From Acidobacteriaceae bacterium (GTDB lineage: Bacteria; Acidobacteriota; Terriglobia; Terriglobales; Acidobacteriaceae): a stretch of DNA of 35,599 bases. Location: NCBI GenBank assembly GCA_025355385.1, contig JANXZS010000090.1, positions 1 through 35,599 on the forward strand. Direction: 5' to 3'. The position numbers and the translations under genes were made by a program. Positions 1 to 35,599 of this stretch are shown piece after piece (within the stretch, counting starts at the first letter, position 1; each line of letters opens with the position of its first letter). The notes below the pieces were generated by a model. The model did not search any database, was not told the DNA's origin, and saw only the letters and a program-made list of their open reading frames with translations.

Positions 1-1211
1 GCAGTGGCCTGAGGATCGGCGACGACCCCGTGCATCGCCTCCTGTCCATATACGTCGGCATCGTGTTCCAGCGCCCGGCTGAAGGTGTTGTTAATGGGGT
101 CCGACAAGAAGTTGAGCAGTGAGAAGGCCAGCAGGAGAACACCGACCGCCGCCCAGTCCTCCACCTTCGCGATGCGCCAGCGCTCTCCATAGCGAGCGAT
201 CAGCCAAGCGACAAAGTGGTAGCCAATCCACAACAGCAGCAGGAGTACGAGGGAGTAGAAGGCGATGCCCTTCCAAATGTGGTTCAGGACATAGTGGCCG
301 CTCTCGTGGCCGAAGATGAACAGAATGTCGTCTGTTGGCGCGGTCTTGATCGTGGTATCCCAGACGACGACACGCTTGGTGGATCCGAGACCAGTCACGT
401 AGGCGTTGGGCACGGTCAACTTTTCACTGGCCTTCATCAGGTACATACGCTCTGGCGGGATGTTGGTGCCAGTGCGCGCGACTACGCGCTCGAGGTCGTT
501 CACCAACGCGGGGTTGGACCGGGTAAGCGGCTCAAAGTGATTGAATATGGGGTCTATTACAACGGGTATTACAAAAATTGTGCCGACGATGAATGGCAGA
601 GAACCCACCCAGAAGTAGAGCCACCACCTACGAGGAAACTTGCGGATGAGCCTCTCCAGTACCAGCAGTATCAGAGTGCCAAAAACCAGCGTGAGCAGCA
701 AGGACTTGCCGCGATCGAGGAACCAGCTTCCCCAATGCTGAATGGACAGGCCGTAGCTGACCGACAGCCAGTGTCCCGTCATGCTGAAGGGCAGGTTGGA
801 CAGGGAGATGAGCAGCAGCAGGAGCGGAAGGAAGAGGAGCCCCTGCAGCCAGCGCTTCGAGGTTAGATCTTCCGCCCAACCCGCCAAAGCGGCAAGGCTG
901 CGAGTGAAGAGCAGCAGGACGAGAAAGATCAACTGCCAGGCAGTCGCGGCAAACTGGAGAATCGTGTAGTCGCGGCTCAGCCGAATCGCTTTGGCAAGCT
1001 TCTCAGGGGGAAGGCTGTAAGCGGCGTTTGTGTTCGGAGCGGGCGTTTGGGTAGTTGTCGCCGAAGCGTCTCCTTGGGCGAAAGGGACGGAAGAGCCGGG
1101 TATCGATGTCGCCAGCAGAGTCTGCGCGGGGAATAGAAGCACAGGCAGCAGAAGTCCCGCAATAGACCTGAAGATCCATTGCCACGCTGGAAGGGGAAAG
1201 CGCAATTTCAA
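1..1211 (-). CDS. M48 family membrane metallopeptidase (Ste24/HtpX-like), C-terminus cut by window edge
   Basis: This is a zinc metalloprotease of the M48 family, expected in the inner membrane. The minus-strand frame stays open from a TTG at 1211 to the window edge, so the C-terminus is missing. A GGAGG Shine-Dalgarno sits 6 nt before that TTG (1218-1222). Starting there gives a signal-like N-terminus (MKLRFPLPAWQWIF, then a Leu-rich stretch), and I see no in-frame ATG near the start. Several hydrophobic segments follow. The catalytic HESGH motif is at residues 302-306 (H302, E303, H306), and the third zinc ligand is probably E382 in a LEHDAD context. Both are M48 hallmarks. The RlpA-like gene lies upstream on the same strand, but 277 nt containing a stem-loop separate them, so co-transcription is uncertain. 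The substrate is unknown; CAAX processing is only the family precedent. Confidence 0.9.
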   Translation of the reverse strand, partial: MKLRFPLPAWQWIFRSIAGLLLPVLLFPAQTLLATSIPGSSVPFAQGDASATTTQTPAPNTNAAYSLPPEKLAKAIRLSRDYTILQFAATAWQLIFLVLLLFTRSLAALAGWAEDLTSKRWLQGLLFLPLLLLLISLSNLPFSMTGHWLSVSYGLSIQHWGSWFLDRGKSLLLTLVFGTLILLVLERLIRKFPRRWWLYFWVGSLPFIVGTIFVIPVVIDPIFNHFEPLTRSNPALVNDLERVVARTGTNIPPERMYLMKASEKLTVPNAYVTGLGSTKRVVVWDTTIKTAPTDDILFIFGHESGHYVLNHIWKGIAFYSLVLLLLLWIGYHFVAWLIARYGERWRIAKVEDWAAVGVLLLAFSLLNFLSDPINNTFSRALEHDADVYGQEAMHGVVADPQAT

Positions 1212-1391
1212 TCTATGCCTCCAGATCTTGCCCTCTCGCTGCCGGTTCGCAAGTTGCGCAATCGTGAGAGCACTTTACTTGGAAATTGTCCTATGAAACG
1301 TGGAAGTCTTCATACCCCGCCTTTTTGCAGGGTTCTGGAAGCAAGGCTAGCTCTGTTCCTATTGCAATTCTGTGCATCTTTGTCATTGGTT

Positions 1392-1422
1392 CCCGCTTAG
1401 CGGGAGCGAAGCTTGCTCCCGC
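1392..1422. terminator. Nested stem-loop between the RlpA and M48 genes
   Basis: Two alternative hairpins share an arm. CCCGC-tta-GCGGG occupies 1392-1404, and GCGGGAGC pairs with GCTCCCGC (1400-1407 with 1415-1422, 7-nt loop). They lie about 70 nt past the RlpA stop codon on the minus strand. No clear T-run follows, so a terminator or mRNA-end role is only inferred. The rest of 1212-1488 shows nothing recognisable. Confidence 0.4.
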
Positions 1423-1488
1423 GCAGCGCACTGGCAGTTTCGCTGGATGCAGCTCTGCTTGCACACCCAGCCTGAAAACCCCTGATAA

Positions 1489-2274
1489 TCAGTCCAGCCG
1501 TACCAGGTAGGCATTGCCTTCGACGGGTATGAGCTCACTGGCAATGTTGACGGCTTTTCCTTTGTCGTCGTTCTGGGGACGAATGCGCACCCAGTGGCCG
1601 GTGGGTCCGGTGAATTCGATCACGTTGGCGGTGTGGTATTTGCGCAGCAGGTGATCTCGCAGCTTCAACGCCTCCTCGCCATTCTTGAAGGCTCCCACTT
1701 GAACGCACCAGCGGCCGCCGTCCTCGATGGGAGAAGGGGTCTGGTAGACATCGACGCGCACCTTGGCTGTACCCGGCCTCCATACCCCCGCTACTTTTGC
1801 CGAGGCCAGCGAAAGATCGAGCAGGCGACCTTGAACGAAAGGCCCGCGATCGGTGACGCGCACGACAACCGACTGCCTGGTCCCCAAGTTGGTCACCTTG
1901 AGAAGGGAGTTCATGGGTAGGGTGCGATGAGCAGCGGTGAGCGCATTCTGGTCAAAGACCTGGCCATTGGCTCCGCGGCGGTTGTGATAGGGCGGCCCAT
2001 ACCAGCTTGCCAGACCCTCTTGAGTAGAGATGGGAGAATGGGTGGCGACGAACTCGGTATCCGCGTTGCTAACCCCTTCGGTAACTGGATTGGCTGCACT
2101 TATCACGGGTGGTCGCGCTTCAGGCGGCGTGGTAGTTCGCGGAGAAGTGATAGGTGGCGGGGGTGGAGGGGCCGGGACGTAGACAACCCTGACCTTCCGA
2201 GCGCAGCCTCCCATGATGAGAACGACCGGCAGCAAGGCTGCACCGGGCAGAAGGCGTTGCCACAAGGCTTTCAT
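1489..2274 (-). CDS. rlpA: RlpA-like septal lytic transglycosylase lipoprotein with SPOR domain
   Basis: RlpA proteins are outer-membrane lipoproteins that bind, and in some species cleave, denuded glycan strands at the division septum. I chose the ATG at 2274 because the AGGAG motif is only 2 nt from the upstream ATG at 2283. The N-terminus is a lipoprotein signal ending in IMGGC (acyl-accepting C24). A proline-rich linker follows, with seven consecutive prolines near residues 36-42. The double-psi beta-barrel domain starts at GLASWYG (about residue 87) and carries the family catalytic pair H116 (TAAHRTLP) and D142 (VTDRGPF). A SPOR domain (from about residue 188, WCVQVGAFK) would target the protein to septal peptidoglycan. 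Length and domain order are normal for the family. The catalytic residues are intact, so enzymatic activity is plausible. Confidence 0.93.
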   Translation of the reverse strand: MKALWQRLLPGAALLPVVLIMGGCARKVRVVYVPAPPPPPPITSPRTTTPPEARPPVISAANPVTEGVSNADTEFVATHSPISTQEGLASWYGPPYHNRRGANGQVFDQNALTAAHRTLPMNSLLKVTNLGTRQSVVVRVTDRGPFVQGRLLDLSLASAKVAGVWRPGTAKVRVDVYQTPSPIEDGGRWCVQVGAFKNGEEALKLRDHLLRKYHTANVIEFTGPTGHWVRIRPQNDDKGKAVNIASELIPVEGNAYLVRLD

Positions 2275-2385
2275 GTAAAGCATTTCTCCTGCCGCTGTGC
2301 AGCCGTTGCATTGTTGCGATTAGCCGCCCTTTGATGGGACGGCTACATCGTGTCTGTTCTCCTCTACTCTCCCGGGGAGAACGCG

Positions 2386-2646
2386 CTAGCGGTTGCCTCC
2401 CACGGGCGGTTGAGGACCCCTGGCACCCTCAAGAGCTTCGGCCAGCTTATGAAGCTGTTCGGCAGCGACTTTGAGCGCGCTGGAGGAATTGCGTCGAACC
2501 TGGGGCACCACTTCATCATTTAGATAGGCAACCACACGCCTCAATTCTTCTTCGGCGCGAGGGATGGCGGTACCGATGTGCTCATCGAGTTTGCGGCCCA
2601 GGTCTTCCAGGCGGCCGCGCAGCGGATCTTGGGAGTTGCCGGTCAT
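2386..2646 (-). CDS. Small hypothetical coiled-coil protein (86 aa)
   Basis: I do not recognise a named family. The product is hydrophilic and almost entirely helical by composition. Heptad-like Leu/Val spacing runs from about residue 10 to 75 (LEDLGRKLDEHIG and ALKVAAEQLHKLAEALEG), and the tail is Pro/Gly-rich. It has no signal peptide and no cysteine. A good AGGAG ribosome-binding site lies 8 nt before the ATG at 2646, which supports real translation. It sits just upstream of the RlpA-like gene on the same strand, 111 nt away, so it could be co-transcribed with it. Its composition fits a small cytoplasmic oligomer or phasin-like helical protein, but the function is unknown. Confidence 0.7.
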   Translation of the reverse strand: MTGNSQDPLRGRLEDLGRKLDEHIGTAIPRAEEELRRVVAYLNDEVVPQVRRNSSSALKVAAEQLHKLAEALEGARGPQPPVGGNR

Positions 2647-2964
2647 GGGAAAATCTCCTATTGTCAGCCAAGTTTCATGTTGCTATTCATTATCGCGGTT
2701 TTCCGCTCCGTCTCGGCATCCTGTATTGCAAGGTGCCGAGCTGATTACTCGCAGTCCCCGGCACGTTCCGAGGAAGGACCAGCGAGGTCCGCGAGTGTAA
2801 GGTTTTAGCTTCCCGAGTTTTGCAGAATGCAGGGACAAAGGCTGTCAATCTGCGGAGTTGTCGCTGTTCGCTGACGAGGCTCACCATCGGCGCCCCTATT
2901 TTCGCCGTTCGACCATAAGTGCTTTGCTTTCAATTAAGGGCTGCATACGATTATCGTGGCAGGT
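2647..2964. other. Intergenic region without recognisable gene
   Basis: Divergent promoter region between the small coiled-coil gene (minus) and the radical SAM gene (plus). Short open frames on both strands lack ribosome-binding sites and protein-like composition. Apart from the candidate promoter annotated separately at 2965-2993, I see no RNA gene, riboswitch or repeat here. Confidence 0.5.
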
Positions 2965-2993
2965 TTGACGGAACTTTATTAGGTGGTTTACAA
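2965..2993 (+). promoter_or_regulatory. Candidate sigma70 promoter for the radical SAM gene
   Basis: TTGACG (2965-2970), a 17-bp spacer, then TTACAA (2988-2993). Transcription would start near 3000 and leave a leader of about 100 nt before the ATG at 3103. This is an assignment by consensus only. Confidence 0.35.
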
Positions 2994-3102
2994 GTGCTTC
3001 CCACCACCCGTTGGACGTTGTACCTGTCGTCCCTGCAGCGTGCGACTCCCGTAGCAAATCGCACAGTAGCGCAGGTTCTGATCACTGAGGAGAAAAGAGA
3101 GA

Positions 3103-5193
3103 ATGTCGAAGACGGTGAAGTACGCCGAGAGAGCGGTAACCTACGCAGCCAAGGGCGCGTGGGCAGTCTTTGAAAGGCTGAATACCATCAGCCCGAATCC
3201 TTCGTTTACACCGAAGTGGTCCGATAAGCCGCTATTGAAGTCTTACCAGAAGGAGAAGCCTCCTCTAGGTTGGCCACGTACCACCGATTCGCTCTGCCCC
3301 AAGTGCGTCCCTGAGATCCGCAAGCAGATTCTCGATGGCAAACTGCCTCATGAAGTCCTTCTGAACGAGAAGGTTGGCGAAATCAAGGCGCAGATTATCG
3401 AGCGCGACGGCCAGATCCTCATGGTGAAGGATTGTCCCAAGCACGGTCATTTTGAAGACTTGATGTCGATGGACACCGAGTTTTTCAAGCATCTGGAAGA
3501 GGTTTTCCCGGGTCGAGACATTCGCGCGCACAATGACGAAAAGCTTCACAATCATGGCACCTCGACGGTTACCCACGGTCGCGGTTCGGTATTGACCATC
3601 GATCTGACTAACCGTTGCAACATGATGTGTGATCCCTGCTTCATGGACGCGAACCAGGTCGGGTTTGTGCATGAGCTGATGTGGGATGAGATAAAGACCA
3701 TGCTGGACAATGCCGCGCAGATCAAGCCGAGGCGCCAGATGAGTGTGCAGTTTTCCGGTGGTGAGCCGACGCTTTCGCCCTACTTCCTGGATGCGGTAGC
3801 CTACGCTCGCAAGGTGGGTTACAACTCGGTTCAGGCTGCCAGCAACGGGATTGAGTTTGCCAAGTCGAAGGAGCTTTGCCGCGGAGCTGCCGAAGCGGGG
3901 CTGCGCTATGTGTATCTGCAATTTGACGGGATAGGCAATGCCGCCAACTCGCACCGTAAGGTAGGCAATCTGTTTGACGTCAAGATGCAGGCGATCCACA
4001 ACCTGCATGAAGCCGGGGTGGACATTGTTCCGGTGACGACGATCATCAACGGCATCAACAATGAGCAGGTCGGGCACATCATCCAGTTTGCGCTGGACAA
4101 TCCCAAAACGATCAGCTTCCTGTCGTTCCAGCCGGTTTCATTCACGGGCCGCGATGAGGACATCACCGACGAGCGTCGCGTGGCGCAGCGCTACACGCTC
4201 AGCCACATGGCACACGATGTCAAGAACCAAACGGGACTGGGCGAACCGGTTCGCGACTGGTTCCCCATCAGCTTTATGAGCACCTTCTCCGATTTCGGGG
4301 ATCTGATGCACGGACCGGCGGCAGACTGGGGCCAGCTAAGCTGCGGTTGCCACCCCAATTGCGGCATCGGCATGGCGCTGATGGTCGATAAGGAAACGAA
4401 GGAAGCTGTTCCGGTGACTGCGTTTTTGAACGCGGACAGGCTGGCCAAAGACGTAGCCAAGATCAACGACGCCGCTCGCGGCAAGTTCCTCTCCGGCCTC
4501 GGTATCACCTTGGCCATGCTGCGCAACTATGATCCTAGGAAGTCGCCAACTCACTTCAGCATCATGGATATGCTGAAGAAATTTGACAAGTGCTTTGGCG
4601 TAACGGGTCGAAACTATGGCAGCGTAAAGGGCGACCGCACGATGGAAGATATCAAGTTCCGTCGCGCCGACCGCTGGAATTTCCTGTTCATCGCAGGCAT
4701 GTGGTTCCAGGATCTATTCAACTACGACTTCCGCCGCACCGAGCAATGCATCATTCCGTACGCCACGCAGGAAGGCGAGATCAGCTTTTGCGCCTACAAC
4801 ACGGGTGTGGGCTGGCGCAACATCATCGAGAAGATGCACATGACCGCGACTCTGACCAAGTGGTACGAAGAGCACGGGCGTCATGAGATTTTCGCGGGTG
4901 GCAAGAAGGTTGGCATGGCATCGATGGAGCATAACCTGGTGCTCAACGACGAGCATGTTCGCGCCGCAGCCAATGATTCGCTGGACAAGCTTGGCATCGC
5001 CAAGAACTCCCGCGAAGAGAAGCTTCGCGCGCGAGGAGATAAACTGAAGACGGATGCGGAGAACGCCCAAATGGCGCAACTCTACCGCGAGCACGTCCTG
5101 GGCGAGAAGCCGACCCCCGGGATGGTTTCGCTGAGCTCCATTGCACCGGCTCCCAAGCCAGCCCCCAAGGCTGAAGAGGTGATGGGGGACTAG
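3103..5193 (+). CDS. Radical SAM protein of the Tes/MJ0619 type; candidate membrane-spanning (tetraether or diabolic-acid) lipid synthase
   Basis: A 696-residue radical SAM enzyme with a strong purine-rich ribosome-binding site (GAGGAG) before its ATG. The CxxxCxxC cluster motif is C172, C176, C179, and the SGGEPT glycine motif is at 218-223. What marks it out is extra metal-ligand architecture. At the N-terminus are CPKC (65-68) and CPKHG (111-115). C-terminal to the core are C414, C416 and C420 (SCGCHPNC), C497, C549 and C563. Archaeal tetraether lipid synthase (Tes) has this general plan: a rubredoxin-like N-terminal site, a radical SAM cluster and auxiliary iron-sulfur clusters. Tes joins two lipid tails by a C-C bond. 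Acidobacteria are known to make iso-diabolic acid and related membrane-spanning lipids, so a bacterial counterpart is a reasonable inference. The C-terminal 60 residues are charged and Pro/Ala-rich. The gene is monocistronic, ending in a strong terminator. The radical SAM call is certain; the lipid substrate is not. Confidence 0.9.
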   Translation: MSKTVKYAERAVTYAAKGAWAVFERLNTISPNPSFTPKWSDKPLLKSYQKEKPPLGWPRTTDSLCPKCVPEIRKQILDGKLPHEVLLNEKVGEIKAQIIERDGQILMVKDCPKHGHFEDLMSMDTEFFKHLEEVFPGRDIRAHNDEKLHNHGTSTVTHGRGSVLTIDLTNRCNMMCDPCFMDANQVGFVHELMWDEIKTMLDNAAQIKPRRQMSVQFSGGEPTLSPYFLDAVAYARKVGYNSVQAASNGIEFAKSKELCRGAAEAGLRYVYLQFDGIGNAANSHRKVGNLFDVKMQAIHNLHEAGVDIVPVTTIINGINNEQVGHIIQFALDNPKTISFLSFQPVSFTGRDEDITDERRVAQRYTLSHMAHDVKNQTGLGEPVRDWFPISFMSTFSDFGDLMHGPAADWGQLSCGCHPNCGIGMALMVDKETKEAVPVTAFLNADRLAKDVAKINDAARGKFLSGLGITLAMLRNYDPRKSPTHFSIMDMLKKFDKCFGVTGRNYGSVKGDRTMEDIKFRRADRWNFLFIAGMWFQDLFNYDFRRTEQCIIPYATQEGEISFCAYNTGVGWRNIIEKMHMTATLTKWYEEHGRHEIFAGGKKVGMASMEHNLVLNDEHVRAAANDSLDKLGIAKNSREEKLRARGDKLKTDAENAQMAQLYREHVLGEKPTPGMVSLSSIAPAPKPAPKAEEVMGD

Positions 5194-5242
5194 GACCAGC
5201 CGTATGCGAACGCGGCGTTGCCGCAAAGGCAAGGGCTACCAC

Positions 5243-5278
5243 AAGAGGCTACCTTCGGGTGGCCTCTTACTTTTTTTT
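5243..5278 (+). terminator. Intrinsic terminator with UUCG tetraloop
   Basis: Eleven-base arms AAGAGGCTACC (5243-5253) and GGTGGCCTCTT (5258-5268) pair with one G-U wobble around a TTCG loop closed by C-G, the exceptionally stable UUCG type. A run of eight T residues follows at 5271-5278. It lies 50 nt after the radical SAM stop codon. Confidence 0.92.
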
Positions 5279-5332
5279 GCCACAACACTTTTTGCCATGG
5301 TACTTTGGCGATTCCGCATCCAAACTAGAGGC

Positions 5333-5794
5333 ATGCTGAAACGAGCGATGGTTGGGCTGATGGCGGCTGGGTTACTGGGCTCGATGGCGGGTTGCACGAT
5401 CTATCCGGAAAAGCGGACTGCGACGCTCGCCTCGACGACCAGTGCAGAGCAGTACGAGCGACTGTACTGGAAAGCCGTTCAGAAGGGCGATTGGCAGCAG
5501 GCCGCCGCGCTGCAGGGGCCAAGCATTGTTTACGCAACACGGCAGGGCGAGCTCGTCGACGGCGCGCGCTGGCTGTCCTTGCTCCAGGGTGCGCCGCCGA
5601 AGGAATACTTGATTGGCGCTGTGCAGGTGAAGCCTCAGGGTTCCGATACGGTGGTGAGCTATTTCGCGTCGGTCACAGATGGCAGATCGACGACGCCGAT
5701 AGAACTGGCTGTTGTCAGCCTGTGGCAACAGGTGGGAGCCAACCTGATCATGGTGGCGCATAGCGAAACCCCCCGTGCCGGGTCTGCAAAGTAG
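5333..5794 (+). CDS. Small lipoprotein, possibly NTF2/SnoaL-like fold
   Basis: An open frame extends upstream to 5204 but runs through the preceding terminator, so I place the start at the ATG at 5333. That gives 153 residues and a textbook lipoprotein signal (MLKRAMVGLMAAGLLGSMAGC, lipidated C21). The mature part has a helix-rich start (AEQYERLYWKAVQKGDWQQAAAL) and then alternating strands. That pattern resembles SnoaL/DUF4440-type proteins, in which a small alpha+beta cone often carries no enzymatic residues. I cannot identify catalytic residues. The ribosome-binding site is weak (ACTAGAGGC). mutY starts 28 nt after its stop, so the two may share a transcript. The function is unknown; its location would be membrane-anchored in the periplasm. 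Confidence 0.75.
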   Translation: MLKRAMVGLMAAGLLGSMAGCTIYPEKRTATLASTTSAEQYERLYWKAVQKGDWQQAAALQGPSIVYATRQGELVDGARWLSLLQGAPPKEYLIGAVQVKPQGSDTVVSYFASVTDGRSTTPIELAVVSLWQQVGANLIMVAHSETPRAGSAK

Positions 5795-5822
5795 GACCGG
5801 GACGACCAGTTAGAATCAGCAT

Positions 5823-6878
5823 ATGACGGGGGAGAAATGGACCGCTGCCGAGCGCAAGAAGTTTCGCTCGAAGCTGCTGAGCTGGTTTGGCGATCATCGC
5901 CGGGATCTCCCCTGGCGCCGTACTCAGGATCCTTACAAAATCTGGGTCTCCGAGATCATGTTGCAGCAGACGCGGGTTGCGGCGGTTCTGGAGCACTACG
6001 CGGAGTTCCTGCGCCGCTTTCCAACCGTCACGACCTTGGCTGATGCACCAGAGGCAGACGTGCTTGCAGTATGGAGTGGCCTGGGCTATTACCGTCGCGC
6101 ACGGATGCTCCACCGGGGCGCGCAGGCGGTAGCAACCGAGTATGAAGCGGCGCTTCCGGCCACGGCAGCGGCGCTGGTCGCGCTGCCTGGCATCGGCGGA
6201 TACACGGCGGCAGCGATCGCTAGCATAGCCTTTGGCGAGCCTGTCGCTGCGGTGGATGGCAACGTTGAGCGCGTTATTACACGCGTGGCAGGGCTGGCAC
6301 CGGGCAGCGGCGAGGATCGCTGCTTGCAGACCCGCATTCGACAACTAGCCGAGGAACTCTTGGATCATGAGCATCCCGGGGATTTTAATCAAGCCATGAT
6401 GGAGCTGGGTGCGACGCTCTGCCTGCCGCGGAATCCGGTCTGTTCGCGGTGCCCCGTTGCCCATCTATGCCAGACGCGCGGAGAGCATCCTGTTGCGCCC
6501 CGCAAATCCATGGTGCGTCGGGACGTCGCCTGCGCCCTGATCGTCGCGACGACACCACCACAATGGGCGCGGGTGCTGCTGCAGCAGAGGCCCGCCGAAG
6601 CTACGGTGATGCAGGGCATGTGGGAGTTGCCGGAGATCGGCTCGGAGGGGCTCGACGCGGAGTCTGCGGAGATGATCGTGCGCCACGCCATCATGCAAAC
6701 AAACTACGTCGTGCAGGTGCACGCGATGAGTGCTGAGGTTTTTCCGCGGCATCAACTGAATCAGCACGTGGCATCCTGGATCGCGCTGGATGCGTTGTCT
6801 CTCATGCCGCTGACTGGTCTCACGCTTAAGGTGCTACGACGGGCGGGATTGATGACTGCTTCGCGCGGGCAGTCGTAA
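5823..6878 (+). CDS. mutY: A/G-specific adenine DNA glycosylase MutY
   Basis: MutY removes adenine mispaired with 8-oxoguanine, which prevents G:C to T:A transversions. The 351-residue product has the complete helix-hairpin-helix glycosylase core. Catalytic E44 lies in WVSEIMLQQTR, the hairpin LPGIGGYTAAA spans 121-131, and the catalytic aspartate D145 lies in VDGNVERV. The [4Fe-4S] cluster ligands C200, C207, C210 and C216 have the expected C-x6-C-x2-C-x5-C spacing. The C-terminal third contains the NUDIX-like 8-oxoG recognition domain, with LLQQRPAE and MQGMWELPE near 265-290. A GGGGGAG-like ribosome-binding site is in the region before the ATG, though the spacing is close. The length is normal. 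The gene may follow the small lipoprotein on one transcript. Confidence 0.96.
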   Translation: MTGEKWTAAERKKFRSKLLSWFGDHRRDLPWRRTQDPYKIWVSEIMLQQTRVAAVLEHYAEFLRRFPTVTTLADAPEADVLAVWSGLGYYRRARMLHRGAQAVATEYEAALPATAAALVALPGIGGYTAAAIASIAFGEPVAAVDGNVERVITRVAGLAPGSGEDRCLQTRIRQLAEELLDHEHPGDFNQAMMELGATLCLPRNPVCSRCPVAHLCQTRGEHPVAPRKSMVRRDVACALIVATTPPQWARVLLQQRPAEATVMQGMWELPEIGSEGLDAESAEMIVRHAIMQTNYVVQVHAMSAEVFPRHQLNQHVASWIALDALSLMPLTGLTLKVLRRAGLMTASRGQS

Positions 6879-7016
6879 TTGGGCAGCCTGATTCCTAATT
6901 CGGGAGTTTAGGATCACAACGGCGTTTATTGGTACCAATTCTGTCCCGTTAAAACTTCTGGATCGACTTTGCGGCTTGGCTAAGCACAATCTGAGGCCCT
7001 GTGGCTGCTGAAGCAT

Positions 7017-7577
7017 TTGATCGACCTGAGAAAACGGGTGTCAAATTCTCTCATGGAAAGATTTAGTGATGTAACCGCGAGATGTGTAGGCCTCATGATC
7101 GATGGCTTGAATGAGGCAACTAAGGCCAACCTCGGCGACGGTAGCGACGCAAGCACGATCTTCGTGAAGAATGCTCAGGCTCTTCAACTCGGCAAAGTTG
7201 TCATTGCAGTCGGTATATTCTCGATCTTTGAAGCCAGACTCCAGGATGGCCTCAACTGCTCTGATGGATTCGCTGAGCTTCGAACGGTCTTGTTAAACGC
7301 CAATAACCAGGACCTCGCAATACGCTTTGAGCAGTTCTGTGCTGCCGTTAATGTCCTAAAGCACGGCAAAGGTCGAAGCTACGATCGATTGCTGTCTTTT
7401 GATGCGCTCCCTTTTGTCATCAAGGCTCGGGACCAACACTTCTTCTTTGAGGGTGACGTGTCTGAACCGGATACCCTGGTCCTCGTGGATGATGCTTTCG
7501 TACGTTCCTGTGCGGAGTTGGTTCAACAGTCGATTGAAGCCGTCCGAAGCGTAAAGCCTGACATTTATTTCGGCTAA
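7017..7577 (+). CDS. Hypothetical helical protein (186 aa), possibly HEPN-like
   Basis: I do not recognise a firm family. The frame opens at a TTG at 7017; an ATG at 7053 is an alternative, and neither has a strong ribosome-binding site. The product is mostly helical with no signal peptide or membrane segment. A stretch reading FSIFEARLQDGLN, then RFEQFCAAVNVLKHGKGRSYDRLL (split around residues 65-130), is reminiscent of HEPN-type proteins, where an Asn/Arg and a His in the last helices form an RNase site. This is pattern resemblance only. Codon use looks less GC-rich than its neighbours. It sits next to a truncated HNH-type protein between two core-type genes, which suggests an acquired patch. 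It could be part of a defence or toxin system that has otherwise been lost. Confidence 0.6.
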   Translation: MIDLRKRVSNSLMERFSDVTARCVGLMIDGLNEATKANLGDGSDASTIFVKNAQALQLGKVVIAVGIFSIFEARLQDGLNCSDGFAELRTVLLNANNQDLAIRFEQFCAAVNVLKHGKGRSYDRLLSFDALPFVIKARDQHFFFEGDVSEPDTLVLVDDAFVRSCAELVQQSIEAVRSVKPDIYFG

Positions 7578-7650
7578 AGCGTGTCCATAGTCTGCCCCCA
7601 ATACGGAACCATGATGCCGAGGCAGATATACTTCGGTACTTTGGAATCTG

Positions 7651-7965
7651 ATGAGTTCAAGACGGGACAGGGACGATTTCACTACAGCCACCCAGTACTC
7701 CCCTTGCGAAGAGAGCGGGGGACAACGCTGCTCCAATCCAGAGTGTGGACGCGGGACGAGCGGACCTCATTCGGACGCCGATCGCGCTGTGAACCTTGGG
7801 ATAGCTGCACACATCACCGCCGCGTCGCCTGGGGGCCCGCGCTTCGACCCAGCTTTGTCGCCCGAGAGTCGGTCCTCACTCGAGAATGGAATTTGGCTCT
7901 GCTACATCTGCGCAGCAAAGATAGATCGGGATGAAGTTCGCTACCCGACGCTGTTGGGAAACTAG
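7651..7965 (+). pseudogene. Truncated HNH-type zinc-binding protein (N-terminal module only)
   Basis: The 104-residue frame carries the recognisable N-terminal HNH-like module found at the front of many larger, often defence-associated proteins. It has C27 and C32 (CSNPEC), TSGP, AAHITAASPGGPR with H54, ENGIWLC with N79 and C84, and C87. In full-length relatives the sequence continues after a VRYP segment into LLxxWK and hundreds of further residues. Here it stops five residues after VRYP (TLLGN), and no other frame downstream continues it before the M28 promoter region. The ATG at 7651 lacks a clear ribosome-binding site. I read it as a remnant of a longer gene, although a stand-alone small HNH protein cannot be excluded. 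With the gene at 7017 it forms an accessory patch. Confidence 0.65.
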
Positions 7966-7996
7966 CGCACTCTTCCTAGAGACTCGGTGAGAGCGA

Positions 7997-8025
7997 TTGC
8001 CCGGCAGCGTGCATACTCTTAATGT
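7997..8025 (+). promoter_or_regulatory. Candidate sigma70 promoter for the M28 peptidase gene
   Basis: TTGCCC (7997-8002), a 17-bp spacer, and TAATGT (8020-8025), followed by a leader of about 60 nt to the ATG at 8093. Assigned by consensus only. Confidence 0.35.
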
Positions 8026-8092
8026 AGAAGTTAGAGCTTTTGCGTGCTAGGGGCGTTGTACCCCTGCCGGAAGCCCTCTATCAGGAGCCATA

Positions 8093-9784
8093 ATGAACCG
8101 TCGCCTCACCCTTGCCTGTGCGTCGCTCGCATGGATTGCACCTGCCTTTACTGGAGCCCAGATGAATCAGGCGAATGCTATTCCCGAATTGCCCCAGGTG
8201 CCTGCGGAGGCACGCCAGGCGGCGGCGGCGATTGACGCGGAAAAGATTCGCGCCCATGTTCGCTTTCTTTCTGACGATCTGCTGGAAGGGCGGGGTCCGG
8301 GGCTGCGCGGAGCGGAAATAGCTTCGCAGTATATCGCTTCTCAGTTCATGTTGTCGGGACTTAAGCCGGCAGGCGAGAACGGCAAGTATTTCCAGAAGGT
8401 TCCGCTGCTGGCGGTGCACACGCTGGAGGATAAGACCAGCTTTACGCTGGAGCCGAAGAATGGCGGACCGATCCAGCTGAAGTATGGCGAGGATTATGTC
8501 ACCAAGGATGAGACCGGCGCTACGGCAGCGGACATTGACGCGCCCATTGTCTTTGTTGGCTATGGCATTGAGGCGCCGGAGTATCAGTGGAACGACTTCA
8601 AGGGCGTGGACGTGAAGGGGAAAGTGCTGCTGGTGATCGTCAATGAGCCGCCGTCCCAGGACGAAAAATTCTTTAAAGGGAAGGCCCTGACCTACTATGG
8701 GCGCTGGACGTACAAGTACGAGGAAGCGGCGCGCAGAGGTGCCGTGGGCGTACTGATTGTTCATCGCACCGATCTGGCCAGCTATGGCTGGGAGGTAGTG
8801 CGCAACTCCCAGGCGATAGAAAAATCCTATTTGCAGAACGATCCTCTTTCGACATTGAAGGCGGCTAGCTGGATCCAGATGGAGGTCGCGCGCAAGCTGC
8901 TCGGCGGGGTAGGCATCGACGCGGATAAAGCCATCGATGCGGCTGGCAAACCGGGCTTCAAAGCGATTGAATTGCCGGTACGGCTGAAGGCTCACATCGC
9001 CAGCAGAATCCGCAAGTATGATTCCAGCAATGTCATCGCTATGGTTCCGGGAGTTTCGGATAAGCAGCAGGCAGTATTCTTCACCGCGCATTACGACCAC
9101 CTGGGCATCGACCCGGACATGAAGGGCGACAACATCTACAACGGGGCGGCGGACAATGCTACCGGCTGCGGAATCCTGCTGGAGATCGCGCGGGCATTTG
9201 CCGAGTCGAAGATCAAGCCTGCCCACGCCGTCTACTTTGCGGCGGTTACGGCAGAGGAGCAAGGATTGCTGGGCTCAGAATATCTCGGGATGCATCCCCC
9301 GATTCCTTCGAGCAGGATTTCGCTCGATCTGAACTACGACATGCTGATGCCGATTGGGATACCGCTCTCGGCCGACGTGAGTGGGGCGGAGCGCACAACT
9401 TTTTATTCAGTTGTGCAGAGCACGGCCAAAGAACTTCACCTGGAACTGGAGCCCGACCCGACGCCCGGTGCTGGCCATTATTACCGCTCGGATCATTTCA
9501 GTATGGCCCGCTTCGGCGTGCCTGCATTTTCGGTGGGGCAGGGTACTCTGTTTGAAGGCCATGACCCGGAGTGGGGCCTGAACCAAGCCAAGGATTTTGT
9601 CGCTAAGCATTATCATCAGCCTTCAGACGAATATCATCACGACTGGGATTTCAGCGGCAATGCGAAGATGGCGCAGTTCGGGTTCTTGCTGGGATGGCAG
9701 GCGTCGGCCATGCCCGCAGTGGTTGGCTGGCAATCTGGCGACGAGTTCGAGGCAGCCCGAAAGAAGAGCATGGGTGGCAAATAG
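8093..9784 (+). CDS. Secreted M28 family zinc aminopeptidase with PA domain
   Basis: An exported metallopeptidase of 563 residues with an AGGAG ribosome-binding site 5 nt before the ATG. A signal peptide covers roughly residues 1-22 (cleavage after FTGAQ likely). A protease-associated domain is inserted at about 145-230 (PIVFVGYGIEAPEY through GVLIVHR). The M28 catalytic domain supplies the di-zinc ligands H333 (TAHYDHLG), D354 (AADNATG), E388/E389 (TAEEQGLLGS), probably D416 (LNYDM) and H468 (YRSDHFS). All expected ligands are present, so it should be active. Family members remove N-terminal residues from peptides in the periplasm or outside the cell. It has its own candidate promoter and appears monocistronic. 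The exact peptide specificity cannot be read from sequence. Confidence 0.93.
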   Translation: MNRRLTLACASLAWIAPAFTGAQMNQANAIPELPQVPAEARQAAAAIDAEKIRAHVRFLSDDLLEGRGPGLRGAEIASQYIASQFMLSGLKPAGENGKYFQKVPLLAVHTLEDKTSFTLEPKNGGPIQLKYGEDYVTKDETGATAADIDAPIVFVGYGIEAPEYQWNDFKGVDVKGKVLLVIVNEPPSQDEKFFKGKALTYYGRWTYKYEEAARRGAVGVLIVHRTDLASYGWEVVRNSQAIEKSYLQNDPLSTLKAASWIQMEVARKLLGGVGIDADKAIDAAGKPGFKAIELPVRLKAHIASRIRKYDSSNVIAMVPGVSDKQQAVFFTAHYDHLGIDPDMKGDNIYNGAADNATGCGILLEIARAFAESKIKPAHAVYFAAVTAEEQGLLGSEYLGMHPPIPSSRISLDLNYDMLMPIGIPLSADVSGAERTTFYSVVQSTAKELHLELEPDPTPGAGHYYRSDHFSMARFGVPAFSVGQGTLFEGHDPEWGLNQAKDFVAKHYHQPSDEYHHDWDFSGNAKMAQFGFLLGWQASAMPAVVGWQSGDEFEAARKKSMGGK

Positions 9785-10009
9785 AGTCGCTGATTTATGT
9801 AGAGTATTATTCTCTTGAGTCATCCTGCTTGCGGTGGAAACCCGTGTCTCAAGCGCCAGAAATGCGGCCCCCGGAGATCAATCGAAATCCGAGACTTTTT
9901 CGTTGAAACTTTAGCGACTGGACCAACCGCAGATCAGAACCTCTGGGGGGAAGAGAGATTGCGATCGGCAAGGCAATTCTCTTACTGCAGCGGGCGTAGA
10001 GAGGTGGTC

Positions 10010-10519
10010 GTGCTTCTTCGCCTTTGCTGTCTGCTGTGCTGTGGGGCGATCGCCCCAGCGCAGGAGGCATCCACGGTGGCGCTCCATCGGCGCGCGGACG
10101 ATCGGGCAGAGAAAAGCACTGTGCCGGTGACTGAAATGAGGGCTCCGTCCAGGTTGCCGCAGGACGCGTCCGGCGAGTATCTTCTGGGCAGTGATCCGGG
10201 CGAAGTGATCCAGATCAGCCTGCAGGATCGGGAGCTGGGGGGGTACATTTCCAAGCGTGGGGATGCGGAGAGCGATCAGGGTACTCCGCTGACATTTTTC
10301 TTTACGCACACCAATCTGGATGGGGCGCGGTTGGGATTCGCCACTCAACAAGTGCATGGAATCTGGTATTCCTTTGAAGGGACGATCGAGCGTGGAATGG
10401 GCAAAACCCGGGCTGAAGAAGGCTATTACCTGCTGCAGGGGACGCTCATGAAGTACGACGTGGCAGGTGGCAGGTCGGAGCGCAGGAGGGTAAGCCTGAA
10501 GCAGTCGCGGCAAGGGTAG
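10010..10519 (+). CDS. Secreted hypothetical protein (169 aa)
   Basis: The frame is open from 9815, but the region before 10000 is Cys/Arg-rich and unlike protein. I therefore choose the GTG at 10010, which has a GAGAGG motif 5 nt upstream and immediately encodes a signal peptide ([19 protein letters not shown]). GTG 10004 is an alternative. The mature protein has a predicted beta-rich segment with [43 protein letters not shown] and a Lys/Arg-rich end. That pattern is consistent with a small beta-barrel-like exported domain, but I recognise no family. A hairpin with a T-run lies downstream. Similar small exported proteins are common in this phylum, but the function is unknown. Confidence 0.65.
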
Positions 10520-10607
10520 GGCAATTCTGGCGTTGGGATGTGAGTGAAGGAGGCGGCTTGAGGGCCGCTTCCAGTTCAAAATCTGCCTCCCCGCGCTCAT
10601 CGCCCGC

Positions 10608-10646
10608 CCAGGAATTGCGCGGATGCTGCGCGTTTTTTATTCCTGG
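10608..10646 (+). terminator. Inverted repeat enclosing a small hairpin and T-run
   Basis: Outer 8-bp perfect arms CCAGGAAT (10608-10615) and ATTCCTGG (10639-10646) enclose a short CGCG/CGCG stem (10618-10621 with 10629-10632) followed by six T residues (10633-10638). The inner part could terminate transcription of the small secreted-protein gene. The outer palindrome suggests a repeat element or an alternative fold. Confidence 0.5.
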
Positions 10647-10716
10647 AGTGAATCCGGCGGTTGATGCATCAAACTTCTGAAAGCAGTTCACAACATGAAT
10701 TTGAAAAGGGGTAGCT

Positions 10717-11145
10717 ATGGAGCGCACAGCAAGTGCCGTTTGGCACGGTGGGTTGAAAGACGGCAAGGGTGTCATCTCTTCGCAGAGTGGGGTGCTGAAG
10801 GAAGCGCAATATTCTTTCGGAACTCGCTTTGAGAACGGGATAGGTACGAATCCGGAGGAATTGATTGCGGCAGCGCACGCTGGTTGCTTCACCATGGCTC
10901 TGAGCGGGCAGTTGACCACTGCCGGCCTGACGCCGGAGTCTATCGAAACGACTGCAGCAGTAACTTTCGGTAAGACCGATGCGGGTCCGACCATCACGAA
11001 AATCGCGCTCGTCACCAAGGCGAAAGTCCCAGGTGCGGACGCAGCAGTGTTCGACAAGGCGGCTCAGGAAGCCAAGGCAAACTGCCCCATCTCGCGGTTA
11101 TTCAAGGGCAATACGGAGATTACGCTGGACGCCAAATTGGTTTGA
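10717..11145 (+). CDS. osmC: OsmC/Ohr family peroxiredoxin-like protein
   Basis: A 142-residue OsmC-type protein. These enzymes reduce organic hydroperoxides using two cysteines, often with a lipoyl or dihydrolipoyl reductant. The two conserved cysteines are C57 ([11 protein letters not shown]) and C123 (ANCPISRLF), and the [16 protein letters not shown] segment is diagnostic. Length matches the OsmC subgroup of the family. The ATG at 10717 follows a GGGG-containing motif (AAAGGGGTAGCT). The gene stands alone between two terminator-like hairpins, so it is probably expressed by itself. The OsmC versus Ohr subgroup is not certain, but the N-terminal [17 protein letters not shown] favours OsmC. 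Confidence 0.92.
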
Positions 11146-11182
11146 AGAGTTCGGGGATCTGATTTCCAGCTTGCTAGAAGGA

Positions 11183-11215
11183 AGCGCCGCAGCGAAAAGC
11201 TGCGGCGCTTTCATT
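11183..11215 (+). terminator. Intrinsic terminator after osmC
   Basis: A perfect 11-bp stem, AGCGCCGCAGC (11183-11193) with GCTGCGGCGCT (11199-11209), closes a GAAAA loop and is followed by TTCATTTT. It lies 37 nt after the osmC stop. Confidence 0.9.
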
Positions 11216-11251
11216 TTAGGTGGGACGCTCCTGGCAGTCCAGTTTCACGTG

Positions 11252-11368
11252 CTGGAGCGTTTTCAGTTCCGGCGTAGATGAAGCGTCCAAGGTCGACGCG
11301 CGTTTTCTTGAAGAAGAGGCGCACCTTGCTGGTCGTGGCATTACAAAGTAGAACTGAAAATGCTCTAG
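11252..11368. repeat. 117-nt inverted-repeat element whose right end is the stop codon of the next gene
   Basis: Terminal arms CTGGAGCGTTTTCAGTTC (11252-11269) and GAACTGAAAATGCTCTAG (11351-11368) match at 16 of 18 positions. The element lies between convergent osmC and the histidine-phosphotransfer-like gene. Read on the minus strand it starts with CTAGAGCA, and the TAG in that end (11365-11367) is the stop codon of the minus-strand gene. Its size and the terminal TAGAGCA match the pair of elements at 27088 and 31884, although the interiors differ. No coding content is seen. A MITE-like or REP-like origin is inferred. Confidence 0.7.
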
Positions 11369-11670
11369 CTATGTTCCAGGATGTAGGCTCGCAATTCTTG
11401 ATTGACCCGGGCCGCTTGCTGCACGCCGTGCTCCAGGAGCTTCACCCACTGCCGGCTATCTTCAGGAAGCTCGGAAGTACTGAGCAGGTAGCTTGACTGG
11501 ATGATGATCTCCAGTCCGTTGCTTAAATCATGAACGAGTCGCCGAATCTCGACGGCCTGCTCGGGGGCGATGGTGGCGTTTACGGGGGACGCAGGGCCTT
11601 CAGCGGGAGTCGATGTAGCGGATTGTGACTGAGTGAAGGAAGGTTTTGGAATTTTGCTTTCGCTCTTCAT
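11365..11670 (-). CDS. Small histidine-phosphotransfer (DHp/HisKA-like) protein without kinase domain
   Basis: I choose the ATG at 11670 (GAGG motif 10 nt upstream), giving 101 residues; an earlier start at 11769 would add an Arg-rich, unconvincing extension. The first 35 residues are Ser/Thr/Pro-rich and probably disordered. Residues 38-98 form two predicted helices. The first holds an H-box-like LVHDLSNGLEIIIQSSYLL segment with H47 as the likely phospho-acceptor, in the H-D-L-x-N style of HisKA domains. The second helix is VKLLEHGVQQAARVNQELRAYIL. No ATP-binding HATPase domain follows; the gene ends within the 117-nt repeat. It may dimerise with, or take phosphate from, a kinase encoded elsewhere, or it may be a kinase fragment. 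No partner gene is in the window. Confidence 0.65.
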   Translation of the reverse strand: MKSESKIPKPSFTQSQSATSTPAEGPASPVNATIAPEQAVEIRRLVHDLSNGLEIIIQSSYLLSTSELPEDSRQWVKLLEHGVQQAARVNQELRAYILEHS

Positions 11671-11845
11671 CGACAGATGTCCTCTTTGGCGCCAAAGTTC
11701 CGCTCTAATAGTATGCTGAGAAATGCGCTGCCGGGCGAAAGCATCGGCTGTACGGGGCTGAGGCGTCATGGTTTGACACAGAGCGCCGTCTCGGAGAAAC
11801 TATTGTTTCATGCTTATCCGGTGGATTTCGCTGGAGGAGTGACGT

Positions 11846-11932
11846 GCCGGAGTGGCGGAATTGGCAGACGCGCGTGGTTCAGGTCCACGTACTCGCAAGG
11901 GTGTGGGGGTTCGAGTCCCTTCTTCGGCACCA
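11846..11932 (+). tRNA. tRNA-Leu (anticodon CAG)
   Basis: The class II tRNA is 87 nt with encoded CCA. Acceptor arm GCCGGAG (11846-11852) pairs with CTTCGGC (11922-11928, one G-U), then discriminator A and CCA (11929-11932). The D-loop has GAATTGGCAGACGC. The anticodon loop TTCAGGT carries CAG at 11880-11882 between CGTGG and CCACG, a variable arm follows, and the T-arm is GGGGGTTCGAGTCCC-like. It decodes CTG. No integrase or attachment duplication is visible next to it. Confidence 0.97.
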
Positions 11933-12176
11933 ACGAACTTCCTAAACTCCTGACTCACAGCAAATTCTTTGTGATTGTAGGGAGTATGGTGATCCCATAT
12001 TCTCCACTGCACCTCCAGCTGCGCACAGACTCGAGCGACCGGTATGAAGTTCGGATCAGGGTTACGGTTTCGCTGGACATTATGGAACGTCAGTTATAGA
12101 TCCTGCGTGCTCACCCGACCCTAGACTCCGTCGAATTCCGAGAAGAAAATTAGAGTTTTCATCAACGTCCCTGCGG

Positions 12177-13124
12177 TCATCGTGTCAGCGGAACCGGGAC
12201 CGGTTGATGTGCAATAAAATTGCACACCTCGTCCAGCGTGGGCATCGAGGGTTGCGCGCCTGCTCTGGTGACCGAAAGTGCGGCGACAGCTGACGCAAAG
12301 AGTGCTGCATCCACCGGTTCCAATCCGCGAGAGAGCGCGACCGCAAACCCTGCATTCAATGCGTCACCGGCGGCTGTTGTGTCGACAACAGGTACAGAAA
12401 AGGCGGGAAGGTAGTGTCGAATACCGCTTCGGGTCGCTAGTGCAAGTCCGCTGCCTCCCAGCTTGAGAAGCACGTTCTCCGAGCCTAGCGCCAACAAGTC
12501 CGCAGCGAAGGCAACAGCCTCTACGGACGTAAGTACTATTTCCTGCCGATGACTCAACCGGCAAGCCTCACTCTGATTTGGCGTCAGCCATGTAACTGCT
12601 GCCAGCAGCTCTGGAGACAGCTCCTGCACCGGGGCCGGGTCCAGCATAACAGTGATACCAGCGTCCTTGGCGAGGAAAGATGCATAGCACACCGACTCAA
12701 TAGGGACCTCTAATTGGAGCATCAAAATTTTTGCCTGGAGAAACGTTTCACGATGCGTGTCAATGTAATCCGAGGTGATCTGACCATTGGCGCCGGGAAC
12801 GACCACGATGCGGTTGTTGCCTTGCTCATCAATGTTGATGACGGCGACTCCGGAGGCACCGGGATGGCGCTCGAGGGCGGCTACATCCACACCTGAACCT
12901 TTCAGAGAGTTTTCGAGGAGGGAGCCGAAATCGTCTTCGCCAATGGCGCCCATGAAACAGGTCTTTGCACCGAGCCGTGCAGCGCCGACTGCCTGATTTG
13001 CGCCCTTGCCGCCAGGATATATCGCGAACTCCGACCCAGATACGGTCTCCCCTATGTTGGGCAGGCGCAGGCTTCTGGTCACGAGATCTGCATTTACACT
13101 TCCTAGCACGACAATGCAGTCCAC
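12177..13124 (-). CDS. rbsK: Ribokinase (PfkB family)
   Basis: A 315-residue PfkB-family sugar kinase most like ribokinase, which phosphorylates D-ribose to ribose 5-phosphate. It starts at a GTG with GGAG 7 nt upstream. N-terminal signature: VLGSVNADLV, then YPGGKGANQAVGAARLG (around residues 37-53). C-terminal signature: DTTAAGDALNAGF, with the catalytic base D254 and the anion-hole glycine. It lies 28 nt after a GRP/RbsU-type sugar permease, in the order regulator, permease, kinase. That arrangement supports uptake by a secondary transporter followed by phosphorylation. There is no RbsD mutarotase or ABC system here. The exact pentose or nucleoside-derived sugar is inferred from family resemblance. 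Confidence 0.93.
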   Translation of the reverse strand: MDCIVVLGSVNADLVTRSLRLPNIGETVSGSEFAIYPGGKGANQAVGAARLGAKTCFMGAIGEDDFGSLLENSLKGSGVDVAALERHPGASGVAVINIDEQGNNRIVVVPGANGQITSDYIDTHRETFLQAKILMLQLEVPIESVCYASFLAKDAGITVMLDPAPVQELSPELLAAVTWLTPNQSEACRLSHRQEIVLTSVEAVAFAADLLALGSENVLLKLGGSGLALATRSGIRHYLPAFSVPVVDTTAAGDALNAGFAVALSRGLEPVDAALFASAVAALSVTRAGAQPSMPTLDEVCNFIAHQPVPVPLTR

Positions 13125-13152
13125 TGGATAACTCCGTTCTATGTAGACCCTG

Positions 13153-14130
13153 TTAAAAGAGAGGGGCTAGAGCAACGCATGTGAGACCGAGGACAAAAAG
13201 CAAAAACATAGGAGGAAGTAGTTTGCGCGAAACCTGAGGGGCCGTTGCGAACTCCTTCCAGACATACACGCCCCAGAGTGCGGAGACCATCGTGGCTCCC
13301 TGCCCTAACGCGTAGGAGGTGGCCGGCCCAACGATGTGTGTCTGTGATGCCACAAAGTTCGCCTCCGCACCGGTACACCAGATCAAGCCACCGACCAGCG
13401 CGGACAGATGCCACGAGATTTTGGCTCGACGATACGTTCCCCATGAAACCGGTGGGCCCGTTACAAGCGGCCGGCGCATCAAAAAGTAGTTCAGCGGAAG
13501 GGCGCAAATAAGAACACCCAGAGCGAAGAACACCGAGACTGTATAAGGATCAAGTGCGAGCGAGCCGCGCAGGGATTTTGCAACGAGTGGATAGAATAGA
13601 CCCATCAGGACACCCGCGATGATGCTGATCCGGATGCCACGTGAGCTTACGGCAGAATGCGAAGATTCGCGCCGTCGATACGCGAGGGCATCAAGCACGA
13701 TCGCCGATATTACGAGAACGACTCCTGCTGCGATAAACAAGGGATTTCCGACGGGTGCAATCACAAAATTGAGCAGAACACCGACTACCAGGGCCAGACC
13801 AATTCCGATTGGGAAAGCCACTGCCATCCCTGCGATCTCGATGGCTCCAACAAGAAAAAGATTGGCCACGTTGAAGAGGATACCTCCCGCGACAGCCATC
13901 CAGATATGTCCGGAATCAGATTGCGCCAGGCGGATGAAGAAGTTGCTCCCCCCGCCGAGCAGGACCCCCCAGGCGATGCTGCCGATGCAGATACCAACGA
14001 CATAGTCCCAGTAGAAAGCCTGAAAAGGCCATCCGACCGTCAGCTTCATTGTGTTGGCCCAGGACCCCCAACAGAACATGCTGACAAACATGAGGAAAAG
14101 GGCCGCGGCGTACAGTTGCGGTTGATACAT
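13153..14130 (-). CDS. Sugar permease of the DMT superfamily (GRP/RbsU-like)
   Basis: An integral membrane protein with about ten hydrophobic segments and almost no soluble domain. I choose ATG 14130; an AGGAG motif lies 12 nt upstream, and a TTG at 14154 would add eight residues before it. It carries FCWGSWANTMKL near the N-terminus, a repeated glycine-rich helix (AVAFPIGIGLALVVGVLLN), and near the C-terminus YALGQGATMVSALWGVYVWKEF. These are features of glucose/ribose-porter (GRP) proteins and relatives such as RhaT and ureide permeases. The gene is directly followed by ribokinase and preceded by a LacI-type regulator, so ribose or a related sugar is the likely substrate. The family call is firm, the substrate is not. 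Confidence 0.85.
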   Translation of the reverse strand: MYQPQLYAAALFLMFVSMFCWGSWANTMKLTVGWPFQAFYWDYVVGICIGSIAWGVLLGGGSNFFIRLAQSDSGHIWMAVAGGILFNVANLFLVGAIEIAGMAVAFPIGIGLALVVGVLLNFVIAPVGNPLFIAAGVVLVISAIVLDALAYRRRESSHSAVSSRGIRISIIAGVLMGLFYPLVAKSLRGSLALDPYTVSVFFALGVLICALPLNYFLMRRPLVTGPPVSWGTYRRAKISWHLSALVGGLIWCTGAEANFVASQTHIVGPATSYALGQGATMVSALWGVYVWKEFATAPQVSRKLLPPMFLLFVLGLTCVALAPLF

Positions 14131-14193
14131 GGAGACGATTAGCTCCTGATGCAATCAAGGCTTGGTGGCTGCGTGTTTCCTGTCCAATGGCTC

Positions 14194-14211
14194 TGGTAAA
14201 AGCTTTCACGA
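14194..14211. promoter_or_regulatory. Candidate LacI-type operator before the permease gene
   Basis: The palindrome AAAGCTTT (14199-14206) with flanking TGGT and CACGA resembles the A/T-flanked central-GC operators of LacI/PurR/CcpA regulators. It lies upstream of the permease ATG in the gap after the LacI gene. Only the central 8 bp are perfectly symmetrical, with three further matching pairs. Confidence 0.4.
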
Positions 14212-14261
14212 CAAACGGTATTCTGAAGGACTAAAACTGTCAACGGCTTAGAAGTTGTGCT

Positions 14262-15320
14262 TCACCGAGGCTGCGCCGCCGCCTTTTTCCGGGACGGTAA
14301 AGGACGTTCGACAGCAATCGTGCAAACGGACGAGCGGGTACGTAGTTCCGTTGGAAGCACCAGCTGTTCGGCGGGTCTGTCGAACTGCTTGATGCGTTCG
14401 ATGAGTAATCGTGCGGCACACTTACCCATCTGGTATGCGGGCTGATGGACGGAGGTCAAGTTCGGGTCAGTCAGCTCGGCAAAATCGAGATTGTCGAAGC
14501 CGACAATCGACACATCTTGAGGGCAGCGCAGACCGGCCTCGCGCAGCGCTATCAGCGTTCCCGCGGCAATGAGATCGTTCGAAGCGAAGATGCCTGTCGG
14601 CCGCGGAAGCATGCTGATGAGATTTCTGGCCGCAAGGTAGCCGCTGTCACGGGTAAACTGAGCTTCCTGCTGAAACTCGCTTTTAATTTGTAGGCCTGCT
14701 TCCTTACATGCACGTTGAAAGCCGGAGAGCCGCTCGCATCCGATGGAGGAACGAAGGGGGCCGGTGATGATAGCCAGTCGGCGGTGCCCACGAACAATCA
14801 GGTGTTTGGTCGCCTGGTAGGAGCCTTCTTCGTTGTTGGCTTTCACAGAATCTCCTTTCCAGTTGGCGGGACTGCGGTCGATGAACACAACCGGCTTTTT
14901 GTATTGAGTGATCATCGGCTCGATACCGCTGTCAACGGAAGGGATAATCAAAAAGCCAGCAGGGTTAAAGCTGCGGAGATCTGAAAACGCGCCAAGCTCC
15001 TTGGTCGAGCTGTTGTCTGTGTTGCAAAGAATAATGCGATGGAAGTGAAGCGATAATACATCCTCAGCTCCCCGCACGACTGAAGGGAAAAAGGGATTTG
15101 TGATGTCTGGAATGATCATGCCGATGAGATTGGAAGATGCCATGCGGAGACCACGTGCCAGTGCGTTCGGTTGCCATCCGAGCTCATCCATCGCCTGAAC
15201 AACGCGGACCCTCAATTCCTCCCGCACCTTGGTGCTTCCATTGACTACATTGGAAACCGTGCCGATGGAGACTTTCGCTCTCTTCGCGATGTCGTGTGTA
15301 CTGAGCCGCCGCTCTGCCAT
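14262..15320 (-). CDS. LacI family transcriptional regulator
   Basis: A 352-residue repressor-type regulator. The N-terminal helix-turn-helix (STHDIAKRAKVSIGTVSNVVNG, about residues 7-28) and hinge helix (LGWQPNALARGLRM) are typical of LacI. The rest is the periplasmic-binding-like effector domain (IGMIIPDITNPFFP, then VGFDNLDFAELTDPNLTSVHQP near the end). A GGAG ribosome-binding site lies 6 nt before the ATG. It is transcribed ahead of the sugar permease and ribokinase and is probably their regulator. A candidate operator lies between it and the permease. It may also act on its own promoter, upstream of which sits an inverted repeat at 15336-15360. The effector sugar is unknown; ribose is the natural guess. 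Confidence 0.94.
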   Translation of the reverse strand: MAERRLSTHDIAKRAKVSIGTVSNVVNGSTKVREELRVRVVQAMDELGWQPNALARGLRMASSNLIGMIIPDITNPFFPSVVRGAEDVLSLHFHRIILCNTDNSSTKELGAFSDLRSFNPAGFLIIPSVDSGIEPMITQYKKPVVFIDRSPANWKGDSVKANNEEGSYQATKHLIVRGHRRLAIITGPLRSSIGCERLSGFQRACKEAGLQIKSEFQQEAQFTRDSGYLAARNLISMLPRPTGIFASNDLIAAGTLIALREAGLRCPQDVSIVGFDNLDFAELTDPNLTSVHQPAYQMGKCAARLLIERIKQFDRPAEQLVLPTELRTRSSVCTIAVERPLPSRKKAAAQPR

Positions 15321-15335
15321 CGAATTCTCCTGGTT

Positions 15336-15360
15336 GCTATCTCAACACAAGTTGAGCAGC
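15336..15360. promoter_or_regulatory. Inverted repeat in the lacI leader
   Basis: CTCAAC (15341-15346) and GTTGAG (15351-15356) flank a 4-nt spacer, with GCT/AGC outer pairs (15336-15338, 15358-15360). It is about 15 nt upstream of the lacI ribosome-binding site, so it could be an autoregulatory site or leader hairpin. The rest of 15321-15667 (divergent lacI/ddl region) shows no gene that I can support. Confidence 0.4.
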
Positions 15361-15667
15361 TTTCAAACAGAATGCATCAGCGAACCATTGTGCAGCATGG
15401 CGCTCATGTGAGTCAGATTTCTACTACGGCATGCAGGGAGTGGGGCTCACCCCCCGTTGCCGACCTTTCTTCGTATCGTGTGTCTTCGCAGATGAGGCGA
15501 TGGTAAATGTGAAACATTTCAGATAACGAGCTGCCTGCGGACCTGCTGTAGGTCTTATCAAGTCTCAAAGGCTTAGAGAAAATGAAAGGTAACCGAGCGT
15601 TAGCTCTACGGTTAGTAACCAAGATGGCTCCTACTCCCGGCGCTTGCACATACAATGAAATGCGATC

Positions 15668-16879
15668 ATGAAAAAACTACGGGTTGGTGTTCTGTTTGGT
15701 GGGCGCAGCGGAGAGCATGAAGTTTCCCTGCTCTCGGCCGCCTCTGTTCTCGAAGCAATCGACAAGAGAAAGTTTGAAGTCGTTCCCATCGGTATTACGA
15801 AAGAGGGTCACTGGCTTACGTCTTCGAACGCAGAGCGGCTGCTTACAGGGGGCGTAGCCACTGCGACACAATCTGCACTCGCTGCACCCGGTACGCTGCG
15901 CGCGGGAGACCCCTCAGCCACCGTACCCGCCGCGTTGCTGACGGATGCCAGAGCCGCTGTCCTGCCGCCCGCGCCAGTCCGCCAAGACTTTAGCGGAGAG
16001 ATGTTGCCGGCGTCGACGCACGAAGCGGTCTGCCTGAATGGCCAGTCCCTGGACGTAATCTTTCCCGTGTTGCACGGAACGTTCGGCGAAGACGGCACGA
16101 TTCAAGGGCTCTTCGAACTTGCGGGCATCGCTTACGTTGGCTCAGGAGTCCTCGGCTCCTCGACCGGCATGGACAAGGACGTGATGAAAAAACTCTTCGC
16201 CTTTTCTGGTCTGCCGATGGTGAAGCATGTCTCTTTACTGCGCGCAGAGTGGCAGGATAGTCCGCGCAAGGTCGTCGGGCGCATTGAGGCAGCGCTTAAA
16301 TATCCGCTGTTTGTTAAGCCCGCGAATCTCGGCTCCTCCGTCGGTATCAGCAAGGCGCATGACCGCAGGGAACTTGGTCCGGCGCTTAGCTTAGCCGCCA
16401 CTTTCGACCGCAAGATCGTCGTGGAGCAGGGCGTCGGGGGAGCGAAGCGGAGAGCTCGCGAACTCGAAGTCGGAGTGCTGGGCAACGATAAACCGGAGGC
16501 TTCCGTGGTGGGCGAGATCGTTCCCGGCAAAGAGTTTTACGACTACGAAGCGAAGTACCTGAGCGAGGGCTCGGTCCCAATCATTCCTGCAAAGCTCACG
16601 CGGCAGCAGACCAAACGGATCCAGCAGATGGCGATTGCCGCCTTCCAGGCGTGTGACTGCGCGGGCCTGGCAAGGGTTGACTTTTTGATGGACCCGGGCA
16701 AGACGCAGCGCATCTATGTGAACGAGCTCAACACGCTGCCGGGCTTTACATCCATCAGCATGTATCCCAAGTTGTGGGCAGCCTCCGGCGTCGCTTACAG
16801 CACGCTGATTACCCGGCTGATTGAACTGGCAGTGGAACGCCATCGGGAAAAGGAACAGAATTCCTATAGCGTAAAGTAG
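15668..16879 (+). CDS. ddl: D-alanine--D-alanine ligase
   Basis: This ATP-grasp ligase makes D-Ala-D-Ala for peptidoglycan precursors in the cytoplasm. It is 403 residues, longer than the usual 300-370. The N-terminus has VLFGGRSGEHEVSLLSAASV, with the conserved Glu of GEHE. The ATP-grasp core has FVKPANLGSSVGISKA (about 215-230), EVGVLGN and VVGEIVPGKEFYDYEAKY. The metal- and substrate-binding end is YVNELNTLPGFTSISMYPKLW. Extra length sits at about residues 57-115, an Ala/Pro-rich low-complexity stretch. All core motifs are intact. The ribosome-binding site is poor. It is followed 72 nt later by a small membrane-protein gene on the same strand. Confidence 0.95.
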   Translation: MKKLRVGVLFGGRSGEHEVSLLSAASVLEAIDKRKFEVVPIGITKEGHWLTSSNAERLLTGGVATATQSALAAPGTLRAGDPSATVPAALLTDARAAVLPPAPVRQDFSGEMLPASTHEAVCLNGQSLDVIFPVLHGTFGEDGTIQGLFELAGIAYVGSGVLGSSTGMDKDVMKKLFAFSGLPMVKHVSLLRAEWQDSPRKVVGRIEAALKYPLFVKPANLGSSVGISKAHDRRELGPALSLAATFDRKIVVEQGVGGAKRRARELEVGVLGNDKPEASVVGEIVPGKEFYDYEAKYLSEGSVPIIPAKLTRQQTKRIQQMAIAAFQACDCAGLARVDFLMDPGKTQRIYVNELNTLPGFTSISMYPKLWAASGVAYSTLITRLIELAVERHREKEQNSYSVK

Positions 16880-16951
16880 GCGGTGCGCGTTGGCCACCTA
16901 CTTATGGCTGTAGGATGGTCACGACGAAAGTCGTGGGATGGAGGAACGGCC

Positions 16952-17398
16952 GTGACATTGCTCGATGCACCGCAGTACGACCTGGCGCGTGCACACCGGC
17001 GCCGAAACCTTGGGATCGCTGCCGCTGTGGCTGTCGTTCTGCTCGCCTTCCTTACCTTCTGGTTCTGGAACTGGCCCGCCGAACACCGCGTGAATCGCTT
17101 CTTCGAAGCCGTGGAGACGAAGGACATGGCGAAGGCCTACGGCGTCTGGAATAACGACCCAAACTGGCAGCAGCATCCGCAACAGTATTCCAGCTACAAG
17201 TACGGAACCTTCGTGGTGGATTGGGGCCAATCCAGTGACTGGGGACAGATCACCAGCCATCACATTGTCATGGCTAAAGGCACCGGTTCAGGCACGGTAA
17301 TCGGGGTTGAGCTGAACAAAAGGAAGACGCCCACCTTCCTATGGGTCGAGGGCAAAACCAAGCAGCTCGGCTTCTCTCCCGTCGAGCTGGAATACTAG
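16952..17398 (+). CDS. Small single-pass membrane protein
   Basis: A frame opens at 16883, but the GTG at 16952 has a clean GGAGG motif 7 nt upstream, so I start there (148 residues). One membrane helix spans about residues 20-41 (LGIAAAVAVVLLAFLTFWFW), preceded by an Arg-rich cytoplasmic end (ARAHRRRN), so the N-terminus faces inside. The outer domain starts with RVNRFFEAVETKDMAKAYGVW, a helix resembling DUF4864/NTF2-like small domains, then beta-rich sequence. No catalytic residues are obvious. It follows ddl, so an envelope role is possible but not shown. Confidence 0.75.
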   Translation: MTLLDAPQYDLARAHRRRNLGIAAAVAVVLLAFLTFWFWNWPAEHRVNRFFEAVETKDMAKAYGVWNNDPNWQQHPQQYSSYKYGTFVVDWGQSSDWGQITSHHIVMAKGTGSGTVIGVELNKRKTPTFLWVEGKTKQLGFSPVELEY

Positions 17399-17422
17399 AC
17401 GCTACCCAAAAGTTTGTTCCCC

Positions 17423-17460
17423 AAAGAGCGGCCTGTTTTGAGCATAAATGTCGCTTTTTT
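17423..17460 (+). terminator. Probable intrinsic terminator after the ddl-membrane protein pair
   Basis: AGCGGC (17427-17432) pairs with GTCGCT (17450-17455, one G-U) around a 17-nt loop and runs into six T residues (17455-17460). An upstream A-rich stretch (17423-17425) can pair with the T-run. Confidence 0.5.
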
Positions 17461-18007
17461 CTATAAATCTATACCTGGTGCCGATTACTGGCACTGGTTT
17501 CTGGATTGAACTTTTATCGCGGGATTGACAAGTGCCCAACAAACACCGCACCAACCACGAGCATATAAGGCCAAGCTATGGCCGAGTAGCTAGCGTGAAC
17601 TTCTGCCGAATGAATGATTCCGTACTTGATTTAAAACACGGGAATACAGACAACAATGAAGGCACCGATCATCTGTGCCCGTGTTGCAGTTCTGAAGCCT
17701 CGCCAAAACTGTGCCAAAAATAGCACATAGTAATTCCGCTTATGAAATCGTCGCAGGACGTGGCCTACCCAGTCAAAACCGTATATCTTCCGCCTATTTT
17801 GAGATCTTCGGCAGGTAAAGTGCCCAGCAAAGCTGCTGAGTCCTGAATGTCTATTACCCTAATTGAGCGAGCGCATCCGAATTGCGAAAACAGATTGCGA
17901 TGCTGGTCGAGCTATTCTTGCGCGCATGCATTTTCACGCTGACGGCTTTTTGCGCGGACAGCTTCTTTTGCGCCAGTTATTTTGCTGACTTGCTCTTTGT
18001 TGAGTCG
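17461..18007. other. Long AT-richer intergenic stretch without recognisable gene
   Basis: About 550 nt between the 3' ends of two convergent operons, visibly richer in A/T than the flanks. Short frames are present (for example a Cys-rich one at 17532-17723), but none has a ribosome-binding site, domain or clear codon bias. Nothing looks like an RNA gene, insertion sequence or tandem repeat. It may be decayed acquired DNA. Confidence 0.45.
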
Positions 18008-18985
18008 CTAGCTAGCTGAATCGCTGCCTTGCTGGCTTGGCGTGGCCAGTGCGGCCAGGGTCTTTTCCAGGCTCGCCGAGTCCTCTACATAGAGGCACTT
18101 CTGGCTGCGGTCGATCTGGCGCATTAGACCACTCAAGACTCTGCCGGGACCGACTTCGATAAAATGTTGCGGTTGCTCGCGAATGAGGAGCTGAACCGAC
18201 TCCCCCCACAGCACGGCTCCCGTCACCTGACGGATCAGCGCGTCGCGTGCGCCTTCGGCATCCCGAATGAACTGGGCATCTACGTTGCCTACGATGGGTA
18301 TCCGGGGATCGGTAAAGTCTGTCGCCTGCAGGAGCGGCGCCAGTCTATCCTGTGCCGGCTGCATCAACGCGCAATGGAAGGGCGCGCTCACCTGCAGCAA
18401 GACGGCCTTTTTTGCGCCGCGCTCTTTAGCCAGAACAACGGCACGTTCGACCCCGGGTACTGCTCCGGAAATAACGGTCTGCTCCACAGAGTTCCGGTTG
18501 GCAGCGGAGACCACCGTATTGGTTTCGGCAGCGGCGTCCTCGCAAACCTTTACCACGTCTCGCTCTGCCATACCGAGAATCGCGGCCATGGTGCCTTGGC
18601 CTGCAGGTACGGCTTCCTGCATGTAACAACCACGGCTCCGCACTGTGCACACGGCATCGACAAAGCTCAGGGTGCCGGCCGCCACGTTCGCGGAATACTC
18701 CCCCAGCGAGTGCCCCGCGACGTAACTCGGCTCCACTCCGTGCCCGGCGAGCACCCGCAGGGCGGCGATCGAAACGGTGAAGATGGCGGGCTGAGTAAAC
18801 TCCGTCAGACGGAGCTGATCCTCCGGCCCCTCAAAGCAGAGCTTCGACAAGCTAAATCCGAGGGCTTGATCGGCCTCTTCGAAAACCTGGCGGGCAACGG
18901 GAAAATGTTCGTAGAGGTCGCGACCCATGCCTACGGACTGCGAGCCCTGTCCGGGAAAAAGAAACGCCAGTTTTTGGGTCGTCAT
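18008..18985 (-). CDS. fabD: Malonyl-CoA:ACP transacylase FabD
   Basis: FabD moves the malonyl group from CoA to acyl carrier protein to feed fatty-acid elongation. I choose ATG 18985 (MTTQKLAFLFPGQGSQ); a TTG at 19000 is possible and neither has a strong ribosome-binding site. The product is 325 residues. The GQGSQ oxyanion loop is near residue 12, the nucleophile S93 lies in GHSLGEYSA, and the catalytic H204 lies in APFHCALM. It is the last gene of the yceD-rpmF-plsX-fabD cluster, 53 nt after plsX, a conserved bacterial arrangement that supports joint control of phospholipid and fatty-acid synthesis. Confidence 0.96.
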   Translation of the reverse strand: MTTQKLAFLFPGQGSQSVGMGRDLYEHFPVARQVFEEADQALGFSLSKLCFEGPEDQLRLTEFTQPAIFTVSIAALRVLAGHGVEPSYVAGHSLGEYSANVAAGTLSFVDAVCTVRSRGCYMQEAVPAGQGTMAAILGMAERDVVKVCEDAAAETNTVVSAANRNSVEQTVISGAVPGVERAVVLAKERGAKKAVLLQVSAPFHCALMQPAQDRLAPLLQATDFTDPRIPIVGNVDAQFIRDAEGARDALIRQVTGAVLWGESVQLLIREQPQHFIEVGPGRVLSGLMRQIDRSQKCLYVEDSASLEKTLAALATPSQQGSDSAS

Positions 18986-19038
18986 GCTGATGCTATTCAA
19001 GCGATTAACCCGTAAGGATGCAAGCGAGGAATCACGTG

Positions 19039-20076
19039 CTACTGGCTCTGGTCGCCGTCTGCCGCGATGCCATCTGGACGGCTGCCAAACTCACGCTCGA
19101 TCCCTTCACTGATGCCAGCCTGGACAAATTCCGCTGCGACGCGAATGCCATTGTAAATCGCCCGATCGTTGGATGACCCGTGCCCTACTACGCAGACTCC
19201 GCGCAGGCCCAGGAGGGGTGCTCCGCCATACTCGGTGTAATCCAGCCGCTTGTTGAAGTCGTTAAATGCGCGGCGCGATAGCATCGCGCCCACCTGAGCC
19301 TTTACGGTGGAGTTGAGCGACTCCCGCAGCAAGACCCGAACCAGTTTCCCCAGACCTTCGGAGGCCTTCAACGCAACATTGCCGACAAAGCCATCGCAGA
19401 CGACCACATCGCAGTTGCCGTTGAAGATATCGCGGCCTTCGACGTTGCCCACAAATTGGATGGGGAGCCGCTTGAGCAGGGGGAAGGCCTGCCGGGTGAG
19501 CTCGTTGCCCTTACCCTCTTCCTGTCCGATGGAGAGTAGTCCGACCCGGGGGCGGCGGATCTTAAGTACGCGGCGGGCATACATCTCGCCCATCACGGCG
19601 AATTGCTCCAGATTTTGGGGCTTGCACTCCACGTTGGCGCCGACGTCCAGCAACACGCAAGGGGAGCCGGTGGCTGTGGGCATGACCGTGGCCAGAGCGG
19701 GGCGGTCAACACCCTGAATCGCACCCAGCACCATTTTGGCGCAGGCCATTGCCGCACCGGTATTGCCCGCAGTCAGGAATCCCGCTGCTGTCTTCTCTCT
19801 CACCAGCCGCAGACCCACGCGCATGGAGCTGTCGCGTTTCTGGCGGACCGCGAGCGCTGCTTTTTCGTCCATGCCGATAATCTCGCTGGCATGATGAATC
19901 ACGATGGGAAGGCTCTCGCCACGGAGGTATTCAGAGAGAACGGAACGCAGCTCTAGCTCTGCCCCCACCAGGTGCACACGCACCGGCAATTGGCGACAGG
20001 CAAGGATAGCGCCCCGGATCTCAGGATCTGGAGCCTTGTCCGAACCCATTGCATCGAGAGCAATGTCCGTCAGCAT
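19039..20076 (-). CDS. plsX: Phosphate acyltransferase PlsX
   Basis: PlsX makes acyl-phosphate from acyl-ACP, the first committed donor for the PlsY route to phospholipids. It is a peripheral membrane enzyme. The 345-residue product starts IALDAMGSDKAPDPEI, the family opening. It continues with FLTAGNTGAAMACAKMVLG, LLDVGANVECKPQNL, LLSIGQEEGKGNEL, FVGNVEGRDI and VVCDGFVGNVALKASEG, which is a continuous match to the PlsX pattern. It starts 15 nt after the rpmF stop codon, so the two are probably co-transcribed. The C-terminal 20 residues (FGSRPDGIAADGDQSQ) are a variable tail. Confidence 0.97.
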   Translation of the reverse strand: MLTDIALDAMGSDKAPDPEIRGAILACRQLPVRVHLVGAELELRSVLSEYLRGESLPIVIHHASEIIGMDEKAALAVRQKRDSSMRVGLRLVREKTAAGFLTAGNTGAAMACAKMVLGAIQGVDRPALATVMPTATGSPCVLLDVGANVECKPQNLEQFAVMGEMYARRVLKIRRPRVGLLSIGQEEGKGNELTRQAFPLLKRLPIQFVGNVEGRDIFNGNCDVVVCDGFVGNVALKASEGLGKLVRVLLRESLNSTVKAQVGAMLSRRAFNDFNKRLDYTEYGGAPLLGLRGVCVVGHGSSNDRAIYNGIRVAAEFVQAGISEGIEREFGSRPDGIAADGDQSQ

Positions 20077-20091
20077 CGGGATCGGCTGCAG

Positions 20092-20277
20092 TTACTTCGC
20101 TTCCTTGACTTGGATGACTTCGCGTCCCTTGTAAGTGCCGCACTTGGGGCAGGCACGGTGGGGCAATTTACGCTCGTGACAATTGGGACATTCGCTTAGT
20201 CCGATGGGGGTAAGAGCATCATGCGCACGGCGTTTGGAGGTACGGGCCTTGGAATGGCGCCGCTTTGGATTAGGCAT
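20092..20277 (-). CDS. rpmF: 50S ribosomal protein L32
   Basis: The 61-residue L32 protein begins with the standard MPNPKRRHSKART segment. Four cysteines (C30, C33, C43, C46: CPNC and CPKC) form a zinc ribbon, so this is the zinc-binding (C+) form. It sits between yceD and plsX, as in many bacteria, and links ribosome and lipid synthesis genes in one transcript. Confidence 0.98.
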   Translation of the reverse strand: MPNPKRRHSKARTSKRRAHDALTPIGLSECPNCHERKLPHRACPKCGTYKGREVIQVKEAK

Positions 20278-20381
20278 TGCAGATTCCTTTCATGCGTCCG
20301 TCCTGAACCCCTTGGCTCTCAGTAAAAGTTAACCCTGGCACAGCATGCCAAGGCCCGGGATGGATGCGGTACGCTTGATTC

Positions 20382-20933
20382 TTAAAGTTTTATCCGGCTG
20401 CGAAGATCTGAGAGCGCGGTCCACCGCGGATCGGACTTTGTCTGGTCGCAGGTGCACGTTTCAGTGTTCAGATTGGTACCGCAGCGCGGGCATAATCCTT
20501 TGCAGTCCGGGCGGCAAAGTGTCTTAGCGGGCAAGGATAGAAGCACCTGCTCCCTGAGGACATCTTCGAGCTCAAGACTCCCTCCTTGATAATAACCGAT
20601 TTCGGTCTCGGATGTGGTGATGGAGTGCTCCGCAGCCTCGCCATCCGCCCCCACCGGACGGAACAGCAGGTCGAAGTCGCCGTTGAGGTCGTAGTTCACC
20701 GGCTCAACGCAGCGGGCACAGGGAACCTCAAAGCGGCCTTCGTAGTGGGCACGAATGCGGATGTCGGCGACTACGTCCCGGGGGCCGCGATGTTCCTGCA
20801 ACAGGTCAGCCCGCCCGGTAACGCGAAAGGTGTCGAGCTGCTTCACATCCGACACGTATTCAATGGTACCCGGCTGTACGGGCTCGTCAAACTCAAGCGG
20901 CTCCCGCTCCAGATCGACCACGGTAATCAACAT
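20382..20933 (-). CDS. yceD: YceD/DUF177 family protein
   Basis: A 183-residue DUF177 protein. Relatives lie immediately upstream of rpmF and have been linked to ribosomal RNA metabolism. The body contains LDTFRVTGRADLLQEHRGPRD and RIRAHYEGRFEVPCARCVEPV (CARC around residues 72-75). A C-terminal cysteine set (CRPDCKGLCPRCGTNL, then CTC) looks like a metal site. The LCRPDCKGLCPRCG pattern is typical. The gene starts the minus-strand operon yceD-rpmF-plsX-fabD. Its ribosome-binding site (GGAG, about 13 nt away) is poorly spaced. Confidence 0.93.
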   Translation of the reverse strand: MLITVVDLEREPLEFDEPVQPGTIEYVSDVKQLDTFRVTGRADLLQEHRGPRDVVADIRIRAHYEGRFEVPCARCVEPVNYDLNGDFDLLFRPVGADGEAAEHSITTSETEIGYYQGGSLELEDVLREQVLLSLPAKTLCRPDCKGLCPRCGTNLNTETCTCDQTKSDPRWTALSDLRSRIKL

Positions 20934-21092
20934 AGTAAAGCTTCTCTCCAGGGCGAAAAAGGCAACTCCTCAGGGAGTACTCTCCCCGAAGCGTCCTACT
21001 TGAGAGTAAGGAGCGCGCCGTCCTGCGTCAAACGATGAGATTCGTCAACGCGCTGCTACCAGACTGGTGTCTCCGATGCTTCTGCATTCGAG

Positions 21093-21764
21093 CTACCCAT
21101 GCAGGGATGGCCACCCTGCGGACTGAAAGAGGCGTATGGCGGCTACTCCCGCCGCTCCGGCCTCGATGCAGGAGGCGGCATTCTGCAGGGTGACACCCCC
21201 CAGCGCAAAGACTGGCATCGATCCCGCAACCTGGCAGGCTGCACCGAGTGCAACAAGGCCGACACCGGGAAGGACGGCGCTGCTGGCGATCGGCTCATCC
21301 TCATCCTTACGCGACACCTTACCGAAGACCGGAGCGAATAGGGCCATGGTGGCCCCGTTGTCCCGTGCTCTCTCTACATCTGCAACTGAGTGACAGGCTA
21401 CGCTGAGGATGGGCGGGTTGCGGGCACACTCAGCATAGAGGCGCCGCACTTCGGCGGGTGTCAGGGCTCCCGTGCCGGGAAGGTGAACCCCATCCGCTCC
21501 GGTGGCGATGGCCACGTCAGCGCGGCCATTGACAAGGACTTTCGTGTGCACAACTGGAGCCCTGGCAACCTGCGCTTCTCGTACGGCGGCAACAATTCCG
21601 CGGGCAAGCCTCTCCAGGGCGCGGGCGGTCAGATGTCGCTCGCGAATCTGGATCACTTCAACTCCGCCTGCAGCCCATTGCGAGGCCAGGGATATCAGGG
21701 TGTCCTCAGCGGACGGCGCGCTGGGGGAGAGCCGCGCAGCATCGGTGATGGCGTAGAGCCTCAT
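21093..21764 (-). CDS. Thiamine phosphate synthase-like (ThiE/TenI family) protein with altered active site
   Basis: A TIM-barrel protein of the ThiE/TenI family. ATG 21764 (MRLYAITD, 223 residues) is the family-like start; the longer frame to 21863 runs through repeat DNA. Recognisable parts are EVIQIRERHL, VLVNGRADVAIATGADGVHL, SVACHSVADVERA, FAPVFGKVSRKDEDEP and VFALGGV. Compared with characterised ThiE, the FREK lysine is Arg here (QIRER), the Mg-binding Asp after the conserved Asn is Gly (VNGR), and the PTxTKK region reads GKVSRK. These changes make canonical thiamine-phosphate synthesis uncertain and leave a TenI-like tautomerase or other role open. No thi neighbour and no TPP riboswitch CTGAGA motif is visible. 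Confidence 0.85.
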   Translation of the reverse strand: MRLYAITDAARLSPSAPSAEDTLISLASQWAAGGVEVIQIRERHLTARALERLARGIVAAVREAQVARAPVVHTKVLVNGRADVAIATGADGVHLPGTGALTPAEVRRLYAECARNPPILSVACHSVADVERARDNGATMALFAPVFGKVSRKDEDEPIASSAVLPGVGLVALGAACQVAGSMPVFALGGVTLQNAASCIEAGAAGVAAIRLFQSAGWPSLHG

Positions 21765-21815
21765 GGAACCAGTGTAGTCGGGAGTGCACTGTTGTATTTC
21801 GCAGACAGGGCGTCG

Positions 21816-21898
21816 GGTGGGTGTGGGAGAAGACCCATGTCTCAAAAGCGAGACATGGGGCACCCACCATCTTTTGTGCTCTCACACGAGACATGGGT
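21816..21898. repeat. Nested inverted repeat plus third arm copy upstream of the ThiE-like gene
   Basis: Inner arms CCCATGTCTC (21834-21843) and GAGACATGGG (21850-21859) surround a 6-nt loop. Outer arms GGTGGGTG (21816-21823) and CACCCACC (21861-21868) flank them. A third copy of GAGACATGGG lies at 21888-21897. The hairpin would form in the 5' leader of the ThiE-like gene or the 3' end of the RDD transcript. It looks like an interspersed REP-type repeat; its distribution elsewhere cannot be judged here. Confidence 0.75.
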
Positions 21899-21923
21899 TA
21901 CAGCGGCTTCCCTTGCTCTTGCA

Positions 21924-21948
21924 CGTGAAATGGGGAACCCATTTCACG
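21924..21948. repeat. Perfect 11-bp inverted repeat
   Basis: CGTGAAATGGG (21924-21934) and CCCATTTCACG (21938-21948) with a 3-nt GAA spacer. It is next to the 21816-21898 repeat and 35 nt beyond the RDD gene stop, but its sequence is different. It may be a terminator-like hairpin for the RDD gene (no T-run) or a second repeat type. Confidence 0.7.
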
Positions 21949-21982
21949 CAAACGCGAGAGCAACTCCGATGCTGAGATTGTC

Positions 21983-23140
21983 CTAGCGGTAGCTGCGCTG
22001 GTAGGTGCGGGAGAGGCGGTCGTGCCAGCCGAGGCCGTCCTCATCAAACCAGGCCCATGCGAATCCCATGCCGAGCGTGCAGGCGGAGAGTAGCAGGGCT
22101 CCGATGCGATGCTTCATCTGTCGGCGGGTCGGATTCTCATCTTCAAAGGTGCAAAGAGCAATGCGCGCATAGCGCATGCCGGGTGTGCATTCCGAGAAGG
22201 TGAAGAACAGGTACTGATACAGCAGCAGGAAGAAAACCAGAGTCCCGCCCGCAGCTGCGAGGGCCGGTTTGCCGGTTGGGGGATGGGCTGTGCAGGAGAC
22301 GAATACCGCCACGAAGACCAGGAATGCCAGGCTGGCCAGGCATAAATCCACCAGCGCTGCCATCAGGCGGTCCTCCATGGAGGCGGTGTTCATGGGGATC
22401 TCGAGATAATTTGTAAGCCGGGGATCCGCATCACCATCCTGGGCACTTCGTGCATCGAGACGGATGGTAGACCACTCCGGCATCGGGTGTTCGACTGGGG
22501 GAGTTTTCGAAATGGCTTCTGCGTCAACCTCAAAGATCCTCAGCTGCGGAGCGTCTGCGTGGGCTTCTTCGCGGAGGGGGCCTTCGGCGAGGCGTGGCCT
22601 TGCCCTGCGGGGCGCAACAATCTCTCGGGGAAATTCGATCAAATTTCCAGCGATGGTCTCGACCGGCTCAATCGTCGCCTCGGACAGGAGGTCGATCCCA
22701 CGCTGCACTGCTTCCTGGCTGCGCGGGGCGGATGGGGCCGCTTGTTGGTGCACGGGAACGGGCACGGAGACAGCAGCGGTCGGGCTCGACTTTTTTGCCG
22801 TTGCGGGGTTGGCAGTCGGACCCTTCCCAATGCCATCGACCGCGGCCTGCGCTGCAGCACTCTTCTCCTGCGCAGAGGCTTGCTCGGCGAGGGCGGTGGC
22901 GTGTGCCTCCTGCGCCAGCACTTCGCTGTAGGAGGGGACTTTGGCGTAACGCGCCGCTACACGAGCAGCGACCTGGGCAGCGCGAGACTCGTTCGACTCC
23001 ACCTCCAGCGGCAGACTGGTTTGTTCGTCTGATTTGGGAGGGCGCCGCGTACGATGGGCAGCCAGGCGCTCTTTTGCCTCTCGTTTCCACGAGGGAAGAA
23101 CTTCCTGGGAATCGGACCGCAAACTTGAAGTAGTACTCAA
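21983..23140 (-). CDS. RDD family membrane protein with long low-complexity N-terminus
   Basis: I place the start at TTG 23140, which has an ACGAGG motif 7 nt upstream; a TTG at 23164 is less well placed. The 385-residue product begins with about 250 residues rich in Ala, Glu, Ser and Pro without a membrane segment. One helical stretch runs AAQVAARVAARYAKV, and another is SYSEVLAQEAHATALAEQA. The C-terminal 130 residues are an RDD domain: the Arg-Asp-Asp-like MEDRLMAALVDLCLASLAFLVF, then two more hydrophobic helices and ECTPGMRYARIALCTFEDENPTRRQ. RDD proteins are small multipass proteins of largely unknown or transport-related role. Divergent from lptD. No partner in the window explains the long soluble extension. 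Confidence 0.85.
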   Translation of the reverse strand: MSTTSSLRSDSQEVLPSWKREAKERLAAHRTRRPPKSDEQTSLPLEVESNESRAAQVAARVAARYAKVPSYSEVLAQEAHATALAEQASAQEKSAAAQAAVDGIGKGPTANPATAKKSSPTAAVSVPVPVHQQAAPSAPRSQEAVQRGIDLLSEATIEPVETIAGNLIEFPREIVAPRRARPRLAEGPLREEAHADAPQLRIFEVDAEAISKTPPVEHPMPEWSTIRLDARSAQDGDADPRLTNYLEIPMNTASMEDRLMAALVDLCLASLAFLVFVAVFVSCTAHPPTGKPALAAAGGTLVFFLLLYQYLFFTFSECTPGMRYARIALCTFEDENPTRRQMKHRIGALLLSACTLGMGFAWAWFDEDGLGWHDRLSRTYQRSYR

Positions 23141-23410
23141 CTGAAATCCTCGTTTCCTGCGCAATCCTTACTGCCAGCTCGAAGTTTAGATCGCCGACAG
23201 CGGAACTCCGTGCGTCTCTTGATTCTTGTCATCGAGGGAGAGGAGGTGGAGCAACGGACAGACGTGCTATCGGCCATTGGCACAACTCCAATGCGGGCGA
23301 GAGAACGTACTAGTTTAGAAGCCAGAGCGATGAGCGTTCCTCCTCTGGACCTTGGCTCTTTGGTATCCTAAAGCGGATTTCCGATTGCTATGCACCACGG
23401 TTGCGGTCTC

Positions 23411-23441
23411 GCGCAGCTTTTTCTAAATGGAAAAGCAGCGC
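23411..23441 (+). promoter_or_regulatory. Hairpin in the lptD leader
   Basis: GCGC-a-GCTTTTTC pairs with GGAAAAGC-a-GCGC (23411-23423 with 23429-23441), giving a long stem with an A-A mismatch and a 5-nt loop, about 50 nt before the lptD start. It may affect lptD translation. The remaining RDD/lptD intergenic DNA (23141-23488) shows no other structure that I can support. Confidence 0.45.
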
Positions 23442-23488
23442 CACCTCATTAGCTCCGGTGTACACCCAAAAGGAAACCTGCTCTTGCC

Positions 23489-25951
23489 TTGTCCCAGGTG
23501 ATGAACATCTACACCTTTTTATGTATCACGCTGTTGTTCCTATGTCATCCGCTGCTTTGGCCGCAGCAGTTAACGAAGGAGTTTCCCCTGGACGCATCCG
23601 GGACAACAACTTCCGTTGACGCCCGCGTCCAGGCGCAGGAAAGCGCCGACGCAAAGACTCTCCCTGACGCACCCAGCGCCAGCTACATTCCCGTGGCGGA
23701 ACCGGAAGCCATCGCCCCCGCGGGTGTTCCCGTGCACATTCGCGCCAGGGAGCAAAAGAAGCAGGGCGACTTATGGTCGCTCACCGGCGAGGTAGTGATT
23801 GAGTATCGTGACTACATTTTGCGTGCGGACCGCATAAGCTATAACGCGGGGACGGAGCAGGCCGAGGCTGAGGGCCATGTACAGGTTGAAGGCGGACCCG
23901 ACGACGAGATGATCAATGCCAGTCATGGCACCGTCAATTTCGACCAGCAGACCGGGCATTTCTACGACGTGATTGGAACCATCGGAGTGCGCCAGTCGGG
24001 ACACAAGTCGGTCTACTCCACCGCGAATCCATTTCTATTCACCGGCAGGGAGGTCATCAAGACAGGCCCGCGCAGCTACAGGGTTCTTGACGGCTCCATG
24101 ACATCGTGCCGTCTGCCGAAGCCGGATTGGCGGCTGCTGGCGAGAGAGATTACCGTGGACAACGACCAGGCGCGGGCAAGTAAAACCACTTTTCGATTAC
24201 TCGACGTTCCCATCCTTTACCTGCCTTATGTCACTCACCCCGTCAGCACTGCAGGGCGGCAAAGCGGATTTCTGATTCCCACATTAGGGACCTCGACAAC
24301 TAAGGGAACCATATTTGGAGAATCCATCTACTGGGCTATCAATCGCAGCACGGATATAACCCTGGGGGCTGAGTACTACAGCAAGCGCGGTTGGGCACCG
24401 AATGGGGAATTCCGCTACCGGGGATTTGACCGGAATTTTATTACGCTGCGGTTCCACTCCATGCTGGATCAAACATCGGGCTCGAAGAACCAGGGTGGAC
24501 TCGATATGACCGTGAATGGCCGCCGCGATTTCAGCGAAAAGACCCGAGCGGTCTCCAATCTCGAATACCTGAGCTCCTATATCTACCGCCAGGCCTTCAC
24601 TGAAACTTTCGCCAACGCGGTGAACTCCGAAGTGAAGTCGAACGCCTTCCTGACCCACTCCAGCGATGGGCATAGCGCGAGCGTAAATTTCGACCGCTAT
24701 CAAAGTTTTCAGAGCACGACGCCAGGAGACGAGATTCGAATTCTGCACCTGCCCAGCCTGCGCTATGAAGCAGTAGACGAGCCGCTCGGGCGCACGCCCT
24801 TCTACTGGGGGCTGGCGACTTCGATGGCGGGGCTCTCGCGCGCGGAACCCAACTTCCAGACCTCGCATGAGGTGGGCCGACTCGACATTCATCCACACCT
24901 GTCGCTTCCACTTCATTTTGATGGATGGACTCTAAGGCCCGAGGTGGGGATTCGCGACACTTTTTACACCAAGAGCCAGCGGCTTGGTGTGGGAGTGCCG
25001 AAAGAGCGCGGTGCGACGCTGAATCGCTTCGATCTGGAGGCGGGTATGGAAATTCGGCCACCAGTTCTGCAGCGGGATTTTAGCACTGGCTGGCTGGTGA
25101 ACCTGCTGCAGCGGGAGTTGCGACACACCATCGAGCCCTTGGTGCAGTACAACTTCGTTGGCGGGATTAACGACTTTCACTCCATCCTGCGCTTTGATGA
25201 AACCGATGTTGCCAGTGACACCAACGAGGTGGAGTACTCGCTCACTCAGCACTTGTTCACACGAAATCTGACGAGCAGGCCCTGTGCCCCGCCCAGCGAA
25301 ACAGTTGCGCAGAATTGCGATCACAACACCCGCGAGTGGGTCACCTGGATGGTAGGTCAGAAATATTTTATCGATCCGAATTTCGGGGGGGCCATCACAA
25401 CAGGACAGCGGAACCTGCTGGCGACGACGTTGGATCTGACGGGCGTTGCCTTCCTGGTATCTCCGCGTGATATTTCACCGGTCATCTCCCGGCTGAGGAC
25501 ACGCACCACAGAGCGCACTGATCTGGAATGGGATCTGGACTACGACACACGCGCCGGCCGCATCGAATCTAGCAACCTCTTCGCCGACTACCGCACGGGA
25601 AATTTTGTCGCGGGTGTTGGGCATGCCCGGCTTAGCGCGCCAGAACAATCCAGCCTGGGATCTGTTGCGACGGTGTCCAACTTTAGCCAGTTGCGCGTGT
25701 TCGCCGGCTTCGGAAACCTTGCTCGCCGCGGACTGAACCTGGCGGGAAATATGGGTTACGACTTCGCCCAGAATGCCCTGGAGTATGTGGGCGCGCAGAC
25801 TACCTACAACTGGGATTGCTGCGGCATCAGCTTCGAATACACGCGATTTGCGCTTGGTTCAGTGCGCACCGAAAACCAGTATCGCTTCAACTTTTCGCTG
25901 GCGGGTGTGGGCACGGCGGGGAATCTGCGGCGAGCGGAGCGGCTCTTTTAA
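23489..25951 (+). CDS. lptD: LPS-assembly outer-membrane protein LptD
   Basis: LptD forms the outer-membrane barrel that inserts lipopolysaccharide. The start is TTG 23489 or ATG 23501; both give a signal peptide (NIYTFLCITLLFLCHPLLWPQQ). The 820-residue product has an OstA/jelly-roll domain from about 80 to 190 (GDLWSLTGEVVIEYRDYILRADR, split at repeats). Next comes the conserved SCRLPKPDW region with C207, then a beta-barrel domain (about 240-800) with alternating strands and a DCCG motif at 776-779 (C777, C778). E. coli LptD needs disulfides between its N-terminal cysteine and a C-terminal CC pair; the presence of C207 and C777/C778 suggests the same. It leads an operon with a rhodanese and a thioredoxin-like protein. 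The hairpin upstream may be part of its leader. Confidence 0.93.
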   Translation: MSQVMNIYTFLCITLLFLCHPLLWPQQLTKEFPLDASGTTTSVDARVQAQESADAKTLPDAPSASYIPVAEPEAIAPAGVPVHIRAREQKKQGDLWSLTGEVVIEYRDYILRADRISYNAGTEQAEAEGHVQVEGGPDDEMINASHGTVNFDQQTGHFYDVIGTIGVRQSGHKSVYSTANPFLFTGREVIKTGPRSYRVLDGSMTSCRLPKPDWRLLAREITVDNDQARASKTTFRLLDVPILYLPYVTHPVSTAGRQSGFLIPTLGTSTTKGTIFGESIYWAINRSTDITLGAEYYSKRGWAPNGEFRYRGFDRNFITLRFHSMLDQTSGSKNQGGLDMTVNGRRDFSEKTRAVSNLEYLSSYIYRQAFTETFANAVNSEVKSNAFLTHSSDGHSASVNFDRYQSFQSTTPGDEIRILHLPSLRYEAVDEPLGRTPFYWGLATSMAGLSRAEPNFQTSHEVGRLDIHPHLSLPLHFDGWTLRPEVGIRDTFYTKSQRLGVGVPKERGATLNRFDLEAGMEIRPPVLQRDFSTGWLVNLLQRELRHTIEPLVQYNFVGGINDFHSILRFDETDVASDTNEVEYSLTQHLFTRNLTSRPCAPPSETVAQNCDHNTREWVTWMVGQKYFIDPNFGGAITTGQRNLLATTLDLTGVAFLVSPRDISPVISRLRTRTTERTDLEWDLDYDTRAGRIESSNLFADYRTGNFVAGVGHARLSAPEQSSLGSVATVSNFSQLRVFAGFGNLARRGLNLAGNMGYDFAQNALEYVGAQTTYNWDCCGISFEYTRFALGSVRTENQYRFNFSLAGVGTAGNLRRAERLF

Positions 25952-26024
25952 CGCTCCTCACGATTGGTAGTTTTATAGTTGGAGAGTTATCATCTGCGCA
26001 TCATCATTTTTCATTTGAGGTTAT

Positions 26025-26537
26025 ATGAAGCCTAGCTCTTGGTTTCGAGCCCTATTGCACCTCTCATCGATCACTGCGGTGGCCCTCGCTATGACGACTG
26101 CGGGGCAGGCACAAGTTGTTACTCATGCTATGAATCAGGCGACGGTTGCTGTACCAGTGGGAGAGCGAGATACGGCGATTTCGCCGGAGGAGTTAGTCAA
26201 GCTGCTCCAGATTCCCAAGGGCGATCAACCCATCATCCTCAACGTGGGACCACGTCTGCTGTATGCCCAGGCGCATATTCCGGGTGCGGAGTACATTGCC
26301 CCGGGTTCTAGCTCGGCGTCCAACGAAATGTTAAAAAAGCGGGTCCAGGCTGTGCCTCACGGACGATCTATTGTTCTCTATTGTGGCTGTTGCCCGTGGA
26401 GCCGCTGCCCTAACATTCATCCTGCTTATGGCGAGTTGCGGTCGATGGGATTTACCAAAGTGAAGATGCTCTATATCGCCAATAACTTTGGGGCAGACTG
26501 GGTGGACAAGGGCTACCCGACCGCGAAGGGCAAGTAA
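26025..26537 (+). CDS. Exported rhodanese-like protein
   Basis: A 170-residue protein with a signal peptide (about residues 1-30, ending QAQ) and a rhodanese domain. The domain has AISPEELVKLL, then PIILNVGPRLLYAQAHIPGAEYIAPG, a family-typical pre-active-site region. The active-site loop is SIVLYCGCCPWSRCPN with C120 as the expected persulfide cysteine, plus unusually many more cysteines (C122, C123, C128). These could form disulfides or bind metal. The gene lies 74 nt after lptD, and its stop is followed within 2 nt by the start of the TlpA-like gene. A role in periplasmic thiol or sulfane-sulfur chemistry is inferred; the substrate is unknown. Confidence 0.87.
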   Translation: MKPSSWFRALLHLSSITAVALAMTTAGQAQVVTHAMNQATVAVPVGERDTAISPEELVKLLQIPKGDQPIILNVGPRLLYAQAHIPGAEYIAPGSSSASNEMLKKRVQAVPHGRSIVLYCGCCPWSRCPNIHPAYGELRSMGFTKVKMLYIANNFGADWVDKGYPTAKGK

Positions 26538-26538
26538 G

Positions 26539-27090
26539 GTGCTGAAGTCGTATCGCGCCATGGGTGCGCTGACGGTTATCTTGCTGTCGATTGGATTGGT
26601 GTTTGGGATATATACAGTCAGGCATCCTCGTTCTCGCTCGCAAGGTGGCAAGCTCATTGGCGCTTCTGAGGCTTTGCCGATAGCTCCCGAGTTTTCGCTC
26701 ACTGATCTAAACGGCCAGCCTCTGAAGTTGAGCAGCTTCCATGGGAAGGTAGTTCTTATTGACTACTGGGCGACATGGTGTGCCCCGTGCAAGATCGAAA
26801 TTCCCCGCCTGATCGTACTTCAGAACAAATATAAAACACAGGGACTGCAGGTGATCGGCTTGTCCATGGACGATGGGCCGGAACCAGTGAGGATCTTTGC
26901 GCGTGAGCTTGGGATCAACTATCCCATCGCGCTGGGTAACGTAAAGGTGGCAGAAGCCTACGGGGGAGTTTTGGGTTTGCCGATAGCTTTTCTCATCGAT
27001 CGGCGGGGTCGTATCTCTCGCAAGCTGGTTGGCGATGCTGAGATGCAATCGATTGAACCCGACGTGCAGAAGCTGCTGCGGCAGCCTTAA
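26539..27090 (+). CDS. Membrane-anchored thioredoxin-like protein (TlpA/ResA type)
   Basis: I start at GTG 26539, one base after the rhodanese stop, with AAGGG 8 nt upstream, giving 183 residues. One N-terminal membrane helix (about residues 8-25) anchors it, and the thioredoxin fold faces the periplasm. The redox motif is WATWCAPC (C81, C84), followed by VIGLSMDDGPEPV and GLPIAFLIDRRGRI, where cis-Pro precedes the substrate surface. TlpA/ResA proteins reduce or rearrange disulfides outside the membrane, for example in cytochrome c maturation. In this operon, after lptD and a cysteine-rich rhodanese, it may serve those partners. Its stop codon TAA forms the start of a 116-nt repeat element. 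Confidence 0.9.
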   Translation: MLKSYRAMGALTVILLSIGLVFGIYTVRHPRSRSQGGKLIGASEALPIAPEFSLTDLNGQPLKLSSFHGKVVLIDYWATWCAPCKIEIPRLIVLQNKYKTQGLQVIGLSMDDGPEPVRIFARELGINYPIALGNVKVAEAYGGVLGLPIAFLIDRRGRISRKLVGDAEMQSIEPDVQKLLRQP

Positions 27091-27203
27091 AGCAGAAGCA
27101 GGGAAAGAATGATGTATCCAGCGTCAGCGATGTAGGCATTTCCTTGATAAAAATGCCTGCAGAGATCTGTGGCTCACCTTACAGCAACCCTGCTTCTGCT
27201 CTA
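27088..27203. repeat. 116-nt inverted-repeat element, copy 1
   Basis: Terminal arms AGCAGAAGCAGGG (27091-27103) and CCCTGCTTCTGCT (27188-27200) are perfect, with TA at each outer end (TAA at 27088 and CTA ending 27203). Inside is a stem-loop of GGCATTT/AAATGCC. The copy at 31884-31999 has the same length and differs at 11 positions, about 90% identity. The first three bases are the stop codon of the TlpA gene. No coding content is seen. MITE-like (TA target) origin is inferred from the ends. Confidence 0.92.
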
Positions 27204-27220
27204 GGTGTTCGGCCTGGCGA

Positions 27221-28576
27221 TCACTTGGAGTTCGAGCCGTCGTATAGCTGGAACTCGCGGATCGATGCCTCAGACGTAGTCGAAAGCAGGTTGAGGCGAA
27301 TCCGCCGTGCAGTAACCGCCGGGAAGATATCGATTTTCTTATGACCTATGGCCTGCCCTTCCGCTACACGCTTCCATGCGCCCTGTTCGTACACCTCGAC
27401 GGCGTACTTTTGTACTTTTTGCCCATCGTTCAGCCACTCCATGGTGAGGGCGCGATCAAACGTCACCGGATGCGCAAAATCCACTTCAAGCATGGCGTGA
27501 TGCGAACCCGTGGGCGCGGTCCAGAAGGTATCAAGATCACTATCGAGTGCGTCGGCAGCCCCTCCCCCGGACTGGCGTTCGAGGACCAGATTGTGGGCAT
27601 ACAGTTTATGAATCGCCTCGCCAAATTCGCGCAGCCGTGCCGCATCCCCCTGGGGGAGACGACCAGTATTATCTGGTGCTAGTCCTAATAAAAGCTGGGC
27701 ACCTTTGCCCACCGTCCTGTTGTAAGTATCCACCAGTTCGGCAACGCTTTTCAGGCTGGCTTCGTCGTGAGGATGCCAGAACCAGTGCTCTTTGCGCAGA
27801 GGAGTATCTGCCTCCACGGGTCGCCAACGCAGATAGCCGGCGCGGTCTACCACGTTCCAGTTCTCGTAAGTCACGGTGCCGCTCTCATTACCCACCCAGC
27901 GCAGATCGGCGAACGGGAAGAGGGCTACATCCGCGAATACCAGCGTATTGGGCTGATAGGTGCGCAGGGTCTCGATGATGCGGGGGAAGTCATACGTGCG
28001 CCCACCGCTACCCGCGCCGTCCAGCCAAAACTCCACCAGATCGCCGTAGTTTGTCGCCAGCTCCTCTAATTGCCCCAGGTAGTACTGGTCGTAAGCTTTC
28101 ACGTCGGGATAGCGCGGGTCGTGGCGGTCCCATGGTGAGAGATAGACTCCAAACTTGAGGCCGTTCTGCCGCGCCGCATCGGATGCTTCGCGAACCAGAT
28201 CGCCCTTACCGTTTTTCCAGGGACTATTTTTGACGCTGTACTCAGTTCCCGCTGAAGGCCAAAGACAAAAGCCATCGTGATGCTTGGCCACCAGAATGGC
28301 ATATTTGGCCCCGCCTGCCTTGGCCGCCTCCATCCATTGGGCTGGATTGGCATCCGATGGCCTGAAGAGCTTTACGTCTGCGGTTCCATCTCCCCATTCG
28401 CGATTGAGAAAGGTGTTGGTGCCGAAGTGGATCAGGACGCCAACTTCCATATCCTGCCACGCTACCTGCTGCGGGGAGGGCTTGAGTTCGGAGGGATTCT
28501 GCGCACCGCCAGATAAGCTGCAGACGCTGGCAAGCAGGAGCAGCAAAGCGTGGCGAATTTGTTTGGTGACATGCAT
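27221..28576 (-). CDS. Secreted GH29 alpha-L-fucosidase with F5/8 C-type domain
   Basis: A 451-residue exported glycoside hydrolase. The signal peptide is about residues 1-25 (LLLLLASVCSLSGGAQ), with AGGAG 6 nt before the ATG. GH29 features include WQDMEVGVLIHFGTNTF, KYAILVAKHHDGFCLWPS (HHDGF at 99-103), GVYLSPWDRHDP and VEFWLDGAG, where D186 is the expected nucleophile. The acid/base residue cannot be assigned safely. The C-terminal 110 residues (DSDLDTFWTAPTG to IREFQLYDGS) resemble a carbohydrate-binding F5/8C (CBM32-like) domain. The protein would release fucose from glycans or plant polymers in the periplasm or outside. It converges with the TlpA operon across the 116-nt repeat and has no sugar-operon neighbours. 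Confidence 0.92.
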   Translation of the reverse strand: MHVTKQIRHALLLLLASVCSLSGGAQNPSELKPSPQQVAWQDMEVGVLIHFGTNTFLNREWGDGTADVKLFRPSDANPAQWMEAAKAGGAKYAILVAKHHDGFCLWPSAGTEYSVKNSPWKNGKGDLVREASDAARQNGLKFGVYLSPWDRHDPRYPDVKAYDQYYLGQLEELATNYGDLVEFWLDGAGSGGRTYDFPRIIETLRTYQPNTLVFADVALFPFADLRWVGNESGTVTYENWNVVDRAGYLRWRPVEADTPLRKEHWFWHPHDEASLKSVAELVDTYNRTVGKGAQLLLGLAPDNTGRLPQGDAARLREFGEAIHKLYAHNLVLERQSGGGAADALDSDLDTFWTAPTGSHHAMLEVDFAHPVTFDRALTMEWLNDGQKVQKYAVEVYEQGAWKRVAEGQAIGHKKIDIFPAVTARRIRLNLLSTTSEASIREFQLYDGSNSK

Positions 28577-28691
28577 GAATGACTCCTATGAGGAATTGCA
28601 GCGACCATACCGGGGAATACTTATCTTAACGAGAAGTGCCGGGGAATCGTGCGGGTGCGATAATTAAGTAGATTTACGAAAGGCGGCTTGC

Positions 28692-29651
28692 TTGTTCCGT
28701 ATCCGAACTTTTTTTTGCTGCCTGCTTGCCATTCTCGCAGTCGGCTGCAGGGCCCAGAGCACGGCGGTCGACGCACAGCTGACTCGTCGCATAGAGATCC
28801 TGGTTCGCAGCCAGTTTCCGGTGCCGCCCGGCTATACCGTATCGGTAGGGGAGCGCAGCAAGAGTGCTTTTGCGGGCTACGACGATGTGCCTGTCAGCTT
28901 CGAGCGCGGGAAGAATAAGAGCACCGCAAAGTTCCTCCTTTCCGCCGACAGCAAGACGCTGGTGCGACTGGAGAAGTTCGATCTCAGTAAGGATCCGGCG
29001 GAGGCGGTGTCGTATGCCAACCGGCCACTTCGAGGCAATCCCGCGGCAAAGGTTGTGGTTGTTAACTTCGACGACCTGGAATGTCCGTATTGTGCCAAGA
29101 TGCACACGGAGCTGTTCCCCGGCCTGCTCGATCGCTATAAGGGCCTGGTCCGCGTGGTCTACAAGGACTATCCACTGGTAGAGATCCACCCCTGGGCGAT
29201 GCATGCTGCGATAGACAGCAATTGCCTGGCAGATCAGAGCGGCACGGCGTATTGGAACTATGTGGATTACCTCCATGCCAACGGTGCCGAGGTGAATGGC
29301 ACGAAGCGCGACCCGGAGGCGGCTAAGACGACGCTGGATCGACTGGCGCGCGAAGAGGGTCAGCGAAGCAAATTGGATGCAGCCAAGCTTAGTACTTGTC
29401 TGACAAAACAGGATGAAGCACCGGTGCGTTCCTCTATGAAGGAGGGCGAGACTCTCGGTGTGGATGGAACCCCAATGCTGTTTATCAACGGAGAGCGCAT
29501 CGGTGGAGCGGTTCCGCCAGGGGTTATACAGGCGGCCGTGGATCGAGCGTTGCTAGGCGTCGGCATACAGCCTCCCCCTCCACCGCCCGCGCAAGCACAA
29601 CCAGCCGTACCGGCGACACAGGGTAAGGAAGCAGCGCCGGTCAAGAATTAG
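28692..29651 (+). CDS. DsbA-like thioredoxin-fold lipoprotein
   Basis: The TTG at 28692 gives a 319-residue product with a lipoprotein signal (CLLAILAVGC, lipidated C19). An N-terminal domain (about residues 25-110) precedes a DsbA/DsbG-like thioredoxin fold with CPYC at 131-134 (NFDDLECPYCAKMH), an alpha-helical insert (about 170-240), and the cis-Pro loop VDGTPMLFINGERIGG near 260-275. The C-terminus is Pro/Ala-rich (QPPPPPPAQAQ), probably a linker. Such proteins oxidise, isomerise or reduce periplasmic disulfides. It is the first gene of a run with a PpiC-type foldase 122 nt further on, supporting a role in protein folding outside the membrane. Confidence 0.9.
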   Translation: MFRIRTFFCCLLAILAVGCRAQSTAVDAQLTRRIEILVRSQFPVPPGYTVSVGERSKSAFAGYDDVPVSFERGKNKSTAKFLLSADSKTLVRLEKFDLSKDPAEAVSYANRPLRGNPAAKVVVVNFDDLECPYCAKMHTELFPGLLDRYKGLVRVVYKDYPLVEIHPWAMHAAIDSNCLADQSGTAYWNYVDYLHANGAEVNGTKRDPEAAKTTLDRLAREEGQRSKLDAAKLSTCLTKQDEAPVRSSMKEGETLGVDGTPMLFINGERIGGAVPPGVIQAAVDRALLGVGIQPPPPPPAQAQPAVPATQGKEAAPVKN

Positions 29652-29773
29652 CTGCTCTACCTTAGAACCAATTGCAGTATTTTCAGAGACGGACGCAGGA
29701 ACCAGCCGAGAATCAACGGTTCGCTAATCCCGGGCACATGGACGCGCCGACTGATCTCTGAAGGAGAAAACTG

Positions 29774-30880
29774 TTGCAATCCCAATTCGATCGAACGGGT
29801 AGTCCAGGTCCGCCAAGTTCAGTCCTTCCCCACAAACTTCAAGGATTTGCTTCTCTCATCGGGCTTCTGGCTCTTTGCGGAGCGGCTGGAACCGGGTGCA
29901 GCCGTGCGCACGCGCCGGATGTGATGGCAACCGTCAACGGCCACGCGATCCAGAAAGCGGATGTGGAAAAGTACTACCGCAACGGGCTTGGGGAATCGCA
30001 GCAGGAGCCGCCGGTAGAGCAGGCAGATAACGCGCGGCTAAGTATTCTGCGGCAACTGGTGGACGACGAGATCGTGCAGCAGCGCGCGGCAAAGCTGAAC
30101 CTGGTGGCCACGGACGAAGAGGTGGACGCAAAGCTCGCCGAAGTCAAATCTCCTTACACACAGGAAGAGTTCAACAGCCGACTGAAGGCAAAGAATCTGA
30201 CCATCGACGATCTGCGTCACGATCTGCGCCGCTCGCTCACGACGGAGAAACTGCTGAACAAGGAAATCAACTCCAAGATCAACATCAGCGACTCCGACAT
30301 CAGCAACTACTACAACACGCACAAGTCCGAGTTCAACCTGATCGAGCCGCAATATCGCCTGTCGCAGATCGTGGTCACCTCCATGGCGAGCCAGCAGGCG
30401 GGCAACCTGCAAAATTCGAAGGCTACGAGCGAGGTTGAGGCTCGCAAAAAGATCGAATCCCTGCATAACCGCCTGGAAAGTGGCGAGGATTTCGGAGCCG
30501 TCGCCGCAAACTTCTCAGAGCAGCCAAACACGGCCAGCAATGGCGGCGATATGGGCTTCGTGAAGGAGTCTCAACTTCATACTGACATCAATGTCTACAA
30601 CAGCGTCGGCAGGCTGAAGGCTGGCCAGATTACGGACATCCTGCCGATTTATGAGGGTGGGGGCTCCAAACGTGTGGTCGGTTACGCCATCTACAAGCTT
30701 ATCTCGAAGGATGCCGCGGGGCAGCGTGAATTGAACGATCCGCGTGTGCAACAGGCGATTCGCCAGCAGCTGCGCGATGGCCGGGCACAATTGCTTAAGA
30801 ATGCCTACTACGAGATGCTGCACGACCAGGCGCGTGTGCAGAACTACTTTGCAGAAGAGATCTTCAAGAAGTCCCAATAA
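29774..30880 (+). CDS. SurA/PpiC-type peptidyl-prolyl isomerase lipoprotein
   Basis: The TTG at 29774 has AAGGAG 8 nt upstream. The 368-residue product carries a lipoprotein signal (ASLIGLLALCGAAGTGC, lipidated C42). A SurA-like N-terminal chaperone region follows (VMATVNGHAIQKADVEKYYR, RLSILRQLVDDEIVQQRAAKL). A parvulin (PpiC) rotamase domain runs from about residue 195 to 310 (QYRLSQIVVTS; SGEDFGAVAANFSEQPNTASNGGDMGFVKES). The C-terminal helix (RQQLRDGRAQLLKNAYYEML) completes the SurA plan. It would assist folding of exported or outer-membrane proteins. It sits between the DsbA-like lipoprotein and an oxidoreductase gene on one strand, probably one transcript. Confidence 0.92.
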   Translation: MQSQFDRTGSPGPPSSVLPHKLQGFASLIGLLALCGAAGTGCSRAHAPDVMATVNGHAIQKADVEKYYRNGLGESQQEPPVEQADNARLSILRQLVDDEIVQQRAAKLNLVATDEEVDAKLAEVKSPYTQEEFNSRLKAKNLTIDDLRHDLRRSLTTEKLLNKEINSKINISDSDISNYYNTHKSEFNLIEPQYRLSQIVVTSMASQQAGNLQNSKATSEVEARKKIESLHNRLESGEDFGAVAANFSEQPNTASNGGDMGFVKESQLHTDINVYNSVGRLKAGQITDILPIYEGGGSKRVVGYAIYKLISKDAAGQRELNDPRVQQAIRQQLRDGRAQLLKNAYYEMLHDQARVQNYFAEEIFKKSQ

Positions 30881-30887
30881 GGTGGCT

Positions 30888-31886
30888 ATGCTTCGCTTCG
30901 GCGTTCTTGGTTTTGGGCACCATGCTATTCTGCGGCTCGTCCCGGCCTTCGCGCGCTCCAATGCCTGCAGGCTTACTGGTCTTTGGCGTCGCAATCCTGA
31001 CAAGGCGCGGGAAAACGCGCGCGATTTCGGTGTTGCCCAGGTTTTTGCGACTGCCGCAGAGCTCTGCGCCTCTGAAGAAATCGACGCAATCTTTGTAACC
31101 TCACCGGACGCGATGCATATGGAGCATGTGTTGCTCGCCATCCAACACGGCAAGCCTGTGCTCTGCGAGAAGCCGCTCGGCATGAATGCCTCAGAGGTCG
31201 AGGCGATGTTGAAAGCTTCACGGCAGGCGGGTGTGGTCTTCGGCGTCGCCCAGAATTTTCGCTACAACGCCAGCGTATCGCTGGCACGGCAGTGGATTGC
31301 AGAGGGGCGCATCGGTAAGCCGCGTCTTGCGCATCTTCAGTTTTGTTACGACGCGGAACGCAGTCCCAGGGAGTGGATATACGACCCCTCGCTGGCCTGT
31401 GGAGGGCCTATCGGCGACGTAGGTATCCACTGCATTGATGCGATGCGCTTCCTGCTCCAGGACGAGCCTGTCGCGGTGTCTACACTTGCCCGCAAAGACG
31501 ACCGGTCCGGAGAGGTCGAATCCTCCGCCGTCATCGCTCTGGAGTTAGTGGGCGGGGCTCTTGGCATGGTCAGCGTGACCACGCGTGCCGCTTACCGGTC
31601 TCTCTTCGAAGTGGCTGGCGAGCGCGGAACTATCCTTTGCGAGAATGGCTTGACGGTGGAGCGCCCGGTTGAGCTTGAACTGATTCAAGACGGGCAGACG
31701 GTTTTGGCGGAGGCGCTGTCGAACGCGGACTCCTATAGCCGCATGCTTGACTCATTCGCGGGAGCGGTCGCGGGTGATAGCTCCTACCTGGCCACGGGTG
31801 AGGACGGACTGGTAAATCAGCGAGTGCTGGATGCAACCTATGCAGCCTGGCGAACAGGCTCGCGCCAGACAATCGCGGGTCACTAA
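30888..31886 (+). CDS. Gfo/Idh/MocA family oxidoreductase
   Basis: I start at ATG 30888, 7 nt after the foldase stop, with AAGGTGG just upstream (332 residues). The N-terminal Rossmann fold has GVLGFGHHAI and VTSPDAMHMEH. The family EKP motif is at 94-96 (VLCEKPLGMN). The likely catalytic pair is D177 and H181 (GDVGIHCIDAMRFLL). These NAD(P)-dependent enzymes oxidise or reduce sugars, inositols and similar compounds in the cytoplasm. No signal peptide is visible, so its placement after two exported folding factors is odd and may reflect only shared transcription. Its stop codon TAA is the first base triplet of the second 116-nt repeat. Confidence 0.92.
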   Translation: MLRFGVLGFGHHAILRLVPAFARSNACRLTGLWRRNPDKARENARDFGVAQVFATAAELCASEEIDAIFVTSPDAMHMEHVLLAIQHGKPVLCEKPLGMNASEVEAMLKASRQAGVVFGVAQNFRYNASVSLARQWIAEGRIGKPRLAHLQFCYDAERSPREWIYDPSLACGGPIGDVGIHCIDAMRFLLQDEPVAVSTLARKDDRSGEVESSAVIALELVGGALGMVSVTTRAAYRSLFEVAGERGTILCENGLTVERPVELELIQDGQTVLAEALSNADSYSRMLDSFAGAVAGDSSYLATGEDGLVNQRVLDATYAAWRTGSRQTIAGH

Positions 31887-31999
31887 AGCAGAAGCAGGGA
31901 TGGTGTGATGTATCCAGCGTCAGCGATGTAGGCATTTTCTTGATGAAAATGCCTGCAGAGCTTTGCGCCTCACCTTACAGTAACCCTGCTTCTGCTCTA
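31884..31999. repeat. 116-nt inverted-repeat element, copy 2
   Basis: This is the second copy of the element at 27088-27203, the same length and about 90% identical. Arms are AGCAGAAGCAGGG (31887-31899) and CCCTGCTTCTGCT (31984-31996). The internal stem here is GGCATTTTC/GAAAATGCC (9 bp, TTGAT loop), two pairs longer than in copy 1. The leading TAA is the stop codon of the oxidoreductase gene. It lies between that gene and the convergent BCCP gene. Confidence 0.92.
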
Positions 32000-32043
32000 G
32001 AGGAATTCTGTTGCAGGGGTAATCCGAAGTGGCAGATCGCAGC

Positions 32044-32070
32044 GGGGCTTTTCCCTGGGAAAAGCGCCCC
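32044..32070. terminator. Stem-loop between convergent operons
   Basis: GGGGCTTTTCC (32044-32054) pairs with GGAAAAGC..GCCCC (32058-32070, GC bulge). It lies 54 nt past the BCCP stop on the minus strand. No T-run is present, so termination is only inferred. Confidence 0.45.
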
Positions 32071-32123
32071 ATCACGCGTATTGACGGAAGACATAGGACA
32101 GTAGTGTGGAGTCGCGCTTAAGC

Positions 32124-32630
32124 CTACTCGATCACTGCCAGCGGTTGGCCAGAGACGACAGTCTCTCCCGTTTCGACGAGAATTCGGATAACCCGCCCTG
32201 CCTTCGGCGCCTTGAGTTCATTCTGCATCTTCATCGCCTCGATTACCACGATCCCCTGCTGACTTGAGACTTCGTCCCCCTCCACCGCCATGAGTCGCAC
32301 CACACGGCCGGGCATGGGTGCCTTGATGGAGACGGGGCCAGTGGCAGCTCCTCCCTTGCCACGGCGGCGGGAGTTGAGGGAGCGGGGGTCATCGACGCGA
32401 TACAAGTATCGGTGACCGCCGATGTGGATAGCAGGAGCCGTTGCATACTCTTCCAGCACGCAGCGATAGGCTTTGCCGCCTATCAGAAGCGACAACACAC
32501 CGGGCCGCAACAGTCTTGCCTCTACCGCAAGCTCTTTTCCATTTAGCGAAACGCGGTAGATGCCGTCGGCGCTATCCTGGTCCAGTTGGACGGCTCGCAC
32601 GCTACCCGCAAGGTCGATTTGCACGATCAT
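32124..32630 (-). CDS. Biotin carboxyl carrier protein of an acyl-CoA carboxylase
   Basis: A 168-residue biotin carrier. I start at ATG 32630, whose ATGA overlaps the TGA stop of the biotin carboxylase gene, indicating translational coupling. Residues 1-95 form an N-terminal region with beta-rich pattern. The biotinyl domain begins near 98 (VSIKAPMPGRVVRLMAVEGDEV) and has the EAMKM motif with biotinylated K134. The domain ends with GETVVSGQPLAVIE. Together with the adjacent biotin carboxylase it forms the biotin-carrying half of an acyl-CoA carboxylase. No carboxyltransferase gene is in the window, so acetyl-, propionyl- or methylcrotonyl-CoA specificity cannot be assigned. Confidence 0.93.
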   Translation of the reverse strand: MIVQIDLAGSVRAVQLDQDSADGIYRVSLNGKELAVEARLLRPGVLSLLIGGKAYRCVLEEYATAPAIHIGGHRYLYRVDDPRSLNSRRRGKGGAATGPVSIKAPMPGRVVRLMAVEGDEVSSQQGIVVIEAMKMQNELKAPKAGRVIRILVETGETVVSGQPLAVIE

Positions 32631-34138
32631 GACCTGAGGCCTTCCTGGCGGGCCGCAGCCTTCCATCCTGATGTGGGCGGTCCCGAGATGGCGGCGGGCT
32701 CGAGCGCCAGGGCGTGGAAGAGCGCAGCCGCAATGGTGGCGGCCTGCTCGTCTTCCTGCGACGCCGGCTGATTGAGTGACGCACTCTTGTCGTGGGCCAG
32801 GGTTCGATCAAGACTGCCTGTATCCATGCGTGCGGCGCGGAAGTCCTGATCCTTCAGAATGGCGCGGAAGATGCTGAGGTTGGTTCGTATTCCGCATATG
32901 ACGTACTCGTCGAGCGCGCGCTGCAAACGGGCGATGGCGAGGTCACGCGTGGGAGCGTACGCGATCAGCTTGGACAACAGCGGGTCATAATCCAGGGGAA
33001 CGACCCAACCCTCGTAGATGCCGCAATCCTCTCGAATACCTGGTCCCGAGGGCTGCAGCAGGCGAGTGATCCTGCCGGGCGAAGGGAAGAAGCCATTCTC
33101 AGGGTCCTCCGCGTAGATGCGGCACTCGATGGCGTGGCCGCGAACGATGACATCACGCTGCGTGAGAGCAAGCGGCTCTCCCTGTGCAATGCGGATCTGG
33201 AGCTGAACGATGTCAATCCCGGTGACCAGCTCGGTAACCGGATGCTCCACCTGAAGGCGGGTGTTCATTTCAAGAAAGTAGAAATTGCCATCCGGATCGA
33301 CGAGAAATTCGACAGTTCCAGCGTTGGTATATCCCGCCGACATGGCCAGCCGAACGGCGGCCTCTCCCATGCGCTTGCGCAGATCCGGCCCGACGACGGG
33401 TGATGGTGCCTCTTCGACGACCTTCTGGTGGCGTCGCTGTAAGGAGCATTCCCGTTCGCCCAGGTAGATGCAGTGACCGTGTTCGTCTGCCAGGATCTGG
33501 ATCTCGATGTGCCGCGCCCTCTCTACCAGCTTTTCAAGGTAGAGATTCCCCGATGCGAAAGCTCGTTCTGCTTCGCTTTGTGCGCTGCGATATGCCTCTG
33601 GCATTTCGGACGGCGTCGCGACCGCGCGCATGCCCTTGCCTCCGCCCCCCGCGACCGCTTTGAGCATTACCGGGTAGCGGATATCCTGGGCAACCCGGCA
33701 TGCTTCTGCAACCGACGAGAGGCCAGTAACCGAGCCCGGCACGCGAGCCAGACCGGATGCCTCGGCTGCCTGGCGAGCTCTCGTCTTGGAGCCAAGCAAC
33801 TGCATCGCCTCGGCGGTAGGTCCTATGAACTTGATACCGGCCGTCTGGCAGGCTGCGGCGAAGTCCGGGTTTTCTGAGAGAAATCCGTACCCGGGGTGAA
33901 TTGCATCGGCGCCGCACTGGCGTGCGATTTGGAGGATTAGATCTCCGCGGAGATAGGACTCCAGCGCTGGTGAGGGTCCGAGCCGGTAGGCCTCCTCCGC
34001 CTGCAGCACATGCAACGCTGCGCGATCCGCATCGGAATAGACCACGACGGAAGGAATACCCAGTTCCCGGGCCGCTCGTTGGATGCGGAGAGCAATCTCT
34101 CCTCGATTTGCAATCAGGATTTTGCGGATGGTTCGCAC
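32627..34138 (-). CDS. accC: Biotin carboxylase subunit of acyl-CoA carboxylase
   Basis: This ATP-grasp enzyme carboxylates the biotin of the carrier using bicarbonate and ATP. The 503 residues include KILIANRGEIALRI (7-20), HPGYGFLSEN (81-90), the glycine-rich GGGGKGMR (164-171), E277 and E290 (TVEFL; FLEMNTRLQVEHPVTE), and the C-terminal carboxylase domain (HAIECRIYAEDPENGFFPSPG). About 55 residues at the C-terminus exceed the ~450-residue E. coli enzyme, ending in an Ala-rich tail. It directly precedes and overlaps the BCCP gene. The lowercase use of accC is by homology; a propionyl- or methylcrotonyl-CoA alpha-type subunit split into two genes is equally possible. Confidence 0.93.
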   Translation of the reverse strand: MRTIRKILIANRGEIALRIQRAARELGIPSVVVYSDADRAALHVLQAEEAYRLGPSPALESYLRGDLILQIARQCGADAIHPGYGFLSENPDFAAACQTAGIKFIGPTAEAMQLLGSKTRARQAAEASGLARVPGSVTGLSSVAEACRVAQDIRYPVMLKAVAGGGGKGMRAVATPSEMPEAYRSAQSEAERAFASGNLYLEKLVERARHIEIQILADEHGHCIYLGERECSLQRRHQKVVEEAPSPVVGPDLRKRMGEAAVRLAMSAGYTNAGTVEFLVDPDGNFYFLEMNTRLQVEHPVTELVTGIDIVQLQIRIAQGEPLALTQRDVIVRGHAIECRIYAEDPENGFFPSPGRITRLLQPSGPGIREDCGIYEGWVVPLDYDPLLSKLIAYAPTRDLAIARLQRALDEYVICGIRTNLSIFRAILKDQDFRAARMDTGSLDRTLAHDKSASLNQPASQEDEQAATIAAALFHALALEPAAISGPPTSGWKAAARQEGLRS

Positions 34139-34177
34139 GATGGGCGGATTGTACAGGATTAGTTGGGACTCAAAGAT

Positions 34178-34206
34178 AGAAGCCTCCGGGGAGGGAGGCT
34201 TCTTTT
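34178..34206. terminator. Stem-loop between the TPR lipoprotein gene and accC
   Basis: A 10-bp perfect stem, AGAAGCCTCC (34178-34187) with GGAGGCTTCT (34194-34203), has a 6-nt loop. TTT follows on the plus strand and TATCTTTG on the minus strand. It lies 30-60 nt downstream of the TPR gene stop (minus) and would end that transcript. Confidence 0.7.
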
Positions 34207-34235
34207 GACTTCAGGAGGAGGCTGTGTCAGACCAC

Positions 34236-35054
34236 CTATTGCGTGATTCCGCCCGGCGTCGCCTCGTTCTTCTTTTCTTCATTTGCCTTACGGGTTCCCA
34301 TTGACTTATCGCGCCAGATACCTGCCTGTTCGAGGTCAGCCTTGCGAGCAGCGTCGTTGCCGCACTCAAGGTCTGCCTTGCGGCGATAGGCGAGATTGAT
34401 GTAGGACATGGCATCATCGTAGGCAGGGCGAAGGTCGATTGCCTTCTGAAGGTATTCGATTCCTTCACTGACCAGTGGGCCATTGTCCTGCTGCAGTTGT
34501 CCACAGGCGGCCTTCGGCAATTTAGGATTGCCATTGCCGTCATCCTGCATGCCAACGCTTGACAGCAACTTCACCGCATTTCGGTAGGCCAATCGCCAGT
34601 CAATCACACCAACCGAGTAGTGTGCCTCAGGATCCTGCGGGTCAACTTCGATAACTTTCTTTTGCCACTCTCTCGCCAGATCGTACTTCTTGGTATTGAA
34701 ATAAAGCGAGGCAGTGCCCTTCAGCGCGGTGAGATCTTTCGGTTCCTTAACCAGAACATCCTTGAAACCGTCGATGGCCATCTGGGCACTCTGTAAATTC
34801 TCGGGGGTTTCAAGATCGGGAACGACTTGTTGAGCGTATGCGGTCGCCAAGTAGAGCTTCGCCATGGGTAGGGTCGGATCCAACTGGACGGCCTTCTGAA
34901 AATGGCCAATTGCCTCTTCGTACTTTGCATTCTTGTACGCTGCGACCCCTTTGTTGAGTTGGTCGCGGGCCTGGAGGCGATTGCACCCGGTCATAAAGGT
35001 CAGCAGGGACAGGATAGCCACCGCCAGCACCGGAAAACGTGCGATTTGTTTCAT
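34236..35054 (-). CDS. TPR-containing lipoprotein
   Basis: I start at ATG 35054 (MKQIARF); an ATG at 35066 is an alternative but is directly adjacent to the AAGGAG motif. The 272-residue product has a lipoprotein signal (VLAVAILSLLTFMTGC, lipidated C24). Tetratricopeptide-like repeats follow from about residue 30 (RDQLNKGVAAYKNAKYEEAIGHFQKAVQLDPTL, then LYFNTKKYDLAREWQKKVIEVDPQDPEAHY), with a further one near 200-230 (GIEYLQKAIDLRPAYDDAMSYINLAYR). The C-terminus is charged (TRKANEEKKNEATPGG). TPR lipoproteins often act as scaffolds for envelope complexes. ExbD lies upstream, so a link to a TonB/Tol-type system is possible but unproven. Confidence 0.88.
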   Translation of the reverse strand: MKQIARFPVLAVAILSLLTFMTGCNRLQARDQLNKGVAAYKNAKYEEAIGHFQKAVQLDPTLPMAKLYLATAYAQQVVPDLETPENLQSAQMAIDGFKDVLVKEPKDLTALKGTASLYFNTKKYDLAREWQKKVIEVDPQDPEAHYSVGVIDWRLAYRNAVKLLSSVGMQDDGNGNPKLPKAACGQLQQDNGPLVSEGIEYLQKAIDLRPAYDDAMSYINLAYRRKADLECGNDAARKADLEQAGIWRDKSMGTRKANEEKKNEATPGGITQ

Positions 35055-35078
35055 TCTGCTTCTCATCTCCTTCGATCG

Positions 35079-35094
35079 CCAGACTGGCGTCTGG
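35079..35094 (-). promoter_or_regulatory. Leader hairpin of the TPR lipoprotein gene
   Basis: CCAGAC (35079-35084) and GTCTGG (35089-35094) flank a 4-nt loop, a few bases upstream of the AAGGAG ribosome-binding site (35067-35072). It could modulate translation start. Confidence 0.4.
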
Positions 35095-35141
35095 CATCCT
35101 TGATGCTTATCGGCAGAAAACTGTAAACTTTCCGCGCTATG

Positions 35142-35169
35142 ATTGTAATAGGTTTCTGCGCTCTGGCAA
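35142..35169 (-). promoter_or_regulatory. Candidate sigma70 promoter for the TPR lipoprotein gene
   Basis: On the minus strand TTGCCA (35164-35169), a 16-bp spacer and TACAAT (35142-35147) fit the consensus, leaving a leader of about 80 nt. Confidence 0.5.
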
Positions 35170-35242
35170 TGACTTAACTGAAGAACAAACAGAAGCCGCG
35201 GCAAGTTTAACATCTTCCGCCGCGGACAACACGTCAGGGCCT

Positions 35243-35599
35243 CTACTGTCCCGCCTCAATTTTCGGTGTAATCAGTCCAATGTGGTCCACACCGGCGCCG
35301 TGGCCCATGTCGATCACTTCGGCAACGTCAGCAAAGTTCAAGTCGTCGTCGCCCTTGACGAACATGACACGTTCGGCGCGGGTCGCAAAGATGGCAGTCA
35401 GCCTCGACTCCAGTTCTGCTTTGGCTACATCGTCCTGGTTGATCTTATAGCTGGGAGCGCCACCGCCGGCATGATGAGCGATCTGAACGACGATGGTTCT
35501 GTCGTTGACCTGCTCGTTCTGGGGATTTTTTGGCGGCTGGGGAACCAGCGCATCCAGTCCCTTTGGCGTTACTGGCACAATGACCATGAAGATGATCAG
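35243..35599 (-). CDS. exbD: ExbD/TolR family biopolymer transport protein, N-terminus cut by window edge
   Basis: The frame runs off the right edge; the visible N-terminal end reads LIIFMVIVPVTPKGLDALVPQ, the end of the single membrane helix and the start of the periplasmic domain. The rest (NDRTIVVQIAHHAGGGAPSYKINQDDVAKAELESRLTAIFATRAERVMFVKGDDDLNFADVAEVIDMGHGAGVDHIGLITPKI) matches ExbD/TolR length and order. ExbD works with ExbB in the inner membrane and uses proton flow to energise TonB or Tol. Its membrane aspartate lies before the visible part and cannot be checked. The TPR lipoprotein gene follows on the same strand, about 190 nt downstream with its own candidate promoter. Confidence 0.92.
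   Translation of the reverse strand: MIIFMVIVPVTPKGLDALVPQPPKNPQNEQVNDRTIVVQIAHHAGGGAPSYKINQDDVAKAELESRLTAIFATRAERVMFVKGDDDLNFADVAEVIDMGHGAGVDHIGLITPKIEAGQ

Follow-up and report, generated by a model that had tools for sequence, protein, structure and literature searches.

The archaeal tetraether synthase Tes (GDGT-MAS), represented by MJ0619, is reported to employ two SAM and to proceed via a carbon-sulfur bond at a cluster (PMC9433317). Its metal ligands, as given in PMC9433317, are C9/C12/C33/H36 of a rubredoxin-like site, C73/C77/C80 with a His for the N-terminal cluster ([4Fe-4S]N), the CX3CX2C motif, and those of a C-terminal cluster with the labile Met439; Met439 and Tyr459 are described there as fully conserved across 1000 archaeal homologues. 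In bacteria, 456 Tes homologues have been suggested as makers of branched GDGTs, including those named in E. aggregans (32% identity), K. versatilis (42%) and S. usitatus (40%), and the iso-branched tail was regarded as structurally equal to the phytanyl tail (PMC8941075). The idea that acidobacterial Tes homologues may make such lipids is thus already published (PMC8941075). No bacterial Tes homologue had been confirmed according to PMC11868695, and our literature search returned no assay of one. Tail-to-tail fatty acyl coupling has also been proposed for Mss of Thermotoga and Bacillota (PMC13274423), an enzyme that, unlike the one considered here, is described mostly from anaerobic producers. 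Iso-diabolic acid, in which two iso-C15:0 chains are joined tail-to-tail to give what is likely 13,16-dimethyl octacosanedioic acid, contributes 20-40% of fatty acids across 17 cultures of Acidobacteria and is reported in subdivisions (SDs) 1, 3, 4 and 6 of the seven SDs surveyed (PMC13274423). Here we describe an acidobacterial Tes-like protein that has lost one metal site out of the four present in Tes. Within the open-licence literature, supplements aside, neither a Tes lineage without the N-terminal cluster nor the distribution of such a lineage was found described, and in that scope the three-site variant and its distribution appear to be new.

Gene organization and genomic context

The Acidobacteriaceae belong to subdivision 1 and live aerobically in soil. 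The window, that is, the whole 35,599-nt stretch of DNA analyzed here, is one entire contig of a 4.63-Mb Acidobacteriaceae assembly of 321 contigs. It harbors on the forward strand (3103..5193) an open reading frame from ATG to stop encoding a 696-aa protein, termed P0001. The ORF is a genuine gene, and its homology, predicted fold and position in the tree assign it to the radical SAM proteins of the Tes superfamily, in an acidobacterial lineage without the N-terminal auxiliary cluster. A putative ribosome-binding site, GAGGAG, was recognized from the sequence at 3087..3092 (+). Residues 3-27 (3109..3183, +) are predicted by the structure model to form an N-terminal helix that is amphipathic by its hydrophobic moment, with five windows at ranks 3-7 among 678, and a contact of this helix with the membrane is possible.

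The original prediction, made from the sequence alone, gave the gene its own promoter and a strong terminator. The terminator was confirmed by pattern scan and folding as an intrinsic one (5243..5278, +), in which an 11-pair hairpin (5243-5268) is followed by a T run; its folding energy of -19.4 kcal/mol (z -4.73) is above chance, the loose pattern scan alone being at chance level (1 site vs 3.3 in shuffles). The promoter was not recovered: a scan of positions 2300-6000 for promoters of the sigma-70 type returned zero sites upstream of the gene and two sites in all, both intragenic, with 1.3 in shuffles.

Upstream of the gene are a divergent 86-aa ORF and a gene for an RlpA-like SPOR protein, while a DUF4440 protein gene and then a MutY-like gene are located 3' of the terminator. 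The annotated neighbors include no radical SAM partner, methyltransferase or peptide-maturation gene. All four neighbors are common only to the locus of one congeneric genome (L006) among 94 loci with 1.5-2 kb flanks, and a search across the homologue loci found no conserved gene neighborhood. With ordinary neighbors and the downstream genes behind a terminator, the gene stands alone, as had been proposed. One uncharacterized upstream ORF is common to 20 loci of the host family, a radical SAM gene is shared by seven loci of other families, and the remaining neighbor clusters are smaller. A plasmid search with P0001 yielded five records at 23-28% identity, four of them haloarchaeal.

Sequence and structural relationship to archaeal Tes

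The best PDB match of P0001 identified by phmmer was archaeal Tes (7TOL/7TOM; E 1.3e-61, residues 93-588), and the remaining four matches, the first of them SkfB, had E 1.7e-6 or worse. An AlphaFold2 model of P0001 built from a 61-sequence alignment had a pLDDT of 90.4. Foldseek with this model placed 7TOM and 7TOL on top (E 3e-37 and 1e-35, the next match being at 1.4e-8), and VIA-align superposed it on 7TOM with Z 44.7 and 2.3 A over 477 aligned residues of 498, the next Z being 20.6 (MoaA). The fold match depends partly on the sequence result, since the alignment behind the model contained Tes-like relatives. The closest solved relative of P0001 is the archaeal tetraether synthase Tes. Both sequence and fold thus agree with the family assignment made originally, and the outcome that would have spoken against it, a closest characterized homologue acting on a peptide or tRNA, did not arise.

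The NCBIfam Tes model NF045702 was the top-scoring NCBIfam model for P0001, at 326.8 bits (326.9 in the genome search), which is below its curated cut-off of 450; the TrsS model NF045646 scored 208.2 bits, below its cut-off of 490, and generic radical SAM families of NCBIfam matched the core. Pfam detected a zinc ribbon, PF23545, at the N terminus, from a family named after HMPTM, and the three Pfam matches at E 1 include no SPASM family. We rejected the peptide-maturase and TrsS readings on the Pfam matches, the NCBIfam scores and the fold. Nor is P0001 a strict member of Tes, since it lacks a defining metal site and scores below the curated cut-off.

Metal sites and catalytic residues

Conservation was assessed in 80 window-type sequences from acidobacterial genomes, 79 of which have most of the columns; one fragment (L052) and the duplicate loci L104-L106 and L108 were left out, and groups A and B were assigned by BLAST score against P0001. 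Clade A denotes the P0001 lineage, which is without the N-terminal cluster, and clade B the acidobacterial Tes-like proteins with all four sites. The cysteines named in the original prediction, C172/C176/C179, a CPKC and CPKHG pair and six C-terminal cysteines, were all found in the translated ORF where it had placed them.

The rubredoxin-like site (3295..3444, +) was assigned by alignment, motif and PF23545. Its residues C65, C68, C111 and H114, within the motifs CPKC (residues 65-68) and CPKHG (111-115), correspond to Tes C9, C12, C33 and H36, and the CX2C...CX2H pattern is intact in 79/79 lineage sequences; because C9 and C12 of MJ0619 are outside the aligned PDB stretch, the C65/C68 half is supported by the motif and by clade B. 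The two halves are 42 residues apart in P0001, compared to 20 in Tes. The radical SAM motif CX3CX2C (C172/C176/C179; 3616..3639, +), supported by motif, Pfam and alignment, is kept in all 79. By alignment, the SAM-side loop Q343...S346...R350 (4129..4152, +) is equivalent to Tes Q268/S271/R275 and kept in 27 of 28 lineage rows, whereas the Asn108 that belongs to the Tes SAM-loop network is replaced by D182 in P0001 (phmmer alignment).

At the C-terminal cluster, alignment assigned C420 of the segment C414-x-C416-H-P-x-C420 (4342..4362, +) to Tes C338, M533 (4699..4701, +) to the labile Met439, and C549, Y553 and C563 (4747..4791, +) to C455, Tyr459 and C470, respectively. C420 is present in 80/80 lineage sequences, and M533, Y553, C549 and C563 are each present in 79/79 sequences with those columns. 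On this conservation, the equivalents of C338, C455 and C470 would be the ligands of the C-terminal cluster. C414, C416 and C497 were also considered as counterparts of Tes ligands and rejected: MJ0619 is without equivalents (L and S at the positions of C414 and C416), and C497 is not conserved, with Cys in 16/80 lineage sequences. C414 and C416 themselves are invariant (80/80) and distinguish the lineage from Tes.

The place of the Tes [4Fe-4S]N cluster (3544..3585, +; alignment) is free of cysteine and contains the conserved H149 and H151 instead. The Tes motif GCPxxCGLCP is missing from P0001, which has HNHGTSTVTHGRGS in its place. Cys at the position of C73, C77 or C80 occurs in 0/79 lineage sequences, whereas clade B has all three in 16/16; Tes C77 is replaced by H and C80 by S in 79/79. 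The multi-cluster plan of archaeal Tes that the original prediction had read from these cysteines therefore holds in part: three of the four sites align with the Tes ligands by sequence, and the N-terminal site is missing lineage-wide, C414/C416/C497 have no counterpart in MJ0619 and the family cut-off is missed. Compared to Tes, P0001 retains the fold along nearly the entire archaeal chain at about 30% identity, carries a C-terminal tail in addition to the N-terminal helix, and likely acts on different substrates, namely bacterial iso-C15 acyl lipids.

Phylogeny and additional homologues

The tree comprises 56 rows, of which 28 belong to clade A (including L259) and MJ0619 is the sole archaeal one. 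A branch supported at 100/100 and 1.2 changes per column in length separates clade A from the rest; so long a stem leaves room for a switch in substrate. Of clade B, the four rows L053-L056 group with clade A at 100/100, and clade B is therefore paraphyletic. Members of clade B (e.g., L053-L064) share the catalytic residues with P0001 at 31-36% identity. As clade A is nested among these four-site proteins, the N-terminal cluster would most simply have been lost once, at the base of clade A. The very long row L256, which does not belong to clade A, has D and A at two of the three N-cluster cysteine positions, so that a second cluster loss or a misalignment is possible there. Clades A and B with L256 are separated at 100/100 from MJ0619 and the archaeal-like acidobacterial L101 and L102, and the deeper branching order is unsure with a single archaeal row and several long outgroup branches. 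The comparison with archaeal Tes called for originally thus places clade A within the acidobacterial Tes-like group, its archaeal side being MJ0619 only. L259 is an additional copy in clade A (42% identity) that has lost C338, C455 and Tyr459.

Five host loci match P0001 at E 1e-3 or better, namely P0001 itself, L002, two TIGR04053 proteins and MoaA. L002, the second close homologue, has kept the N-terminal cluster and has Q and F at the positions of Met439 and Tyr459; its gene overlaps a methyltransferase gene. It scored 342.5/450 bits with the Tes model, above P0001, and 331.0/490 with the TrsS model, both below cut-off, which places it between Tes and the TrsS radical SAM (seleno)protein, a member of the same superfamily. 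The NCBIfam Tes score alone therefore cannot separate P0001 from L002, whereas the catalytic residues do. Likewise, E. lichenicola M8UP30 has the P0001 lineage and one divergent homologue (L253) without the Met and Tyr.

Distribution of the lineage and of iso-diabolic acid

Among 396 Acidobacteriota genomes, 211 matched P0001 at E 1e-30 or better, counting any Tes-like type. The lineage was found in 44/44 listed members of the host family Acidobacteriaceae, host genome included, with one single match per genome in 39 of them, and none of the 20 listed non-matching genomes is from the host class. It was also found in 84/88 genomes of the class of G096 (SD4-like, Chloracidobacterium-like, containing family f22, Pyrinomonadaceae); in the class of G125 (SD6-like, Luteitalea-like), 29/60 genomes matched at E 1e-100 and 31/60 had no match at that threshold; and in the class of G027 (Holophagae-like), it was found in 0/91 genomes, the identities of these three classes being partly inferred. 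In six genomes of the G027 class, the matches are weak and partial (E 1.5e-33 to 1.6e-21, 27-31% identity), resemble that of L002 and were left unclassified. The Holophagae-like assignment draws on the probe HoAc1402, which matches the G027 16S; as a general acidobacterial 16S probe it was rejected after matching 2/27 genomes (families f24 and f26 only), and it serves as a Holophagae-like hint only. At least 80 loci have an acidobacterial 16S pattern; 50 were searched, 47 of which match, 46 at lineage score, with no match in L121, L150 and L193. A lineage-carrying MAG labeled Ca. Sulfopaludibacter SbA3 (L174 = G433) was rejected as evidence for SD3, because its contig and coordinates are identical to those of G373 (family f25, class of G125).

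On the lipid side, six Edaphobacter strains of the host family were reported to contain 11.8-30.4% iso-diabolic acid, and glycerol ethers of the acid went undetected there (PMC11354219); the lipid data for E. lichenicola are from strain DSM 104462 and the gene content analyzed here from M8UP30. Chloracidobacterium also contains iso-diabolic acid (PMC12816986). Holophaga and Geothrix (SD8) were included in a related culture set (PMC5462960), and the SD8 strains would be negative for iso-diabolic acid as read from PMC13274423 and PMC5462960 together. The distribution of the lineage broadly follows the reported occurrence of iso-diabolic acid, a match that is not a set of independent events since the genomes are related.

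Proposed function and alternative readings

On its homology, predicted fold, conserved residues and distribution, P0001 is probably a radical SAM membrane-lipid coupling enzyme that functions as an iso-diabolic-acid synthase on ester phospholipids; tail-to-tail lipid coupling is very likely, and iso-diabolic acid synthesis is its most likely role. Tail coupling thus stands as the candidate reaction named in the original prediction, with the C-cluster residues kept and the lineage present in groups with iso-diabolic acid and absent in the Holophagae-like class. The substrate, product, electron path and metal content that we infer are as follows. C172/C176/C179 would hold the SAM-cleaving [4Fe-4S] cluster, and the 5'-deoxyadenosyl radical would abstract a hydrogen atom from the methyl terminus of an iso-C15 acyl chain in a first phospholipid. 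The resulting carbon radical would be held by a sulfur atom of the C-terminal [4Fe-4S] cluster (C420/C549/C563, with the labile M533). Once another lipid has had its tail activated by a second SAM, the two chains would be linked; the product, 13,16-dimethyl-octacosanedioic (iso-diabolic) acid, would remain in ester linkage within tetraester or mixed lipids. Electrons may still be supplied or buffered by the rubredoxin-like Fe (C65/C68/C111/H114), and the Tes N-terminal cluster would be dispensable in this lineage. An ester-bound product is predicted because a profile search found no PF09989, a PlsA/Ger domain, in the host (the positive control, Thermotoga maritima, matched) and because the two BcrAD/BadFG proteins of the host are short, their open frames spanning 378 and 355 aa. 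Against this reading stand the lost N-terminal cluster, the missed Tes cut-off, the long stem of clade A, D182 in place of Asn108, the higher score of L002 and the 31 SD6-like genomes without a match at E 1e-100. In S. usitatus and K. versatilis, the closer Tes homologues (40-42% to MA_1486; PMC8941075) could be the tail couplers.

An enzyme that couples tails could still have a main product other than ester-bound iso-diabolic acid, by joining ether lipids for branched GDGTs or closing one lipid's own tails, with another enzyme making iso-diabolic acid. Tes is reported to yield intermolecular and macrocyclic products alike (PMC9433317), S. usitatus has been proposed to condense diethers via Tes homologues (PMC10087280), and branched GDGT in E. 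aggregans is described as rising under oxygen limitation (PMC13274423). We regard this as unlikely in a host that is without PF09989 and has no second homologue with Met and Tyr, and whose relative Edaphobacter is rich in iso-diabolic acid with its glycerol ethers undetected in the study cited above (PMC11354219). Distinctly unlikely, too, is that iso-diabolic acid comes from an Mss-type enzyme missed by the P0001 query while P0001 modifies a lipid tail in another way. Mss of T. maritima is a bacterial enzyme confirmed by expression (PMC11604127), and Mss homologues are reported in 11/97 acidobacterial Black Sea MAGs (PMC11868695), but the host loci matching P0001 at E 1e-3 are limited to the five listed above. 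Since Mss models reportedly have the catalytic architecture of Tes (PMC13274423), an Mss should surface with a Tes-like query, although a remote one could escape.

It is highly improbable that the substrate of P0001 is a peptide, a pterin or another small molecule, as it would be for a SPASM maturase, HMPTM-like methylase or TrsS-like enzyme. The generic radical SAM matches of its core would suit such a role, as would the name of its zinc ribbon family, which agrees with MJ0619 having earlier been annotated for methanopterin (PMC9433317); the fold and the near full-length match are nevertheless those of Tes, the TrsS score is 208/490 bits, the Pfam matches contain no SPASM and the annotated neighbors no radical SAM partner or methyltransferase, and the authors of PMC9433317 were unable to corroborate the methanopterin role.

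Within the iso-diabolic-acid synthase reading, a more tentative idea, to which we give somewhat less than even chances, is that the P0001 lineage represents a reduced, oxygen-tolerant Tes that dropped the exposed N-cluster, gained two invariant cysteines beside the C-cluster and is the main maker of iso-diabolic acid in soil. A comparison of terminal-oxidase subunit I (E 1e-20 or better), stated before it was run, covered 44 lineage genomes (nine of which were dropped before results), 25 with other Tes-like forms only and 20 with neither. The second group was defined by a P0001 match at E 1e-30 to 1e-110 (27 genomes), from which G330, holding lineage fragments, and G215, a fragment in a lineage-bearing family, were left out; among its members are some fragments and two genomes whose Tes is archaeal-like. 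The subunit was found in 33/35 lineage genomes, including the host (eight matches), compared to 13/25 with other Tes-like forms (Fisher p 3e-4; by family, 33/35 vs 5/12, p 4e-4), and the difference from the genomes with neither had p 0.086; these statistics are descriptive, as the genomes are related. The data fit an aerobic form without singling it out. Running counter to the oxygen idea, the oxidase is also present in 15/20 genomes with neither, and the five positive families with other Tes-like forms point the same way.

If the oxygen idea is true, sp3-sp3 tail coupling would need three metal centers only and would run in aerobes, and the lineage would be the main source of iso-diabolic acid, the precursor of the branched-GDGT palaeothermometer lipids. 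The enzyme behind acidobacterial iso-diabolic acid bears on which bacteria underlie the branched-GDGT temperature records, and the candidate proposed here is one stand-alone gene, with specific residues named, in a family with cultivable aerobes. In metagenomes, the lineage can be told apart from both four-site Tes and L002-like proteins by its signature, the Tes Met and Tyr without GCPxxCGLCP. Should the P0001 enzyme work as proposed, one Tes metal site out of four would be non-essential.

Distribution and genomic context of the clade A lineage

The lineage of the window protein (clade A, acidobacterial Tes-like proteins without the N-terminal [4Fe-4S] site) is present in two metagenome-assembled genomes labelled as Verrucomicrobia (L147) and Acidimicrobiia (L153), at 81% and 74%, respectively. 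The 16S pattern of both is of the acidobacterial type, and the genomes are probably mislabelled. At seven loci (L041, L065, L069, L070, L076, L077, and L080), the clade A gene lies less than 2 kb from a gene for a second radical SAM protein, which by eye looks HpnH-like. A putative Fe-S carrier gene, whose product looks NfuA-like on visual inspection, was observed near the clade A gene at six loci (L045, L080, L083, L086, L090, and L091). The window itself also carries a tRNA-Leu (CAG) gene at 11846-11932.

Additional and remote homologs

A second clade A-type copy was observed in 26 of the 45 listed genomes of the Pyrinomonadaceae; the second copies share 51-54% identity with the window protein, versus 64-72% for the other copies. 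An additional clade A copy (L259, G403:C6; 42% identity) has lost C338, C455, and Tyr459 (numbering of the archaeal tetraether synthase MJ0619) and is a paralog whose C-terminal cluster is either altered or non-functional. Two acidobacterial proteins, L101 and L102, share 46-48% identity with MJ0619 and are nearer to this archaeal enzyme than to other acidobacterial proteins; a gene transfer is possible. Remote radical SAM homologs (23-27% identity) are encoded on the haloarchaeal plasmid records H1-H3 and H5.

The host encodes a second Tes-superfamily protein, L002 (G000:C14, 1363-2946), which the model scores place between Tes and the radical SAM (seleno)protein family TrsS, and from which Met439 and Tyr459 of Tes are missing. 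Its gene overlaps another gene (2939-3745) that matches the DVU_1556-type methyltransferase model below the cut-off of that model. L002 and this methyltransferase-like gene possibly constitute a separate two-gene system.
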